DNA of 64,000 nt from Rhodanobacter sp. ANJX3 (GTDB taxonomy: Bacteria > Pseudomonadota > Gammaproteobacteria > Xanthomonadales > Rhodanobacteraceae), in the NCBI RefSeq assembly GCF_014200755.1, contig NZ_JACHCM010000001.1, forward strand, positions 62,001 to 126,000. Reading direction: 5' to 3'. Of the stretch, positions 1 to 64,000 are shown piece after piece. A program made the translations under genes and the position numbers. Below the pieces are notes generated by a model, which made no database searches, was not told the DNA's origin, and saw nothing but the letters and a program-made list of their open reading frames with translations. Every line of letters starts with the position of its first letter. Within the stretch, counting starts at the first letter, position 1.

Positions 1-55
1 AATAACGCCAGCCGTTGGCGGGCCTTCGCGTAGTTCGGATTTCACGAAAGACACG

Positions 56-88
56 CGAAGAAGGCCCGCCCAGTGCGGGCCTTCTTCG
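56..88 (+). terminator. Strong GC-rich hairpin, likely terminator or leader attenuator
   Basis: Positions 56-69 pair perfectly with 75-88 (14 bp) around a 5-nt loop. The 3' arm ends in cttcttcgtt, so there is only a poor T tract. It could end a gene lying before the window or sit in the asnB leader. The 5' arm can alternatively pair with bases 17-31. Confidence 0.55.
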
Positions 89-92
89 TTAT

Positions 93-188
93 GGCCAGGG
101 ATGGCCGGTATGCCGGAAATGCAGGAGTAATTTCCGGCGGGCCAGGGATGGCCGGTATGCCGGAAATGCAGGAGCCATTCCCGGCAGG
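93..188. repeat. Two tandem copies of a 47-bp unit
   Basis: Bases 93-127 and 140-174 are identical over 35 bp. The following 12-14 bases are similar but diverged, so the unit period is 47 bp. Each copy carries short inverted arms (gcca/tggc and ccgg/ccgg), which resembles a REP-type intergenic element. It lies directly in front of asnB and shows no coding signal. Confidence 0.7.
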
Positions 189-226
189 GCTAAATTTCTG
201 ATCAGACCAGCAAAAGGGGAAATGCA

Positions 227-1909
227 ATGTGTTCGATTTTCGGAATGTTCGACCTGCAATCCGGTGATGACCTGGCACAGTTGCGTCGCCATGCGTTGGA
301 GCTGTCGCTGCGGCAGCGTCATCGCGGCCCGGACTGGAGCGGCGTGTTTGTGGACGCGGGCGCGATCCTGGTGCACGAACGCCTCGCCATCGTGGACCCG
401 GCCAGCGGCGCGCAACCGCTGCGCTCGCGCGACGGCGCGCTGGCGCTGGCGGTCAACGGCGAAATCTACAACCACCGCGAGCTGCGTGCCGGCAGCGATT
501 ACGACTTCACCACCGGTTCCGATTGCGAAGTCATCAGCGCGATGTACCGCGATGGCGATACCGATTTCGTCAACAAGCTCAACGGCATCTTCGCCTTTGC
601 GCTGTGGGACGGCGCAGCGCAGCGCTACCTGATCGCGCGCGACCCGATCGGCGTGTGTCCGTTGTACTGGGGCCACGATGCGCACGGGCGTCTGTGTGTG
701 GCCTCGGAGATGAAATCGCTGGTCGGTCTTTGTGCCGATGTCGCGGCGTTTCCGCCAGGGCATATCTACGACAGCGCCAGCGGCGAACTGCGCCAGTATT
801 ACGTGAAGCCTTGGCGCGACTATGCGCATACGCAGGGATCGTCGGTCGAGCCGGCAGTTTTGAAACTTGCGTTCGAGCAGGCCGTGCACCGCCAGCTGAT
901 GACCGACGTGCCTTACGGCGTGCTGCTGTCCGGTGGTCTAGATTCCTCGCTGGTCGCCGCGTGCGCCGCCCGCTTTGCGCGCGAACGCATCGAGGACGAG
1001 GATCGCAGCGAGGCCTGGTGGCCGCGGTTGCATTCGTTTGCGATTGGCCTCGAAGGCTCGCCTGATCTTGCCGCGGCACAGGTCGCCGCCGATGCGCTGG
1101 GCACCGTGCATCACGGTTTCGTCTATACCTTCTGGGAAGGGCTGGACGCGCTGCCCGAAGTGATTCGCCATATCGAAACGTATGACGTCACTACCATCCG
1201 TGCTGCCACACCGATGTACCTGCTGGCGCGCCGCATCAAGGCGATGGGCGTGAAGATGGTGCTTTCGGGCGAGGGCTCGGACGAGCTGTTCGGCGGCTAC
1301 CTGTATTTCCACAAGGCGCCGTCGGCCGAGGCGTTCCACGAGGAAACCGTGCGCAAGATCGACGCACTGCACAGCTACGACTGCCTGCGCGCCAACAAGG
1401 CGATGATGGCCTGGGGCGTCGAGGCGCGCGTGCCGTTTCTAGATCTGGAGTTCATCGACGTGGCGATGCGGATCGACGCACAGCACAAGATGGTCGACAA
1501 GAGCGGTCCATCCAACCGCAAGATGGAAAAGGGCGTACTGCGCGAAGCCTTCGACGGCGCGCTGCCGGAAAAAATCCTGTGGCGTCAGAAAGAGCAGTTC
1601 AGCGACGGCGTGGGTTACGGCTGGATCGATGGACTGAAAGTGCAAGCAGAGCAGGCCGTGACCGATCGCGAATTTGCTGCCGCCGCTGCGCGCTATCCGT
1701 TCAATACGCCGGCCACCAAGGAAGCCTATTTCTATCGCCGCATTTTCGAGCAGCACTTTCCGGGTGAGGCGTGCGCCGCCACCGTGCCCGGCGGCAAGTC
1801 GATTGCCTGCTCGTCGCCAGCGGCGCTGGCCTGGGACCCGGCGTTTGCCCACGCGGCGGATCCGTCCGGTCGTGCGGTGCGCGGCGTACACGACGACGCG
1901 CTGGCCTGA
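227..1909 (+). CDS. asnB: Asparagine synthetase B, glutamine-hydrolysing
   Basis: Makes asparagine from aspartate, ATP and glutamine in the cytoplasm. The protein is 560 aa, against 554 in E. coli AsnB, and follows it closely throughout. Cys2 right after the start Met is the glutaminase nucleophile of the N-terminal class II amidotransferase domain (to about residue 190). The PP-loop SGGLDSS lies near residue 232, and VLSGEGSDELFGGY, typical of the synthetase domain, near 345. The start is fixed by Cys2 and by an aagggg ribosome-binding site about 10 nt upstream. Transcribed alone, convergent with the following dehydratase gene. Very sure. Confidence 0.96.
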   Translation: MCSIFGMFDLQSGDDLAQLRRHALELSLRQRHRGPDWSGVFVDAGAILVHERLAIVDPASGAQPLRSRDGALALAVNGEIYNHRELRAGSDYDFTTGSDCEVISAMYRDGDTDFVNKLNGIFAFALWDGAAQRYLIARDPIGVCPLYWGHDAHGRLCVASEMKSLVGLCADVAAFPPGHIYDSASGELRQYYVKPWRDYAHTQGSSVEPAVLKLAFEQAVHRQLMTDVPYGVLLSGGLDSSLVAACAARFARERIEDEDRSEAWWPRLHSFAIGLEGSPDLAAAQVAADALGTVHHGFVYTFWEGLDALPEVIRHIETYDVTTIRAATPMYLLARRIKAMGVKMVLSGEGSDELFGGYLYFHKAPSAEAFHEETVRKIDALHSYDCLRANKAMMAWGVEARVPFLDLEFIDVAMRIDAQHKMVDKSGPSNRKMEKGVLREAFDGALPEKILWRQKEQFSDGVGYGWIDGLKVQAEQAVTDREFAAAAARYPFNTPATKEAYFYRRIFEQHFPGEACAATVPGGKSIACSSPAALAWDPAFAHAADPSGRAVRGVHDDALA

Positions 1910-1920
1910 GAGTTCTTCAG

Positions 1921-1948
1921 TGCCGAGGCCTGCACGCAGGCTTCGGCA
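1921..1948. terminator. Hairpin between convergent asnB and xylD
   Basis: Bases 1921-1932 pair with 1937-1948 (12 bp with one G-T pair) around cacg. There is no T tract on either strand. It lies between two convergent genes, so a shared terminator is the simplest reading. Confidence 0.5.
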
Positions 1949-1974
1949 CCCGGTCGCATTACAACCGCGATCGG

Positions 1975-3771
1975 CTAATGGCTATCCCGCGGCAGTCCAC
2001 GTGTTTGAGCAATCTGCTGATAGTTTTCAGCGCCTTCGAGAATGGCGCCGGTTTCCATCTGACCGACGATCTTGCGCTGGATTTCCTGCCATGGCGTTTG
2101 TGAGGCGGGATAGGCGTAGCCGCCGGCCTCGGTCAGTGCACGCCGCCGTTCGGCCAGCTCTTCATCGCTGATCAGCACGTTGGCGGTGCCCTTGCCGAGG
2201 TCGATGCGGACGCGATCGCCGGTGCGGATCAGCGCCAGTCCGCCCATCACGGCGGCCTCCGGACTGGCGTTGAGAATCGATGGCGATCCCGAGGTGCCCG
2301 ACTGACGACCGTCGCCGATGCAAGGCAGGGCGTGCACACCTTCGCGGATGAGATAGTTGGGCGGACGCATGTTCACCACTTCGGCCGAGCCCGGGTATCC
2401 GACCGGCCCGGCGCCGCGCATGAAAAGCAGGGTGTCGGTGGTGATGCCGAGCGCCGGATCGTCGATACGGTGGTGGTAATCTTCCGGTCCGTCGAATACC
2501 ACCGCAGGGCCTTCGAAGGCTTCGGGATCTTGCGGGTTGCTGAGGTAGCGCTCGCGAAACTGCGGGCTGATCACGCTGGTCTTCATGATGGCACTGTCGA
2601 ACAGATTGCCGCGCAGCACGATAAAGCCGGCATCTTTTTTCAACGGGTCGGCGAACGGGCGGATGACCCGATCGTCTTCGATCGTCGCATCGCGGCAGTT
2701 GTCGCCGATGGTTTTGCCGTTTGCCGTTATCGCATCCTCGTGAATCAGACCCTGCTTCATCAGCTCCGCCACGACCGCGGGTACGCCGCCGGCGCGATAG
2801 AAATCCTCGCCGAGGTATTCGCCCGACGGCTGCAGGTTGACCATCAACGGTACCTTATGGCCGTACGTCTGCCAGTCGTCGATCGCCAATTCCACGCCGA
2901 TATGGCGGGCGATCGCCGCGAGATGAATCGGCGCGTTGGTCGATCCGCCGATGGCCGAATTGACCACGATCGCGTTGAGGAATGCCTCGCGCGTCAGGAT
3001 GTCCGAGGGCTTCAGATCCTTGGCCACCATCTCGACGATGCGCTTGCCGGTGTAGTACGCGATTTCCTGCCGGTCGCGATAGGGCGCCGGGATCGCTGCC
3101 GAGCCGGGCAGCTGCATGCCGAGCGCTTCGGCCAGGCTGTTCATCGTCGTCGCCGTGCCCATCGTGTTGCAGTAGCCGGTCGACGGCGCCGACGACGCCA
3201 CCAGTTTGATGAAGCCATCCTCGTCGATGGCGCCAGTGGCCAGCAGCTCGCGCGCTTTCCATACGATGGTGCCCGAGCCGGTGCGCTCGCCCTTGTGCCA
3301 GCCGTTGAGCATGGGGCCGACCGAAAGCGCGATGGCCGGGATGTTCACCGTCGCCGCCGCCATCAGGCAGGCGGGTGTGGTCTTGTCGCAGCCGATGGTC
3401 AGCACTACGCCGTCGATGGGATAGCCGTAAAGCACCTCGACAAGGGACAGATAGGCGAGGTTGCGATCGAGGCCGGCAGTGGGGCGTTTGCCGGTTTCCT
3501 GGATCGGGTGCACCGGGAATTCCAGCGGTATGCCGCCTGCTTCGCGGATACCGTCGCGCACGCGTTCGGCCAGCACCATGTGGTGGCGATTGCACGGTGA
3601 AAGATCGCTGCCGGTCTGGGCGATCCCGATGATCGGCTTGCCCGAACGCAGTTCTTCCAACGACAGGCCGAAGTTGAGATAGCGCTCCAGATAGAGCGCG
3701 GTCATGTCGATATTGTCGGAATTGTTGAACCAGGCGCGCGAGCGAAGCTTGGGTGGGGCGGGATTGTTCAT
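1975..3771 (-). CDS. xylD: Sugar-acid dehydratase of the IlvD/Edd family (xylonate/arabinonate dehydratase)
   Basis: Predicted to dehydrate a pentonate, such as D-xylonate or L-arabinonate, to the 2-keto-3-deoxy acid in a non-phosphorylative (Weimberg/Dahms-type) route. Length is 598 aa, close to Caulobacter XylD (595 aa). The N-terminal stretch from [20 protein letters not shown] to [14 protein letters not shown] resembles XylD more than the classical L-arabonate dehydratases. The three Fe-S ligand cysteines of the family are at 60 (SPCNR), 128 (GCDKTTP) and 201 (GYCNTMGT). It runs just downstream of galM on the same strand with 13 nt between them. The exact sugar acid cannot be told from sequence; the neighbours suggest arabinonate or galactonate as well as xylonate. 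Confidence 0.87.
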
Positions 3772-3784
3772 GGTGGGCTGCGGA

Positions 3785-4933
3785 TTACTCAGGAAGCGTG
3801 GAGAGGCGATAAATCATGCTGTGCACGTAAGGCTTGCCCGGATCGACGCGAGCCGAGACAAAGCCTGGCTCATTGGGCGCGTCGGGGAATTTCTGCGGCT
3901 CCAGCGCGACGCCGTCGCCCATCCGGTAGACGTGGCTGTGCTTGCCGATAAAGGTGCCGTCGAGGAAGTTACCCGTATAGAACTGTACGCCGGGCTCGGT
4001 ACTCAACACCTCCAGCACGCGGCCGGAGGCGGGGTCTTCCAGTCGTGCGGCCAGCTGCGGCGTCTTGGTCACGCCTTTGTCGAGTGCGAAATTGTGGTCG
4101 TAGCCGCGGCCGAAAACGATTTGCTCGTCGCGACCGTCGCGAAGGCCATCGGCAATGACGCGCGGCGTGCGGAAGTCGAACACCGTGCCGGCAACCGGGC
4201 GCAGCTGGCCGGTCGGTATCAGCGTGGCATTGACCGGCGTGATCGCGCTTGCCGGAATGGTGAGGCGCTGATTCATCGCGCCACCGGGCGAACCTTCGCC
4301 GGCGAGATTGAAGATGCCGTGGTTCGTCATATTGACGATGGTGGGCTTGTCCGTTTTTGCCTCGAACCGGATGGCGAGGTTGCCGCTCTCGTCGAGCGTG
4401 TATGTAACGGTGGCATCGAGATTGCCGGGATAACCCGAATCACCGTCCGCACTGTGATGCGAGAGAACGACGCTGGCAACGGGGCCGCTCTTCACTGAAA
4501 CAACTTTCCAAAGGACTTTATCGAAACCGTTGCCTCCGCCGTGCAGGCTGTTGGTCTTGTCGTTGAGCGGCAGCTGATAGGTCTTGCCGTTCAGCGCAAA
4601 TCGGCCACCGGCAATGCGGTTGGCGTAGCGTCCCACGGTCACGCCAAAGAAGTTGGGATGATCGACGTAAGAACTCAGATCGTCGTAGCCCAGAATGACG
4701 TCCGCCGGCTTGCCGTTGCGGTCCGGTGCGACAAGCGATTGCAGCGTGGCGCCATAGGCGAGGATCCTCGCTTTGACGCCGTGTGAATTACTCAGTGTAA
4801 TCGCGTCGACGCTGGTTCCGTCTTTCAGCTGTCCTGCTGCAGCGCGACTTGCTTCTGCTGCGAAAACGTGTCCACTACACGCCATTAATACGGTTAAAAC
4901 GCCGGCGGATGTGATCTTAAGCGAGATGCTCAT
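3785..4933 (-). CDS. galM: Exported aldose 1-epimerase (mutarotase)
   Basis: Interconverts alpha and beta anomers of aldoses. The chosen start (ATG 4931-4933) has an ideal aggag site 7 nt upstream and gives 382 aa. It begins with a hydrophobic signal peptide ([20 protein letters not shown]), followed by VFAAEA. Cleavage after VFA is possible, and LMAC at 17-20 could also be a weak lipobox. Longer in-frame extensions lack these signals. Catalytic motifs are present: [11 protein letters not shown] (His), [12 protein letters not shown] (His) and [10 protein letters not shown] (Glu). It precedes xylD and diverges from the ChvE-type binding protein, so it probably equilibrates sugars in the periplasm before uptake or oxidation. 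A second, cytoplasmic paralogue lies at 26522-27589. Confidence 0.9.
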
Positions 4934-5296
4934 ATCTACTCCTGTTTGGTTTCGCGAGTGGTCGTTGACGCATGAGGATTGCGTGGATAGTCTATTACTC
5001 AGACAAGATAAGCGATGATGCGCGTCGCAGTAAAGAACATTCCATCCATCGAAAGGCGATCGAAATGCTGCGCGCTGCGTCCTCCCAACGGCGCCAGGCT
5101 GGGACGATGAAAAAGCGTGGCTGCTGCCGTCGGTAACCAGCCGTTGATGCAGCGGGATGGCAGACTGGCTTCGATGATGACAAGAAAAACTGGCCGCCTG
5201 TTTCCAGGGCGGCGTACCGTTCCGCAACCGGACAATGCGGACCGATCAGCACTACACCGATGAAGACGTCCTGAAATCAACTGAAAGGTACTCACC
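4934..5296. promoter_or_regulatory. Divergent regulatory region between galM-xylD and chvE-gguAB
   Basis: 363 bp without a convincing gene between two divergent transcription units, so it should carry both promoters. The only clear signal is the 13-mer at 4994-5006, which recurs in front of the semialdehyde dehydrogenase gene. No clean -35/-10 pair stands out. Confidence 0.6.
4994..5006 (-). promoter_or_regulatory. Candidate GntR-family operator, copy 1
   Basis: ATTACTCAGACAA on the plus strand, whose reverse complement TTGTCTGAGTAAT is found exactly at 10144-10156. It lies 61 nt upstream of the galM start and 290 nt upstream of chvE. TTGT-rich half-sites are common for FadR-type GntR regulators, and such a gene is at 9288-10037. 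The assignment to that protein is inference. Confidence 0.55.
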
Positions 5297-6424
5297 GTGA
5301 AGGCACAAACATTACTGATCGGCATCGCAACGATGGGTTTGGCGTTCTCGCTCGCCGCCTGTTCCGGCGGCCGCGGAGGCTCGGATAGCGCAGCCGCGTC
5401 GTCCGATAACAAAGGTGCGCTGGTCGGAGTCGCCATGCCGACCAAGGTATCCGAGCGCTGGATCAAGGACGGCAACGCCGTGAAGGAAGACCTCGAAAAG
5501 CTCGGCTACAAGGTCGACCTCGAGTACGCCGACAACAAGATTCCGCAGCAGGTTCTCCAGGTGAGCAACATGATCACCAAGGGCGCGAAGATTCTGATCG
5601 TCGCATCGATCGACGGTGGCTCGCTCAGCGATCAGCTCGACGCAGCTGCCAAGGCCGGCATCAAGGTCATTTCCTATGATCGCCTGCTTACCGGCAGCAA
5701 GAATGTCGACTATTACGTCTCGTTCGACAACTACAAGGTTGGCGTCGATCAGGCCAACAGCCTGCTGACCGGCCTTGGGCTGCTCGATGCCGATGGCAAG
5801 AAGACCGACAAGAAGGGCCCGTTGAACGTCGAGCTGTTTGCCGGTAGCCCGGACGACAACAACGCCACGTTCTTCTTCAACGGCGCGATGGATACCCTCA
5901 AGCCTTATATCGCCGACGGCTCCATCGTCGTGAAGAGCGGCCAGACCGGTTTCACCCAGGTCGCCACGCTGCAGTGGGATCCGGCGACCGCCAAGGCCCG
6001 CATGCAGAACCTGATTGCGAAGTCGTATTCCGACGGCGCAAGCCTCGATGGCGTGCTCTCGCCCTATGACGGTATGTCGATCGGCATTATTTCGGCATTG
6101 CAGGGTGCGGGTTACGGATCGTCCGCCAAGCCGTTGCCGATCATCACCGGCCAGGATGCCGAGGCTGCGTCGGTCAAGTCGATCATCGCCGGCCAGCAGT
6201 ACTCCACCATCTACAAGGACACGCGCAAGCTTGCCGACCAGGCTTCGGTCATGGCCAACGACATCCTGACTGGCAAGAAACCGGAAACGAACGACGACAA
6301 GAGCTACAACAACAAGGTCATCACCGTGCCGACCTATCTGTTCCAGCCCACGGTTGTCACCAAGGCGAATTATCAGCAGGTGCTCATCGACAGCGGCTAC
6401 TACACGCCGGCACAGCTGCAGTAA
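5297..6424 (+). CDS. chvE: ChvE-like sugar-binding lipoprotein of a CUT2 ABC importer
   Basis: Periplasmic receptor that binds monosaccharides and delivers them to the GguAB transporter. It has 375 aa with a GTG start. The signal sequence ends in a lipobox SLAAC with Cys22, then a Gly/Ser/Ala-rich linker, so it should be a membrane-anchored lipoprotein, unlike soluble Agrobacterium ChvE. The mature part follows ChvE closely: MPTKVSERWIKDGN, KVISYDRLL, GSPDDNNATFFF, SGQTGF, TGQDAEAASVKSIIAGQQYS. ChvE binds galactose, arabinose and other aldoses, which fits the dehydrogenase and dehydratase genes around it. First gene of a plus-strand unit with gguA and gguB. Confidence 0.9.
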   Translation: MKAQTLLIGIATMGLAFSLAACSGGRGGSDSAAASSDNKGALVGVAMPTKVSERWIKDGNAVKEDLEKLGYKVDLEYADNKIPQQVLQVSNMITKGAKILIVASIDGGSLSDQLDAAAKAGIKVISYDRLLTGSKNVDYYVSFDNYKVGVDQANSLLTGLGLLDADGKKTDKKGPLNVELFAGSPDDNNATFFFNGAMDTLKPYIADGSIVVKSGQTGFTQVATLQWDPATAKARMQNLIAKSYSDGASLDGVLSPYDGMSIGIISALQGAGYGSSAKPLPIITGQDAEAASVKSIIAGQQYSTIYKDTRKLADQASVMANDILTGKKPETNDDKSYNNKVITVPTYLFQPTVVTKANYQQVLIDSGYYTPAQLQ

Positions 6425-6434
6425 TTGTCGCTCG

Positions 6435-6476
6435 CCGAAGCGCCGGTCGTCGGTTTGCCCGTGACCGGCGCTTCGG
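6435..6476 (+). other. Intercistronic hairpin between chvE and gguA
   Basis: Bases 6435-6448 pair perfectly with 6463-6476 (14 bp, GC-rich) around a 14-nt loop. Without a T tract it is more likely an mRNA-stabilising or partial-termination hairpin that favours binding protein over transporter. Comparable hairpins follow xylF and the inositol binding-protein gene. Confidence 0.7.
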
Positions 6477-6515
6477 TTCCTCATCATTCTTCTCATCCAG
6501 GAAGAAGCAGAAAAC

Positions 6516-8069
6516 GTGACGACAAACATTCTCGAGATGCAGGGCATCACGAAGACGTTTCCAGGCGTCAAGGCTTTGCAAAACGTCTCGCTCGGCGTCA
6601 AACGTGGTCATGTTCACGCCATTTGCGGCGAGAACGGCGCAGGTAAATCGACCCTCATGAAGGTGCTCAGCGGCGTGTATCCCGCGGGCAGCTTCGATGG
6701 CCAGATCGTCTTTGAAGATGCCAAGGTCGATTTCAAGAACATCAACGATTCCGAGGCCGCCGGCGTCGTCATCATTCACCAGGAGCTTGCGCTCAGTCCG
6801 TATCTCTCGATTGCCGAGAACATCTTTCTCGGCAATGAGCAGCAGACGAGGGGCTGGATCGACTGGAACAAGACCAACCTCGAGGCATCCAAACTGCTCG
6901 CGCGGGTCGGCCTGAAAGACAATCCGATCACCAAGATCACCGACATCGGCGTGGGCAAGCAGCAGCTGGTGGAGATCGCGAAGGCGCTTTCCAAGCGCGT
7001 CAAGCTGCTGATTCTCGATGAGCCGACAGCAGCTCTTAACGACGAGGATTCGGCGCATCTGCTCGAGCTGATCAAGCAGCTGCAGAGCCAGGGGATTACC
7101 TCGATTATCATTAGCCACAAATTGAATGAGATCAAGGCGATCGCCGACGCTGTGACGATCATTCGCGATGGGCGCGCGATCGAGACGCTCGATATGCATG
7201 CCGATGAGATCAGCGAAGAGCGGATCATCAAGGGCATGGTCGGGCGCGAGCTCGAAAGCCGCTATCCGGATCACACGCCGATGATCGGCGAGGAGCTGCT
7301 TCGGGTCGAACACTGGAACGTGTTTCATCCGATCGACACGACGCGCCAGATCGTCAAGGATGCCTCGATCTCCGTTCGCGCCGGCGAAATCGTCGGCATC
7401 GCCGGGTTGATGGGGGCAGGGCGCACCGAGCTGGCGATGAGCCTGTTCGGCAAGAGCTACGGCGTGAAGATCAGCGGCAAGGTCTTCAAGCGCGGCGTCG
7501 AAATCGACACCGGTACGGTGTCGAAGGCGATCCAGCACGGCATTGCCTATGCGACGGAGGATCGCAAGCGCTACGGGCTCAACTTGATCGACGACATCAC
7601 CCGCAACGTCTCGGGGTCGGCGCTGAGCAAGCTGGCGGGCCTGTTCGGTTTCGTCGACGACCACAAGGAGGCGACGGTCGCCGGGAAGTACCTCAAGAGC
7701 CTCAACATCAAGGCGCCGAGCGTCGACTCGATTACCGGAAAACTGTCGGGCGGCAATCAGCAGAAAGTCGTGCTGTCGAAGTGGATGTACGCCGATCCGG
7801 ATGTGCTCATCCTCGACGAGCCGACGCGCGGTATCGATGTAGGCGCGAAGTACGAGATCTACACCATCATTCATCGGCTCGCCGACGAGGGCAAAGGCGT
7901 GATCATGATCTCGTCGGAGCTGCCTGAGCTGCTCGGCATGTGCGACCGCATCTATACCCTCGCCGAGGGACGTATCACCGCCGATGTTCCGCGTTCGCAG
8001 GCGACCGCCGAAATCCTTATGCAGCACATGACCAAAGAGCGGGAGAGATCCACTAGTGACAACGTCTAA
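6516..8069 (+). CDS. gguA: CUT2 sugar ABC importer ATPase, GguA/MmsA type
   Basis: Energises sugar uptake with the ChvE-like receptor and GguB. 517 aa with two fused ABC cassettes. The N-terminal one has Walker [10 protein letters not shown] at 38-46, a degenerate signature ([14 protein letters not shown]) and [11 protein letters not shown]. In the C-terminal one Walker A is eroded (GLMGAGRTE), while LSGGNQQKV and [13 protein letters not shown] are intact; this asymmetry is usual for the family. The start is GTG after an aggaag stretch. The last 14 nt overlap gguB, which suggests coupled translation. Confidence 0.93.
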
Positions 8070-9261
8070 CGAAGTGACGAAACCCGTCGGCGAGGCAAGG
8101 AGGATACTGGGCTATCTCACCGGTCAGCTTCGCCAGGTAGGCCTGTTTACTGCCCTGATCGTGATCGTGCTGTTTTTTCAGATCACCACGCACGGCATCA
8201 CGTTGCGCCCGATCAACGTCTCCAACCTCGTCATTCAGAACAGCTACATCCTGATCCTGGCGATCGGCATGGTGATGGTCATCATCGCCGGTCATATCGA
8301 TTTGTCCGTGGGTTCGGTCGTGGCCTTCGTCGGCGCGATGGCCGGTGTCATGATTACCGAATGGCATATCGCATGGCCGATCGCGATCGTTCTGTGCCTG
8401 ATCCTCGGTGCGTTGGTCGGTGCCTGGCAGGGCTTCTGGATTGCGTACTTTCGAATACCGGCGTTCATCGTCACTCTGGCCGGCATGCTGGTGTTTCGCG
8501 GGGCCGCGCAGATCGCGCTGCAGAATCAGCAGATATCGCCCTTTCCGGAGGCCTTCCGCCGGTTGGGTTCCGGTTTTCTGCCCAGCTTCGGCACCAGCGG
8601 CTATGAGCCGCTGACGATCGGTCTCGGTGTTCTCGCCTCGATCGTGCTGATCTTCGGCTCGCTTCGCCAGCGCTGGGCGCGCCATAAGTATGGGCTGGAG
8701 TCCGAGCCGCTCTGGTGGTTCGTGCTCAAGCTGGCTTTCGGTGCCTTCCTGATCATCTATATCGCCTTTTTGCTGGCGAGCTACAACGGCACGCCGATCG
8801 TGCTGGTGATTCTCGGCCTGCTCATCGTCATCTATGCCGCGGTGATGGCGCGCTCGGTCTTCGGTCGTCATGTCTATGCGATCGGCGGGAACTTGCACGC
8901 AGCGGCGCTCTCTGGCGTCAAGACGCAGCGCGTTACCTTTCTGCTGTTCGTCAATATGGGCGTGATCTCGGCGCTGGCCGGGCTGGTGTTCACCGCTCAG
9001 CTCAATCTGGCGAGCCCTAGCGCGGGATCTGGCTTCGAGCTCGACTCGATCGCGGCGGTATTCATCGGCGGTGCCGCGGTTACCGGCGGCATCGGTACCG
9101 TGACGGGAGCCATCGTCGGCGGACTGATCATCGGACTGCTGAACAACGGCATGTCGATTCTCGGCGTCGGCACGGAATACCAGTCCCTGATCAAGGGACT
9201 CGTGTTGCTGGCGGCCGTGGCATTCGACGTCTACAACAAACGCCGCACCGGCGGTCGTTGA
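8056..9261 (+). CDS. gguB: CUT2 sugar ABC importer permease, GguB type
   Basis: Inner-membrane channel of the ChvE-GguAB importer. 401 aa, RbsC/XylH family, with about 10 hydrophobic segments. Family signature stretches are [15 protein letters not shown] and the C-terminal [19 protein letters not shown]. An insert near residues 200-235, between membrane segments, is charged ([15 protein letters not shown]) as in XylH and GguB relatives. GTG start with gggagag 8 nt upstream, inside the end of gguA. It ends facing the gntR gene 26 nt away. Confidence 0.92.
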
Positions 9262-9287
9262 GAAACAGCGGTCCGGTATGCATTGAC

Positions 9288-10037
9288 TCAGACCTGCATC
9301 GACTGGCGCGTGTCTTCCAGCGCCAGTTCCACCAGCACCCGCATCGCCTCGCTCGCAGCGGCCGGGTCGCTGGCGGCAATCGCATCGAGCACGCGACGAT
9401 GGTCGGGGATGGGATTCCGGGGCAGGTCGCGTTGGCGGTGCTTGAACTGCGTGGTCCAGCTCACCGCGGCGCATACGCTGGCGCTGAGAACGATCAGCGC
9501 ATCGTTGCCGGTGGCATGCAAAATCGCGTTGTGAAAATCCCGGTCGGCCATGCGGCCGGCTTCGCTGGCCAGCGTGTGCCGCGTCATGCCGGCCAGTGCG
9601 TCGCGCATGCTTTTGAGCGCGGCCTTGTCGCGCCGCTCTGCCGCCAGCGCCGCGGCAGCGGGCTCGACGATGGCGCGAAGTTCGAACAGGCTGCGCACAA
9701 AGGCGACGTCCGGTTGCCCTGCAAAGGCCCAGCCCAGTACTTCCGGGTCGAGCAGATTCCAGCGGTTTCTCGGCAGGACACGCGTGCCAGCCTTGGGCCG
9801 GCTTTCGACCAGACCCTTGGCCGTAAGCACCTGGATCGCTTCGCGGTACGCGCTGCGCGATACGTCCAGCAATTCGGCGAACACGATTTCTCCGGAAAGC
9901 ACATCGCCTGGAAGATATTCCCCGGCCAGGATCGCAGCGCCCAGCTTGTGGGCAATCGCGCCGTACAGGCGCCGACCGGTACCGCGGGGTTCGCGCGCGC
10001 GCTTGATGGGTTCTGCTGGCGTGACTGTCTTGCTCAA
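9288..10037 (-). CDS. GntR-family (FadR subfamily, FCD domain) transcriptional regulator
   Basis: Probable sugar-acid-responsive repressor of the surrounding pathway genes. 249 aa. The winged helix-turn-helix covers about residues 20-90 (GDVLSGEIVFAELLDVSRSAYREAI, abridged as GDVLS...SRSAYREAI), and a C-terminal FCD ligand-binding domain covers about 100-240, with LRAIVEPAAA and DRDFHNAILHATGN carrying the metal- and ligand-binding Asp/His. It diverges from the semialdehyde dehydrogenase gene; the 13-mer at 10144-10156 lies between them. The ligand is not known; a 2-keto-3-deoxy acid or aldonate would be in keeping with the family. Confidence 0.9.
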   Translation of the reverse strand: MSKTVTPAEPIKRAREPRGTGRRLYGAIAHKLGAAILAGEYLPGDVLSGEIVFAELLDVSRSAYREAIQVLTAKGLVESRPKAGTRVLPRNRWNLLDPEVLGWAFAGQPDVAFVRSLFELRAIVEPAAAALAAERRDKAALKSMRDALAGMTRHTLASEAGRMADRDFHNAILHATGNDALIVLSASVCAAVSWTTQFKHRQRDLPRNPIPDHRRVLDAIAASDPAAASEAMRVLVELALEDTRQSMQV

Positions 10038-10143
10038 GAACTCACCCCTCGGTAACGAATTTCAACGTTGAACGGCATGCACGCGCTCGGAGGTCAGAAG
10101 AAACCGTCGGCATTGCAAAACCAGCATACGCGCCTTAACCTAA

Positions 10144-10156
10144 TTGTCTGAGTAAT
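10144..10156 (+). promoter_or_regulatory. Candidate GntR-family operator, copy 2
   Basis: TTGTCTGAGTAAT, identical to the reverse complement of 4994-5006. It is embedded in taatt-N8-aatta, an imperfect palindrome, and sits 18 nt before the dehydrogenase start codon, where bound protein would block transcription or initiation. It is also 107 nt upstream of the divergent gntR start. Confidence 0.6.
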
Positions 10157-10174
10157 TAATGGTGGTGGAGCATA

Positions 10175-11737
10175 ATGTCGAACGACGGCAAGACCCAACT
10201 GACGGACGACGCGATAATGGATTTCCGTTCGATCGATGCCACGACCGGCCAGCCCTTCGGCCCACGTTTTGAAACAGACGGCATTGCCGAAGTCCACGCG
10301 GCCTGTTCGGCAGCCGAGGCCGCATTCGACGCCTATCGTGCGACCGATGCCGAAGCCAGGGCGGTTTTTCTCGAACGTATCGGCGCCGAAATTCTAGCAT
10401 TGGGCGACGATCTGATCGTCACCGCGATGCGCGAAAGCGGCCTGCCGCGCGCACGTCTGGAGGGCGAACGCGGCCGCACCGTCAATCAGCTGAAGCTGTT
10501 CGCCGGTGTACTTCGACGCGGCGACTGGATGGGCCTGCGCATCGACCCGGCAACCCAGGGCACGACGACGCCGGCGCGAGCTGATCTGCGCCTGCGGCGC
10601 ATCCCGCTGGGACCGGTGGCCGTATTCGGCGCGTCGAATTTTCCGCTCGCCTTCTCCACGGCCGGTGGCGACACCGCTTCGGCGCTCGCCGCGGGCTGCA
10701 CGGTCGTGGTCAAGGGTCATCCGGCGCATCCGGCGACGGGCGCCATGGTTGCCGGTGCCATCCATGCCGCGGTGAAGGCCAGCAGCTTGCCATCGGGCGT
10801 ATTTTCGCACCTGGTCGGTCCGGGCATCGAACTCGGCGCGGCGCTGGTCAAGCATTCCGCGATCGCCGCGGTGGGCTTTACCGGATCGCGCGCCGGTGGT
10901 TTGGCGCTGGTCAAGCTGGCGCAGGCGCGCGAGGTTCCCATTCCCGTTTATGCGGAGATGTCGAGCATCAATCCGGTGCTGCTGTTGCCGGAGGCACTGC
11001 GCGCGCGCGGCGCGGAGCTTGGCAAGGCCTTTGTCGGATCGCTGACGATGGGCGCCGGCCAGTTTTGTACCAACCCCGGCCTGCTGCTGGCGATCGAGGG
11101 CGAGGGGCTCGATGCTTTCGTGTCGGCGGCCGCCGAAGCGATTTCGGGCGCCGCCGCGCAGACGATGCTGACCGGCGCCATTTACTCGGCCTACGAACAA
11201 TCGATCGACGCGCTTCAGCAGCATGGGCAGGTGCAAACCGTCGCCCAAGGCCCGGCGGGCGACGGTGGCAACGCCGGACGCGCGGCCCTGTTCTCGACCA
11301 GCGGCCGGTCGTTTTTGTCCGACAAGGCGTTGGGGCAGGAAATCTTCGGCGCGTCGTCCTTGCTGGTGCGCTGCGCCGATGAGGCCGAGCTGCAGTCGGT
11401 ACTGGTAGCGGCGGAAGGCCAGCTGACCACCACGCTGCAGATGGACGATGCCGATATTGATACGGCCTCTAGGCTGTTGCCACTGCTGGAACGCCGCAGC
11501 GGGCGCATCGTCGTCAACGGTTGGCCGACTGGCGTCGAGGTGACGCATGCGATGGTGCACGGCGGACCGTATCCGGCTACCTCCGACGGGCGGTCCACTT
11601 CCGTCGGCAGCCTGGCCATCGACCGTTTTTTGCGGCCGGTTTCCTACCAGAATTTCCCGTCGCGGCTGTTGCCCGCCGTGCTGCGCGATGACGCCGGCCT
11701 GCCGCGACTGCTCGATGGCATTGCCACGCACGGATGA
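10175..11737 (+). CDS. Alpha-ketoglutarate semialdehyde (2,5-dioxovalerate) dehydrogenase
   Basis: Last step of non-phosphorylative pentose breakdown: oxidises 2,5-dioxopentanoate to 2-oxoglutarate, which enters the TCA cycle. 520 aa, aldehyde dehydrogenase superfamily. FGASNFPLAFSTAGGDTASAL is the nucleotide-binding start typical of the KGSADH group, GFTGSRAGG the NAD(P) loop, EMSSINP carries the general-base Glu and GAGQFCTNPG the catalytic Cys. Start chosen at ATG 10175 with tggag 6 nt upstream. Followed after 75 nt by the GguC/AraD1 gene on the same strand. Confidence 0.9.
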   Translation: MSNDGKTQLTDDAIMDFRSIDATTGQPFGPRFETDGIAEVHAACSAAEAAFDAYRATDAEARAVFLERIGAEILALGDDLIVTAMRESGLPRARLEGERGRTVNQLKLFAGVLRRGDWMGLRIDPATQGTTTPARADLRLRRIPLGPVAVFGASNFPLAFSTAGGDTASALAAGCTVVVKGHPAHPATGAMVAGAIHAAVKASSLPSGVFSHLVGPGIELGAALVKHSAIAAVGFTGSRAGGLALVKLAQAREVPIPVYAEMSSINPVLLLPEALRARGAELGKAFVGSLTMGAGQFCTNPGLLLAIEGEGLDAFVSAAAEAISGAAAQTMLTGAIYSAYEQSIDALQQHGQVQTVAQGPAGDGGNAGRAALFSTSGRSFLSDKALGQEIFGASSLLVRCADEAELQSVLVAAEGQLTTTLQMDDADIDTASRLLPLLERRSGRIVVNGWPTGVEVTHAMVHGGPYPATSDGRSTSVGSLAIDRFLRPVSYQNFPSRLLPAVLRDDAGLPRLLDGIATHG

Positions 11738-11812
11738 TCGCCGCCCATATGCCACGCCCTACCGCACTTCGTAAATCGGCGAGTGCCGCATCTCCATGAA
11801 GAAAGGAACAAC

Positions 11813-12805
11813 ATGACCTTGCGCCTTCTGCAGCATCGTGACGAGAGCGGCCATCGCTCCGTCATCGCCTCCACCGGCAACGGCGACGCCTTTGTGGTTG
11901 GCGTCGACAGCGTGCGCGCGCTCGCGCAGCTGGCGATCACCATGGGCACGGATCTCGCGGGCGCGGTGGCGGATTGCGGCTTTGGCGAGTCGGTGGACGT
12001 TGCCGCCGAATTGGCCGCTGGCCGGCTGCTCGCGCCGATCGATCACCCGGATCCGGCGCATCTGTTCATGACTGGCACGGGCCTCACTCATCTGGGATCT
12101 GCCGAAGGCCGCGACAAGATGCATCGCGCGGCGGCAGCGGCCGAGAAGCAGACCGATTCGATGCGGATATTTCTCGAAGGTGTCGAAGGCGGCAAGCCGG
12201 CTGCTGGCCAAGTCGGCAGCCAGCCGGAATGGTTCTACAAGGGCAACGGGTTTGGCTTGGTCGGTCCCGGCCAGCCGTTGACGTCGCCGTCGTTCGCGAA
12301 AGACGGCGGCGAAGAACCCGAGCTGGCGGGCATTTATCTGATTGGTGAAGACGGCACACCGTTTCGCTTGGGCGTGTGCCTGGCCAACGAATTCAGCGAT
12401 CACGTCACCGAGCGCCACAACTATCTCTGGCTGGCGCACTCCAAGCTGCGGCAGGCGGCGCTGGGGCCAGAATTGCTGGTCGGTCCGATGCCGGCACAGA
12501 TTGAAGGCACCAGCCGTATCCGGCGCGGCGACGCGGTGCTGTGGGAAAAGCCGTTCCTTTCCGGCGAGGAAAACATGTCGCACAGTTTCGCCAATCTTGA
12601 GGCGCATCATTTCAAGTACGACGTATTTCGCCAGCCGGGCGATGTCCATGTGCATTTTTTTGGCACCGCCACGCTGTCGTTCTCCGACGGCATAAAAACG
12701 CAGGTCGGCGATCAGTTCGAGATCGAGGCGGCGCCGTTCACCTTACCTCTATGCAACCGGCTGGCGATCGCGTCGGAACAGACATTCAGCATCAAGGCGC
12801 TTTGA
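11813..12805 (+). CDS. gguC: GguC/AraD1 family protein (FAH fold), probable 2-keto-3-deoxy-pentonate dehydratase
   Basis: 330 aa with a C-terminal fumarylacetoacetate-hydrolase-like region (PEWFYKGNG, EEPELAGIYLIG, GVCLANEFSDH, which hold the metal-binding acidic residues of the family). In rhizobia the homologue gguC follows chvE-gguA-gguB, and AraD1-named relatives sit in L-arabinose operons. The likely reaction is 2-keto-3-deoxy-arabinonate to 2,5-dioxopentanoate, the substrate of the dehydrogenase just upstream. ATG 11813 is preferred over an upstream ATG because aaagga lies 6 nt before it. The exact activity is inferred from context. Confidence 0.83.
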   Translation: MTLRLLQHRDESGHRSVIASTGNGDAFVVGVDSVRALAQLAITMGTDLAGAVADCGFGESVDVAAELAAGRLLAPIDHPDPAHLFMTGTGLTHLGSAEGRDKMHRAAAAAEKQTDSMRIFLEGVEGGKPAAGQVGSQPEWFYKGNGFGLVGPGQPLTSPSFAKDGGEEPELAGIYLIGEDGTPFRLGVCLANEFSDHVTERHNYLWLAHSKLRQAALGPELLVGPMPAQIEGTSRIRRGDAVLWEKPFLSGEENMSHSFANLEAHHFKYDVFRQPGDVHVHFFGTATLSFSDGIKTQVGDQFEIEAAPFTLPLCNRLAIASEQTFSIKAL

Positions 12806-12806
12806 G

Positions 12807-13736
12807 ATGAGTCCGATACGAGTGGCGGTGATCGGCCTGGGCAAGATCGCCCGCGATCAGCATCTTCCCGCCATCGCAGGCAATGATGCCTTCCATCTCA
12901 CGGCCCTGGTGGATCCAAGTAGCACCTCAAACGTCGAGGGGGCTGCTCGTTTCGATACCCTCGAAGCGCTGTTCGACGATGGCCTTGCGGTCGATGCCGT
13001 GGTTCTTTGCACGCCGCCGCAGGTTCGCTACGAGCTGGCCGCGAAAGCGCTGGCGCGGGGCGCGCACGTCTTTCTCGAAAAACCTCCGGGCGCGACGCTG
13101 GCCGAAGTGGCGGCACTGGAAGAGCAGGCCAAGATCAGTGGCTTTACCCTGTTCGCCGGCTGGCACTCGCGTTACGCCGCCGGTGTGGAGCGCGCGCGCG
13201 CGTGGCTGGCCGATCGGCGTATCGAGCGCGTGTCGATCATCTGGCGCGAGGACGTTCGCGTGTGGCATCCGGGACAGACGTGGATCTGGGAACCGGGTGG
13301 TCTGGGCGTGTTCGACCCCGGCATCAATGCATTGTCTATCGCCACGCGTATCCTGCCGCGCGCGTTCTTTCTGCGCTCCGCCGTCCTTTCGACACCGTCC
13401 AATCGCGCGGCGCCGATCGCCGCCGAAATGACGTTCACGGATACCGCAGGCGTCGAGATAGCGATGGATCTGGACTGGCGCCAGACCGGCCCGCAAAGTT
13501 GGGACATCGTGGTCGAGACCGATGCCGGCACGTTGAAACTCGCCAACGGCGGCGCGGTTCTGGAGCTGCCAAGTGGCGTCGAGCGCGCTGAGGATCGTGA
13601 GTACGCCGGGTTATATGCGCACTTTGCGGCGCTGATCCAGAACGGTCGTAGCGATGTGGATACGGCTCCGCTGCGCCTGGTGGCCGACGCATTTCTGCTC
13701 GGGCATCGCAAAACCGTCGAGGCGTTTGACGACTGA
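12807..13736 (+). CDS. L-arabinose / D-galactose 1-dehydrogenase (Gfo/Idh family)
   Basis: Oxidises C1 of an aldopyranose to the lactone with NAD(P)+, starting the non-phosphorylative route. 309 aa, as in Azospirillum L-arabinose 1-dehydrogenase, with the same landmarks: VIGLGKIARDQHLPAI (Rossmann fold), CTPPQVRYELA, HVFLEKPPGATLAEV (catalytic Lys), FAGWHSR, WREDVRVWHPGQTWIWEPG and GLGVFDPGINALS. Starts 1 nt after the gguC stop, so it is translationally linked. No lactonase gene is adjacent. Substrate preference between arabinose, galactose and xylose cannot be read from sequence. Confidence 0.9.
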   Translation: MSPIRVAVIGLGKIARDQHLPAIAGNDAFHLTALVDPSSTSNVEGAARFDTLEALFDDGLAVDAVVLCTPPQVRYELAAKALARGAHVFLEKPPGATLAEVAALEEQAKISGFTLFAGWHSRYAAGVERARAWLADRRIERVSIIWREDVRVWHPGQTWIWEPGGLGVFDPGINALSIATRILPRAFFLRSAVLSTPSNRAAPIAAEMTFTDTAGVEIAMDLDWRQTGPQSWDIVVETDAGTLKLANGGAVLELPSGVERAEDREYAGLYAHFAALIQNGRSDVDTAPLRLVADAFLLGHRKTVEAFDD

Positions 13737-13896
13737 TGTATCCCGGGCCAGTGCTTTAGGCTGCGCGCCGTCCGGTTAGCCCGTCATTTCGCACCAAACC
13801 ATGGCGCTGGCCGAGCGCTGAGGCCAAGCCGGCAGCGCTGACCGCCGGTTGTCGTCTGCTATTATGGTGGGTCGAAAAACCGGTAAGAGCGAACCC

Positions 13897-15022
13897 ATGA
13901 TCGAAACCAATCCCATCCTCGCGCAGATTGCGGACCTCAGCGGCCGCGTCGAGTCGCTTCGGGGGTATCTTTGACTACGCCACTAAGCGTGAGCGTCTCG
14001 AAGAAGTAACCCGCGAACTGGAGAGCCCCACCATCTGGGATGACCCGGCGCGCGCGCAGGAGCTGGGCCGCGAACGCGCCCGCCTGGACGATATCGTCAG
14101 CGGCATCGATAGCCTCACCGCCGGTCTCACCGATGCCGGTGAACTGCTGGAGATGGCCATTGCCGACGGCGACGAGGAAACCGCACAGTCGGTCGTGACC
14201 GACGTGGCGCGACTCGATGGACAGATCAGCAAGCTGGAATTTCAGCGCATGTTTTCCGGCAAGATGGACGCGACCAACGCCTTCGTCGATATCCAGGCTG
14301 GCGCCGGCGGCACCGAGGCGCAGGACTGGGCCGAAATGTTGCTGCGCATGTACCTGCGCTGGTGCGAATCGCGCGGCTGGCAGACCGAGCTGATGGAAGT
14401 CTCCGGCGGCGACGTGGCCGGCATCAAATCCGCCACCTTCCGCGTGGAAGGCGATTACGCTTACGGCTGGCTGAAAACCGAGATCGGCGTGCATCGCCTG
14501 GTGCGCAAGTCGCCGTTCGATTCGGACAATCGCCGCCACACCAGTTTTACCTCGGTCTTCGTTTCGCCCGAAGTCGATGACGACATCGATATCGATATCA
14601 ATCCGGCCGACCTGAAGACGGACGTCTACCGCTCCTCCGGCGCCGGTGGTCAGCACGTCAACAAAACCGAATCGGCGGTGCGCATCACGCATATTCCGAC
14701 CAATACGGTCGTGGCCTGCCAGACCGGCCGCAGCCAGCACGCCAACCGCGCCACCGCGATGAAGATGCTGGCCGCCAAGCTGTACGAGCTGGAAGTGCAA
14801 AAGCGCAACGTCGAGCGTGATGCCTTGGAAGCAACCAAGTCCGACATCGGCTGGGGCAGCCAGATCCGTAATTACGTGCTCGACCAGAGCCGCATCAAGG
14901 ATTTGCGCACCGGTATCGAGCGCACCGACACGCAGAAGGTGCTCGACGGTGACCTTGATGAGTTCATTGAGGCGAGTTTGAAGTCCGGCTTGGAAGCGGG
15001 CTCCAAGCGCAGTGACGCATAA
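13897..15022 (+). CDS. prfB: Peptide chain release factor 2, with programmed +1 frameshift
   Basis: Recognises UGA and UAA stops and triggers peptide release. The first frame (13897-13974) encodes 25 residues up to LRGYL and stops at TGA 13972-13974. The sequence gggggtatctttgac is the classic prfB site: an internal Shine-Dalgarno-like run, CUU UGA C and a +1 shift, continuing in frame from GAC 13973. The product is 374 aa. [16 protein letters not shown] contains the GGQ motif. This is autoregulation, not a broken gene. An ORF called only from 13928 would misrepresent the N-terminus. Confidence 0.97.
13957..13975 (+). promoter_or_regulatory. prfB +1 recoding site
   Basis: A G-rich anti-SD-pairing run (cggggg) is spaced 4 nt from the slippery CTT-TGA-C at 13969-13975. 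When RF2 is low the ribosome pauses at UGA and slips forward one base. Confidence 0.95.
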
Positions 15023-15035
15023 TGTCGCGGCGAGT

Positions 15036-15063
15036 AGGGGCGAAGGATGAGTAGCGAGGGCGC
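15036..15063 (+). repeat. Left arm of inverted repeat bracketing the four-helix-bundle gene
   Basis: 28 nt, matching the reverse complement of 15444-15471 at 26 of 28 positions (mismatches at the 9th and 13th bases). It contains the ribosome-binding site and the first codons of the enclosed gene, whose ATG is at 15047. Confidence 0.9.
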
Positions 15064-15442
15064 GACGATCCGGTCATATCGCGATCTGGTGGCTTGGCAG
15101 CAGGCGATGCGGCTGGTGGAATCGGTCTACGCCCTGGTTTCGTTGTTGCCGGCGGACGAGCGGTTTGGACTGGCATCCCAGCTTCGCCGATCGGCGGTCT
15201 CGATACCTTCCAACATTGCCGAAGGGCATGCGCGTGAGTCGACAAAGGAGTTCATTCGCTACATCGCTATCGCTCGAGGTTCACTGGCTGAACTGGAAAC
15301 CCAGCTTGAGCTTATGTCGCGTCTGAAAATGACCGAAGCTGGGCAGTTGGATCAGACTCTTTCTTGCTGTGATGAGCTAGGTCGTATTCTTCGGGGACTG
15401 CGTAAATCCCTGGACAACAAACTTGAGGCGGCGCATCAGTGA
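15047..15442 (+). CDS. Four-helix-bundle protein (23S rRNA intervening-sequence protein family)
   Basis: 131 aa, helical, with the family pattern YRDLVAWQQAMRLV, YALVSLLPADERFGLASQLRR, SAVSIPSNIAEGHAR, EFIRYIAIARGSLAELETQLEL. Relatives are encoded in intervening sequences of 23S rRNA genes and as accessory proteins (Avd) of diversity-generating retroelements; basic bundles of this sort can bind nucleic acid. Here it stands between prfB and lysS, and both ends are fitted into an inverted repeat: the start codon is inside the left arm and the stop codon ends 1 nt before the right arm. No rRNA, reverse transcriptase or transposase is nearby. Function unknown. Confidence 0.88.
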   Translation: MSSEGATIRSYRDLVAWQQAMRLVESVYALVSLLPADERFGLASQLRRSAVSIPSNIAEGHARESTKEFIRYIAIARGSLAELETQLELMSRLKMTEAGQLDQTLSCCDELGRILRGLRKSLDNKLEAAHQ

Positions 15443-15443
15443 T

Positions 15444-15471
15444 GCGCCCTCGCTACTCGTCCCTCGCCCCT
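15444..15471 (+). repeat. Right arm of inverted repeat bracketing the four-helix-bundle gene
   Basis: Reverse complement of 15036-15063 with 2 mismatches. It follows the stop codon (15440-15442) by one base. The whole bracketed unit, 15036-15471, is 436 bp. No target-site duplication is visible at its edges. Confidence 0.9.
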
Positions 15472-15472
15472 T

Positions 15473-15498
15473 TCTGAAATCCCGATCTGAAATCCCGA
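15473..15498 (+). repeat. 13-bp tandem duplication in front of lysS
   Basis: TCTGAAATCCCGA occurs twice in direct succession (15473-15485, 15486-15498), just after the right inverted-repeat arm and ending one base before the lysS start codon. Confidence 0.9.
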
Positions 15499-15499
15499 A

Positions 15500-17026
15500 A
15501 TGACCGATCAAATAACTGACCCCGCCGAGCCAATCGTCGACGAAAACCGCCTCATCGCCGAGCGTCGCGAGAAACTGACCGCGCTGCGCGGGCAGGGCAT
15601 CGCGTTTCCGAACGACTTCAAGATCGACAGCTTTACCGGCGACCTGCAAACCGAGTTCGCCGACAAGGACGTTCAGACGGCCGAAGTGATCGAGGCGGCG
15701 GCGCGGCGGGTGAAGGTGGCCGGTCGCATCGTGCTCAAGCGCGTGCAAGGCAAAGTCAGCTTTGTGCAGCTGCAGGATTACACCGGGCGCATCCAGCTGT
15801 TCATCCATCAGGGCACGGTGGGCGACGCATACGAGGCGTTCAAGGGTTGGGACGTCGGCGACATCATCGGCGCCGAAGGTGTGCTGATGCGCACCAAGAC
15901 CGGCGAGCTGTCCGTACGTGCCGACAGCCTGCGTCTGCTGACCAAGAGCCTGCGTCCGCTGCCGGACAAGTTTCACGGCCTGGCCGACGTGGAGCAGCGT
16001 TACCGCCAGCGCTATGTCGACTTGATCGTGACGGAAGAGGCGCGGCGTACGTTCGTCACGCGCTCAAAGATCATCGGCTTCATGCGCCAGTGGCTGGAAG
16101 CGCCGCCGCGTCGCTTCATGGAAGTCGAAACGCCGATGATGCACGTGATTCCCGGCGGCGCCACGGCCAAGCCGTTCATCACGCATCACAATGCGCTGGA
16201 CATGGACCTGTACTTGCGCGTGGCGCCGGAGCTGTATCTGAAGCGACTGGTCGTCGGCGGCTTCGATCGGGTATACGAGATCAACCGCAATTTCCGCAAC
16301 GAGGGCGTGTCGACCCGGCACAATCCCGAGTTCACCATGCTGGAGCTGTATCAGGCCTATGCCACCTACCATGAGATCATGGACATCACCGAATCGGTGA
16401 TCCGCGATACGGCGCAGAGCGTGCTCGGCACGACGCAGCTGACTTGGGACGGCGCCGAGATCGACGTCGGCCCGGCCTTCCGCCGCTGGCGCATGGAAGA
16501 CGCCGTGCTGGAGCACAACCCCGAGATCAAGCGCGAAGAGCTACGCGATCGCGACGCCATGGCGGCACACGCCGCACGCCTGAAAGTGCAGGTCAAACCG
16601 GGTTACGGCTGGGGCAAGCTGCTGCTGGAGATCTTCGAGAAGACGGTCGAGCACACCCTCATCCAGCCGACCTTCATCACCGATCACCCGGTCGAGGTGT
16701 CGCCGCTGGCGCGCGAGAGCGATACCGACAAGGGCATCACCGATCGCTTCGAGCTGTTCGTCAACGGCAAGGAGCTGGCGAATGGTTTTTCCGAGTTGAA
16801 CGACCCGGAAGATCAGGCCGCGCGCTTCCAGGCGCAGGTCGACGCCAAGGATTCCGGCGACGACGAGGCCATGCACTTCGATGCCGACTATATCCGCGCC
16901 CTGGAAGTCGGCTTGCCGCCCACCGGCGGCCTGGGCATCGGCATCGATCGACTCGTGATGCTGCTGACCGGATCGGCGTCGATCCGCGACGTGCTGCTGT
17001 TCCCCTATATGCGCCCGGAGGCCTGA
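15500..17026 (+). CDS. lysS: Lysyl-tRNA synthetase, class II
   Basis: Charges tRNA-Lys. 508 aa. N-terminal OB-fold anticodon domain at about 60-165 ([20 protein letters not shown]), then a class II catalytic core: motif 2 [18 protein letters not shown] and motif 3 [15 protein letters not shown]. No clear Shine-Dalgarno sequence precedes the ATG; the 13-bp tandem repeat takes its place. The start is still supported by the normal length. Followed at 1 nt by the YciI gene, so these small genes are probably cotranscribed. Confidence 0.96.
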
Positions 17027-17027
17027 G

Positions 17028-17333
17028 ATGTGGTTTGCCATCGTTGCCAATGACGTCCCCCATTCGCTTGAAGCTCGCGTCGCCAATCGGCCGCCGCATC
17101 TGGCGCGGCTGCAGCAGATGAACGACGAAGGCCGTTTACTTCTGGCTGGCCCGTTTCCGGCGATCGCCTCGGAAGATCCGGGCCCTGCCGGCTTTACCGG
17201 CAGCCTGATCGTCGCGGAATTCGCTTCGCTGGAAGAAGCCGAGAGCTGGGCCAAGGCCGATCCCTATATGGCCGCCGGCGTCTACGCTGACGTCAAAGTG
17301 CGGCCGTTCCGCAAGACGCTGCCCAGCGCGTGA
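17028..17333 (+). CDS. YciI family protein
   Basis: 101 aa dimeric ferredoxin-like fold family with the usual stretches [28 protein letters not shown] (abridged), [36 protein letters not shown]. Cellular role poorly known; a conserved His-Asp pair suggests an enzyme or binding function. Begins 1 nt after lysS and overlaps the longest form of the next gene by 4 nt. Confidence 0.85.
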
Positions 17334-17347
17334 GCGGCGCGCCAGCC

Positions 17348-17602
17348 ATGACTCCAATGCTGGATGAAATCCGCCGCCGCCTGGAGGTCGCCTTTGCGCC
17401 GACCGCGCTCGAAGTGCTGGACGAGGGCTACAAGCACGCGTCGCACGGCAACGCCGGCAAGGGGCATTTCCATGTGCGCATCGTCAGCGCGGCCTTCGCC
17501 GGCAAGCTGCCGCTGCAGCGTCACCGTATGGTTTATGCGGCGATGGAGGGGTTGATGGATAACGGCATCCACGCGCTTTCGATCGATGCTGGTGATAAAT
17601 AG
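17348..17602 (+). CDS. BolA family protein
   Basis: 84 aa from ATG 17348, or 90 aa from the GTG at 17330, which overlaps the preceding stop. Characteristic BolA pattern: EIRRRLEVAFAPTALEVLDEG, KGHFHVRIVSAAFAGKLPLQRHRMVY, and an HALSIDA end. BolA proteins pair with monothiol glutaredoxins in Fe-S handling or act as regulators. No glutaredoxin gene is adjacent. It ends a run lysS-yciI-bolA. Confidence 0.88.
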   Translation: MTPMLDEIRRRLEVAFAPTALEVLDEGYKHASHGNAGKGHFHVRIVSAAFAGKLPLQRHRMVYAAMEGLMDNGIHALSIDAGDK

Positions 17603-17640
17603 TTATTTATAACAATAAGATAAGATTATTATCTAAGCTT
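17590..17640. other. A+T-rich island between bolA and smc
   Basis: Sharply A+T-rich in an otherwise GC-rich context, starting with the bolA stop. It contains the palindromic ataaata-gt-tatttat and agataa-N5-ttatct. It may mark the end of the lysS-bolA unit and the smc promoter region, but no good -35/-10 pair is evident. Confidence 0.5.
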
Positions 17641-17739
17641 GTTTCTGCACTGCGAGCGCATTGCAGCCCCGTTCGTGGTTTGGCACAGTGACAAGCCCGA
17701 CCACTGAAGGCGTTACCTGATGAATCTATTGATGACCGC

Positions 17740-20700
17740 ATGCGCCTGACCACGATCAAACTTGCCGGTTTCAAGTCCTTTGTGGACCCGACCACCCTGC
17801 AGCTGCCGAGCAACATGATCGGCGTGGTGGGTCCGAACGGTTGCGGCAAGTCCAATATCATCGACGCGATCCGCTGGGTCATGGGCGAGAGCGCGGCCAG
17901 CCGCCTGCGCGGCGATTCGCTGACGGACGTCATCTTTTCCGGCTCCAATTCGCGCAAGCCGGTGGGTCAAGCCACGGTCGAGCTGATCTTCGACAACAGC
18001 GACGGTTCGGTGCAGGGCGAATACGGCCAGTACGCCGAAATCTCGGTCAAGCGCCAGGTCACCCGCGACGGCCAGTCCGCCTATTATTTGAACGGCACGC
18101 GCTGCCGTCGACGCGACATCACCGATTTGTTCCTCGGCACCGGCCTGGGTCCGCGCAGCTACTCGATCATCGAGCAGGGCATGATCAGCCAGATCATCGA
18201 GGCGCATCCGGAAGAACTGCGTACGCATCTGGAAGAGGCGGCCGGCATCTCCAAGTACAAGGAGCGGCGCAAGGAAACCGAGAGCCGCATCAAGGCCACT
18301 CGCGAGAATCTCGACCGCGTGCGCGACGTGCGCGACGAAGTCGACAAGCAGCTCGATCATCTCAATCGGCAGGCCCGCGCCGCCGAGCGCTGGAAAGCCT
18401 TGAAGGAGGAGCAGACGCGCAAGGAAGCCGAGCTGCGCGCGCTGGAATACCGCGGCCTGAAAAGCCAGCACGATGGCGAAGGTGCCGACCTGTCGGCAGC
18501 GGAAACCGAAATCGAGAAGCAGCTGGCCGGCCAGCGCCAGATAGAGGCGCAACTGGAAACCGTGCGCGAGCGCCATACCGGCGCCAGCGAACATCTCAAC
18601 AGCGTGCAGGCCGAGGTGTACAAGGTCGGCGCCGAGATCGCCCGCGTCGAGCAGCAGGTGCGCTACAGCCGCGAGACCGCCGATCGCCTTCAGCGCGCCC
18701 AGGCCGACGCCGAGCGCGAGCACGCCGAGCTGGCCGCGCACATCGCTACCGACCGCGAACAGGTCGAAACCCTGCGCACCGCGCTGGCCGAAGGTGAGCC
18801 CAAGCTCGAAGCGCTGCAGCAGTTGCAGGACGACACCGCCGAAGCCCAGCGCGAAACCGAAGCCAAGCTGGCCGACTGGCAGCAGCGCTGGGACAGCCAC
18901 ACCCGACATGCCGGCGAATCCAGCCGCGCGGCCGAAGTCGAGCGCACCAAGCTCAATTACCTGGATCGCCAGAGCGTCGATCTGTCCAAGCGCCGCGAGG
19001 CGCTGGAAGCGGAGCAGAAGGCGACCGACGTCGCCGCGCTCGACGCGGCCGGCGAACAGCTGCATGCCGATCACGACACCCAGCGCGAGCGTGTCGAAAC
19101 GCTTGGCAGCCTCCTCGATCAGCACAAGCTCAGCCATGAAAAGGTGCTCGACGAAGAGCGTCAGGTCCAGTCCAGCCTCAACGAGGCGCGCCAGCAGCTG
19201 CAGTCGGCTCGCGGGCGCCATGCGTCGCTGGAGGCACTGCAGCACGCGGCCCTGGGCCAGGAAGAGAGCGCCGCCAGCGGCTGGCTCAGCCGGCTGGGAT
19301 TGAACAAGTCGCGCCGGCTGGGCGAAGCCTTGCAGGTCGACGCGGGCTGGGAAACGGCGGTGGAAACCGTGCTGGCCGGCTTGCTCGACGGTGTGCTGGT
19401 CGACAGCCCGCTGGGCCTGGTGTCGGAATTCGATAGCCTGGGCGAGGCCGATATCGCCTTGCTGGCGTCCGCCGACGGCGGCCAGGGCGCCGCCGACACG
19501 CTGGCCGCTCGCGTGCACGGCCCGGCTGCCGCGCTGCAATTGTTGGCAAACGTGCAGACGGCCGACACGCTGGAGGAGGCGAGCCGCCGCGTGGCGTCGC
19601 TGCGCCCCGAGCAATCCATCATCACCCGCGACGGCGACTGGTTGGCGCCGCAGTGGGCGCGCGTGCGCCGCGCGCAGGGCAATCAGGTCGGCGTGCTGGC
19701 GCGCGAGCGCGAGCTGCGCCTGCTGGCCGAGCAGATCGCCACGCTGGAAGCGCAGCTCGAAGAAGACGGTGAGCGGCTGGAAAGCCTGCGTACCGGCAAG
19801 TTCGAGGTCGAGCGGGCGCGCGACGATGCCCAGCGCGAGCTCTACAACGCGCATCGCAAGCAGTCCGAGCTGGCCGGTCAGCTGCAAAGCCATCGCGGCA
19901 AGCTGGAAACCGCGCGCGCGCGCGCGGCCAAGGTCGGCGAGGAACTCGACGATCTGGCCAACCAGCTCGACGAGCTGCAGGGCCAGACCCGGGAAGCTCG
20001 CGCCCGTCTGGACGAATCCGTCGGCTTGATGGGCGATCTGGAAGACGAACGCCGCGCGCTGGAAAACGAACGGCGCACCCTGCTCGAAGCGCGCGAAGAA
20101 GCGCGCATGAATGCGCGCGAGGCGGCCGACCAGTCGCACGCGCTGGCGCTGGGTCTGGAGTCGCGACGTTCATCGCTGTCGTCGCTGGAACAGTCGCTCG
20201 CCCGCATGGACGCGCAGCTGGCGCAGATCGCCGCGCGTCGCGCCGACATCGTCGAACAGCTGGCCGCCGGTTCCGATCCGATCGCCGAACTCGAAGCTGA
20301 GCGACAGACCTATCTCGACCAGCGCCTGCTGGTCGACAAGCAACTGGTCGAAGCGCGCCGCGCGCTGGACGACTGCGACGGCGAATTTCGTCGCCTGGAG
20401 CAGGAGCGCCAGCGCGCCGAACACGGCCTCAGCGCGCTGCGCGAAGGGCTTTCGCAAAAGCGGCTGGCGGCGCAGGCGCTGCAGATGCGCGCCGAGCAGC
20501 TGGCCGAGGCGATCCGCGAATCCGGTCTGGAACTCGACACGCTGCTGGCCGAACTGGCGGAGGACATCGACGCCAATCAGTGGCGCCAGCAGCTCGGCGA
20601 ACTGGGCCAGAAGATCGTGCGGCTGGAGCCGGTCAACCTGGCCGCGATCCAGGAACACGCCGAGCAGAGCGAGCGCAAGACCTATCTGGACAATCAGCTC

Positions 20701-21240
20701 GCCGATCTGGTCAGTGCGATGGAAACTCTGGAAGGGGCGATCAAGAAGATCGATCGCGAAACCCGCCAGCGTTTCAAGGAGACCTTCGACAAGGTCAATG
20801 CGGGCGTGCAGGAGCTTTTTCCGCGGCTGTTCGGCGGCGGCCATGCGTATCTGGAGCTGACCGGCGACGACCTGCTCAATACCGGCGTGGCGATCATGGC
20901 GCGCCCGCCGGGCAAGCGCGTGTCCAATATCACCCTGCTGTCCGGTGGCGAAAAGGCGCTCACGGCCGTGGCGCTGGTGTTCGCCATCTTCGGCCTCAAC
21001 CCGGCGCCGTTCTGCCTGCTGGACGAGGTCGACGCGCCGCTGGATGAAGCCAACGTCGGCCGCTTCTCGAGCCTGGTGCGCGAAATGAGCGAAAAAGTGC
21101 AGTTCATCTTCATCAGCCACAACAAGGCCACGATGGAAGCGGCCACCCAGCTGTGCGGCGTGACCATGCGCGAGCCTGGCGTGTCGCGACTGGTGCAGGT
21201 GGATCTTGCGGAAGCGGCTAAACTCGCAGGCGCCGCTTGA
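17740..21240 (+). CDS. smc: Chromosome partition protein Smc
   Basis: ATP-driven DNA-entrapping SMC protein for chromosome compaction and segregation. 1166 aa. Head N-part with Walker A GPNGCGKSN at about 31-39. Long coiled coils cover about 165-500 and 660-1000 and flank a hinge at about 510-640 (ESAASGWLSRLGLNKSRRL onwards). The C-terminal head has LLSGGEKALTAVALVFAIF and Walker B FCLLDEVDAPLDEANV. No scpA/scpB lies nearby. Start ATG chosen by alignment of MRLTTIKLAGFKSF with the family; the ribosome-binding site is weak. zipA follows after 10 nt. Confidence 0.97.
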   Translation: MRLTTIKLAGFKSFVDPTTLQLPSNMIGVVGPNGCGKSNIIDAIRWVMGESAASRLRGDSLTDVIFSGSNSRKPVGQATVELIFDNSDGSVQGEYGQYAEISVKRQVTRDGQSAYYLNGTRCRRRDITDLFLGTGLGPRSYSIIEQGMISQIIEAHPEELRTHLEEAAGISKYKERRKETESRIKATRENLDRVRDVRDEVDKQLDHLNRQARAAERWKALKEEQTRKEAELRALEYRGLKSQHDGEGADLSAAETEIEKQLAGQRQIEAQLETVRERHTGASEHLNSVQAEVYKVGAEIARVEQQVRYSRETADRLQRAQADAEREHAELAAHIATDREQVETLRTALAEGEPKLEALQQLQDDTAEAQRETEAKLADWQQRWDSHTRHAGESSRAAEVERTKLNYLDRQSVDLSKRREALEAEQKATDVAALDAAGEQLHADHDTQRERVETLGSLLDQHKLSHEKVLDEERQVQSSLNEARQQLQSARGRHASLEALQHAALGQEESAASGWLSRLGLNKSRRLGEALQVDAGWETAVETVLAGLLDGVLVDSPLGLVSEFDSLGEADIALLASADGGQGAADTLAARVHGPAAALQLLANVQTADTLEEASRRVASLRPEQSIITRDGDWLAPQWARVRRAQGNQVGVLARERELRLLAEQIATLEAQLEEDGERLESLRTGKFEVERARDDAQRELYNAHRKQSELAGQLQSHRGKLETARARAAKVGEELDDLANQLDELQGQTREARARLDESVGLMGDLEDERRALENERRTLLEAREEARMNAREAADQSHALALGLESRRSSLSSLEQSLARMDAQLAQIAARRADIVEQLAAGSDPIAELEAERQTYLDQRLLVDKQLVEARRALDDCDGEFRRLEQERQRAEHGLSALREGLSQKRLAAQALQMRAEQLAEAIRESGLELDTLLAELAEDIDANQWRQQLGELGQKIVRLEPVNLAAIQEHAEQSERKTYLDNQLADLVSAMETLEGAIKKIDRETRQRFKETFDKVNAGVQELFPRLFGGGHAYLELTGDDLLNTGVAIMARPPGKRVSNITLLSGGEKALTAVALVFAIFGLNPAPFCLLDEVDAPLDEANVGRFSSLVREMSEKVQFIFISHNKATMEAATQLCGVTMREPGVSRLVQVDLAEAAKLAGAA

Positions 21241-21250
21241 GGAATTTACG

Positions 21251-22249
21251 ATGACCATGCAACCCGTGCTCGCTTTTGCCTGGAACCCCGCCGTCGGTGT
21301 TCCGCTGCTGATCGTTGCCATCATCATCCTGGCGTTGATCTGGCTGTTCGGACAGCCGAAGAAAGAGCAGGGCAAGCGCCGTGTGGTACCCAGTGCGTCG
21401 TCAGGCGAACGTCGCGAGCCCCGGCTTGGGGATGACGACATCGACGACGACACGCCCTCTTTCAGCGCGCGCGATGCCTCCTACGACGATGCCTTCGACA
21501 TGCCGCTCAAGCCGAAGCAGGGCGAGCTGGACGTGGGCATGCGTGCCGAACTGGAGCGTCTGGGCGCCACCTTGTCCGGCGAGCGTTCGAGCAGCAAGCC
21601 GATGCCGTCGAAGCTGGTGGGGCACGCGGCCTCCATCGTCGACGCGCTGCGCGCACCCAGCGTTCCCAACGAAGGCAGTGCTCTACCGCAGCCGGAGATC
21701 TCGGTGGCACCGGTGCCCGCGGCTGCGCCCGCACCGGCTCCGGCGGCCCCCGCGCCCAAAATCCCGCCGCGCTCCGACCTCGGTCGACGCCCGGCGCAGC
21801 TGGCGGTCGAGCGGATCGTCACGCTGTTCGTAGTGGCTCGCGAGGGCGAGCACTTCAACGGGCCGAACCTGGTGGTGGCCGCCGAAAAGGCCGGTCTCGA
21901 ATTCGGCGACATGGGCATCTATCACCGCCTGCTGGAGGGCAAGCGCGAACTCGGCCCGATCTTCAGCGTTGCCAATATGCTCAAGCCGGGCAATTTCGAT
22001 CTGGTGCGCCTCGACGCGCTGCGCACGCCGGGCGTCAGCTTCTTCATGACCTTGCCGGGTCCGCTCTGCGCACTCGACGCCTGGGACGCGATGCTGCCCA
22101 CCGCGCAGCGCCTGGCCGAGCTCCTGGATGGTCATGTGCTGGACGAAGAGCGCAACGCCCTCGGTCGTCAGCGCATCGCCCATATCCGCGACCAACTGCG
22201 CGGTTGGGATCGCGATCACGAGGGTAAGGAAATTATCTTCGGGCGCTGA
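21251..22249 (+). CDS. zipA: Cell division protein ZipA
   Basis: Tethers FtsZ to the inner membrane in gammaproteobacterial division. 332 aa from ATG 21251, which has gaggaa 7 nt upstream; a longer frame starts inside smc. One N-terminal membrane span at about 13-33 (VGVPLLIVAIIILALIWLF), a charged part, a Pro/Ala linker at about 155-175, and the C-terminal FtsZ-binding domain at about 190-332 (NLVVAAEKAGLEFGDMGIYHR, abridged; FSVANMLKPGNFD). Probably cotranscribed with smc. The ligA gene that often follows zipA in relatives is absent here. Confidence 0.94.
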   Translation: MTMQPVLAFAWNPAVGVPLLIVAIIILALIWLFGQPKKEQGKRRVVPSASSGERREPRLGDDDIDDDTPSFSARDASYDDAFDMPLKPKQGELDVGMRAELERLGATLSGERSSSKPMPSKLVGHAASIVDALRAPSVPNEGSALPQPEISVAPVPAAAPAPAPAAPAPKIPPRSDLGRRPAQLAVERIVTLFVVAREGEHFNGPNLVVAAEKAGLEFGDMGIYHRLLEGKRELGPIFSVANMLKPGNFDLVRLDALRTPGVSFFMTLPGPLCALDAWDAMLPTAQRLAELLDGHVLDEERNALGRQRIAHIRDQLRGWDRDHEGKEIIFGR

Positions 22250-22250
22250 C

Positions 22251-25200
22251 TCAGGTCGCCAGACGCAGTCCGTCGATCGCCTGCAGCAACGCCTCGACGC
22301 CATAAGGCTTGAGTATCGATGCGGTGCGCGCATCTTTGGGAATGTCGCCGGTGTCGAGTTGACCGGTGGCGAACAGCACGGGAAGGTCGGGGGAGAGGGT
22401 TCGCAGTGCTTGAACGAGTTCGATGCCGGACGCGTCGGGCAGGCCGATGTCTGTCAGCAGAAGATCGACGTGCTGTTTGCCGTGGATTTGCACCGCGCGC
22501 GCGGCGCTGTCGGCTTCGAGCACGAGGTGGCCGCGAGATTCGAGCATTTCTGCCACGCTCATGCGAATCAGATCGTCGTCTTCGCACAGCAGAATATGCA
22601 GCGGCCGCGCGGCTTGCGCGGGCAGTCGGCGGTTGCTTGTGCGCTGCGCCGGGGCGGGCGCAGCGCTGCCCGCTGTGTTGCGCGGCTGCCGTCCATCAAG
22701 CACCTGACGCAGCCGCCGCGCCAGCGCCTCATGCGTATAGGGTTTGCTCAGCAGCTCCACGCCTTCGTCGAGGCGGCCACCGTGGACGATGGAGTTTTCC
22801 GCATAGCCAGACGTAAAGAGAATCGCCAGCTGCGGCAGGCGCTCGCGCAGCCGGCTGGCCAGTTCGGGGCTTTTCAGATCGCCGGGCATCACCACATCGG
22901 TAAACAGCAGGTCGATGGCGATGCCGCTTTCGATGATGGTGAGTGCGCCTTGCGCGTCCTTGGCCTTGAGTACCCGATAGCCGAGCTCGCCGAGCAGGGC
23001 GACGACGGTATCGCGCACCGCGTCGTCATCCTCGGCCACGAGAATCGTTTCGTCGCCGCCGACGATCGGGCCGGATTCCGTATCGAGCAAGGGATCTTCG
23101 GCCTGCGTCGAACGCGGGAGATACATCCGGATCGTCGTGCCGTGACCGGGCTCGCTGTAGATCTTGACGTGACCGCCAGACTGCTTGACGAAGCCGTACA
23201 CCATCGACAGGCCGAGGCCGGTGCCGCGGCCCTCGGGTTTGGTGGTAAAGAATGGCTCGAAGACTTTCTCGATAATGTCCGGCGTCATGCCGCAGCCGGT
23301 GTCGCTGACTGCGATCATCACATACTGGCCGGGCGTCGTTTCCGGATACCGATAGGCGTAATCCTGATCGAGTGTCGCGTTGCCCGCTTCGATCGTCAGC
23401 CGACCCTGGCCGTCCATAGCGTCGCGTGCGTTAAGCGCCAGATTGAGCAGCGCGTTCTCGACATTGCCCGGATCGATCAGCGTGTTCCAGAGGCCGCCGG
23501 CGATCACCGTTTCCAGCTCGATCCCTTCGCCCAGCGAGCGGCGCAGCAGTTCGTCGAGATCGCGAATGAGGCGCGCCACGTTGACCACTTTCGGTGCCAG
23601 CGGCTGACGTCGGCCGAACGCCAGCAGCTGCGAAGCCAGCTTCGATCCCCGCGTGACGCCGGCCATCGCATTCTGTACGCGGCGCTCGGCGCGCTCGTTG
23701 CCGGCCACGTCATTGCCCAGCAGCTGCAGGTTGCCGCTGACCACCTGCAGCAGATTATTGAAGTCATGCGCGATGCCCCCCGTGAGGTTGCCGATCGATT
23801 CCATTTTCTGGCTCTGGCGCAGCGCGTCCTGCGTCTTGATCAGTTCGGCTGTGCGCTCGCTGACGCGCTCTTCAAGCGTGGCGGCCAGATTGCTCAGCGC
23901 GGCCTCGGCCGCTTTTTGGTCGTCGATATCGGTGCTGGTACCCAGCCACCGTATGGGTTCGCCGTCGCGACCGGCGATGGGAACGGCGCGCGCCAAGTGC
24001 CAGCGGTACTCGCCGTCATGCCGGCGCAGGCGCAGTTCGGTCTGGTAGTTATCGCCCGTTTCCTGCGCCTTGCGCATGGCTTTGACGGTCGGCTGTACGT
24101 CGTCCGGGTGCACGAGGGCGAACCACTTGTCGCCTTCCATCGAGCCGGGCTCGACGCCAGCATAGGCATAGAGGCGATCGTTGAACCACTCGATATTGCC
24201 CTCGCCGTCGGTGGTCCAGACGTGGTTCGGCAACGACTGCGCCAGGGTGCGGAAATGTGCCTCGCTCTCGCGCATGGCATCTTCGATCGCCTTGCGTTCG
24301 GAGATATCCATGAACAGTACGGCGAAGCGCTCTTTGTCGATCTTTCGTGCGCGCGCCTCGAACCAGCGATTTTCCAGCGTGGGAATATGCACTTCCATCT
24401 GCGAGGCTTCGCCCGAATCGAGCACCAGCGCATAGGCATCGATGACCGATAGCGGTACATCGGGCACCAAGGTGCGAATGGAGCGACCCATCGACGCGCG
24501 CACATTCAGGCCAGTCTGCTTGCCGAACGCCGGATTGAGCTCGGTGATGAGAAAATCGACCATGCGTCCGGCGTCGTCGCGCACAGCGCGGCCGATGAAA
24601 AAGCCCTCCTGCATATCCGCGAACAGGTTGCGCCAGCGGGCTTCACTCTCGATCACGGCCTCTTCGGCTTTTTTGCGATCGGTAATGTCCATCGCGATGC
24701 CGATGTAGCGGGGCGCACGGCCCGATCCATCGAGTGCCAGCGTTTCACCCCGTCGCGCAATCCAGCGGATTTCGCCGGTCTTCGGATGGACCAGGCGAAA
24801 TTCGGAATAGCTGATTGGATTGGACGAGCTCAAGCGATTGGGCCCGACCAGATGCCGATCGTCCGGATGCACCATGTCGACCAGCAGCGCGTCGTTGATC
24901 GGTTCGTTCGGTGCGAGCCCCCACACCCGCCGGTACTGGTCGGACACTTCCATTCGGCCCTCGTCCGGATACCACTCGAATGTGCCTACGCCACCCGCTT
25001 CCTGGGCTACGCGCAAGCGCTGCTCGACCTGGAACTGTTGGGTGGTATCGCGCACCAGGGCCAGCACGCCTCGCGCGACGCCGTCGAGGTCGACCAGCGG
25101 GCTGTAGAGGAGATCGAGCCATACATCTTCCGGCTTGCCCGTTTGCAGCAGCACCATATGCCGGTCGCGGTAGACCAGGCTGTTGCCGGCAAGCACCTGT

Positions 25201-25514
25201 TCGATCACGTGGCTATTGAAATCGGCGGCTTCGGGCCAGCCTTCGCGCACCCCCATACCCAATAGAGCAGGGTGACGGGCCGCGGCAAGCCTGGCATAGC
25301 CGTCGTTGTAGATCAGATAACCCGGTTCGCCCCACAGAATGGTCATCGGCGCGTCGCAGCGCAGAATCAGCGCCGTCGCCGTCTTCAGCGTGTCCGGCCA
25401 GCCGTCGATATCGCCCAACGGGGTGCGGCTCCAGTCGAAGGCGCGAATCGTCGCGGCCATCTCGGAGCCACCGCCAATAAACGGGAATCGATCAACAGAG
25501 GTGGTGTCAGTCAT
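22251..25514 (-). CDS. Orphan hybrid sensor histidine kinase with PAS domains and two receiver domains
   Basis: 1087 aa from ATG 25514. N-terminal PAS/GAF-like sensory region at about 20-190, then three PAS domains at about 190-550 (for example EWYPDEGRMEVSDQYRRVWG and EGNIEWFNDRLYAYAG). The H-box is GIAHDFNNLLQ with the phospho-His near 578. ATPase boxes are LLNLALNARDAMDG, VSDTGCGMTPDI and GTGLGLSMVYGFVKQSGG. Receiver 1 is at about 820-940 (Asp in LLFTDVVMPG) and receiver 2 at about 970-1085 (LLLTDIGLPD). No predicted membrane span, so cytosolic sensing is likely. The stop lies 2 nt from the convergent zipA stop. No response-regulator gene adjoins. The start is uncertain because ribosome-binding sequence is weak. 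Confidence 0.9.
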   Translation of the reverse strand: MTDTTSVDRFPFIGGGSEMAATIRAFDWSRTPLGDIDGWPDTLKTATALILRCDAPMTILWGEPGYLIYNDGYARLAAARHPALLGMGVREGWPEAADFNSHVIEQVLAGNSLVYRDRHMVLLQTGKPEDVWLDLLYSPLVDLDGVARGVLALVRDTTQQFQVEQRLRVAQEAGGVGTFEWYPDEGRMEVSDQYRRVWGLAPNEPINDALLVDMVHPDDRHLVGPNRLSSSNPISYSEFRLVHPKTGEIRWIARRGETLALDGSGRAPRYIGIAMDITDRKKAEEAVIESEARWRNLFADMQEGFFIGRAVRDDAGRMVDFLITELNPAFGKQTGLNVRASMGRSIRTLVPDVPLSVIDAYALVLDSGEASQMEVHIPTLENRWFEARARKIDKERFAVLFMDISERKAIEDAMRESEAHFRTLAQSLPNHVWTTDGEGNIEWFNDRLYAYAGVEPGSMEGDKWFALVHPDDVQPTVKAMRKAQETGDNYQTELRLRRHDGEYRWHLARAVPIAGRDGEPIRWLGTSTDIDDQKAAEAALSNLAATLEERVSERTAELIKTQDALRQSQKMESIGNLTGGIAHDFNNLLQVVSGNLQLLGNDVAGNERAERRVQNAMAGVTRGSKLASQLLAFGRRQPLAPKVVNVARLIRDLDELLRRSLGEGIELETVIAGGLWNTLIDPGNVENALLNLALNARDAMDGQGRLTIEAGNATLDQDYAYRYPETTPGQYVMIAVSDTGCGMTPDIIEKVFEPFFTTKPEGRGTGLGLSMVYGFVKQSGGHVKIYSEPGHGTTIRMYLPRSTQAEDPLLDTESGPIVGGDETILVAEDDDAVRDTVVALLGELGYRVLKAKDAQGALTIIESGIAIDLLFTDVVMPGDLKSPELASRLRERLPQLAILFTSGYAENSIVHGGRLDEGVELLSKPYTHEALARRLRQVLDGRQPRNTAGSAAPAPAQRTSNRRLPAQAARPLHILLCEDDDLIRMSVAEMLESRGHLVLEADSAARAVQIHGKQHVDLLLTDIGLPDASGIELVQALRTLSPDLPVLFATGQLDTGDIPKDARTASILKPYGVEALLQAIDGLRLAT

Positions 25515-25828
25515 GTGGCAGACCACGGCGGAGAGTCGAAACGGCGATGGAGGGAATGCTAAGTGCCACACCGCCCTGGCAGCCTGGCAGAAGCGGCAAC
25601 CCGCGCATGATCGCAGAGAAACACGCATCGGTGAGGGCCGCAGGAATTTTCGGGGCGGCCGCCTTTGGCTTGAGCGGGATGCGCGAGGTATGTCAGGCTC
25701 GGCGCGCGGTCTTTAGGTTCGTGTGACGCGGCCGGGAGCAGATTCTGAAAACGTCGATCCAGGCACTTGTTCGCACGCTGAAAGGTCATGGGAAGGACGC
25801 GGCCGCGCGCCCCGAAGAAACCGTCGGG

Positions 25829-26503
25829 GTGGCGATGCTGCTCAGTGGCGCAGGCGGATTTCTGGACGCGTTTACCTGGCTCGGCCACGGCGGCGTGTTT
25901 GCCAACGCGCAAACCGGCAATGTCGTACTGCTGGGCATCTACGCAGCGTCGGGGCAGTGGGAAAAGTCGCTGCGTCACGTGCCGCCGATCCTGGCGTTTT
26001 TCATCGGCGTGTTTGTGGCCTTTCGACTTCGCCTGCACGAGTCGCGACGGTCGATGCAGCGCACAGCCTTGCTCAGCCTCGCGATTGAAATCGCTTTTCT
26101 GCTTGTCGTAGCGGTACTGCCGCGCGATTTTCCGGATCTGCCGATCGTGCTGGGCGTGGCGTTTCTCGCGGCGCTGCAGAGCACCAGCTTTGCCAAGGTC
26201 GAGGGCTCGCCCTACAGCTCGGTGATGACCACCGGCAACCTGCGGCGCACCGCCGAGCTGCTGTTCACCGGGCTTTTCCCGCCCGGTGACGCCTTGGCAC
26301 TGCACAAGGCGCGGCTGTTCGTGATGGTGTGCTGCAGCTTCGCCATCGGCGCCTGCGCTGGCGGATTCGCCACGGCGAAAGTCGGCAACCCCGGCGTGCT
26401 GGTACCGGCGCTGGCGCTGCTGTTGGCGCTGGTTCGATGCGTGCGCGATCGCCAGCGCCGCTCGACTGAATCGGAGACGACGAGCCAGCCCGTCAACGAC
26501 TAA
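25829..26503 (+). CDS. DUF1275 (YoaK-like) integral membrane protein
   Basis: 224 aa from ATG, six hydrophobic segments. The family hallmark SGAGGFLDAFTWLGHGGVFANAQTGNVV (abridged) starts almost at residue 3. Function unknown for the family; transporter-like. In-frame codons reach back to a stop at 25724, and the upstream stretch reads like protein (LKTSIQALVRTLKG). A CTG at 25745 preceded by gggag at ideal distance, or a GTG at 25823, could be the true start, giving up to 252 aa. Convergent with galM. Confidence 0.85.
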   Translation: MAMLLSGAGGFLDAFTWLGHGGVFANAQTGNVVLLGIYAASGQWEKSLRHVPPILAFFIGVFVAFRLRLHESRRSMQRTALLSLAIEIAFLLVVAVLPRDFPDLPIVLGVAFLAALQSTSFAKVEGSPYSSVMTTGNLRRTAELLFTGLFPPGDALALHKARLFVMVCCSFAIGACAGGFATAKVGNPGVLVPALALLLALVRCVRDRQRRSTESETTSQPVND

Positions 26504-26521
26504 ATGCTGCGCTTGCCGTTT

Positions 26522-27589
26522 TTAAAGCGTATCGATCTGATACGCGGTGCTTTGGCGGTACACGGTACCCGGTCGAAGCACGACGCGTTCGGCGGTGGCG
26601 CTGTTGATCTGATCCGGGAAGGCTTGCGCCTCCAGACATAAGCCGTCGAACGCTTTGTAGAAGCCCGCACTGCGTTTGGGTGACTCGCCCAGATACTGCC
26701 CGGTGTAGAGCTGCAGGCCTGGCTGATCGGTGATGACGGTAAGTCGACGCCCGCTGGCTGGATCGATCACCTGGGCGACCTTGCGCGGCTGGCCGTGCGG
26801 TTCACGCAGGCAGTAGCAGTGATCGAAACCTTTGGCGACAGCCAGCTGCGGATGCGGCCAGGTAAGACGCGAGCCCAGCGGTGCGGCGTGACGAAAATCG
26901 AAGGCGCTGCCGGCGACGCTTTCCTTGCCGGCGGGAATCATGCCGGCATCGACGGCGAGAAAATCTTCGGCGTCGATCCACAGCAGGTGATCGCGAATAT
27001 CCCCGCGCGCACCGCCGAGGTTGAAGTAAGGATGTGCGGTGAGATTGATCGGCGTAGCTTGGTCGGTGCGCGCCTGATAGTCCAGGCGTAGCGTGCCGTC
27101 GTCTTGCAATTCGTAGCGCACCTGCACGTCGAGATTGCCCGGAAAGCCGCCTTCGCCATCGGGCGAGTGCAGGGTCAGCAGCAGGCCATTGCCGTCGGTG
27201 TCGACATGCCAGACCGCCTGATGGAAGCCGTCGTGGCCGCCGTGCAGGTGGTGACCGTTGTTGTTGCGGTCGAGCCGATAGCTCACGCCGTCCAGTTCGA
27301 AACGTCCGTTGCGAATACGGTTGCCCCAACGCCCGACGAGCGCGCCCAGATAGCCTAGGGCGTTGGCGTAGGCGATGGGGTCGGCATGACCGAGCACCAC
27401 GCCTTCGATACGGCCATGACGATCGGGTGTGTGCCAACTCAGCAGGCTTCCACCCAGATCGCTGATGTCCACGCGCATGTCCTGCGCGTTGCGCATCGTC
27501 CAGCGGTGCACTTTGCGGCCATCGGCCAGCGTTCCCCAGCGAACGGCGTGAGGTACGTGGGCGGCATTGGGATACGTGAGGGAGTTCAT
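26522..27589 (-). CDS. galM: Aldose 1-epimerase, cytoplasmic
   Basis: 355 aa mutarotase without a signal peptide. Motifs: GRWGNRIRNGRFELDG, HHLHGGHDGFHQAVW (His), NLTAHPYFNLGG (His) and LCLEAQAFPDQIN (Glu). The ATG overlaps the xylR stop in ATGA, so it is coupled to xylR. It likely supplies alpha-D-xylose or other anomers to isomerases. A longer open frame reaching to 28687 is an artefact read through xylR. Confidence 0.92.
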   Translation of the reverse strand: MNSLTYPNAAHVPHAVRWGTLADGRKVHRWTMRNAQDMRVDISDLGGSLLSWHTPDRHGRIEGVVLGHADPIAYANALGYLGALVGRWGNRIRNGRFELDGVSYRLDRNNNGHHLHGGHDGFHQAVWHVDTDGNGLLLTLHSPDGEGGFPGNLDVQVRYELQDDGTLRLDYQARTDQATPINLTAHPYFNLGGARGDIRDHLLWIDAEDFLAVDAGMIPAGKESVAGSAFDFRHAAPLGSRLTWPHPQLAVAKGFDHCYCLREPHGQPRKVAQVIDPASGRRLTVITDQPGLQLYTGQYLGESPKRSAGFYKAFDGLCLEAQAFPDQINSATAERVVLRPGTVYRQSTAYQIDTL

Positions 27590-28800
27590 GATGCGGAGCT
27601 GTCGGTGGATTCGGTGATGTCGATGCCGCGCTGCTGCGCCTGAAACTGTTTGGGCGTGAGGTTGTATTCGCGGCGGAACACGGCGTACATGTATTGCAAG
27701 GAGGTAAAGCCGCAGCGCACCGCGATATCGGCCAGCGGCAGCGACGAACTGGTCAGCAGTTCGCCGGCGTGCTCCAGCTTGTGCTGCAGCAAAGCCTGAT
27801 GCACGGTTTGCTTCAGTTCGCGACGGAAGTGTTCTTCCAGTGCGGTGCGCGACACGCCGACGTAATCGGCCACTTGTTCGGTCTTGACGCCGAGGCAGCC
27901 GTACTGGCGAATATAGTGACGCGCGCGCATCACCAGCGGACTGCGCAGCGGCTGATGCTTGCTCGACGACTGCACGTTGATACCGACCGGCGGCACCACG
28001 ATGCGCGTCTGCGTATGGTCGGCACCGCGCAGCATTTGATGCAGTAGATGCGCTGCGGTGCGGCCCATTTCCTCGGTGCCCTGAATCACCGACGTCAGCG
28101 GAATGCGCGTGAGCATCTGGGTCAGTGAATCGTTGTCGATACCGACCACGGCAATCTGTTCGGGCACGGATATGCGGGCCAGCTGACACGCCTGCACCAG
28201 CTGCCGCGCGCGCGCGTCGGTGACGCACAGAATGCCGACCGGTTTGGGCAGCTCCTGCAGCCATTCGACCAGCTGTTCCGAGGCGTGATCCCAGCCGCCG
28301 GCGCTGGTGGGCTGGCCGCGGAAAATGGTGACCGGCAGTTCGTCCGCCTGCAGAAGCTGCGCGTAAGCGACCTCGCGTTCGGCCGCCCACGCGTTGCCTG
28401 GCGCCGGCGGCAAACTGTAGAAGGCGAAATGCGACAGACCCTGATCGATCAGGTGCCGGTAGCCCAACTGCACCAGCTTGGCATTGTCGGTCGCGATATA
28501 CGGAATACGCTCGGGATACAGCGACGCATCGGCATACGAACCGCCCACGGCCACCACCGGCAGGGCGGACTGACTCAATGCAGCCACCACTTCCGGGTCG
28601 TCGAAATCGGCAATGATGCCGTCGCCGTGCCAGCGTTCGATGCCCTGAATGCGGCTGCGGAAATCCTCTTCCAGATACAGATCCCATTCGACGCGGGTCG
28701 AATTGAGATACTGACCGATGCCCGCGATCACCTCACGGTCATAGCCTTTGTTGGCGTTGAACAGCAGCGCGATGCGGTGCGGCGGCGGGGAGAGTCCCAT
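27586..28800 (-). CDS. xylR: Xylose operon regulator XylR (LacI-type sensor with AraC-type DNA-binding domain)
   Basis: Xylose-responsive activator of xylAB and xylFGH in relatives. 404 aa from ATG 28800, aligned with the E. coli start (HRIALLFNANKGYDREV; E. coli protein 392 aa). Periplasmic-binding-like sensor at about 5-290 (EEDFRSRIQGIERW, GDGIIADFDDPEV, CVTDARARQLVQAC, GIDNDSLTQMLTR) and two AraC-type helix-turn-helices at about 305-400 (VADYVGVSRTALEEHFRREL, RCGFTSLQYMYAVFRREYN). A 46-residue N-terminal extension is possible but unsupported. Diverges from xylA. Confidence 0.95.
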   Translation of the reverse strand: MGLSPPPHRIALLFNANKGYDREVIAGIGQYLNSTRVEWDLYLEEDFRSRIQGIERWHGDGIIADFDDPEVVAALSQSALPVVAVGGSYADASLYPERIPYIATDNAKLVQLGYRHLIDQGLSHFAFYSLPPAPGNAWAAEREVAYAQLLQADELPVTIFRGQPTSAGGWDHASEQLVEWLQELPKPVGILCVTDARARQLVQACQLARISVPEQIAVVGIDNDSLTQMLTRIPLTSVIQGTEEMGRTAAHLLHQMLRGADHTQTRIVVPPVGINVQSSSKHQPLRSPLVMRARHYIRQYGCLGVKTEQVADYVGVSRTALEEHFRRELKQTVHQALLQHKLEHAGELLTSSSLPLADIAVRCGFTSLQYMYAVFRREYNLTPKQFQAQQRGIDITESTDSSAS

Positions 28801-29127
28801 GGGCGTTTCGTTAATCCGGTATGGCGGGATCACCAGAGTACCGCGCGGAACCCACCCTACATGAGCAGGCGGCTTGCGCGCAGGACGATGATCACTCGGC
28901 AGAGTGCAGACGCTATCACGCGCCAGCCCTGCTGGCATGCGGCATCGCCACAGGGAAAATGATCAGTCCCGCACCAGATTTCGCAATTGCCCCCTTGGGT
29001 CGGGAATGGGCAGCATTCGAGGATTGCGGTGGTCGCGTGTGCGGCCATCGCTGGCCCTTTCTTTAGGTCAAGCAGCTGCCGATCGGCGCTGACATCTTTT
29101 TCAATGCCATCATCCGTGGAGTTCACC
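28801..29127. promoter_or_regulatory. Divergent xylR / xylA regulatory region
   Basis: 327 bp between xylR and xylA. It should hold the xylA promoter and XylR sites. The motif agatttcgcaattgcccc near 28975-28992 includes the palindrome gcaattgc and is the best operator candidate I see, though weak. Just before xylA, gtggag at 29116-29121 serves as ribosome-binding site. An in-frame extension of xylA to 28987 runs through this region but is not protein-like. Confidence 0.5.
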
Positions 29128-30444
29128 ATGTCTTATTTCGACGCCATCGCCCCGATCCGCTACGAGGGGGCTTCTGGTGATAATCCGCTGGCTTTTCACC
29201 ACTACGACGCCAAGCGCCAGATTCTGGGCAAAAGCATGGCCGAGCACCTGCGTCTGGCCGCCTGCTACTGGCATACGTTTGTCTGGCCGGGTAGCGACGT
29301 TTTCGGTGCCGGCACGTTCGAACGGCCGTGGCATGCGCCGGGTGAGCCGATGCAGCAAGCCAAGGCCAAGGCCGATGCGGCGTTCGATTTTTTCAGCCGC
29401 CTGGGCGTGCCGTTCTACACCTTCCACGACACCGATGTGGCGCCGGAAGGCAATAGCCTGAAAGAGTACGCCAACAATTTTTCCGCCATGGTCGACGTGC
29501 TGGAAGCCAAGCAGGCGCAAACCGGCATGAAGCTGCTGTGGGGCACGGCCAACGTGTTCAGCCACCCGCGCTATGCCGCCGGTGCAGCGAGCAACCCGCA
29601 GCCGGAAGTATTCGCTTACGCCGCCACGCAGGTGTTCCACGCGATGGGCGCGACCAAGCGCCTGGGCGGCGCCAACTACGTGCTGTGGGGTGGCCGCGAA
29701 GGTTACGACACGCTGCTCAATACCGATCTGAAACGCGAGCGCGCGCAGCTGGGCCGGTTTTTCCAGATGGTGGTCGAGCACAAGCACAAGATCGGCTTCG
29801 ACGGCACCATCCTGATCGAGCCCAAGCCGCAGGAGCCGACCAAGCATCAGTACGATTATGACACGGCGACCGTGTACGGCTTCCTGAAAGACTTCGGCCT
29901 GGAGCACGAGGTCAAGGTCAACCTCGAGGCTAACCACGCCACGCTGGCCGGACATTCGTTCCAGCACGAGGTGGCCACATCGATCGCGCTGGGTTTATTC
30001 GGCAGCATCGACGCCAACCGCGGCGATATGCAGAACGGCTGGGATACCGACCAGTTCCCCAATAGCGTCGAAGAGATGACCTTGGTCGTCTACGAGATTC
30101 TGCGTGCGGGCGGCTTTGTGAACGGCGGCTTCAATTTCGATACCAAGGTGCGTCGTCAGAGCAGCGATCCGGCCGATCTTTTCCACGGCCATATCGGCGC
30201 GATCGATGTGTTGGCGCTGGCGCTGGAGCGTGCGGCCAAGATGATCGAACGCGACACGCTGGCCAAGATGAAGTCAGCGCGCTACGCGGGCTGGGATGGC
30301 GAGTTCGGCCAGCAGGTGCTGACCGGCAACTTCACCCTCGAGGCCCTGGCCGCCGAGGCAGCGAAACGCGATCTGCAGCCGAAGCATGTGTCCGGCCAGC
30401 AGGAAGCGCTGGAGAACCTGGTCAATCGCTATGTCTACGGTTGA
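29128..30444 (+). CDS. xylA: Xylose isomerase
   Basis: Converts D-xylose to D-xylulose. 438 aa, matching E. coli XylA (440 aa) from [14 protein letters not shown] on. The catalytic pair is His100 and Asp103 ([11 protein letters not shown]). Metal-ligand regions are [34 protein letters not shown] and [23 protein letters not shown] 29128 has ggag 8 nt upstream and fits the family length. First gene of a plus-strand unit xylA-xylB-xylF-xylG-xylH. Confidence 0.97.
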
Positions 30445-30486
30445 TCGTCGGTCGATGTCCGCACGGTCGCCGGGGTAAGCCGACGC

Positions 30487-31989
30487 ATGTTTATCGGAAT
30501 CGATCTGGGGACATCGTCGGTCAAGGCCGTGCTGGTCGACCGCAATGGCGAGGTGCGTGCCAGCGCCTCGGCCGCGCTGACCCTTTCGCAGCCGCAGCCG
30601 CGCTGGTCCGAGCAGGACCCTGCAGCCTGGTGGCAGGCCACGCTGGATTCGGTCGACGCTTTGCTCGGCGAGGCCAAGAAACTCGGCCTTGCCGCGAGCG
30701 CTATTGCCGGCATCGGGCTGTCCGGTCAGATGCATGGCGCGACCTTGCTCGACGCCGACGACAACGTGCTGCGGCCGGCGATTCTGTGGAACGACGGCCG
30801 CTGCGATATCGAGTGCGCCGAACTCGAACAGGTGCCGAACTTCCGCGCCATCACCGGCAATCTGGCGATGCCGGGTTTTACGGCGCCCAAATTGCTGTGG
30901 GTGCGCAAGCACGAGCCGCGCATTTTCGAGCGTATCGCCAAGGTATTGCTGCCGAAGGATTACCTGCGGCTGAAGCTCACCGGCGATTATGCCAGCGACA
31001 TGTCCGATGCCGCCGGCACGCTGTGGCTCGATGTCGGCAAGCGGGCGTGGAGCGACGAGATGCTGCACGCGTGCGGGCTGAACCGCGAGCAGATGCCGTC
31101 GTTGCATGAAGGCAATCAGATCACGGGCCGATTGCGCGGCGAACTGGCCGAACGCTGGGGCATCGCACGCGTGCCGGTGGCAGCCGGCGGCGGCGATAAT
31201 GCGGCCGGCGCGGTCGGTGTCGGCATCGTCAAGCCTGGGCAGGCGATGTTGTCGCTCGGTACGTCGGGTGTGTTCTTCGCCGTTTCCGACGGTTTTCTGT
31301 CGCGGCCCGCACAGGCCGTACACAGCTTCTGCCATGCGCTGCCGAATACCTGGCATTTGATGAGCGTGATGCTCAACGCCGCCAGCTGCCTGGACTTCAC
31401 CGCGCGGCTGACCGCGTACGAGAACGTACCGGCCCTGCTTGGCGACGCGCAAGCATCGAACGCTATCCATGGCAGCAGCCCGTTCTTTTTGCCGTATCTG
31501 AGCGGCGAACGCACGCCGCACAACGACAGTCACGCCCGCGGCGCGTTTGTCGGATTGAGCGGCAGCACGCAGCGCGCCGACCTGGCCAATGCCACGCTGG
31601 AGGGCGTCGGCTTCGGGCTGCTCGATGGTCTGCTGGCGGTGGAGGCGGCGGGTCTGGTTTCCGACGAGATCACCGTGATCGGCGGCGGCTCGCGCAGCGC
31701 GTACTGGATCCAGATGCTCGCCGACATTCTCGGCAAGCCGCTGCAGCAGCGCTCCGGCGGTGACGTGGGACCCGCGCTGGGCGCGGCACGGCTTGCTCAT
31801 CTGGCCGTGGAGCAGGGCGCCATGCTCGACGAGGTTTGTCCCGCGCCGTCGCTGGTCGCGAACTTCATTCCTGTTGCGTCGCGACGTGCGTTTTATCGCG
31901 AACAAAGGTATCCGTTGTTCCAGAAGTTGTATCCGCAGTTGCACCCGCTTTTCGCTGGCGCTGAAACCGGCGCTGATTCTGTCAACTAA
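30487..31989 (+). CDS. xylB: Xylulokinase
   Basis: Phosphorylates D-xylulose to xylulose 5-phosphate for the pentose phosphate pathway. 500 aa, FGGY kinase family: N-terminal FIGIDLGTSSVKAVLVD, substrate loop GIGLSGQMHGATLLD, AILWNDGRC, and AAGGGDNAAGAVG, whose Asp near 235 is the catalytic base. C-terminal ATP-site motif GGGSRSAYWIQMLADI. Lies 42 nt after xylA and 28 nt before xylF. Confidence 0.96.
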   Translation: MFIGIDLGTSSVKAVLVDRNGEVRASASAALTLSQPQPRWSEQDPAAWWQATLDSVDALLGEAKKLGLAASAIAGIGLSGQMHGATLLDADDNVLRPAILWNDGRCDIECAELEQVPNFRAITGNLAMPGFTAPKLLWVRKHEPRIFERIAKVLLPKDYLRLKLTGDYASDMSDAAGTLWLDVGKRAWSDEMLHACGLNREQMPSLHEGNQITGRLRGELAERWGIARVPVAAGGGDNAAGAVGVGIVKPGQAMLSLGTSGVFFAVSDGFLSRPAQAVHSFCHALPNTWHLMSVMLNAASCLDFTARLTAYENVPALLGDAQASNAIHGSSPFFLPYLSGERTPHNDSHARGAFVGLSGSTQRADLANATLEGVGFGLLDGLLAVEAAGLVSDEITVIGGGSRSAYWIQMLADILGKPLQQRSGGDVGPALGAARLAHLAVEQGAMLDEVCPAPSLVANFIPVASRRAFYREQRYPLFQKLYPQLHPLFAGAETGADSVN

Positions 31990-32017
31990 CGTTGTACGTC
32001 ACACAGGATGGGGACTC

Positions 32018-33049
32018 ATGAAAACCAAAACAATGAAAAGCAAGACGCTCCGCACGCTTACGCTCTCTGCAGCGATGGCGCTGGCCGGCACGTTCGCCGC
32101 CATGCCGGCACACGCCAGCAAGGAAAAGCCGGTCATCGGTTTTTCGATCGACGATTTGCGCGTCGAGCGCTGGACCAAGGATCGCGACTATTTCAAGGCT
32201 GCTGCCGAAGCCAAGGGCGCGACGGTCTCGGTGCAGTCGGCTGACGCGAACGAACAGAAGCAGATTCAGCAGATCGAAAACCTGATCTCGCGCAAGGTCG
32301 ACGTGATCGTGATCGTGCCCTTCAACGCCAAGACGCTCACCACCGTGGTGGCCGAAGCGAAGAAGGCCGGCATCAAGGTCATCTCGTACGACCGCTTGAT
32401 CCTCAACGCCGATGTCGACGCGTATATCTCGTTCGACAACGACAAGGTCGGTCAGATGCAGGCACAGGGCGTGGTCAACGCGGCACCGAAGGGCAACTAC
32501 TTCCTGCTCGGCGGCGCACCGACCGACAACAACGCGAAGATTCTTCGCGAAGGCCAGTATAAGGTGCTGAAGCCGCTGGTGGCCAAGGGCGACATCAAGA
32601 TCGTCGGCCAGCAGTGGACCAACGAGTGGCTGGCCTCCAATGCGCAGTCGATCATCGAGAACGCGTTGACCGCCAACAAGAACAATATCCAGGGCATCGT
32701 GGCGTCGAACGACGGTACCGCCGGTGGCGCCATCGCCGCACTGACCGGCCAGAAGCTGGCCGGCAAGGTGGCCGTGTCCGGTCAGGACGCCGATCTGGCC
32801 GCCATCAAGCGCATCGAGGCCGGCACCCAGACCATGACGGTGTACAAGCCGATCAAGACGATCGCCACCGATGCGGCCAACCTCGCCGTCGATCTGGCGC
32901 AGGGCAAAACGCCTAGCTTCACCTCGAAGATGAACAACGGCAAGGCCGACATCCCCACCATCCTGCTCACCCCGACCATGCTGACCAAACAGAACGTCGA
33001 TCTCGTGGTGAAGGACGGTTTCTACACCCAGGCTCAGATCGGCCAATAA
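32018..33049 (+). CDS. xylF: D-xylose-binding periplasmic protein
   Basis: Receptor of the XylFGH importer. 343 aa from ATG 32018, with aggatgggg upstream. Standard signal peptide with AHA cleavage (AAMPAHA-SKEK), so soluble in the periplasm. Family landmarks: IGFSIDDLRVERWTKDRDYF, IVIVPFNAKTLTTVV, KVISYDRLILNADVDAYISF, VASNDGTAGGAIAAL, SGQDADLAAIKRIEAG, TVYKPIKTIA. Followed by a hairpin and then xylG. Confidence 0.96.
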   Translation: MKTKTMKSKTLRTLTLSAAMALAGTFAAMPAHASKEKPVIGFSIDDLRVERWTKDRDYFKAAAEAKGATVSVQSADANEQKQIQQIENLISRKVDVIVIVPFNAKTLTTVVAEAKKAGIKVISYDRLILNADVDAYISFDNDKVGQMQAQGVVNAAPKGNYFLLGGAPTDNNAKILREGQYKVLKPLVAKGDIKIVGQQWTNEWLASNAQSIIENALTANKNNIQGIVASNDGTAGGAIAALTGQKLAGKVAVSGQDADLAAIKRIEAGTQTMTVYKPIKTIATDAANLAVDLAQGKTPSFTSKMNNGKADIPTILLTPTMLTKQNVDLVVKDGFYTQAQIGQ

Positions 33050-33068
33050 GCCGCGTTACGCGTAAGAT

Positions 33069-33098
33069 AACGGCGCCCTGCATCCGCGGGGCGCCGTT
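33069..33098 (+). other. Intercistronic hairpin between xylF and xylG
   Basis: Bases 33069-33078 pair perfectly with 33089-33098 (10 bp) around a 10-nt loop, and the 3' arm is followed by ccgcg. No T tract, so read-through is likely. Expected effect is excess binding protein over transporter. Confidence 0.65.
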
Positions 33099-33117
33099 CC
33101 GCGATTGAAGGAATACC

Positions 33118-34665
33118 GTGAGCGAATACCTGTTCGAGATGCGCCAGATCGTCAAGGAATTTTCCGGCGTGCGCGCGCTCAATGGCATCGACTTGGCCGT
33201 GCGGCCCGGCGAATGCGTCGGCCTGTGCGGCGAGAATGGCGCGGGCAAGTCTACCCTTATGAAAGTCCTCTCCGGCGTGTACCCGTATGGCACGTGGGAA
33301 GGCGAAATCCTGTTCGACGGCAAGCCGCTGCGCGCGCATTCGGTGCGCGACAGCGAGGACGCCGGCATCGTCATCATCCATCAGGAACTGATGCTGGTGC
33401 CGCAGCTGTCCGTCGCCGAGAACATCTTCCTCGGCAACGAGATCCGCAAGTTCGGCGGCGTGATGGATTACGACGCCATGTACGCCAAGGCCGAGGCGCT
33501 GCTGGCCCGCCTGAAGTTGAAAGACGTGAATGTCGCCGCGCGCGTTTCCAATTACGGTGGCGGCTATCAGCAGCTGTTCGAGATCGCCAAGGCGCTGGCC
33601 AAGAATGCGCGTCTGCTGATTCTCGACGAGCCGTCGTCGTCGCTGACCTCGTCCGAAACTGACACCTTGTTGTCGATCATCGAAGATCTGAAAAAAGACG
33701 GCGTGGCCTGCGTCTACATCTCGCACAAGCTCGAAGAAGTCGCTCGCGTGTGCGATACGGTCACCGTCATTCGCGACGGCAAGCACATCGTCACCAAGCC
33801 GATGAGCGAGATGACCACGCACAGCATCATTACCGCGATGGTCGGCCGCGAAATCGAAAACCTGTTCCCGAAGATGGAGCACGACGTCGGCGAGGTGATC
33901 TTCGAAGCCAGGCACGTCACCTGCTGGGATGTGTCCAATCCTAACCGCAAGCGCGTGGACGATATTTCGTTCGAGGTGCGCCGCGGCGAGATCGTCGGCA
34001 TCGCGGGCCTGGTCGGCGCCGGGCGTACCGAGCTGGTCTCGGCCATCTTCGGCGCCTACCCGGGCCGCTACGAAGCGGAAGTCGTTCTCGAAGGCAAGCT
34101 GATGAAAATCCGCTCGCCCGAGCAGGCGATCAAGGCCGGGCTGTCGCTGGTGCCGGAAGATCGCAAGCGCCAGGGCATCGTGCCGATGCTCGGCGTGGGC
34201 GACAACATCACGCTCGCCACGCTCGCGCAGTATGCGCATGCGGGGCAGATCGATCGTCAGGCGGAGCTGCAGACTGTCGACGCCGAGATCAAGCGCCTGC
34301 GCGTGAAAACGGCCGGTCCGGAATTAGCCATCGCCGGCTTGTCCGGCGGCAACCAGCAGAAGGCCGTGCTGATCAAGATGCTGCTGCCGCAGCCGAAGGT
34401 GCTGATTCTCGACGAGCCGACCCGAGGCGTCGACGTCGGCTCCAAGTACGACATCTACAAGCTGATGTTCGAGCTGGCCGCCAAGGGCGTCGCCATCATC
34501 ATGGTGTCCTCGGAAATGCCCGAGGTGCTGGGCGTCAGCGATCGCGTCCTCGTCGTGGGCGAGGGCAAGTTGCAGGGCAACTTCCCCAATGTCGGCCTCA
34601 CTCAGGAGCAGGTGCTCGCCGCGGCGATCTCGCATGCGGCCGAGAGTCCCGCGCACGCGGCCTGA
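33118..34665 (+). CDS. xylG: D-xylose ABC importer ATPase
   Basis: 515 aa, tandem ABC cassettes. First Walker [13 protein letters not shown] near 39-50; [15 protein letters not shown]. Second cassette [16 protein letters not shown] with degenerate Walker [37 protein letters not shown] start with gaagga 5 nt upstream. Close to E. coli XylG (513 aa). Works with XylF and XylH. Confidence 0.96.
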
Positions 34666-34712
34666 TCCGTTTATCCTCCACGTCCACGTCCACGTTATTA
34701 CGGAAGTTTTCC

Positions 34713-35855
34713 ATGCAGTCGCAGCAAATCCAGCAACTGTTCGTGCGCTACAAGATTCTCGCGCTGCTTATCGCGGTGGCGATCATCTGGATCTTTTTCC
34801 ACATCAAGACGGATTCGGCGTTCATCACGCCGGGCAACCTGTCCAACCTGTTCCGGCAAATGTCGATCACCGGCATGCTCGCTTGCGGCATGGTGTTCGT
34901 CATCATTGCGGGCGAGATCGATCTATCGGTCGGGTCGCAGCTCGGCCTGCTCGGCGGCGTGGTTGCCCTGCTTACCGTGAACCACGGCTGGGGCACCTGG
35001 CCGGCCATCGGTGCGGTGCTGGTGCTGGGCTTGCTGATCGGTGCGTTCAACGGTTTCGTGGTCACCAAGATGCGCGTGCCGTCGTTTATCGTCGGTCTGG
35101 GCGGCATGCTGGCATTTCGCGGTGTGGTGCTCTACATCACCGGCAGCTCGACCATCGCGCCGGCGCCGGATGATCTGATCTCGCTGGGACAGGGCTTCGT
35201 GCCACCGTCGATTTCGCGATGGATCGGTGCGCTGATCTTCCTGGGCATGGCCGTGCTGACGGCCCGTCGCCGCGTGCGTCGGGCGAAGTTGGGGCTGCAG
35301 CAGGGTGCGCTATGGATCGATATCGCGCGCGTGCTGGCGATCGGCCTGCTGATCTTCGGTTTCGTACGCATTCTCAACGATGCCAACGGCATTCCCATTC
35401 CGGTGATGATTCTGCTCGGCCTGCTCGCGGTGTTCACCTACGTATCGACGCAGACGGTGTTCGGCCGCCATATCTACGCCGTCGGCGGCAATATGGAAGC
35501 CACGCGCCTGTCGGGCGTCAACGTGGCGCGCGTCAAGCTGGTGGTGTTTGCGCTGATGGGGTTGATGTGCGCGTTCGCCGGCATCATCACCGTGGCGCGT
35601 ACCGGTTCGGGTTCGCCCTCGGCGGGCACCGGCGGTGAGCTCGATGCGATCTCGGCCTGCTTCATCGGCGGTACGTCCATGCGCGGCGGTTCGGGCACGG
35701 TCTACGGCGCACTGATCGGCGCGCTGGTCATGGCCAGCCTGGACAGCGGCATGCAGCTGATGGATGTCGACAACTCGTGGCAGATGATCATCAAGGGCGT
35801 GATTCTTGCGCTGGCCGTGTGGGTCGATGTGCTGTCGGGTTCGAATCGGGGCTGA
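34713..35855 (+). CDS. xylH: D-xylose ABC importer permease
   Basis: 380 aa inner-membrane protein with about 10 hydrophobic segments. The RbsC/XylH family core is MVFVIIAGEIDLSVGSQLGLLGG and the C-terminal GGTSMRGGSGTVYGALIGAL (both abridged). The positively charged loop ARRRVRRAKLGLQQG near 185-200 is the XylH-type insert also seen in GguB. Last gene of the xylA operon; a strong terminator follows 140 nt downstream. Confidence 0.95.
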   Translation: MQSQQIQQLFVRYKILALLIAVAIIWIFFHIKTDSAFITPGNLSNLFRQMSITGMLACGMVFVIIAGEIDLSVGSQLGLLGGVVALLTVNHGWGTWPAIGAVLVLGLLIGAFNGFVVTKMRVPSFIVGLGGMLAFRGVVLYITGSSTIAPAPDDLISLGQGFVPPSISRWIGALIFLGMAVLTARRRVRRAKLGLQQGALWIDIARVLAIGLLIFGFVRILNDANGIPIPVMILLGLLAVFTYVSTQTVFGRHIYAVGGNMEATRLSGVNVARVKLVVFALMGLMCAFAGIITVARTGSGSPSAGTGGELDAISACFIGGTSMRGGSGTVYGALIGALVMASLDSGMQLMDVDNSWQMIIKGVILALAVWVDVLSGSNRG

Positions 35856-35994
35856 GCCTGAGCCAAGGCGACGCTCGGCTCCGATGCCGATGTTTCCGAG
35901 CTTTCGTGGCGCACGAGCGAGGGGAGAAAACGGTTCCCGACCGGTGGTGGTTCAGCCTGTTGCCTTGGTCAGAAGTCGTGGTTATCCCAGAGAC

Positions 35995-36028
35995 AAAAAA
36001 ACGGCAGGCTTTTGGGCCTGCCGTTTTT
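35995..36028. terminator. Bidirectional rho-independent terminator between xylH and rbsB
   Basis: An A-run, the stem cggcaggc / gcctgccg around ttttgg, then ttttt. With the flanking A/T pairs the stem is 13 bp. The T tract on each strand suits termination of both convergent operons. Confidence 0.92.
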
Positions 36029-36053
36029 ATTTCACAAGCCCATCAGCTGAAAC

Positions 36054-37007
36054 TTACTGCGCGTTGTCCTTGGTCACCAGCTTCAGCGGCACGGCGATTT
36101 TGGCTTCCACTTTCTCGCCGTCGATCACGCTCTTGGCATTCTTGACGCCGAGCTGGCCGATCATGTCAGGCTGCTGCGCGACGATGGCGGCGATCTTGCC
36201 GTCCTTCACCGCCTGGATGCCATCGGGCGTGCCGTCGAAGCCGACCACGAGCACGTTGGCGCGCTTGGCGCCGTCGAGCGCGCGCACGGCGCCAAGCGCC
36301 ATTTCGTCGTTCTGCGCGAAGATAGCCTGCACGTCGGGGTGAGCCTGCAGCAGATTTTCGGTGACGCTGAGGCCCTGGGCGCGGTCGAAGTTGGCCGGCT
36401 GCTGGGCGATGATTTTCAGGCCCGAGGTCTTGATCTCGTCATCGAAGCCCTGGCCGCGGTCGCGCGCGGCGGAGGTGCCCGGCACGCCCTGCAGTTCGAT
36501 CACGTTGCCCTTGTTGTTGAGCGCCTTGATCAGGAACTTGGCCGCCTCGCTGCCGCCGACCACATTGTCGGACGCGATATGAGCGACCACCTGGGCGCCG
36601 TCGACCGAGCGATCGAGGGTGATCACCGGAATGTGCGCGTCATTGGCTTCTTTCACAGCGCCGGCAAGCGCCGACGAGTCGGTGGGGTTGAGCAGGATCA
36701 CCGAGACCTTTTTCTGGATCAGGTCTTCGACGCTGGAGATCTGCTTGGCCGGATCGTCCTGGGCGTCGACCACGGTCAGGGTGTAGCCATCTGCCGCCGC
36801 CTCTTTCTGCGCACCGTTTTTCAGCGCGACGAAGAACGGATTGTTCTGCGTCGACAGCGCCAGGCCGATGGTTTTGTTGCTGGCAGCCGGCGCGGGGCTC
36901 GTGGACGCGGCGGCAGGCGTCGACGCTGCATCGGTCGGGCCCTGGTTGCTGCAGGCGGCGGCGAGCAGAGTGAGGGTGGATACAGCAAGAAATCCGAGTT
37001 TATTCAT
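36054..37007 (-). CDS. rbsB: Ribose-binding protein RbsB, predicted lipoprotein
   Basis: Receptor of the RbsABC importer. 317 aa. The signal peptide ends in LLAAACS, with lipidated Cys19, followed by an Ala/Pro/Ser/Thr-rich tether to about residue 44. This differs from soluble enterobacterial RbsB. Mature part: IGLALSTQNNPFFVALKNGAQ, ILLNPTDSSALAGAV, PVITLDRSV, AIFAQNDEMALGAVRAL, VVGFDGTPDGIQAV. Last gene of the minus-strand rbs operon; a strong terminator follows. Confidence 0.94.
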   Translation of the reverse strand: MNKLGFLAVSTLTLLAAACSNQGPTDAASTPAAASTSPAPAASNKTIGLALSTQNNPFFVALKNGAQKEAAADGYTLTVVDAQDDPAKQISSVEDLIQKKVSVILLNPTDSSALAGAVKEANDAHIPVITLDRSVDGAQVVAHIASDNVVGGSEAAKFLIKALNNKGNVIELQGVPGTSAARDRGQGFDDEIKTSGLKIIAQQPANFDRAQGLSVTENLLQAHPDVQAIFAQNDEMALGAVRALDGAKRANVLVVGFDGTPDGIQAVKDGKIAAIVAQQPDMIGQLGVKNAKSVIDGEKVEAKIAVPLKLVTKDNAQ

Positions 37008-37098
37008 GGGAGGTGCTCCGAGGGTGGTCAGAAAAAGCGGGATGGAACTTCAGCGGTCGCGACAGGCGCGCCGTTGACGAAACGAGGGGCCAGTACGA

Positions 37099-38061
37099 TT
37101 ACTTACGGCGATCCAGCAGCACGGCGATCAGAATCACCGCGCCCTTGACCACCTGCTGATAAAACGATGAGACGCCGAGCAGGTTGAGGCCGTTGTTCAA
37201 AAATCCGATCAGCAGCGCGCCGACCAGGGTGCCGAACAGCCAGCCGCGGCCACCGGCCAGACTGGTGCCGCCTAGCACCACCGCTGCAATGGCGTCGAGT
37301 TCGTAGCCGCTGCCGGCGGTGGCTTGGGCGGAATACAGGCGTGAGGTGAGCACGATGCCGGCAAACGCCGACAGCAGGCCCGATAAACCGTAGACGCCCA
37401 GCTTCATCGCGTTGATGCGCACGCCCGACAGTCGCGCCGCTTCCTCGTTGCCGCCCAGCGCGAACACGTGGCGACCGAACACGGTGCCACGCAGCAGAAA
37501 TGCGCAGATGACAAACACGAGGAACATCCACACCACCGGATTGGGAATCAGGTGCGCGATGTAGCCGTCGCCGAGCAGGGCGAAGCTGCTGTTGCTGACG
37601 CCGATCGGCTGGCCCTGCGTGTACGACAGGGTGAGTCCGCGTAGCAGTGTCATGGTGCCGAGCGTGGCGATGAACGGGGCGACGCGACCCCACGACACCA
37701 GCACGCCGTTGATCACGCCAAGCAGCAGACCAAGCCCGAGGCCCACGCCGATCGCCAACGCCATGCCGTGGCCTGCCGCCATCACGCCTGCGGTGATCGC
37801 GCCGGTGAAGGCGAGTATCGCGCCCACCGACAGATCGATGCCGCCGGCCAGTATCACGAAGGTCATGCCGAAGGCGATCAACGCGTTGATCGACACCTGG
37901 CGCAGCACGGTGAGCAGGTTGCCCGCATTGAGAAAGTCGGGGCTCAGCACGCTCAGGGCGATGATCAGCAGCAGCAGTCCGATCACCGAGCCCAGCCGCT
38001 GCAGCAGCGCGGCGCCGTTGCCAAAAGAAAATCTGCTCGTCATTGCATTCGTACTCGTCAT
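37099..38061 (-). CDS. rbsC: Ribose ABC importer permease RbsC
   Basis: 320 aa, about 8-10 membrane segments. Family core MTFVILAGGIDLSVGAILAFTG (abridged), VLVSWGRVAPFIATLGTM, GTVFGRHVFALGGNEEAARLSGV and GGTSLAGGRGWLFGTLVGAL. Begins 2 nt after the rbsA stop. Partner of RbsA and RbsB in D-ribose uptake. Confidence 0.95.
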   Translation of the reverse strand: MTSTNAMTSRFSFGNGAALLQRLGSVIGLLLLIIALSVLSPDFLNAGNLLTVLRQVSINALIAFGMTFVILAGGIDLSVGAILAFTGAITAGVMAAGHGMALAIGVGLGLGLLLGVINGVLVSWGRVAPFIATLGTMTLLRGLTLSYTQGQPIGVSNSSFALLGDGYIAHLIPNPVVWMFLVFVICAFLLRGTVFGRHVFALGGNEEAARLSGVRINAMKLGVYGLSGLLSAFAGIVLTSRLYSAQATAGSGYELDAIAAVVLGGTSLAGGRGWLFGTLVGALLIGFLNNGLNLLGVSSFYQQVVKGAVILIAVLLDRRK

Positions 38062-38063
38062 GG

Positions 38064-39539
38064 TCAGTGGCCGCCGGTAGCGGCAAGCATTACGGTTTCC
38101 TGGGTCGCCGTGGCGGCATCCAGCAGGGCGCTGGCGCGCCCTTCGTGCATCACCAGGATGCGATCGCTCATCGCCAGCACTTCGGGCAGTTCGGAGGAAA
38201 TCATCAGAATCGCCACGCCGCTGGCTACCAGCTGGTTGATGATCTGATAGATCTCGGCCTTGCCGCCGACGTCCACCCCGCGAGTAGGCTCATCCAGAAT
38301 CAGCACGCGCGGCTTCAGCGCCAGCCATTTCGCCAGCACCACCTTCTGCTGGTTGCCGCCGGACAGCGCGCGGGCTGGCAGTTCCATGTCGCGCGTACGG
38401 ATTTTCAACTGCTCGATCAGGCCCTTGGTCTGGCGCTTTTCCGTAGCGCGATCGATGACACCCGCATGCGCGGGCACGCGCGGCAGACTGATGTTCTCGC
38501 GCAGGCTCAGATCCAGCACCAGGCCCTGCGCCTTGCGGTCTTCGGTGACAAAGCCGAGCCCGGCCTTGATCGCCTGCACTGGCGTGCGGGTATGGATGGG
38601 CTCGTCGTCGAGCAGCACACGGCCTTCGCTGGCCTTGTCCAGTCCGAACAGCAGGCGCGCCAGCTCGGTGCGACCGGCACCCATCAGACCGGCCACGCCC
38701 AGCACCTCGCCGGCGCGCAGTTCGAAGCTGATGTCGTGCACTTGCTTGTCGCCGAGATGTTCGACCTTGAGCAGCACCTTGCCCGGTGTCACGTCGCGGG
38801 TGGGGAAGCGCGCCTCCAGGCTGCGCCCCACCATCATCTGCACGACCTCGTCCAGGCTGAGCCCGGGAATCGGGCGCGTGCCGACGAAATGACCGTCGCG
38901 CAGTACGGAAATGCGATCGCACAGTACGAAGATTTCTTCCATGCGATGCGACACGTAGACGATGCCCGTGCCTTTCTGACGCAGTTCGCGGATGAGCGCG
39001 AACAGCGTGTCCGTCTCGCGCTCGCTCAGCGCCGCGGTGGGTTCGTCCATGATCAGCACGCGGGCGTTCTGGCCCAAGGCCTTGGCGATCTCGACCATCT
39101 GCTGCTGGCCTACCGACAGGCGTGCCACCGGCATATCCGGATCGATCGACTGCATGCCGACCTGGGCCAGCCATTCGCGCGCGCGTTTGCGCATGGCGCG
39201 CCGATGCAGTACACCGAGCGTGCTCAATTCGCGACCGAGAAAAAGATTCTCCGTCACGCTCAGATGGGGAATCAGGTTGAGTTCCTGATGGATGATGGCG
39301 ATGCCGTGCTTTTCGGCATCGGTCGTGGAATGAATCGATACCGTTTGGCCGTCCACCTTGATATCGCCGGCGTCGGCCTTGTGTACGCCGGTCAGCACTT
39401 TCATCAGAGTGGATTTGCCCGCGCCGTTTTCGCCCATCAGCGCATGGACTTCGCCCGGCCGCAGTTCGAAATCCACGCCTTCCAGCACCTTTACCGGGCC
39501 GAACGCCTTCTGGATACCGTGCATGCTGACTAGTGGCAT
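38064..39539 (-). CDS. rbsA: Ribose ABC importer ATPase RbsA
   Basis: 491 aa from ATG 39539, the family-typical start (MPLVSMHGIQKAFG). An upstream in-frame extension into rbsD is not protein-like. Tandem cassettes: [47 protein letters not shown]; then [47 protein letters not shown]. Sits 41 nt after rbsD. Confidence 0.95.
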   Translation of the reverse strand: MPLVSMHGIQKAFGPVKVLEGVDFELRPGEVHALMGENGAGKSTLMKVLTGVHKADAGDIKVDGQTVSIHSTTDAEKHGIAIIHQELNLIPHLSVTENLFLGRELSTLGVLHRRAMRKRAREWLAQVGMQSIDPDMPVARLSVGQQQMVEIAKALGQNARVLIMDEPTAALSERETDTLFALIRELRQKGTGIVYVSHRMEEIFVLCDRISVLRDGHFVGTRPIPGLSLDEVVQMMVGRSLEARFPTRDVTPGKVLLKVEHLGDKQVHDISFELRAGEVLGVAGLMGAGRTELARLLFGLDKASEGRVLLDDEPIHTRTPVQAIKAGLGFVTEDRKAQGLVLDLSLRENISLPRVPAHAGVIDRATEKRQTKGLIEQLKIRTRDMELPARALSGGNQQKVVLAKWLALKPRVLILDEPTRGVDVGGKAEIYQIINQLVASGVAILMISSELPEVLAMSDRILVMHEGRASALLDAATATQETVMLAATGGH

Positions 39540-39580
39540 GGCGGTGGCTGGGTCATACGGTACAGCTTGCAGCGGCGCGC

Positions 39581-39979
39581 TCAAAACGTCACCCCCGCGT
39601 GCAGGATCACGTTGGCGTAGGGCGAGGTTTCGCCGGTGCGCACGATGGCGACTGCATGAGCGCATTGCTGCTTGAAATTCGCGTGGCTGATTTCGTCCAC
39701 TGGCATACCGCTATGCTTCAGTCGATCGGCCAGCGCCACCAGAGCGGGATTCTTTTGGTGGATTTCTTCGGCAAAGGTGGCCGACTCCACGGCGAGTTCG
39801 TCGCAGATGGCGTCGAATACCTGCGCGAACGAGGGCAGTCCGGGTAGCAGGGCCAGATCGATGCACGGCACGCCGCGCGGCACGGGCAGGCCGACGTCGG
39901 CAATCACCAGTGTATCGGTATGCCCCATCGCGGCGATCACGCGGCTGAGTTCGGCGTGCAGGAGTCCGGCGCGCCTCAC
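39581..39979 (-). CDS. rbsD: D-ribose pyranase RbsD
   Basis: Interconverts pyranose and furanose ribose for RbsK. 132 aa from a GTG whose first bases overlap the rbsK stop (GTGA), with ggag upstream. Characteristic GHTDTLVIADVGLPVPRGV, LPSFAQVFDAI, EEIHQKNP and the C-terminal GETSPYANVILHAGVTF, nearly invariant in the family. A longer open frame through rbsK is spurious. Confidence 0.95.
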   Translation of the reverse strand: MRRAGLLHAELSRVIAAMGHTDTLVIADVGLPVPRGVPCIDLALLPGLPSFAQVFDAICDELAVESATFAEEIHQKNPALVALADRLKHSGMPVDEISHANFKQQCAHAVAIVRTGETSPYANVILHAGVTF

Positions 39980-40869
39980 GACTGCCGCTCCAGCAGCGCC
40001 TTGACTTCGGACAGGCGCGGCATACCGCCCTGTGCCCCGAGGCGCGAGACGGAAAGTGCTGCCGCCGCGCAGGCCTTTTTTACTGCGATCGGCAGGCCTT
40101 CGTGCAGAAACACGGCAAGCGCCGCGTTGAAGGTATCGCCGGCACCGGTCGTGTCGACGACATCCACATGAAAACCGGACTGATGTATGGGGCTGCCGTC
40201 TTCGCGATACCACGCGCCTTCCTCGCCGCGCGTCAGCACGACGGGGCAGGGTGCGCGCTGCATCAGCGCATGAAAATCGTCGTTCCCGTCGGCATCGAGC
40301 AGGATCGCCAGCTCGTGCTGGTTGGGCGTGACGTAACGCACGAGCTTGAGCCAGTCGGTCGGCAGCGGCTGCGCAGGCGCGGGATTCAGAATCACCGGCA
40401 CACCTAGCCTGTGCGCCAGTCGCACCGTGGCTTCGACCGTTGCCAGCGGAATCTCCATCTGCACGAGTACGGCGTCGGCGCGTTCGATCAGATCTTTGGC
40501 AAGTTCGACCTGCTCGGACGTGACGCGCGCATTCGCGGCGGGCACGACGAGGATGTGATTGTCGCCCTGCGCCACGGTGATGGACGCGGTGCCGCTGGCG
40601 CAATCATCGAGGCTCTGCACGTGGGTGATATCGACGCCTTCGTCGATCAGCCCCTGGCGCAGCTGCCTGCCGAATATGTCGTTGCCGAGCGCTCCGATCA
40701 GGGACACCTCGGCGCCCAGACGCGCGGCAGCCACGGCCTGATTGGCGCCTTTGCCACCGGGAATGGTGTGAAAACTTTCGGCCATCAGGGTTTCACCGGG
40801 CGCGGGAAAGCGCGGCGCCAGAGTAACCAGATCCATATTGATGCTGCCGACAACAACGATGCGCGTCAT
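39976..40869 (-). CDS. rbsK: Ribokinase
   Basis: Phosphorylates D-ribose at O5. 297 aa PfkB-family kinase: N-terminal VVGSINMDLVTLAPRFPAPG, GGKGANQAVAAARLGA, VILNPAPAQPL, VVLTRGEEGAW and VDTTGAGDTFNAAL with the catalytic Asp. First gene of the operon rbsK-rbsD-rbsA-rbsC-rbsB. No LacI-type RbsR gene is adjacent, so regulation is not evident. Confidence 0.96.
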   Translation of the reverse strand: MTRIVVVGSINMDLVTLAPRFPAPGETLMAESFHTIPGGKGANQAVAAARLGAEVSLIGALGNDIFGRQLRQGLIDEGVDITHVQSLDDCASGTASITVAQGDNHILVVPAANARVTSEQVELAKDLIERADAVLVQMEIPLATVEATVRLAHRLGVPVILNPAPAQPLPTDWLKLVRYVTPNQHELAILLDADGNDDFHALMQRAPCPVVLTRGEEGAWYREDGSPIHQSGFHVDVVDTTGAGDTFNAALAVFLHEGLPIAVKKACAAAALSVSRLGAQGGMPRLSEVKALLERQS

Positions 40870-41028
40870 GAAAATTCGCGGCCTTGGGGGAGGGGAAGTG
40901 CAAGCATAAGGGATGCGATGTGATGCGAGAGGAATCGAACGTCTCTAGGTGCGAGCGTGGAAGAAAACCATTCGTTCCATGCTCCAAAATGCTGGATAAG
41001 AATTCTTCATGTACGAATCGACCATCAT

Positions 41029-41062
41029 AAAAAAACATCCCGGCACAAGGGCCGGGATGTTT
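41029..41062 (-). terminator. Rho-independent terminator of the porin gene
   Basis: acatcccggc / gccgggatgt around a 6-nt loop, extended by A/T pairs to 12 bp, with a run of seven T on the minus strand after the hairpin. Lies 41 nt downstream of the porin stop. Confidence 0.92.
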
Positions 41063-41102
41063 GATGTGTTGCTGTTGTTAGCGCAGCAACTCGGCACCGC
41101 TA

Positions 41103-42431
41103 TTAGAACGTGAAGCCCATCTTCAGGCCGGCCACGAACGCGTTGCTGTTCTGGCTGGTGCCACCCGGATGCAGGATGTACTGCAGGTTCGGGCGCAAGT
41201 AGATCGACGGAATCGGCGACCAGCTGTAGAACACTTCGGTCACGTACTCGCTGCCGTCGCCAACGATGACGTTTTCACCGGTGCGCGCGTTGTTCTGCTT
41301 GACGAAATCGGCATAGCGGCTGTTGGAGTTCGTTTCGCCGACGGCGAAGCCGATCATGTCGTTGGGACGGGCGAACGGACCGTTGTATTCCAGACCCAGT
41401 GCGACCTGTCCATCGGTGGCCGCGGTGTTGCGATCGGCCTGCGATGCGTTCAGGAAAATCGACAATCCTTTGCCGCCGGCGTCACCGGTTACCTGCTGGA
41501 TGAAATTGATGTACGCACCGTACTGGCCGTCGCGGTTCAGCGCTGCCAGGCCGGTTTCACCTGCCGGATCGTGGTTGATGTCGTAGTACAGATCCTTGCC
41601 CTTGGAGGTGTTGTACCAAACACCGAACTTATACGCACCGGGCAGGCCGTTGGCGGTAGGAGTCCAGCCGAATTCCAACGGAATCAGCGCACCGGTGGTG
41701 CCACCCGGGAAGTCCGGAATCAGGCCTTTGTGCGCCGCGTAGCTGTCGTTGACGTAGTTCGGATTGACCTGGTAGGCGCCCAACATCACGTAGGTTTCCT
41801 TCGTGGTGTTGAGTTTGATGTTGGCCGCCCACTGGCTGGTCGGCCAGTTGACCCAGTAACCGCCGACGATATTGCCCGGCTGCGAGCCGCAGAAGGTCAG
41901 GTTCTGGAAGTCGCAGGAGAACGCCGCGAAATCTGAACCGACGGGCAAACGACCGGCTTTGACCACCAAGGCGCCGTCGAAGAATTTCTGTTCGAGCGAG
42001 AATTCGGTGAGATGCCAGGTCTGGCCGCGGCCGTAGACTTCCTGGATCAGCTGGTTGTTGCCGATGTGGGCATCGGCGCCCAGGTTGCGACCGTTACGAT
42101 CGGTGATCATCATGCGGAAGGTGGCGCCGTGCCAGCCCCACAGTTTGTCCAGATCCAGCGCCACGCCACCTTTCCACTGATCGGTGTAGCGAGTCAGGTG
42201 CGATGTGCCGCCGGTAAAGTTATGCGCCGCTTCACCACCGTAACCGAAATCGAATTTGATGCCCTCGTCGGCCAGACGGGTGCGCTCACCGTTCCAGTCG
42301 CCGAAGAGATAAGGGCTGGTGGTCAGGTCATCCGCTGCGTGCGCCTGCGGTGCCGCCAGGCCCATGCCGAAACCGAGACCTGCGATAGTCAGCGCGCAAG
42401 CGAGTGATTTTTTCCGAAATGTTGAAGCCAT
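41103..42431 (-). CDS. OprB-family carbohydrate-selective outer-membrane porin
   Basis: 442 aa. Signal peptide with AHA-A cleavage near residue 32, followed by a beta-rich protein without membrane helices. Family landmarks: YLFGDWNGERTRLADEGIKFDFGYGGE (abridged), GGVALDLDKLWGW, AGRLPVGSDFA, YSWSPIPSIYLRPNLQYILHPGG, and C-terminal VAGLKMGFTF ending in Phe as outer-membrane proteins do. It stands alone between the rbs and iol regions and probably serves both, letting monosaccharides across the outer membrane. Good gggagag ribosome-binding site. Confidence 0.92.
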   Translation of the reverse strand: MASTFRKKSLACALTIAGLGFGMGLAAPQAHAADDLTTSPYLFGDWNGERTRLADEGIKFDFGYGGEAAHNFTGGTSHLTRYTDQWKGGVALDLDKLWGWHGATFRMMITDRNGRNLGADAHIGNNQLIQEVYGRGQTWHLTEFSLEQKFFDGALVVKAGRLPVGSDFAAFSCDFQNLTFCGSQPGNIVGGYWVNWPTSQWAANIKLNTTKETYVMLGAYQVNPNYVNDSYAAHKGLIPDFPGGTTGALIPLEFGWTPTANGLPGAYKFGVWYNTSKGKDLYYDINHDPAGETGLAALNRDGQYGAYINFIQQVTGDAGGKGLSIFLNASQADRNTAATDGQVALGLEYNGPFARPNDMIGFAVGETNSNSRYADFVKQNNARTGENVIVGDGSEYVTEVFYSWSPIPSIYLRPNLQYILHPGGTSQNSNAFVAGLKMGFTF

Positions 42432-42683
42432 GATTCCCTCTCTCCCAATGGTGAAGCGACTGGTGCGTTCGTTAAACGTTCAGCATTTTTCAAGCGAAAA
42501 ATGAATACGAGTTCTTTTCGTATCTTTTATGTTTTTTTTATTACTCGGCATTTTCGGACGGATGCTCATCACGCTCAATTGACTAACACCCGAGGCCTAT
42601 TGTGTTTTTTCGTGTTGCGCTGCGGGGCAAAAAACGTGCTGCTATGAAGTAAAAACAATCTATTGCGGCGAAGCAAACGTCTT
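42432..42683. promoter_or_regulatory. Region between mmsA and the porin gene
   Basis: 252 bp, A+T-richer than its surroundings, upstream of the porin on the minus strand. It holds an 8-bp hairpin catttttc-aagc-gaaaaatg (42484-42503), an adjacent 6-bp one (atacga / tcgtat, 42505-42523) and the small palindrome cgttaaacg (42470-42478). No clear terminator for mmsA. Confidence 0.45.
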
Positions 42684-44207
42684 TCAGTGCGTGGGCATGG
42701 CGAATTCGGCGCCAGCACTTTCTTTATCTGCCAACCAGCGCTGAGTTACGGCCTTCTGACGCGTGTAGAAGCGCACTGCCTCGGGACCGTGTGCGTGGTG
42801 ATCGCCCATCAGACTTTTTTTCCAACCGCCGAAACTGTGGAACGCCATCGGTACAGGAATGGGCACGTTGATGCCGATCATGCCGACCTGCACGCGATGC
42901 GCGAACTCGCGCGCCACGTGGCCGTCGCGCGTGAAGATCGCCGTGCCGTTGCCGTATTCATGCGAATCGACCAGCGCGAGCGCACTGGCGAAATCCGGCA
43001 CGCGCACCACGCACAGCACGGGTCCGAAGATTTCTTCCTTGTAGATGCGCATCGAAGGCGTGACGCGATCGAACAGTGTGCCGCCGAGAAAGAAACCCTG
43101 CTCGCAGCCGGCGACCTGATGGCCGCGGCCATCGACGATGAGTTCGGCGCCGGCGGCTTCGCCGTCGTCGATATAGCCGGTGATCTTGTCGCGATGCTGG
43201 CTGGTGACGACCGGGCCCATTTCGATGGTGTCGTCCATGCCGTCACCGATGCGCAGGGCGCGCACTTTCGGTGCAAGCTTTTCCACCAGCGTGTTGGCGG
43301 TCGCTTCGCCCACGGCAACGACGACAGAGATCGCCATGCAGCGTTCGCCGGCAGCGCCGTAGCCCGCGCCCATCAGCGCGTCGACGGTTTTGTCCATATC
43401 CGCATCGGGCATCACGATCATATGGTTCTTCGCGCCGCCCAGCGCCTGCACGCGCTTGCCTTGCGAGGTGCCGCGCGCGTAGATGTATTCGGCGATCGGC
43501 GTGGAGCCGACAAAGCTGATGGCGCGAACGTCCTTATGATCGAGCAATGCGTCGACCGCGCCTTTGTCGCCCTGCACGACATTGAATACGCCGTCGGGCA
43601 GGCCCGCTTCGGTCAGCAACTCGGCGAGCAGCAGCGCGGTGGAGGGATCGCGCTCGGATGGCTTCAGTACGAAGGTATTGCCGCAGGCGATCGCCATCGG
43701 AAACATCCACATCGGCACCATCGCGGGGAAATTGAACGGCGTGATCCCCGCGCAAACGCCCAGCGCCTGGCGCATGGTCCAGGCGTCGATGCCGTTAGCA
43801 ATCTGTTCGGTGTAGTCGCCCTTGAGCAGTTCGGGAATGCCGCAGGCGTATTCCACCACTTCCAGGCCGCGCACCAGTTCGCCCTTGGCATCGGATACGA
43901 CCTTGCCGTGCTCGCGCGTGATGGCGGCGGCGAGCTTGTCCATGTCGCGCTCGAGCAGCTCCTTGAAACGGAACATCACGCGTGCGCGCTTCAGCGGCGG
44001 CGTCTGTGACCAGGCAGGAAATGCCGCCAGTGCCGACTGCACGGCGAGGTCGACTTCTTTCGCGTCGGCCAGCGCCACGGCGCCGATCACGTCACCCGTG
44101 GCCGGGTTGTAGCTGGGCGCGGAGGAACCTTTGCCGGCCTGATGGCGGCCGCCGATGTAGTGGCCGATATTGACCGGAGCAGGGGAGCGAGAGAGTTGTG
44201 CAGACAT
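42684..44207 (-). CDS. mmsA: (Methyl)malonate-semialdehyde dehydrogenase, IolA/MmsA
   Basis: CoA-acylating oxidation of malonate semialdehyde to acetyl-CoA, the last inositol step; also acts on methylmalonate semialdehyde from valine. 507 aa. [21 protein letters not shown] (abridged) is the MMSDH-specific cofactor region, [13 protein letters not shown] the NAD loop, [16 protein letters not shown] replaces the ELGGK of other ALDHs, and [10 protein letters not shown] holds the catalytic Cys. Follows iolB after 61 nt; last iol gene of the minus-strand series. Confidence 0.95.
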
Positions 44208-44268
44208 GGTCGGTGGTTCCGTATCAATCGAAAAGTTGGATCGGGGCTGGTGTCGACGCGCGAATCGC

Positions 44269-45066
44269 TCAGCGCGGCATCAGCCAGTCGTGTGCCGGAT
44301 CGTTCTTGAAATGCCATTCGCGATGCGGGCCGGCCATCACGTTGAGGTAGTAGCCGCGATAGCCGTGCGGCATCACCACCGGGTGATAGCCGCGCGGCAC
44401 CATCACCACGTCGTGGTCGCCTACGGCCATCGATTCATCGAGGTCGCGCTCGTCGGTGTACACGCGCTGGAAGGCAAAGCCCTGCGGCGGATCGATGCGG
44501 TGGTAATAAGTTTCTTCCAGCGAGCTCTCGACCGGCAGGTTGTCGGTGTCGTGCTTGTGCGGCGGATAGCTGGAGGAGTTGGCCGCCGGCGTGACCACTT
44601 CGACCACGAGCAACGACTCGGCGTTTTCCGTCTCTGGCAACACGTCGCAGACGTAGCGCGTGTTGCTGCCCTGGCCGCGGACCATGCGCTTCATGCTGGC
44701 GGCGGGTATCAGCCGCGCGGGATATTTTCCGGTGGCCGGTGCGCTGGCCAGCGCGAGCTCTGCCTCATCATGCGCGTGGATGACGAACGTCGATCCCGGC
44801 GGTGCGTACACCGCGTCGGTCGAGCGATCCTCGAACACGCTGGCGCGGCCGCCGAGGCTTTTCCAGGATTCGTCACCGATGCTGACGTCGACGTTGCCGG
44901 TCAGCACCACCAGACAGCCTTCGCGATCGGACGGCAGATCGAGATGCAGCGACTCGCCGGCGCCGACCCGCACGCCTTCAAAACCGACGTGCTTCCAGCC
45001 GGCCGACTCCGGCGTCACTTTGACGATGGCGCGTCCCTTAGGGGCAGCTTTGACTAGCAGGCTCAT
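44269..45066 (-). CDS. iolB: 5-deoxy-glucuronate isomerase
   Basis: Isomerises 5-deoxyglucuronate to 2-deoxy-5-keto-gluconate. 265 aa, two cupin-like halves. Metal-binding His/Glu cluster in [26 protein letters not shown] (abridged), plus [28 protein letters not shown] and the C-terminal WLMPR end. ATG overlaps the iolE stop by 4 nt. Confidence 0.95.
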
Positions 45067-45974
45067 GCGGCCTCCTTCGTACGCACGTTGTCGACCAGTC
45101 CGCGTAAGGTGCGGTAGCCGAGGCTGGCGTAGGCATAGCTGGGCGCGACGGCCGGATCCTGCTCGGCCTCGACGATCAGCCAGCCCTTGTAGTGGTTCTC
45201 ACGCAGCAGTTCGACGATGCCGGCGAAATCGATCGCACCGTCGCCGGGCACGGTGAACACGCCGTTCAACACGGAATCCAGAAAGCTCCACTGGCGGTTG
45301 CGCGCGTGGCGAATGATCGACGGCCTGACATCTTTGCAGTGCACGTGGCAGACGCGGCCGATGTGCTTGCCCAGAATCGTCAGCGGGTCGCCGCCGCCGA
45401 AATACGCATGGCCGGAATCGAACAGCAGCCCCACATCCTCGCCGGTGTAGGCCATCACGCGGTCGATATCGTCCGGCGATTCCACATAGGCGCCCATATG
45501 GTGGTGGTAGGCCAGCCGCACGCCGCGCGTCAGCAGATGTTTGCCGAAAGCGGTCAGCCGTTCGCCGTAGCGCTTGAACGACTCGTCGTCGAAGCGCGGA
45601 CGCTTGTACAGCGGCACGCTGCGTTCGCCCTGGATGGCGTTGGCCACTTCGCCGTAGACCATCACCTTGCAGCCGTTCTTTGCCAGCAGATCGAGGTGCG
45701 ATTCCACCGACGCGATTTCCTCTTCCACCGATCGCGTGGCCAGTCGGCCGGAATACCAGCCCGACACCACGTCGAGCTGGTAGCCGGCCATCAGCTCACG
45801 CAGCGCGGCGGGGTCCTTGGGAAACTTGTTGCCCAGCTCGAAACCCTGATAGCCGATCTCGCGGCCTTCGCTCAAGGCGGTGGACAACGGCGTTTCCCCG
45901 CCAAGCGAGGGCAGGTCGTCGTTGCTCCAGCTGATCGGATTGATGCCGATCTTTACTTCCAGACGGTTAGACAT
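45063..45974 (-). CDS. iolE: Inosose dehydratase
   Basis: Removes water from 2-keto-myo-inositol. 303 aa TIM-barrel of the xylose-isomerase-like family: VKIGINPISWSNDDLPSLGG, IGYQGFELGNKFP, GVRLAYHHHMGAYVE, VGLLFDSGHAYFGGGDPL, VCHVHCKDVR and GWLIVEAEQDPAVAP, which supply the metal-binding Glu, Asp, His set. Its start overlaps the iolD stop by 8 nt and its stop overlaps iolB, so all are translationally linked. Confidence 0.95.
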   Translation of the reverse strand: MSNRLEVKIGINPISWSNDDLPSLGGETPLSTALSEGREIGYQGFELGNKFPKDPAALRELMAGYQLDVVSGWYSGRLATRSVEEEIASVESHLDLLAKNGCKVMVYGEVANAIQGERSVPLYKRPRFDDESFKRYGERLTAFGKHLLTRGVRLAYHHHMGAYVESPDDIDRVMAYTGEDVGLLFDSGHAYFGGGDPLTILGKHIGRVCHVHCKDVRPSIIRHARNRQWSFLDSVLNGVFTVPGDGAIDFAGIVELLRENHYKGWLIVEAEQDPAVAPSYAYASLGYRTLRGLVDNVRTKEAA

Positions 45975-47874
45975 CGGATTTCACCTGCGTTGAATGGACG
46001 GGCGCGGTGGTCGACCGCTGCCGCTGTTTGGCTGTTTCGTAATCGCGTCGAGAGTCAAGCACGCTAGCGCGAGTCGAGACTTCGGGCACCGCGACTTCCC
46101 ACCACGTGCCGCCGTGTTCGGTGGTACGACGATGATCGGTATCGATGGAAATCAGGTACGTGCGCTTCGCCGAGCGTGCGCGTGTCAGCGCCTGCTCCAG
46201 CTCGGCGATGCTGCCGACGTGCTCCGCTTCGGCACCCATCGCACGCGCGTGCGCGGCGAAGTCGATGGCCGGTGCGCCGTCGGCACCTTGCAGGCAGTCG
46301 TCCCACATATTGTTGAACGGGGCGCCGCCGCAGGCCTGCTGCAGTCGGTTGATGCAGCCGTAGCCGCGATTGTCCAGCACCACGATGATCAGCTTCAGGC
46401 CCAGCATCACCGACGTGGCGATCTCGGCGTTGAGCATCAGATAGCTGCCGTCGCCCAGCATCACGATCACGTCGCGATCGGGTTTGGCCATCTTGACGCC
46501 CAGACCGCCGGCAATCTCGTAACCCATGCAGGAGTAGCCGTATTCCATGTGGTAGCCGCCCGGCGTAGACGTGCGCCAGAGTTTTTCCAGCTCGGCAGGC
46601 AGTGTGCCGGCGGCGCAGACCACAATATCGTTCTGCATCGACTGCGGATCGGAGCGCTGCACCGCGCCGATGATTTCGCCATCGTAGGGCAGGGTGCCGC
46701 TGGGCAACTCGCGTTGCCCGGTGACTTGGCTGACGATGTCGCGCCATTCGTTGGCCTGGCGCTTGGCGTTTTCCTGCCAATCGCGGCCAGCGCTCCAGTC
46801 CTGCAATGCGAGGGACAGCGCATCCAGCCCAAGGCTGGCGTCAGCAAGAATGTCGAGGCCGCCGCCTTTCAGCGTGTCGTAGCCGTTGACGTTCAGGGCG
46901 ATCATCTGGGCATCGTTGAACAGCGCATTGGAGCCGGTGGTGAAATCCTGCAGGCGCGTGCCGACGGCAAGTACGACATCGGCCTCGGCCAGCAGCGCAT
47001 TGGCCGCGGTGGAGCCGCAGACGCCAGCCGGTCCCAGCTGCAGCGGATGATCCCAGGCCATCGCGCCTTTGCCGGCCTGCGTCTCGGCCACGGGTATGCC
47101 GTGGGCTTCCGCGAAGCGCCGCAGCGCCGCGCTGGCCTTGCTGTAAAGCACGCCGCCGCCGGCAATGATGACGGGACGCATTGCTGCACGCAGCGCGGAG
47201 GCTGCCGCGGCGATGTCGTCCTCCGCGGCGGGCAACGCGCGGAAACTGTGGATACGCGGCGCAAAAAAACGTTCCGGCCAGTCGTAGGCCTCGGTCTGCA
47301 CATCTTGCGGAAGCGCTAGGGTTACCGGGCCGCACAGGGCGGGATCGGTCAGCACGCGCAGCGCCCGCGGCAGTGCGCTCAGCAGCTGCTCGGGTTTCAC
47401 GATGCGATCGAAATAGCGCGATACCGGACGCAGGCAGTCGTTGACGCTGGCCGTGCCGTCGGAAAAATCCTCCAGCTGCTGCAGCACCGGATCGGGCGCG
47501 CGCGAGACGAAGATATCGCCAGGCAGCAAAAGTACCGGAAGCCGATTCACGTGGGCCAGCGCGGCGGAGGTCACCAGGTTGGTCGCACCCGGTCCGATCG
47601 AGCTCGTCACGGCCATCATGCGCCGACGCATATGCGCCTTGGCATAGGCGACCGCCGCATTGGCCATGCCCTGTTCGCTGTGCGCGCGATAGGTCGGCAG
47701 GCTGTCGCGTTGCGCGTACAGCGCTTCGCCCAGGCCAGCGACGTTGCCGTGACCGAAAATCGCGAACACGCCGCCGAACAGCGGAACGGTTCGGCCATCG
47801 TCATCGAGAACCTGCTGTGCCGCGAGATAGCGCACCAGCGCCTGCGCCATCGTCAGTCGAACGGTGTTGCTCAT
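45967..47874 (-). CDS. iolD: 3D-(3,5/4)-trihydroxycyclohexane-1,2-dione acylhydrolase, ThDP-dependent
   Basis: Opens the inositol ring to 5-deoxyglucuronate. 635 aa with the three-domain thiamine-diphosphate enzyme layout. N-terminal PYR domain with the activating Glu in YRAHSEQGMANAA. Middle domain at about 215-350. C-terminal PP domain with the ThDP/Mg motif GDGSYLMLNAEIATS and, downstream, VVLDNRGYGCINRLQ. Start overlaps the iolC stop in ATGA. Confidence 0.95.
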   Translation of the reverse strand: MSNTVRLTMAQALVRYLAAQQVLDDDGRTVPLFGGVFAIFGHGNVAGLGEALYAQRDSLPTYRAHSEQGMANAAVAYAKAHMRRRMMAVTSSIGPGATNLVTSAALAHVNRLPVLLLPGDIFVSRAPDPVLQQLEDFSDGTASVNDCLRPVSRYFDRIVKPEQLLSALPRALRVLTDPALCGPVTLALPQDVQTEAYDWPERFFAPRIHSFRALPAAEDDIAAAASALRAAMRPVIIAGGGVLYSKASAALRRFAEAHGIPVAETQAGKGAMAWDHPLQLGPAGVCGSTAANALLAEADVVLAVGTRLQDFTTGSNALFNDAQMIALNVNGYDTLKGGGLDILADASLGLDALSLALQDWSAGRDWQENAKRQANEWRDIVSQVTGQRELPSGTLPYDGEIIGAVQRSDPQSMQNDIVVCAAGTLPAELEKLWRTSTPGGYHMEYGYSCMGYEIAGGLGVKMAKPDRDVIVMLGDGSYLMLNAEIATSVMLGLKLIIVVLDNRGYGCINRLQQACGGAPFNNMWDDCLQGADGAPAIDFAAHARAMGAEAEHVGSIAELEQALTRARSAKRTYLISIDTDHRRTTEHGGTWWEVAVPEVSTRASVLDSRRDYETAKQRQRSTTAPVHSTQVKSDV

Positions 47875-49844
47875 GCGGTGGCCTCCACCCCATGCGTTTT
47901 TTCGACGGCAGGTGGACTCGTGACGCGCTCACCGCGAGCCTGTCGCCACAGCGCGGCCAGTTCGGCGAAGTGGTGGCTGGCTCGTTCGACCAGGGTCGCA
48001 TCGTCGATGTCGCCGCGAAGCCAGGCGCGCGCCGGCTCGACAAAAATGCTGCGGCCGACGGCGAAGCCGCGGCAGCTGTGGCTGTGCGCGGCGGCGGCGA
48101 AGCCCGCGGCCAGTTCGGCAAACGGCGCGTTGAGGCCGAGCAGCAGCACGCCGCGGCAATGCGGATCACGTTCGGCGATCAGCGCGTCGAGTGCGGTCCA
48201 GTCCTGCGCCGGCAGCGGCGCAAGCTTCCACCACTCGGGTCGGATGCCGAGGTTGTAGATACGCTTGAGGGAACGCAGCACGCGCTCGCCCTGGCTCGCC
48301 TGCACCGACGGGTTGGCCGGCGGAATCACCTCCAGCAGCAGCTCGTGTCCGCTGGCGCGGGTTGCGGTATACAGGGCATGCAGCTGGGTTTCCTGCTCCA
48401 GCCGCTGCTCCGGCGTGCCGTCGGGATCGAACGGCACCAGGCATTTGACTACCTGTTCGAGCGGCCACTGGATCAGCTCGCTGCCCAGGGCGCGGCCGGC
48501 TTCGAATTCCAGCGGCAGCGAGCCGGGCAGTTCGACCGGACGCCCCACCCACCAGCCGCGGCCGGTGGCATCGTTGAGCGCATCCTGGCCGTAACGACCG
48601 TCGCACAGCATGCCGATGCGCTGCGTCAGCCCGAGATTTTTCTCCGTGCGCGCCACCGCCTGCACCAGCAGCTGCTTCAGCGGCGGAATACGCGACTCGT
48701 CGGCGCCCGCTTCGCGCGCCAGCTCGAACAGCTGGCTGCGATGGTCGAACGCGAAGATATGCAAATCGTCCCAGTGCGTGCGCGCCACGCTGACACGATG
48801 CAGATGGGCCAACTGCTCGTCGCGATCCGGGCGCTGCAGCCGCTCGGCGTGGGCGAGGAAATAGTCGAGTTCGGCGCGACTCGGCATCGCCGGCGCACAG
48901 CCGTGGCGGGACACCACAATGGCACCGCAGGCGTTGGCATAGGCGCAGCAGCGCTCGATCGGCTCGTCGCGCAGCCAGCCGGAGAGAAAGCCCGCGATAA
49001 ACGCATCACCGGCGCCCAGCACGTTGAGCACCTCGACCCGCGTGCCGAGAAAGGTTGGCGCATCGTCGATCTTTGCGGGTATGGCGGCCTCGATCACGCT
49101 GCAGCCCTGTGCGCCGCGCTTCACCACCAGCGCGGCGTTGCTCACCGCGCGAACGGCATTCAGTGCTGCGATCAAATCCTTGCTGCCGCCGGCGATATGG
49201 AATTCTTCCTCGGTGCCGACGATCAGGTCGAACTGGCCCAGCTCGCGCTGGAGGTGCGCCGTGACGCCGTCGTCGGCGATGAAGCGCGTTTCGCCGTCGC
49301 CGCGATTCGTCAGTCCCCACAGCACGGGGCGGTAGTCGATATCGAGCACGGTGCGTACGCCATGCTGCCGCGCGAACGCCAGCGCTTTGCGGCTGGCGGC
49401 CAGCGTGCCTGGTGTGGACAGATGCGTGCCGGTGATCGCCAGGGCCTTGCTCGAGGCGATGAAATTCTCATCGATATCGTCTTCGCACAGCGCCATGTCG
49501 GCGCAGTTTTCGCGATAGAAAATCAGCGGAAAGGTTTCGCGATCCTTGATGCCGAGCAGCACCATGCCGGTGAGGCGCGCCGGGTCGACGACGACATGGC
49601 TGACATCGCAGCCTTCCTTGCTCAGGGTTTCGGTGAGGAACCGGCCCATATGGTCGTTGCCCACGCGCGTCAGCATGGCCGAACGCAGGCCCAGGCGCGC
49701 GGCGCCAAACGCGGCATTGCCGGAGGAGCCGCCGAGATATTTGGCGAAGCTGGACGCATCTTCCAGCCGTGCGCCGTGCTGCTGGGCATAGAGGTCGACA
49801 GCGAGTCGGCCCAGGCAAATCAGATCGTAGCGATGTTCGGTCAT
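47871..49844 (-). CDS. iolC: Fused 5-dehydro-2-deoxygluconokinase and DUF2090 (aldolase) protein
   Basis: 657 aa. Residues 1-335 are a PfkB-family kinase (YDLICLGRLAVDLYAQQ, YLGGSSGNAAFGAARLG, NVLGAGDAFIAGF with catalytic Asp), phosphorylating 2-deoxy-5-keto-gluconate. Residues about 350-640 are DUF2090 (HIFAFDHRSQLFELA, ELLLEVIPP, NLGIRPEWWKL, CRGFAVGRSIFVEPA), a TIM-barrel aldolase-like domain annotated in proteobacterial fusions as the phosphate aldolase. Since no separate iolJ is present, the fusion would complete the pathway to DHAP and malonate semialdehyde. Confidence 0.93.
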   Translation of the reverse strand: MTEHRYDLICLGRLAVDLYAQQHGARLEDASSFAKYLGGSSGNAAFGAARLGLRSAMLTRVGNDHMGRFLTETLSKEGCDVSHVVVDPARLTGMVLLGIKDRETFPLIFYRENCADMALCEDDIDENFIASSKALAITGTHLSTPGTLAASRKALAFARQHGVRTVLDIDYRPVLWGLTNRGDGETRFIADDGVTAHLQRELGQFDLIVGTEEEFHIAGGSKDLIAALNAVRAVSNAALVVKRGAQGCSVIEAAIPAKIDDAPTFLGTRVEVLNVLGAGDAFIAGFLSGWLRDEPIERCCAYANACGAIVVSRHGCAPAMPSRAELDYFLAHAERLQRPDRDEQLAHLHRVSVARTHWDDLHIFAFDHRSQLFELAREAGADESRIPPLKQLLVQAVARTEKNLGLTQRIGMLCDGRYGQDALNDATGRGWWVGRPVELPGSLPLEFEAGRALGSELIQWPLEQVVKCLVPFDPDGTPEQRLEQETQLHALYTATRASGHELLLEVIPPANPSVQASQGERVLRSLKRIYNLGIRPEWWKLAPLPAQDWTALDALIAERDPHCRGVLLLGLNAPFAELAAGFAAAAHSHSCRGFAVGRSIFVEPARAWLRGDIDDATLVERASHHFAELAALWRQARGERVTSPPAVEKTHGVEATA

Positions 49845-49892
49845 GGTGCAAAAACTCGGGGTGGCGATAGGGGAGGGCAGTACGACGCTGGC

Positions 49893-50711
49893 TCAGGCGG
49901 CCTGACGGCCTTCGAGCTCGTCAACGAGACTCTGGATCTCGGTGCCGCCGGCCATCATGTCGAGCACTTCCTCCTTGCTGATGTCGCTCTTGGCGAAGGT
50001 GCCCATCGACTGTCCGCGATTGAGCACGGTGAAGCTGTCGGCGATGGGATAGGCGTGATGCACGTTATGGGTGATGAAGATCACTGAGATGCCGCGCTCG
50101 CGCGCCTTATGCACCAGCTTGAGCACGTTGCAGCTCTGCTTGACGCCGAGCGCGGCGGTCGGCTCATCGAGAATCAGCACCTTCGCGCCGAAATGGATCG
50201 CGCGCGCAATCGCCAGGCACTGGCGTTCGCCGCCGGACATCGTGCCCACCGGCTGGTGCGGCGAGCGCACGTGGATGCCCATCTCGGCCAGCTTGTCCAC
50301 CGCGGTGCTGGCCGCCAGCTGCATATCGAGCACGGGAATCATGCCGAACAGCTTCTTGGTCGGCTCGCGTCCGGCAAAGAAATTGCGCGCCACGCTCATC
50401 AGCGGCACCAGGGCCAGATCTTGATACACGGTGGCGATACCGCAATCGAGCGCCTCGCGCGGTGACTTGAAGCTGACCTCTTCGCCTTCGATCAGATAAC
50501 GGCCTTCGCTGGGCTTGTGCACGCCGGCGAGGGTCTTGATCAGCGTGGACTTGCCGGCACCGTTGTCGCCGAGCAGGCAGTGCACTTCGCCTCGGCGCAG
50601 GCGCAGCGTCACGTCCTTCAGCGAAATCACGGTGCCGAAGAATTTGCTGACGCCCTCGAGCTGCAGGATGTAATCGTCGCTGCCGCTGGCGTTTTTGATT
50701 GCGGTATCCAT
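49893..50711 (-). CDS. Sugar/inositol ABC importer ATPase, single cassette (FrcA-like)
   Basis: 272 aa from ATG 50711, carrying only one ABC domain, whereas most CUT2 ATPases carry two. Walker [17 protein letters not shown] near 50-65, signature [15 protein letters not shown], Walker [17 protein letters not shown] and switch His in [11 protein letters not shown], all intact. Frc-type fructose importers have the same single-cassette form and must dimerise. Lies between the permease and iolC, so inositol is the likely substrate. The longer open frame to 51020 runs through the permease gene and is rejected. Confidence 0.92.
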
Positions 50712-50721
50712 CAGTCGATCC

Positions 50722-51903
50722 TCACTTGCCGGTCGTTGCGCGCGAGCGGATGTAATGGTTGAACAGCACCGCGAGCAGCAGCATCGCGCCCAGCACCACG
50801 CGGTACCAATCGGAATTGACGTTGGTGTAGGAAATGCCGATCTGCACCACGCCGAAGATGAGTGCACCAAAGCAGGCGCCGAGCACCGAGCCATAGCCGC
50901 CGGTGAGCAGGGCGCCACCGATGACCGCGGCGATGATCGCCTCGAACTCTTTCTGCAGGCCGCGATCGGATGCGGCCGAGCCCACGTCGGAGACCTGCAG
51001 CACCGCGAACAGGCAGGCACAGAACGCGGTCAATACAAACAGGCTGATCTTGACCCGACGCACCGGCACGCCGACGTTTTTCGCCGCGTTGGCGTCGCCG
51101 CCGACGGTGAAGATCCAGTTGCCGAAACGCGTCTTGGACAGCACGAAGCCGGCGCCGCAGGCCACCAGCGCCCACCACAGCAGCACCTTCGGCAGACCGG
51201 CAACCACCGGCTCGCCGCTGGGCAGTTTGTCGATGATGCCGGCGTGCGCCATCCAGGTGAACAGGCCCTGCAGCGCAGTGCCCTGGAACAGGGCATGCGT
51301 GATCGGATCCTGCGCAATCTTGTCACCCACGCCGCTGACGATGGTGCTGCCCGCGAACTGCGTCGACAGCACGATGGTGAGACCGCGCAGGATAAACATG
51401 AAAGCCAGCGTGACGATAAAGCTGGGCAGCTTGGTGCGCATCACCAGATAGCCGTTCAACCAACCCAGCGCCATGCAGCCGCCGAACGCGAACAGCACGG
51501 CCAGCCACATCGGCCAGCCGAAAAACATCGAGGGCACCGCCATCATCATGCCGGCGAAGCCGATCATGGAGCCCAGCGAAAGGTCGAATTCGCCGGCGAT
51601 CATCAGCAGGCAGGCGCCGACGGCGATGATGCCCAGATACGCGGCAACCTGCGACCAGTTCATGATGCCGTCGAGGTTGAACATGCCCGAGTTGCCGGCG
51701 AAAACGCCGAAAAATATGAACACCAGAATGGTGGCGGCGATCGAGCCCAGCTCGGGCCGATTCAACAAGGCCCGCCAGGGCGAGATGCGGCGCACGCGCT
51801 CGTCGCTGGGCGCGGAATGATCGGCGCCAGGCGGCTTCAGACTGGCGTTCGAGGGAATAGGTTTGGCGAGGGTCATGGCCATATCGGAAGTCGTGGTGCT
51901 CAT
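50722..51903 (-). CDS. Sugar/inositol ABC importer permease (CUT2, FrcC-like)
   Basis: 393 aa, about 10 hydrophobic segments after a 50-residue polar N-terminus. Family core [23 protein letters not shown] (abridged), [22 protein letters not shown] (abridged), [24 protein letters not shown] and [20 protein letters not shown]. Separated from the binding-protein gene by a strong hairpin and from the ATPase by 10 nt. Confidence 0.93.
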
Positions 51904-51946
51904 GAAGTCTCCGGCGCTTGCGCGAGGGATGATGTGTGCGGCTATT

Positions 51947-51980
51947 GACCGACCGATCGCCGCAAGACGATCGGCCGGTC
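51947..51980 (-). other. Intercistronic hairpin between inositol binding-protein and permease genes
   Basis: 51947-51959 pairs with 51968-51980 (12 of 13 pairs) around an 8-nt loop. No T tract in the minus-strand reading. It lies just after the binding-protein stop, as do the hairpins after chvE and xylF. Confidence 0.65.
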
Positions 51981-51988
51981 GAAGCGCT

Positions 51989-53032
51989 TTAGCGGTACTG
52001 GCCGGCGTATTTCTCGACGGTGGCCACGTTGTCCTTGGTCACGAAAGCCGGGCCTGAGCTGACGCCGTCGGCGTTATAGACCGGCGACAGGCCATACATC
52101 TTCAGGCGCATCTGAAACTTCGGATTGGCCTTCAGCGTGGCGATGATCTTGTCCTTGTCCATCGTCTTGTCTTCGTGCGCGATGACCACGGCGGCGATCG
52201 ACATATAGCCCTGCAGGTACGGCTGCTGATCGATGGCGAAATTGATCGTGCCGTCCTTGATCGCATTGATGATGCCCGGCGACAGATCGAAGGTGCCGAA
52301 GTAGATCTTGCCGTTCAAATGCATCGCCTTGAGGGCCTGCACGGTCGGCTCGGCGGCGTTCGGTCCCAGCGCGAGAATGGCCTGAGTCTTCGGATGATTG
52401 CGCAGGTAGGCGGTGACCTTGCTGTTGACCACGGTCGGGTCCATGCCGCTGTCGATCATCGAGCTTTTGAAGTCCGCCCCGATCGCATCGGCAAAGCCTT
52501 TGCAGCGCTGGAACGAGGCCTGGTTGGTGGCGTAGTGGTTGACGCAGACGAAGGACTTGATGCCCAGCGCCTTGGCGCGTTCGCCAGCAGCCTTGCCTGC
52601 GGCATATTCGGGCTGGCCGATATGCATGATGGCGCCGAGCTTCTTGCTCTCTTCAATCGTGCCGGAGTTGAACGTAACGGTTGGAATGCCTTTGGCGGTG
52701 ATTCGCGCCGCGGGTTTGGCCAGCACGTCGTAATCGGCGATGTCGTAGGCGACGCCGTCGTAGTTGCGCGCAGCGGCCTGCTCAAGCAGGCGGGCCATAT
52801 CGGCGAGGTCGCCGTTTGGCGGGTTGCGATAGTCGACCTGCACGCCGAAGTCTTCGCCCGCCTGTTTCACGGAATTCTTGATCGTGTTCCACCACGAATC
52901 GGAATCGGCGCCGTGGCTGACCATCACATAGCGCTCGTTGGCGTGCGGGCCATCGGCTGCCATCAGCGCCGGCGCCAGGGTGACGCCGGCCAGCAGGGTT
53001 GCCAAACAGAGGGAAATTTTCCGAAGTTGCAT
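51989..53032 (-). CDS. Periplasmic sugar/inositol-binding protein
   Basis: 347 aa from ATG 53032, which has ggagag 5 nt upstream and starts a clean signal peptide (LLAGVTLAPALMA-ADG). Type I periplasmic-binding fold: YVMVSHGADSDSWWNTIKNS, YRNPPNGDLADMARLL, IPTVTFNSGTIEESK, CVNHYATNQASFQRCKGF, AILALGPNAAEPTVQAL, GTFDLSPGIINAI, AIDQQPYLQGY. First gene of the minus-strand iol series. Substrate inferred from iol neighbours; the sequence alone is of the fructose/ribose-type group. Confidence 0.9.
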   Translation of the reverse strand: MQLRKISLCLATLLAGVTLAPALMAADGPHANERYVMVSHGADSDSWWNTIKNSVKQAGEDFGVQVDYRNPPNGDLADMARLLEQAAARNYDGVAYDIADYDVLAKPAARITAKGIPTVTFNSGTIEESKKLGAIMHIGQPEYAAGKAAGERAKALGIKSFVCVNHYATNQASFQRCKGFADAIGADFKSSMIDSGMDPTVVNSKVTAYLRNHPKTQAILALGPNAAEPTVQALKAMHLNGKIYFGTFDLSPGIINAIKDGTINFAIDQQPYLQGYMSIAAVVIAHEDKTMDKDKIIATLKANPKFQMRLKMYGLSPVYNADGVSSGPAFVTKDNVATVEKYAGQYR

Positions 53033-53146
53033 ACCACTCTCCAGTCGCGTGGGCCGGGTTAGCCGGCTCGGTTCAGATCGGGCCATGCCTGTTGACAGGC
53101 GAGGCGGTGCGAAGCTGGGGCGAGGATGAACCCCCTTTTTTCAATT

Positions 53147-53162
53147 TGCAATTTGCATTGCA
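53147..53162. promoter_or_regulatory. Palindrome TGCAAT-N4-ATTGCA in the iol divergent region
   Basis: Perfect 6-bp arms with a 4-bp centre. Its start is 29 bp from the start of the second palindrome (53176), about three helical turns, so both could be contacted on one DNA face. Confidence 0.6.
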
Positions 53163-53186
53163 CAATAAAAAAAAGTGGAATAAATA
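53158..53186 (+). promoter_or_regulatory. Candidate sigma-70 promoter for rpiR-iolG
   Basis: TTGCAC at 53158-53163, 17-bp spacer, TAAATA at 53181-53186. The -10 box lies inside the second palindrome, which would make the regulator autoregulated. Predicted from sequence only. Confidence 0.45.
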
Positions 53187-53191
53187 TTCCA
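53176..53191. promoter_or_regulatory. Candidate IolR (RpiR-type) operator GGAA-N6-TTCC
   Basis: TGGAATAAATATTCCA, perfect 6-bp arms. It contains GGAA-N6-TTCC at 53177-53190, the form described for RpiR-type IolR in Sinorhizobium. It sits between the binding-protein gene (minus) and rpiR (plus). Confidence 0.65.
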
Positions 53192-53250
53192 TTCGATGCA
53201 TAACAGGCACCTTGCCGCGACGCGACGCGGTGGCTCTTGGGTAAGGACAC

Positions 53251-54117
53251 ATGACAAAAACCAGCGGTGTGGAACAACTGATGCAACGCATTGCCGAGCA
53301 GTTCGATGCGCTGCCGCGGCAGCAGCAGAACGTGGCGCGCTATGTCGAGGAGCAGCGTGCCAACATCATGCTCCAGCGCGTCAACGAGGTTGCCGAGGGC
53401 GCCGGCGTGCATGCGTCGGCGGTGGTGCGGTTCGCGCAGCGCTTCGATTTTTCCGGCTACAGCGAGATGCAGGCGGTGTTCCGCAGCGAACACACGGCGC
53501 ACGTCACACCCGCGCGCAGTTACCAGCAGCGCATCCGCCGGGTAATCGAAGATGGGCCCGAACAGATGCAGCCCGCGCAGATGGCGCTGCGTTTCATTGA
53601 CGCCAGCCGGGCAGGGCTCGATGAGCTGGCCAACGAATTCGATGCGAAAAGCTTCGAGGATGCGGTCGATCTGCTGGTCAAGGCCGACACGATTTACGTG
53701 GTCGCCGTGCGTCGCGCGTTTTCCATTGCCAGCTATATCGCCTACGCCCTGCAGCACACGCACAAGCGCGTGCTGCTGGTGAACGGCCTCGGCGGCATGT
53801 ATCGCGAGCAGATGCGCAGCATCGGCAAGAACGACGTGCTGATCGCGATCAGCTTTCCCCCCTACGGAAAAGAAACTCTCTACTGCGCGCGCATCGCCAG
53901 CCAGCATAAGGCCAAGGTGCTGGCGATTACCGAAAGCGGCATGGGCCCGCTGGCCCGCCACGCGAGCGTCCTGCTGAAAGTGCGCGAGGGCAGCGCGTTC
54001 GCCTTTCGTGCGCTGACCAGCACCATCTGCCTGTGCCAGGCGCTGTTCGTCGCGCTGGCCTACAAGCTCGAACTGACCGTTGAAGAAACCACCCCCCCTG
54101 GAGAATACGATGATTGA
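53251..54117 (+). CDS. RpiR-family transcriptional regulator, probable IolR
   Basis: 288 aa. N-terminal helix-turn-helix at about 40-65 (LQRVNEVAEGAGVHASAVVRFAQR, abridged) and C-terminal SIS sugar-phosphate-sensing domain at about 130-265 (DTIYVVAVRRAFSIASYIAYAL, NDVLIAISFPPYGKET, VLAITESGMGPLARHA). In alpha- and betaproteobacteria regulators of this type repress iol genes and respond to a phosphorylated inositol catabolite. Divergent from the import/catabolic operon; its last 8 nt overlap iolG. Confidence 0.92.
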   Translation: MTKTSGVEQLMQRIAEQFDALPRQQQNVARYVEEQRANIMLQRVNEVAEGAGVHASAVVRFAQRFDFSGYSEMQAVFRSEHTAHVTPARSYQQRIRRVIEDGPEQMQPAQMALRFIDASRAGLDELANEFDAKSFEDAVDLLVKADTIYVVAVRRAFSIASYIAYALQHTHKRVLLVNGLGGMYREQMRSIGKNDVLIAISFPPYGKETLYCARIASQHKAKVLAITESGMGPLARHASVLLKVREGSAFAFRALTSTICLCQALFVALAYKLELTVEETTPPGEYDD

Positions 54118-55102
54118 AGTAGCCGTTTTTGGCGCCGGCCGTATCGGCAAGATCCACGCCGCCAACGTGGCGCGTCACCCGCAGGCCAAGCTGAAATACG
54201 TGGTCGACACGCATGCGCCGTCGGCCGAGGCGCTGGCCGCCGAGCTCGGCGCCAAGGTCGTGTCGGTCGAGGACGCGTTGAACGACCCGGCCATCGGCGC
54301 CGTGGTGATCGGTTCCAGTACCGACACGCATGCCGATCTGATTCTGCGTTCGGCCGCTGCCGGCAAGGCGATCTTCTGCGAGAAGCCGGTCGATCTCGAT
54401 GTGCAGCGCGCACGCGAGTGCGAGGCGGCAGTGCAAAAAGCCGGTGTGGTCTGCATGGTCGGCTTTCAACGCCGCTTCGATCCCACCTTTGCTGCGCTGA
54501 AGGCGCGGCTCGAGGCTGGCGAGATCGGCGAGGCCGAGATGCTGGTCATCACCAGCCGCGATCCGGCGCCGCCGCCGGTGTCGTACATCGAGCGCTCCGG
54601 CGGCGTGTTCAAGGACATGCTGATCCACGACTTCGACATCTTTCGCTGGATTCTCGGCGGTGAGGCGGTGAGCGTGTACGCCACCGGCGGCAGCCTGGGC
54701 TTTCCGGAAGTGGCCGCCGCGGGCGACATCACCCAGGCCGTAGTCACCATTCGCACCAAGAGCGGCGGCCTGTGCCAGATCAACACCTCGCGCCGCGCCG
54801 CCTACGGCTACGACCAGCGCTTCGAGGTGCTGGGCAGCAAGGGTCTGCTGCAGGCCGGCAACGTGCGTCCCACCCAGGTCGTCGCCTGGGGCGAGCAGTC
54901 CATCAGCACCGACAAGCCCGAGCATTTTTTCCTCGAGCGCTACCGCGATGCCTACGCGCTGGAAATCGCGCATTTCTTCGATGCCTTGAATGACGGTACG
55001 CCCGTACGCACCACGATCGCCGACGGCATCAAATCGCTGGAATTGGCCGAGCTGGCCACGCGCTCGTTCAAGGAGGGCAAGGCGCTGGAGTGCTCTATCT
55101 AA
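54110..55102 (+). CDS. iolG: myo-Inositol 2-dehydrogenase
   Basis: First catabolic step, myo-inositol to scyllo-inosose with NAD+. 330 aa from ATG 54110, which has tggag upstream and overlaps rpiR. Gfo/Idh fold: VFGAGRIGKIHAANVARHP, GSSTDTHADLI, FCEKPVDLD with catalytic Lys, GFQRRFDPTF, GGVFKDMLIHDFDIFRWILG with the Asp/His pair, TSRRAAYGYDQRFEVLG. A typical IolG. Confidence 0.94.
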   Translation: MIEVAVFGAGRIGKIHAANVARHPQAKLKYVVDTHAPSAEALAAELGAKVVSVEDALNDPAIGAVVIGSSTDTHADLILRSAAAGKAIFCEKPVDLDVQRARECEAAVQKAGVVCMVGFQRRFDPTFAALKARLEAGEIGEAEMLVITSRDPAPPPVSYIERSGGVFKDMLIHDFDIFRWILGGEAVSVYATGGSLGFPEVAAAGDITQAVVTIRTKSGGLCQINTSRRAAYGYDQRFEVLGSKGLLQAGNVRPTQVVAWGEQSISTDKPEHFFLERYRDAYALEIAHFFDALNDGTPVRTTIADGIKSLELAELATRSFKEGKALECSI

Positions 55103-55119
55103 GAGCTCGGGAACAGGGA

Positions 55120-55202
55120 ACGGGAAACGGCGATGTCTGGTTTCCCGTGAACTGTCCGCTTGCCGCGTGTTGCTAGCTCAGTGGCGCGGCTCGCGCGCCA
55201 CT
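55120..55202. other. Two hairpins between iolG and the second Gfo/Idh gene
   Basis: First: 55120-55128 with 55140-55148 (9 bp, 11-nt loop). Second: 55180-55188 with 55194-55202 (9 bp, 5-nt loop). The segment also has a short reiterated gggaac/gggaaac pattern. Neither hairpin has a T tract; possible repeat-derived spacer or weak terminator. Confidence 0.5.
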
Positions 55203-55230
55203 TCACCGAATGAATTTATCGAGTGCATGC

Positions 55231-56253
55231 ATGAATCAGAAAACTCTCAACATCGGCCTGGCAGGACTGGGTCGCTTGGGCCGTCGCTATGCGGAAAACC
55301 TGGCGCGTAACGTGCCGCGTGCGTGTCTGGCAGCCGTCTGCAGTCCGGTGCAGGAAGAAATCGATTGGGCGCGCGACGCGCTCGGTATCGAAAAAAGTTA
55401 CAGCGACTACGCGCAGATGCTGGCCGATCCCGCGCTCGACGCCGTGTTCCTGGTCACGCCGACCTCGCTGCACGCCAATCAGATCGAGCTGGCGCTCGAT
55501 GCCGGCAAGCACGTGTTCTGCGAAAAGCCGCTGTCGCTGGAACTGGAAGCCTGCCAGCGCACGGTGGCGCACGCGGCGCGCTATCCGCAGCTGCGTGCGA
55601 TGGTCGGTTTCGTCCGCCACTTCGATGCCAGCTATCGCGATGCCAAGGCGCAGATCGAGGCTGGCGCCATCGGCAAGCCTTTCATGGTGTATTCGCAGAC
55701 GGCCGACCTGCTCGATCCCAGCGGCGCCTTCGTCAAGTTCGCGCCGACCAGCGGCGGCCTGTTCCTCGACTGCAGCGTGCACGACGTCGATCTGGCGCGC
55801 TGGCTGTTGGGCCGTCCCAAGGCGATTCGCGCGTATGCCGCCGGCACGGTCGCGGTGTACGACGAGCTGAAGGCGCTGGGCGATATCGACAACGGCGTGG
55901 CCATCTGCGAATTCGAAAACGGCTGCGTGGCGATGTTCCACGCCTCGCGCACGCAGGCCCACGGCCACGACACCCACACCGACATTATCGGCACCGGCGG
56001 CAAGCTCAGCGTGGGCCGCAATCCGCGCATGGACCGCGTGGAAATTTCCGACGCCTACGGCGTTCGCGCGCTCTCCGCACCGAGCTTCTTCGAACGCTTT
56101 GGCGATGCGTTTCATGCGCAGTGCGTGCATTTCGTCGATGCCGTGCTGGACGACACGCCATTCGATCTCACCCTGGAAGATGCGGCCGAGGCGACGCGCA
56201 TTGCCATTGCGCTGCGGCAGTCGATGCAGACGCATCAACCGGTGGAGCTTTAA
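55231..56253 (+). CDS. Gfo/Idh oxidoreductase, probable inositol-isomer (scyllo-inositol) dehydrogenase
   Basis: 340 aa from ATG 55231; a start at 55210 is possible. Rossmann fold NIGLAGLGRLGRRYAENLA, VTPTSLHANQI, FCEKPLSLELEACQ with catalytic Lys, GFVRHFDASYRDA, GGLFLDCSVHDVDLARWLLG. Paralogous to IolG yet clearly distinct. In inositol clusters such second enzymes often oxidise scyllo- or chiro-inositol. Exact substrate unknown. Confidence 0.82.
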   Translation: MNQKTLNIGLAGLGRLGRRYAENLARNVPRACLAAVCSPVQEEIDWARDALGIEKSYSDYAQMLADPALDAVFLVTPTSLHANQIELALDAGKHVFCEKPLSLELEACQRTVAHAARYPQLRAMVGFVRHFDASYRDAKAQIEAGAIGKPFMVYSQTADLLDPSGAFVKFAPTSGGLFLDCSVHDVDLARWLLGRPKAIRAYAAGTVAVYDELKALGDIDNGVAICEFENGCVAMFHASRTQAHGHDTHTDIIGTGGKLSVGRNPRMDRVEISDAYGVRALSAPSFFERFGDAFHAQCVHFVDAVLDDTPFDLTLEDAAEATRIAIALRQSMQTHQPVEL

Positions 56254-56268
56254 CGACGTCGTTACCTC

Positions 56269-57123
56269 TCAGGTGATTTTCCGCACGCGCCGCGGCGGCG
56301 GAATCTCGCCGAGATTCGACAGCTGGATCAACACGCCGGCCAGGCTCTTCAAATCCTGTGCGTTGTGATGCGCAACGCGGCGCAGGTTGGCGGCCGAGCC
56401 GCCTTTCAAGTAGGTGAGCCAAGCGGCGGGGGCTTCGGCGCCAGGCAGATCGTCTTCGCGCACCACGCCGATCAGCTGCCGTTCGGCGGTGGCCAGCCGG
56501 CAGTTTTCCCACACGCCTTTCCAGCGTCGTCGTACCGGATGCAGCAGGTCGAGATGGGCGAGCCCGTGCAAGGGATTGGCCAGCCGCGCCAGCCGATAGC
56601 GCGTCGCCAGCAGCGGGGCGTCGTAGCATTTGCCGTTGTAGCTCACGAGCACGGTGTCGTCGCTGAGCCAGCCGGCGAAGGTGCGCAGCATGGCCGTCTC
56701 CGCCGCCATGCTGGTGATGGTGAGCTGGCGGATGCGAAAGCGACCGTCGATCCAGTCGGCTGCGCCGATCATGAAGGCGCGCGTGCCGGTGCCGCCGGCG
56801 AGCCCGGTGGTTTCGGTGTCGAAATGCAGCAGCCTGTCGTGATGCATCGGTTCCATCCGCGCGAATGCGGCATCGATAAGCGCCGGCGGCTGCAGCCAGT
56901 CCATCCGCGCCTCGGTGTAGCGCAGGCCCGGCGCGATCTCGTCGCCGGCCACGTCGCGATCGCGCGAGGCCAGTCGTGCTGGCCCCTGCTGTTTTATCTG
57001 CGCATGGCGAAGCAGCAGGTTGCGCACGTTGGCGGGCATTGCCGGCCTTGCTGCCACGGGTGACGCCGTTACCTGGCCACTCTGCGCGCGCAGCTGGCGC
57101 AGTTTGCCTGCGAGTGCGCTCAT
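56269..57123 (-). CDS. MrfB/YprB-like DEDD exonuclease (RNase H-like fold)
   Basis: 284 aa. After an 80-residue N-terminal part comes the exonuclease domain: LLHFDTETTGLAGGTGTRAF (Exo I Asp/Glu), SYNGKCYDAPLLATRYR (Exo II Asp), HLDLLHPVRRRW, and HHNAQDLKSLAGVL (Exo III His/Asp). In Bacillus subtilis the homologous YprB (MrfB, about 413 aa) lies next to helicase YprA (MrfA), and both repair mitomycin C damage. Here the C-terminal TPR part of YprB is lacking. ATG overlaps the stop of the helicase gene. Confidence 0.85.
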   Translation of the reverse strand: MSALAGKLRQLRAQSGQVTASPVAARPAMPANVRNLLLRHAQIKQQGPARLASRDRDVAGDEIAPGLRYTEARMDWLQPPALIDAAFARMEPMHHDRLLHFDTETTGLAGGTGTRAFMIGAADWIDGRFRIRQLTITSMAAETAMLRTFAGWLSDDTVLVSYNGKCYDAPLLATRYRLARLANPLHGLAHLDLLHPVRRRWKGVWENCRLATAERQLIGVVREDDLPGAEAPAAWLTYLKGGSAANLRRVAHHNAQDLKSLAGVLIQLSNLGEIPPPRRVRKIT

Positions 57124-59531
57124 AGCGCGACCAGCAGCGCCAGCACGCGCAGCGCCAGCGCTTTCGGCGTGGTCGCGGTCTCTTCATCGGCGGCCAGCAC
57201 CGGCCCGACGCAGCCCGGACAGCCCGCGCGGCAGTCGCAGCGTTCGATCAGCGTGACCGACTGCGCGATCAGATCCTCGCGACGATCGAACAGCGGCTCG
57301 CTCTGGCCGATGCCGCCCGGGAACGCGTCGTAGAGATATACCGTCGGCGTAAACGGCGCATCGGCCGCCAGCGTCGTTGGCTGGCCGTCGACGCCGCGTA
57401 GCTGGCCACGACCGTTGATATCGGCGCTGACAAACCACGCACCGTCGCCGCTGCCGACGGACTTCTGCAGATCGCGCGCTTCGGCCATCACCGCCACCGT
57501 GGCTACGATATGCAGGGCGTACGCGGCGCCGAGAAAGCCATCCAGTGCCTGCTGGCGATCCTCGAACGCTGCACCCAGCACGTCCTGCGCCAGCTGCCAC
57601 CACACCGCCGTGGTGTGCAGCTCCTGGTCGAGCAGGTTGACCGAGCCGTAGCCGATGTTTTCGTGCGAGTAGAAGCGGATCTTCTTGTAGCCCGGCACGC
57701 GGCGCACCACGTGCACCTCGCCGTGGTGCGCCTGCCCGCAGCCCGCGTGCGAGGTGTCGAAACAGTCGAGTACCTTGAGCTTGGTGTAGTCGATCGCGTC
57801 GGTGTAATAGTCGACATGCGTACGCGTGACATAGGCCTTGCGGCCGTCCCAGTCCAGCCGTTCGACCTGATACGGCACCGACTGGATCATATGAATCGCG
57901 CCTTCGTACAAGGTCACCGGCACGGCGCTGAAATCCACCTCGGCAATAATCGTCTGGCGGCCGTTGGTGCGGTCGACCACGACGAAATTGCCGTCGGCGA
58001 CGGAGCGCAGCGATACCGCAATCGCCGGGTAGCTGTCGGCAATCCATTCCCAGCGATCGCCTTCGCGATGCAGCACGCCTTCTTCGGCCAGCACGTCCAG
58101 CCACGGTGCGGCCACTTCGGTGCCGAACATCTCCTCGCCGATGAAGGGCAGTTCGAACGCCGCACAGCGGATGTGGTCGAGCAGGATCAGCGGCTGATCG
58201 GACTGAATGCGCGCGTGCTCCGGCGACGCGCCCTGAAAAAACTCCGGGTGCCGCACCAGGTATTGATCGAGCGGATCACTGCTGGCCACCAGCACGCCCA
58301 AGGCCGACTGCTGGCGCCGGCCAGCGCGGCCGAAACGCTGCCAGGTCGACGCCACCGATCCCGGATAGCCGTTGAGCACCACCACGTCCAGGCTGCCGAT
58401 ATCCACGCCCAGCTCCAGCGCGGAGGTGCTGACGATGCCGTCGATCGAGCCGGCGCGCATCTCGCGTTCGGCGGCGCGGCGCTCCTTCGGCAGATAGCCG
58501 CCGCGATAGGCGCGGATGCGCGCGGGCTTGCGTGGATCGTTGTCGAATACGTCCTTCAGGTACTTGGTCAGCACTTCGACCATCGTGCGCGACTGTGCGA
58601 ACACCAGTGTCTTCATGCCGGACTTGATCGCCAGCCGCGCGATGCGGTTGGTTTGCGAGCGCGCCGAGGCGCGCAGGCCCAGGTCGGGATTCACCACCGG
58701 CGGATTCCACAGCAGCACGTGCTTGTCGCCAGTCGGCGCGCCGCTTTCGGTGATCGCGGTGACGACGTCCTCGATCAGCGCCTCGGCGTGCTCCTTCGGA
58801 TTGCCGATGGTCGCCGAGCACAGAATGAACTGCGGACGCACGCCGTAGAACGCGCACACGCGCTTCAGCCGGCGGATCACGTTGGCCACGTGCGAGCCGA
58901 ACACGCCGCGGTAGGTATGCACCTCGTCGATCACCACATAGCGCAGGTTTTCGAAGAATTGCGCCCACTTCGTGTGGTGCGGCAGGATCGCCTGGTGCAG
59001 CATGTCCGGATTGCTGACCACGATATCGCCGTGCAGCCGAATTGCCTGCCGCGCGTCGCCGGGCGTATCGCCATCGAAGGTGAATGCCTTGACGCCAAGC
59101 TCGCCGGCCTGGTTCAACTCCAGCAGCTCGGCGACCTGGTCCTGCGCCAGCGCCTTGGTCGGAAACAGGTACAGCGCCTTGGCGTGTTGGGTCATGGCGG
59201 CGGTGATGACGGGCAGGGTGTAGCAAAGAGATTTGCCCGATGCGGTCGGCGTCACCACGGCCACGTGATCGCCCGCCTGCGCCGCTGCCCACGCCTGCGC
59301 CTGATGGCTGTAGAGCCGATCGATGCCGCGCGATCGCAGCGCCTCGGCCAGCGCCACGGGCAGATCGTCCGGCAGCGGCGCGTAGGAGCCCTCGCAACCG
59401 GGCACGACGAACGCGCCGGTGATTCTCGCCGCATAGCGTTTGGTCAGCCGCTGCGCCAGCGTGCGCCCGTCGCTGGGACCTCGGAGCACAAGTGAGTCGG
59501 CGGCATGGTAACGATCGAGCTGGGCGTTCAT
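57120..59531 (-). CDS. MrfA/YprA-like DEAH-box superfamily 2 helicase with DUF1998 domain
   Basis: 803 aa from ATG 59531; a TTG two codons earlier is less likely. Helicase motifs: Q-like SHQAQAWAAAQAG, Walker A VVTPTASGKSLCY, motif Ia LFPTKALAQDQ, DEVH in YVVIDEVHTYRG, motif III LCSATIGNPKEHAE, motif V STSALELGVDIGSLD and motif VI QRFGRAGRRQQ. The C-terminal DUF1998 region carries a zinc-type set CDCRAGCPGCVGP near 760. Paired with the exonuclease gene by ATGA overlap, as MrfA and MrfB function together. A 3'-5' DNA-repair helicase is the likely role. Confidence 0.9.
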   Translation of the reverse strand: MNAQLDRYHAADSLVLRGPSDGRTLAQRLTKRYAARITGAFVVPGCEGSYAPLPDDLPVALAEALRSRGIDRLYSHQAQAWAAAQAGDHVAVVTPTASGKSLCYTLPVITAAMTQHAKALYLFPTKALAQDQVAELLELNQAGELGVKAFTFDGDTPGDARQAIRLHGDIVVSNPDMLHQAILPHHTKWAQFFENLRYVVIDEVHTYRGVFGSHVANVIRRLKRVCAFYGVRPQFILCSATIGNPKEHAEALIEDVVTAITESGAPTGDKHVLLWNPPVVNPDLGLRASARSQTNRIARLAIKSGMKTLVFAQSRTMVEVLTKYLKDVFDNDPRKPARIRAYRGGYLPKERRAAEREMRAGSIDGIVSTSALELGVDIGSLDVVVLNGYPGSVASTWQRFGRAGRRQQSALGVLVASSDPLDQYLVRHPEFFQGASPEHARIQSDQPLILLDHIRCAAFELPFIGEEMFGTEVAAPWLDVLAEEGVLHREGDRWEWIADSYPAIAVSLRSVADGNFVVVDRTNGRQTIIAEVDFSAVPVTLYEGAIHMIQSVPYQVERLDWDGRKAYVTRTHVDYYTDAIDYTKLKVLDCFDTSHAGCGQAHHGEVHVVRRVPGYKKIRFYSHENIGYGSVNLLDQELHTTAVWWQLAQDVLGAAFEDRQQALDGFLGAAYALHIVATVAVMAEARDLQKSVGSGDGAWFVSADINGRGQLRGVDGQPTTLAADAPFTPTVYLYDAFPGGIGQSEPLFDRREDLIAQSVTLIERCDCRAGCPGCVGPVLAADEETATTPKALALRVLALLVAL

Positions 59532-59668
59532 GGGCAAGTCCTGGCGGCGTGCCTCATTGAACGGATACGTCGTCTCACAGCGTGAGATAGTTGCCGGGGT
59601 CGGCGGTCATTCGCGGCGGCGATCGGCGCCGCGCTGTGATCGCGTCCAGCCGCTGTTCTGCGTCCGCG

Positions 59669-60445
59669 TCACTGGTCGTAGCCCGGGTTGCACCGATCCA
59701 GCTTGCGCAGCAGGCCCGGCCAGACCAGGGCGCCACCAAGGCCACGGGTCACCTGGGCCGCCTGCGACTGGATGCCGGCGAGAATCGGCGCCGCGATGGA
59801 AATCAGCTCGCGATGGCCACTCAAGGCCTTCACCTGGATGGCGCACGCCGTTTCAAAGATGTACATCGCCAGAAAAGCGTCGGCCACAGTGGCGCTCGCG
59901 GTAAGCAGGCCGTGGTTTCGCAGCATCAGAAAAACGCGGTTGCCCAGATCGGCGACCAGACGCGGCTTTTCTTCGGCGTTCAGCGCCACGCCTTCGTAGC
60001 CGTGGTAGCCCAGCGATGCAAGGACGAACAGCGACTGCTGGGAGATCGGCAGCAGACCGTCTTTCTGTGCCGACACGGCAATGCCGTTGAGCGAATGGAT
60101 ATGCATGACGCACTGCGCATCCTCGCGCGCAGCATGAACGGCGCTGTGGATCGTGAAGCCGGCCGGGTTGATCTCATACGGCGATTCGGAAACCTTGTTG
60201 CCGGCCAGGTCGATCTTCACCAGCGACGACGCGGTGATCTCGTCGAACAACATGCCGTAGGGATTGATCAGAAAGTAGTGCTCCGGCCCGGGCACGCGCA
60301 CGGTCAGGTGCGTAAAAATCAGGTCGTCCCATCCGTGCAGGGCGACGAGCCGGTAAGCGGCGGCCAAGTCGACGCGCAGCCGCCACTCCTGTGCCGATAC
60401 GTCGATCTTCGCACTGGGTGTGTTTTGTGGCGGCAATGCAGACAT
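59669..60445 (-). CDS. Class II aldolase/adducin family protein
   Basis: 258 aa. Metal-binding His set in CVMHIHSLNGIAVS and LMLRNHGLLTASA, plus LIFTHLTVRVPGPEHYFLINPYG (abridged), as in fuculose-phosphate aldolase relatives and adducin heads. The usual catalytic Glu region is not obvious, so activity may be aldolase, epimerase or decarboxylase. Stands alone on the minus strand, diverging from the SDR gene. Function not assigned. Confidence 0.85.
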   Translation of the reverse strand: MSALPPQNTPSAKIDVSAQEWRLRVDLAAAYRLVALHGWDDLIFTHLTVRVPGPEHYFLINPYGMLFDEITASSLVKIDLAGNKVSESPYEINPAGFTIHSAVHAAREDAQCVMHIHSLNGIAVSAQKDGLLPISQQSLFVLASLGYHGYEGVALNAEEKPRLVADLGNRVFLMLRNHGLLTASATVADAFLAMYIFETACAIQVKALSGHRELISIAAPILAGIQSQAAQVTRGLGGALVWPGLLRKLDRCNPGYDQ

Positions 60446-60584
60446 GACGTTTCCCTATTCGATTTCGACCGTTCGCATACTAGACCCGCGGTAATCGCCT
60501 GCGACGGGCTTGCCGCGTTTTGGCCGAAACGGTTCCTTCGCAAAGGCCTATGCTCGGCATGGCGAAAAAGCGGAAGGGGAATGC

Positions 60585-61403
60585 ATGCAGTCCAGGGTTC
60601 GAAAGGTGGTGCTCATTACGGGCGCCGGCAGCGGCATCGGCGCGGCCACCGCACGCAGGCTCGCCGATGAGGGGCACCAGATCGTTCTTGCCGACATCGA
60701 CGCTGAGCGCGTGCGAAACGTGGCGGCGGACGTCGGTCATGAGGCGCTGGCCGTCCCACTGGATATTCGCTCGGTCGAGCAATGGAACACCACGCTCGAC
60801 TTGGTGTGGTCCCGCTTTGGCCGTCTGGATGTGCTGATCAACAATGCCGGCATCATCCATACCGGGTATGTCCGCGACGTTTCCATCGACGAGCATCGCC
60901 GCACGCTGGAGGTGAATTATCTGGGCCCATTGATCGGCATGAAGCAGACGTTGCCGCGCTTTCAGGCTCAGGGCAGCGGGCACTTTGTCACGGTGTGCAG
61001 CATGACCGCTTTTCTGCCGATGCCGGGGATGGCCAGCTACGCCGGTACCAAGCATGCGCTGCGCGCGTTCCATCACACGCTGGCGCTGGAGGAGCGCAAG
61101 GGGCCGCTGAAGTTTTCCATCGTTCATCCGCCCTCGACCGAGACGGGCATGCTCGAGCAGGAATTGAGCGACGACTCCACCGCACTGGCTTTTTCCGAAA
61201 AATCGGTGAGCGCGGATTTCGTCGCGTCGAAGATCATGCGGGTTGTACACGATCAGCCGAGCGAAGTCGTGATGCCCGCCGGCTTCGGGCAGTTCCTGCG
61301 TCTGTTCGGTGCCACCACCGGCATCATGCGGCTGATGGTCGACCACGCCGAAGCGAAGGGGCGACGCGTGCAGGCCGCGCTGAGGAAAAATCGTCATGGC
61401 TAA
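60585..61403 (+). CDS. Short-chain dehydrogenase/reductase (SDR)
   Basis: 272 aa from ATG 60585, preceded by gaagggga. Classical SDR: TGAGSGIGAATA at 12-23 for NAD(P), LADIDAERV (Asp at the end of beta2 suggests NAD preference), INNAGI, catalytic Ser in VCSMTAF and SYAGTKHALRAF with Tyr-x-x-x-Lys. Its stop overlaps the start of the next gene by 8 nt. Substrate unknown. Confidence 0.88.
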   Translation: MQSRVRKVVLITGAGSGIGAATARRLADEGHQIVLADIDAERVRNVAADVGHEALAVPLDIRSVEQWNTTLDLVWSRFGRLDVLINNAGIIHTGYVRDVSIDEHRRTLEVNYLGPLIGMKQTLPRFQAQGSGHFVTVCSMTAFLPMPGMASYAGTKHALRAFHHTLALEERKGPLKFSIVHPPSTETGMLEQELSDDSTALAFSEKSVSADFVASKIMRVVHDQPSEVVMPAGFGQFLRLFGATTGIMRLMVDHAEAKGRRVQAALRKNRHG

Positions 61404-62427
61404 GGGACAGCCGGTGAGGCCGGTTGCGTGGCATTGTCCGCCAGCGCCGTCGCTCGACCGGGGACCGTATGCGATCAACCGGCGGCTGCAGCGGCTGCAG
61501 CGCTTTTATCCGATCGAGGGCAGCGGCCCGGAGGGCGTGGCGGTAGATGGCGTCGGGCGGATCGTGGTCGGTTATGGGGACGGTCGGGTGGTTCGCTCGC
61601 GTCTGCGCGACGATACATTTGAAACGCTGGCCAATACGCGCGGGCGTCCGCTCGGCATGGCACCGCGGGACGACGGCACGGTCTTCGTGGCCGACGCGCT
61701 ACGCGGGCTGCTGCGTATCGACCCCGACGGTTCGATAGACGTACTCAGCACGCAGGCCGAGGGCTTGCCGTACCGCTTTACCAACGACCTCGCTGTGGAC
61801 GCCGCCGGCGCGCATGTGTATTTCACCGACTCGTCCAGCAAGTGGGGTGTCGGATACGATACGGTCGACATCATCGAACACGGCGGTCATGGCCGCCTGC
61901 TTCACTACAACTGCGCCACAGGCACAACCAGCGTGCTGATGAAGGGGCTGCAGTTCGCCAACGGCGTGGCACTCGGCCCGGACGATGCGTATGTGCTCGT
62001 GGCAGAGAGCGGGCAGTACCGCGTGCAGCGCTACTGGCTGAAAGGCCCCAAGGCCGGAACGGCCGACGTGTTTGTCGACAATCTGCCCGGCTTTCCGGAC
62101 AACATCAGCTTCAACGGCCGCGATCGTTTCTGGCTGGCCATCGCCGCGCCGCGCAATTCGCTGCTTGATTCGCTATCGCAGCGACCGTTGATTCGTAGAA
62201 TCATCGCCAACTTGCCGGCCGCGATTCAGCCCAAACCCGCACGCCACGGGATCGTGCTGGCGTTCGGCCTGGAGGGCAAGCTGGTGGCCAACGTGCAGCA
62301 TCGCGGCCAGAGTGCCTTCTGGAAAATCACCAGCGCGTGCGAGGTAGGCGAATGGCTGGTCTGTGGCTCGGTCGACGAGAACGCGCTGGCACGCATGCCG
62401 TTGCACGATGTCTTTGCCGAGGATTGA
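61396..62427 (+). CDS. Strictosidine-synthase-like / SMP-30-like beta-propeller protein
   Basis: 343 aa. Six-bladed propeller repeats GPEGVAVDGVGRIVVGYGDGRVV (abridged), GRPLGMAPRDDGTVFVADALRGLLRID (abridged), RFTNDLAVDAAGAHVYFTDSS, GRLLHYNCATG, FANGVALGPDDAYVLVAESGQYRVQRYWL (abridged), PGFPDNISFNGRDRFWLA. This pattern is nearest to the strictosidine synthase/APMAP group; bacterial members are probably lactonases or esterases. No signal peptide. Between the SDR and MFS genes, so part of a small metabolic unit. It could supply a lactonase, but the arabinose genes are 48 kb away. Confidence 0.82.
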   Translation: MAKGQPVRPVAWHCPPAPSLDRGPYAINRRLQRLQRFYPIEGSGPEGVAVDGVGRIVVGYGDGRVVRSRLRDDTFETLANTRGRPLGMAPRDDGTVFVADALRGLLRIDPDGSIDVLSTQAEGLPYRFTNDLAVDAAGAHVYFTDSSSKWGVGYDTVDIIEHGGHGRLLHYNCATGTTSVLMKGLQFANGVALGPDDAYVLVAESGQYRVQRYWLKGPKAGTADVFVDNLPGFPDNISFNGRDRFWLAIAAPRNSLLDSLSQRPLIRRIIANLPAAIQPKPARHGIVLAFGLEGKLVANVQHRGQSAFWKITSACEVGEWLVCGSVDENALARMPLHDVFAED

Positions 62428-62431
62428 TCCG

Positions 62432-63625
62432 ATGTCGATAGCGACGAAGGTTCCCGCCGCGGTGGGTTCGCACAACGCCTGGTCGGTGATCGGCGCCTAC
62501 GCGCTGGCGGCGTCGGCGGCGATGAGTCTGCAACTTGTCTTTGCGCCGGTCACGACGACCGCGGCCGCGCATTACGGAACCTCGGTGGAAGCCATCGGCT
62601 GGCTCAGTGAAGTGTTTCCGCTGATGTATGTGCTGTTCGCGATACCCGCCGGATTTCTGCTTGATCGCCGCTTTCGATCGGGGCTGCTGCTGGGCGCCGC
62701 GCTGATCGCGGGCGGAGCCGCGCTGCGGATGGTCGACGACACGTACGCCTGGGCACTGGCCGGCCAGCTGATCTGCGCGATCGGGCAGCCGCTGATTCTC
62801 AACGGCGTCACCCTGGTGGCCAGCGACTATCTGGAAGAGCGTCGCCGCCCGCTCGGGCTGGCTCTGGCGATGGCCAGCATCTACGTCGGCCAGCTGGCGG
62901 CGATCATGATGGGCGCGATGCTTTCCGAGCCGACGCAAACATCGCTGCTGGTTCGCTACAGCACGCTGTATGCGGTGATTGCCGCGGTGGCGCTGGCGGC
63001 AAGCCTGCGCAAGCCCGGCGCGTTCCGTTCGACCGAGCAGTCGCTGCCGGCGTGGGCTTCGCTCACATCGCTGTGGGCGGACGGTTTCATACGCACGATC
63101 ACCCTGCTGTCGTTTATCGGCATCGGCGTTTTCACCGCTCTGCTGACCTGGCTTGAGGCCATTCTCGAACCGGCTGGCGTGAGCCCTGCCGCGGCCGGAT
63201 TCATGCTCATCGGACTGATCGTGGCGGGCATCGTCGGCGTGTCGTTTTTACCGGCACTGGCGTCCCGAAAAAAGCGCGAGTTTCAGCTGCTGCTGCTGTC
63301 CGGTGCGGTCGGGGTGATCGCCATGCTGGCGCTCGTCGTGGCGCCAGGCACTTTGGTCGGGCTCATCGCGATGCCGACCTATGGCCTGTTTCTGCTGGCG
63401 GGAATGCCGGTGATTCTGGATCTGACCGAGCGCCGCGCCGGTCCTCGCGTAGGCACCGCCACCGCCCTGGTGTGGATGGCGGGCAATGCCGGCAGCCTGA
63501 TCATCGCGATGGGCGTGCAGGCATTGATCGGTCGTCCAGCATATGCGCTGATGCTGATGATCGCGTTCTCCGCCGCGACGATTCCGCTGACGTGGCGCCT
63601 ACGCCGTCAGTCGCTGGTGATGTGA
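62432..63625 (+). CDS. Major facilitator superfamily transporter
   Basis: 397 aa from ATG 62432, 4 nt after the preceding stop. Twelve predicted membrane helices. MFS loop signature PAGFLLDRRFRSG between helices 2 and 3. The layout and stretches such as GQPLILNGVTLVASDYLEERRRPLG recall FLVCR-like/CynX-like members. Likely carries the substrate or product of the SDR and propeller enzymes. Substrate unknown. Confidence 0.88.
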   Translation: MSIATKVPAAVGSHNAWSVIGAYALAASAAMSLQLVFAPVTTTAAAHYGTSVEAIGWLSEVFPLMYVLFAIPAGFLLDRRFRSGLLLGAALIAGGAALRMVDDTYAWALAGQLICAIGQPLILNGVTLVASDYLEERRRPLGLALAMASIYVGQLAAIMMGAMLSEPTQTSLLVRYSTLYAVIAAVALAASLRKPGAFRSTEQSLPAWASLTSLWADGFIRTITLLSFIGIGVFTALLTWLEAILEPAGVSPAAAGFMLIGLIVAGIVGVSFLPALASRKKREFQLLLLSGAVGVIAMLALVVAPGTLVGLIAMPTYGLFLLAGMPVILDLTERRAGPRVGTATALVWMAGNAGSLIIAMGVQALIGRPAYALMLMIAFSAATIPLTWRLRRQSLVM

Positions 63626-63666
63626 CGGGCGACGATTCGGCAAACGAGATGCTTCGGTGATGGCGA

Positions 63667-64000
63667 TCACTCGGTGAACGGCGACCACGCGTCGACGATG
63701 CGGCTGCCCTCGAATACCTGCAGCGGCCCCATCTGCAGCAGGGTGCCTTCCGACTGGTGCGGGCGCAAAAACAGAAAATCGTCGACGGCCAGCCGCTCGT
63801 CACTCGGACCGGAAAACATCGCCTGGTTGTAACTGACGCCGAAGTATTTGTTTTCCGCGACGTGAGGCGGAGACTCGATCCTGGCGCGCCAGTCGCCGCC
63901 GTAGGTGAAATACGTTTGCTGACGCTGCTTGCGTCCGGCAAACAGCAGCGTGGAGAGCCAGGGCGGGCCTGCCAACCGCGAGCCTTCGATGGCTTTCAGT
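63667..64000 (-). CDS. C-terminal part of a probable D-threonine aldolase/D-serine dehydratase-like PLP enzyme
   Basis: At least 111 residues; the gene continues past the window end, so no start is assigned. The stretch FTYGGDWRARIESPPHVAENKYFG (abridged), then AVDDFLFLRPHQSEGTLLQMGPLQVF and IVDAWSPF, resembles the C-terminal beta domain of DSD1/D-TA family enzymes as I remember it. Family call is tentative. Convergent with the MFS gene. Confidence 0.5.
   Translation of the reverse strand, partial: LKAIEGSRLAGPPWLSTLLFAGRKQRQQTYFTYGGDWRARIESPPHVAENKYFGVSYNQAMFSGPSDERLAVDDFLFLRPHQSEGTLLQMGPLQVFEGSRIVDAWSPFTE

Follow-up and report, generated by a model that had tools for sequence, protein, structure and literature searches.

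The intervening sequence (IVS) in the 23S rRNA of Coxiella is, according to the available text of the report on it (PMC4990558), 428 nt long, has a 28-bp terminal stem and contains tandem heptamers upstream of the S23p open reading frame (ORF). The same text describes this IVS as acquired horizontally and then inherited vertically, and as removed by RNase III, with the S23 protein apparently not made in vivo, and calls the function and origin of 23S rRNA IVS unclear.

Heptamer repeats have also been reported in other bacteria, with no means of spread given in the available sections (PMC4692102, PMC4679880). In Xanthomonas and Nostoc, these are intergenic 7-nt repeats of the form GGGNATC; according to the accessible part of PMC4692102, two Xanthomonas genomes contain 70 and 75 inverted pairs in convergent orientation, four units being preferred; the Xanthomonas heptamers lie in stable regions and were judged not to be associated with mobile elements, and in Nostoc few heptamers are paired and none lies on the plasmids of the strain studied. 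In the same part, Rehm et al. 2015 describe the heptamers as G-quadruplex-forming and not generally tied to mobile elements. In a Beggiatoaceae genome, the sets of TAACTGA heptamers comprise 169 direct ones and one inverted one (PMC4679880, available text). Both reports propose quadruplexes or regulator binding, the second also considers carriage by a mobile element and names none, and the available text of neither mentions S23 or a helix bundle. Except for PMC4990558, no paper linking the 23S_rRNA_IVP (hereafter IVP) protein to heptamer repeats was found in the open-licence PMC literature, as far as its accessible text extends; PMC6344855, PMC4853749, PMC3542288 and PMC11270868 treat heptamers or rRNA insertions and, in the sections available, do not link the heptamers to the IVP protein.

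The unit between prfB and lysS

The window, that is, the whole stretch of 64,000 nt of Rhodanobacter sp. ANJX3 that was analysed, contains between prfB and lysS a unit of 436 bp (15036..15471) with the following features (G and L numbers below are our handles for genomes and loci):

13897..15022, plus strand: prfB, upstream neighbour, given as context (start and frameshift sequence judged by eye)
15036..15063, plus strand: left arm, G-rich heptamer repeat AGGGGCGAAGGATGAGTAGCGAGGGCGC; overlaps the start codon; inverted repeat 26/28, with dispersed copies
15047..15442, plus strand: IVP gene for a 131-aa four-helix-bundle protein; PF05635 / TIGR02436; model with pLDDT 94 and four helices; Foldseek match 2gsc
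15444..15471, minus strand: right arm, heptamer repeat of the left arm; exact match to the search pattern at 15447-15471
15500..17026, plus strand: lysS, downstream neighbour, given as context

The arms, which are separated by 380 nt, match each other in inverted orientation at 26 of 28 positions (93% complementarity over 28 nt in the inverted-repeat search) and consist of tandem heptamers, the pyrimidine strand reading CTCGCTA CTCGTCC CTCGCCC CT. The ATG at 15047 falls within the left arm, the stop codon ends one base short of the right arm, and the ORF list contains no second gene between the arms. No Rfam family reaches its gathering score within 13500-17500, and a search of the whole window with ARAGORN reveals neither a tRNA nor a tmRNA. 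An earlier note on this DNA, made from the sequence alone, had described the arms and the position of the gene in the same way, had seen no other gene and no rRNA at the unit and had taken the product for a four-helix-bundle protein, and in all these respects the analysis bears it out. The inverted-repeat score of the unit is 23.0; for comparison, 6.8% of 412 cross-locus pairs reach 16. The unit transcript is predicted to fold with the arms paired (minimum free energy -206.9 kcal/mol, z -4.8, none of 100 shuffles as good). An RNA stem with its own putative binding protein, the other proposal of the earlier note, would be compatible with the data.

As far as the available text of PMC4990558 allows the comparison, the unit resembles the Coxiella IVS in the family name of the protein and in dimensions (a 28-bp stem and 428 nt in the IVS, 28-bp arms and 436 bp here), and it shares with 23S IVS the complementary ends around an IVP ORF; however, the IVS lies inside an rRNA gene and the window unit between protein genes. 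The 23S IVS and the window unit share their anatomy, and the window unit is not an rRNA IVS. The 23S IVS is the nearest known kind, and if that kind were defined by anatomy alone, the window unit would count as its variant. At locus L135 in G441, an IVP gene between 23S rRNA motifs has heptamer arms with an inverted-repeat score of 23. Because an IVP gene inside a 23S gene has the same arms, the 23S intervening sequences look like the rRNA-inserted form of heptad-armed elements.

Two features of the neighbourhood were noticed in passing. The prfB gene contains, by eye, an RF2-type programmed frameshift sequence, GGGGGTATCTTTGAC, at 13960-13979. A 13-bp imperfect tandem direct repeat, CCCTTTCTGAAAT / CCCGATCTGAAAT, at 15468-15493 begins within the final bases of the right arm and extends over part of the spacer before lysS.

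The encoded protein

A profile search with the 131-aa protein yields 126.2 bits for PF05635 (23S_rRNA_IVP; cut-off 33.8) and 126.3 bits for TIGR02436 (cut-off 24). The only other match is to Avd of diversity-generating retroelements (DGRs), at 25.5 bits and under the 80-bit cut-off of that profile; no catalytic domain was recognised. The AlphaFold2 model (pLDDT 94) has four helices and superimposes on 2gsc (XCC0516) with an rmsd of 0.7 to 0.9 A in Foldseek; 2gsc and 2rld are matched at E <= 0.001, and Avd alone (4dwl) and the DGR ribonucleoprotein with reverse transcriptase (8ub7) at E 0.006 each. The earlier note had related the protein to those of 23S rRNA IVS and of DGRs: the first relationship holds, with the IVP profile well above its cut-off, and the second extends to a similar fold and a weak profile match that stays below the cut-off. 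Unlike a DGR, moreover, the locus has no neighbouring reverse transcriptase, the neighbours being prfB and lysS.

The structures 2gsc and 2rld contain five chains each, and we take these proteins and Avd to be pentamers; by homology with 2gsc and Avd, the window protein is probably pentameric as well. It is not basic (pI 6.74, charge -0.8). One IVP gene was found in the Rhodanobacter genome, and the nearest sampled relatives of its product are those of L085, L089 and L092 (67 to 69% identity).

Heptamer arms flank IVP genes in many phyla

In Pseudomonadota, 61 of 70 usable IVP loci (74 loci from genus, family and phylum searches, less four incomplete ones) have flanking inverted repeats scoring at least 14, compared to 9.2% of 412 cross-locus pairs, and the period of 7, with its multiple 14, stands alone in these flanks. 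A second set, which consists of the best 80 of 590 confirmed loci from many phyla (two were dropped), gives 61 of 78 usable loci with a score of at least 14 against 2.7% of 766 mismatched cross-locus pairs; its single archaeal locus, from a MAG, scores below 14. Such inverted flanks surround only 6 of 386 control ORFs at these IVP loci. Pooled, 144 of 189 IVP loci have inverted flanks scoring at least 14, with a median arm of 29 nt, and 45, the archaeal MAG among them, do not. One survey of 134 loci was reduced by 20 with genes at least 92% identical and by three with cut flanks. All six cyanobacterial plasmid IVPs analysed for arms, out of 33 plasmid records with an IVP match, have inverted flanks scoring at least 15; L465, L472, L475, L476 and L480 were viewed at junctions or by eye only.

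The best lag among the 144 armed loci is 7 in 132, 8 in nine and another value in three. The 132 heptad loci share the core T/C-A/C/G-G-G/T-G-A-N (Y-V-G-K-G-A-N), with G at position 3 in 89% and 4.06 bits of information against a mean of 2.99 and a maximum of 3.08 for shuffled heptad positions, related loci being counted at full weight. G exceeds C in the 5' arm of 136 of the 144 loci. From outer arm end to outer arm end, the unit has a median length of 444 nt (83 Pseudomonadota loci). The modal arm length is four heptads, not five, and arm lengths do not support an arrangement of one heptad per subunit of the pentamer. Arms of period 8 occur at nine IVP loci (L118, L132, L140, L213, L215, L240, L245, L248 and L263), which are scattered on the protein tree (seven changes for nine loci), so that for octads a repeat period set by the protein clade is not supported either.

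The reversed-pattern, cross-pair and control-ORF controls exclude chance matches as the source of the arms. Sequence comparison shows that, across many phyla, IVP genes are as a rule flanked by heptamer arms. They resemble the heptamers of Xanthomonas, Nostoc and Beggiatoaceae, as presented in the available parts of PMC4692102 and PMC4679880, in being 7-nt units in intergenic regions, but the Nostoc heptamers are rarely paired and those of Beggiatoaceae form nearly exclusively direct sets, whereas the arms of the unit are inverted. Conceivably, the heptamers could be simple sequence repeats produced by slippage or G-quadruplex effects, with IVP genes among them by accident, as would agree with the description by Rehm et al. 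2015 cited above (PMC4692102, available part); given that they stand inverted around members of a single gene family at 144 of 189 loci, compared to 6 of 386 control ORFs, and the agreement of both arms in type, such an origin appears very improbable indeed.

Three further observations concern individual loci. In plasmid pANA02 of Anabaena sp. 90 (L457), a heptamer-armed IVP unit lies between cas6 and cas4. The control ORFs at L211 1711-2083, L267 373-734 and L269 1844-2210, all near IVP loci, have strong inverted flanks and may be further heptad elements. L143 (G279) seems to carry its element inverted relative to four congeners (L140, L144, L148 and L150), as judged from one G279 flank.

Dispersed arms without the gene

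A 25-nt pattern of the arm, allowing up to three mismatches, has 22 matches in the Rhodanobacter genome (11 on each strand), a count that takes in both arms of the window unit and three overlapping windows of one array, compared to none for the reversed control; within the window it matches only the two arms. A search of the genome with the arm was a check proposed in the earlier note, and neither of the two outcomes that the note named as refuting it is observed: the arm is not unique to the unit, and the repeats do not bracket many unrelated genes, which would have made their association with this gene incidental. With a 28-nt consensus, 48 of 49 short arm pairs in G000, G210, G203, G123, G096 and G051 are in convergent orientation, their spacers measuring 7 to 219 bp, and the control ORFs so flanked are the six of 386 given above. 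The count of 49 leaves out same-strand plus-plus neighbours, of which one array was seen, and derives from 40 regions chosen from listed matches, partly since both arms were listed. Four G210 pairs have a spacer of the same length, 52 bp. In several genomes, arm copies occur although the genome has no gene of that type (56 in G051, 31 in G203, 25 in G123 and 22 in G096).

Four orthologous spacers, searched in 18 genomes and restricted to spacers readable from both sides, were compared in up to 22 members of the genus. These spacers (recO-era, pheT-pheS, both named by eye, and two others) contain various types of heptad hairpin, palindromic repeats of other kinds, or little sequence at all. On this evidence, the comparison shows dispersed copies turning over at common permissive sites. 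Since one spacer carries type A or type B depending on the species, retyping of copies in place was considered; it was set aside, because other repeats and near-empty spacers at the same sites make permissive hot spots sufficient. General insertion into hairpin loops was rejected as well (11 of 48 flanks score at least 7, with 18% expected).

The G210 copies L311 and L312 lie within a REP-like palindrome, and L314 has similar flanks. This separate palindrome, GGAGCGCACCCTGTGCGCGA, occupies the same spacers as the heptad elements, encloses them in G210 (L311, L312), and is found also in the third compared spacer of G001, G011 and G038.

Correspondence between arms and protein

Protein pairs below 50% identity have an arm similarity of about 0.50, and pairs at 60-70% one of 0.71. 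The arms of L085, L089 and L092 are of the type of the window unit, and since these loci, among the matches listed, are also at prfB-lysS, the likeness may be due to common descent. L088, with a 57% identical protein and the prfB-lysS site (likewise among the matches listed), has different arms. Where IVP units occupy accB-accC, the GGATTC shares of the two arms rise and fall together (rho 0.82 across the 31 usable loci out of 33), and at three orthologous spacers the dispersed elements show the arm variant of the gene (10 of 11 and 8 of 8). All four genomes with type A arms at prfB-lysS have at least nine arm copies, as compared to 7 of 193 others (genomes with at least five copies were entered and the remainder taken as below nine); G076 and G216, which have a unit of another arm type at prfB-lysS, contain 0 and 1 arm copies, respectively. 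Within the genus, carriers of the type B gene have more copies than non-carriers (one-sided p 0.02), and G051, G096, G123, G203 and G028 are non-carriers with many copies. These tests of association treat species and sites as independent despite shared ancestry.

With respect to both dispersal and lineage specificity, the heptad-armed units are similar to REPIN/RAYT systems, in which a gene likewise lies between inverted repeat copies, the repeat is dispersed between genes as gene-less convergent pairs, and the arm type follows the gene lineage. The RAYT (Y1 HUH) tyrosine transposase, however, is absent from the window unit, in which only IVP and Avd models match, and REP sequences are single palindromes whereas the arms of the window unit are tandem heptamers.

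Presence and absence of the unit as a block

Plasmid C of T. variabilis contains a 423-bp insert with GTAAT on both sides. Related plasmids are devoid of the insert, with flanks 97.8 to 98.8% identical, and have a single GTAAT in all four empty plasmids checked (four of the six listed two-piece records near 98% were compared). Scytonema NIES-4073 has this insert too, and pC052_E of Nostoc C052 has an apparent shortened remnant. In Nostoc ATCC 53789, pNsp_a contains a 413-bp insert between TTCTA repeats (L476); L478 and L479, relatives without the insert, have TTTTA at this place. Plasmid pNsp_c contains a 501-bp insert of another IVP between TAATG and TTATG, identical at four of five positions (L480), where L479 is empty and has TAATG once. 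The pNsp_c insert adjoins the pNsp_a site, being located at the next junction of the same gene row, and about 30 bp beside its right end are not arm. In the inserts of 413, 423 and 501 bp, the IVP coding sequence of 366 to 378 bp is the only annotated gene. Clean junctions were not obtained at C052/C057, at the nrd site and at L475/L477, although filled and empty versions were compared. The insertion sites compared are at gene junctions in apparent operons, and take in or adjoin the stop codon of the upstream gene, a position that selection against gene disruption may explain. We infer that the empty state of the plasmids is the older one.

At accB-accC, a site named by eye from an alignment, the flanks of L045 and L042 are 92.8% and 98.1% identical and the genes 62.4%; for L043 and L035 the values are 93.8% and 90.3% for the flanks and 65.9% for the genes, and in the alignment identity breaks at the arms. 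The reverse case is L041 and L037, with genes 96.9% and flanks 81.9% and 91.2% identical. Of the pairs listed, which are those of 20 loci with a right flank at least 88% identical, all but one have a right flank better conserved than the gene, so that fast evolution of the gene explains part of the contrast. Gene and arms appear, from the aligned sequences, to have been swapped as a cassette at this site.

The plasmid comparisons show heptad-armed IVP units to be inserted or missing as a whole; in the three clearest cases, 5-bp direct repeats flank the insert. No general target-duplication signal emerged across IVP loci: direct repeats of at least 5 nt near the arm ends number 16 over 142 loci (two of 144 dropped), against 8.2% expected, in what is a weak test. 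The identical IVP copies of G441 were rejected as evidence of transposition, as they belong to a larger duplication, at least 5.8 kb long, that includes rRNA. Arm-only dispersed copies and 5-bp direct repeats, as seen among heptad-armed units, are not given for the Coxiella IVS in the available text of PMC4990558. Terminal inverted repeats, short direct repeats (in the plasmid cases) and gene-less derivatives are also features of MITEs and insertion sequences; unlike these, the unit contains no transposase that could be found, and its arms vary between lineages.

These data bear on two alternative explanations. Under the first, the units would be inherited, lost and exchanged by homologous recombination through flanks and arms, not transposed, and the arms would act as a domesticated RNA stem that tunes operon expression through cleavage by RNase III or binding of IVP. 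The pairing of the arms in the folded transcript (z -4.8), the placement of units and short pairs between neighbouring genes (prfB-lysS, accB-accC, recO-era and pheT-pheS, the last three named by eye), a position kept in several genera among the matches listed, and the removal of the Coxiella IVS by RNase III (PMC4990558, available text) all agree with such a role, and recombination between like arms could have produced the accB-accC swap. Against it stand the empty sites, in which the 5-bp sequence occurs once, the orthologous spacers that hold different types of element, and the units at unrelated plasmid and chromosomal places, and we consider this explanation decidedly unlikely.

Under the second, an unrelated enzyme, such as a transposase of the DDE or HUH type or a reverse transcriptase of the group II or DGR type, would mobilise the units in trans as passengers, and IVP would be a nucleic-acid-binding accessory, as Avd is for the DGR reverse transcriptase. 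The 5-bp direct repeats would suit a conventional transposase, the unit itself has no catalytic domain, the model resembles both free Avd (4dwl) and Avd within the DGR ribonucleoprotein (8ub7), each at E 0.006, and gene-less copies exist in genomes that lack the gene. One common transposase, however, would not predict lineage-specific arms that track the IVP protein, and a second annotated gene is missing from the three clearest plasmid inserts; on balance, passenger status seems rather unlikely.

Proposed mechanism

Each of the known kinds considered fails a tested defining feature at the window, where there is no rRNA, no RAYT, no transposase, no Avd-level score and no reverse transcriptase. 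The reading that we prefer, with a probability of roughly two in three, is that the unit is a heptad-armed IVP element, that is, a minimal mobile element consisting of two inverted tandem-heptamer arms and one gene of the IVP/Avd kind encoding a four-helix bundle. A minimal mobile element was among the proposals of the earlier note, and the block presence and absence on plasmids with 5-bp repeats, the accB-accC swap and the dispersed arm-only copies lend it support. Weighing against it are the lack of a recognised catalytic domain, the arm copies in genomes that have no gene of that type, the place of the window unit at prfB-lysS in six genomes with no duplication seen, the 45 IVP loci with flanks below 14, the missing general duplication signal, the three plasmid sites that gave no clean junction, the non-basic protein, the modal arm of four heptads, the scattered octads, and the published accounts of direct, unpaired or stable heptamers and of a vertically inherited Coxiella element whose protein is apparently not made.

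In such an element, we infer, the IVP protein itself would drive movement. The IVP pentamer would recognise the G-rich heptamer core of its own arms, most likely in the form of hairpins of the transcript or of single-stranded DNA, and the complex of IVP and arms would promote the insertion of segments bounded by such arms, so that gene-less arm pairs could spread in trans. Strand transfer may depend on an enzyme of the host or on a reverse transcriptase provided in trans; the help of a reverse transcriptase is thinkable given the likeness of IVP to Avd, and none is annotated in the plasmid inserts. On this view, the 23S rRNA intervening sequences would have arisen from elements inserted into rRNA genes.

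More broadly, a four-helix-bundle pentamer could be the only self-encoded mobility factor of mobile elements of about 0.42 kb in many bacterial phyla. It would read heptamer hairpins, insert both its gene and arm-only copies at operon junctions, where 5 bp would be duplicated, and give rise to 23S IVS and to many scattered heptamer repeats. The odds of this extension are lowered by the direct or unpaired heptamers and the Coxiella protein result in the available text of the published reports, and we put it forward tentatively, as somewhat less probable than its converse. If true, it would define a mobile element without a recognisable transposase, recombinase or reverse transcriptase, and the 23S rRNA intervening sequences would join a larger class. 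Some of the 7-letter repeats that lack an explanation in bacterial genomes could stem from heptad-armed elements, and the link of heptamer repeats to a gene family of solved structure (2gsc) provides a testable partner.

The prfB-lysS site across genomes

In a comparison of prfB-lysS spacers, the unit is present in 6 of the 62 genomes examined (G000, G076, G130, G135, G210 and G216), which were chosen partly for carrying the unit or being near carriers. By locus groups among the matches listed, the six carriers span four genera. The remaining spacers, which do not contain the unit, hold a small unrelated ORF or, by eye, a toxin-antitoxin-like pair, or are short (14 to about 100 bp); one of the 62 is partly N. 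No target duplication was seen at the window unit, and no empty counterpart of the window copy at high identity was found among the genomes compared. Together with the presence in 6 of 62 genomes at this site, this suggests that the window copy may now be a long-term resident. By comparison of spacers, the unit seems to be old at prfB-lysS in some lineages and is absent in others, and the window copy is probably resident and vertically inherited.

Many relatives (L052-L080, L278-L293) have, as judged by eye, an unrelated small ORF between prfB and lysS, and L067, L286, L298-L300 and L302 have what by eye seems to be a toxin-antitoxin pair at the same place.
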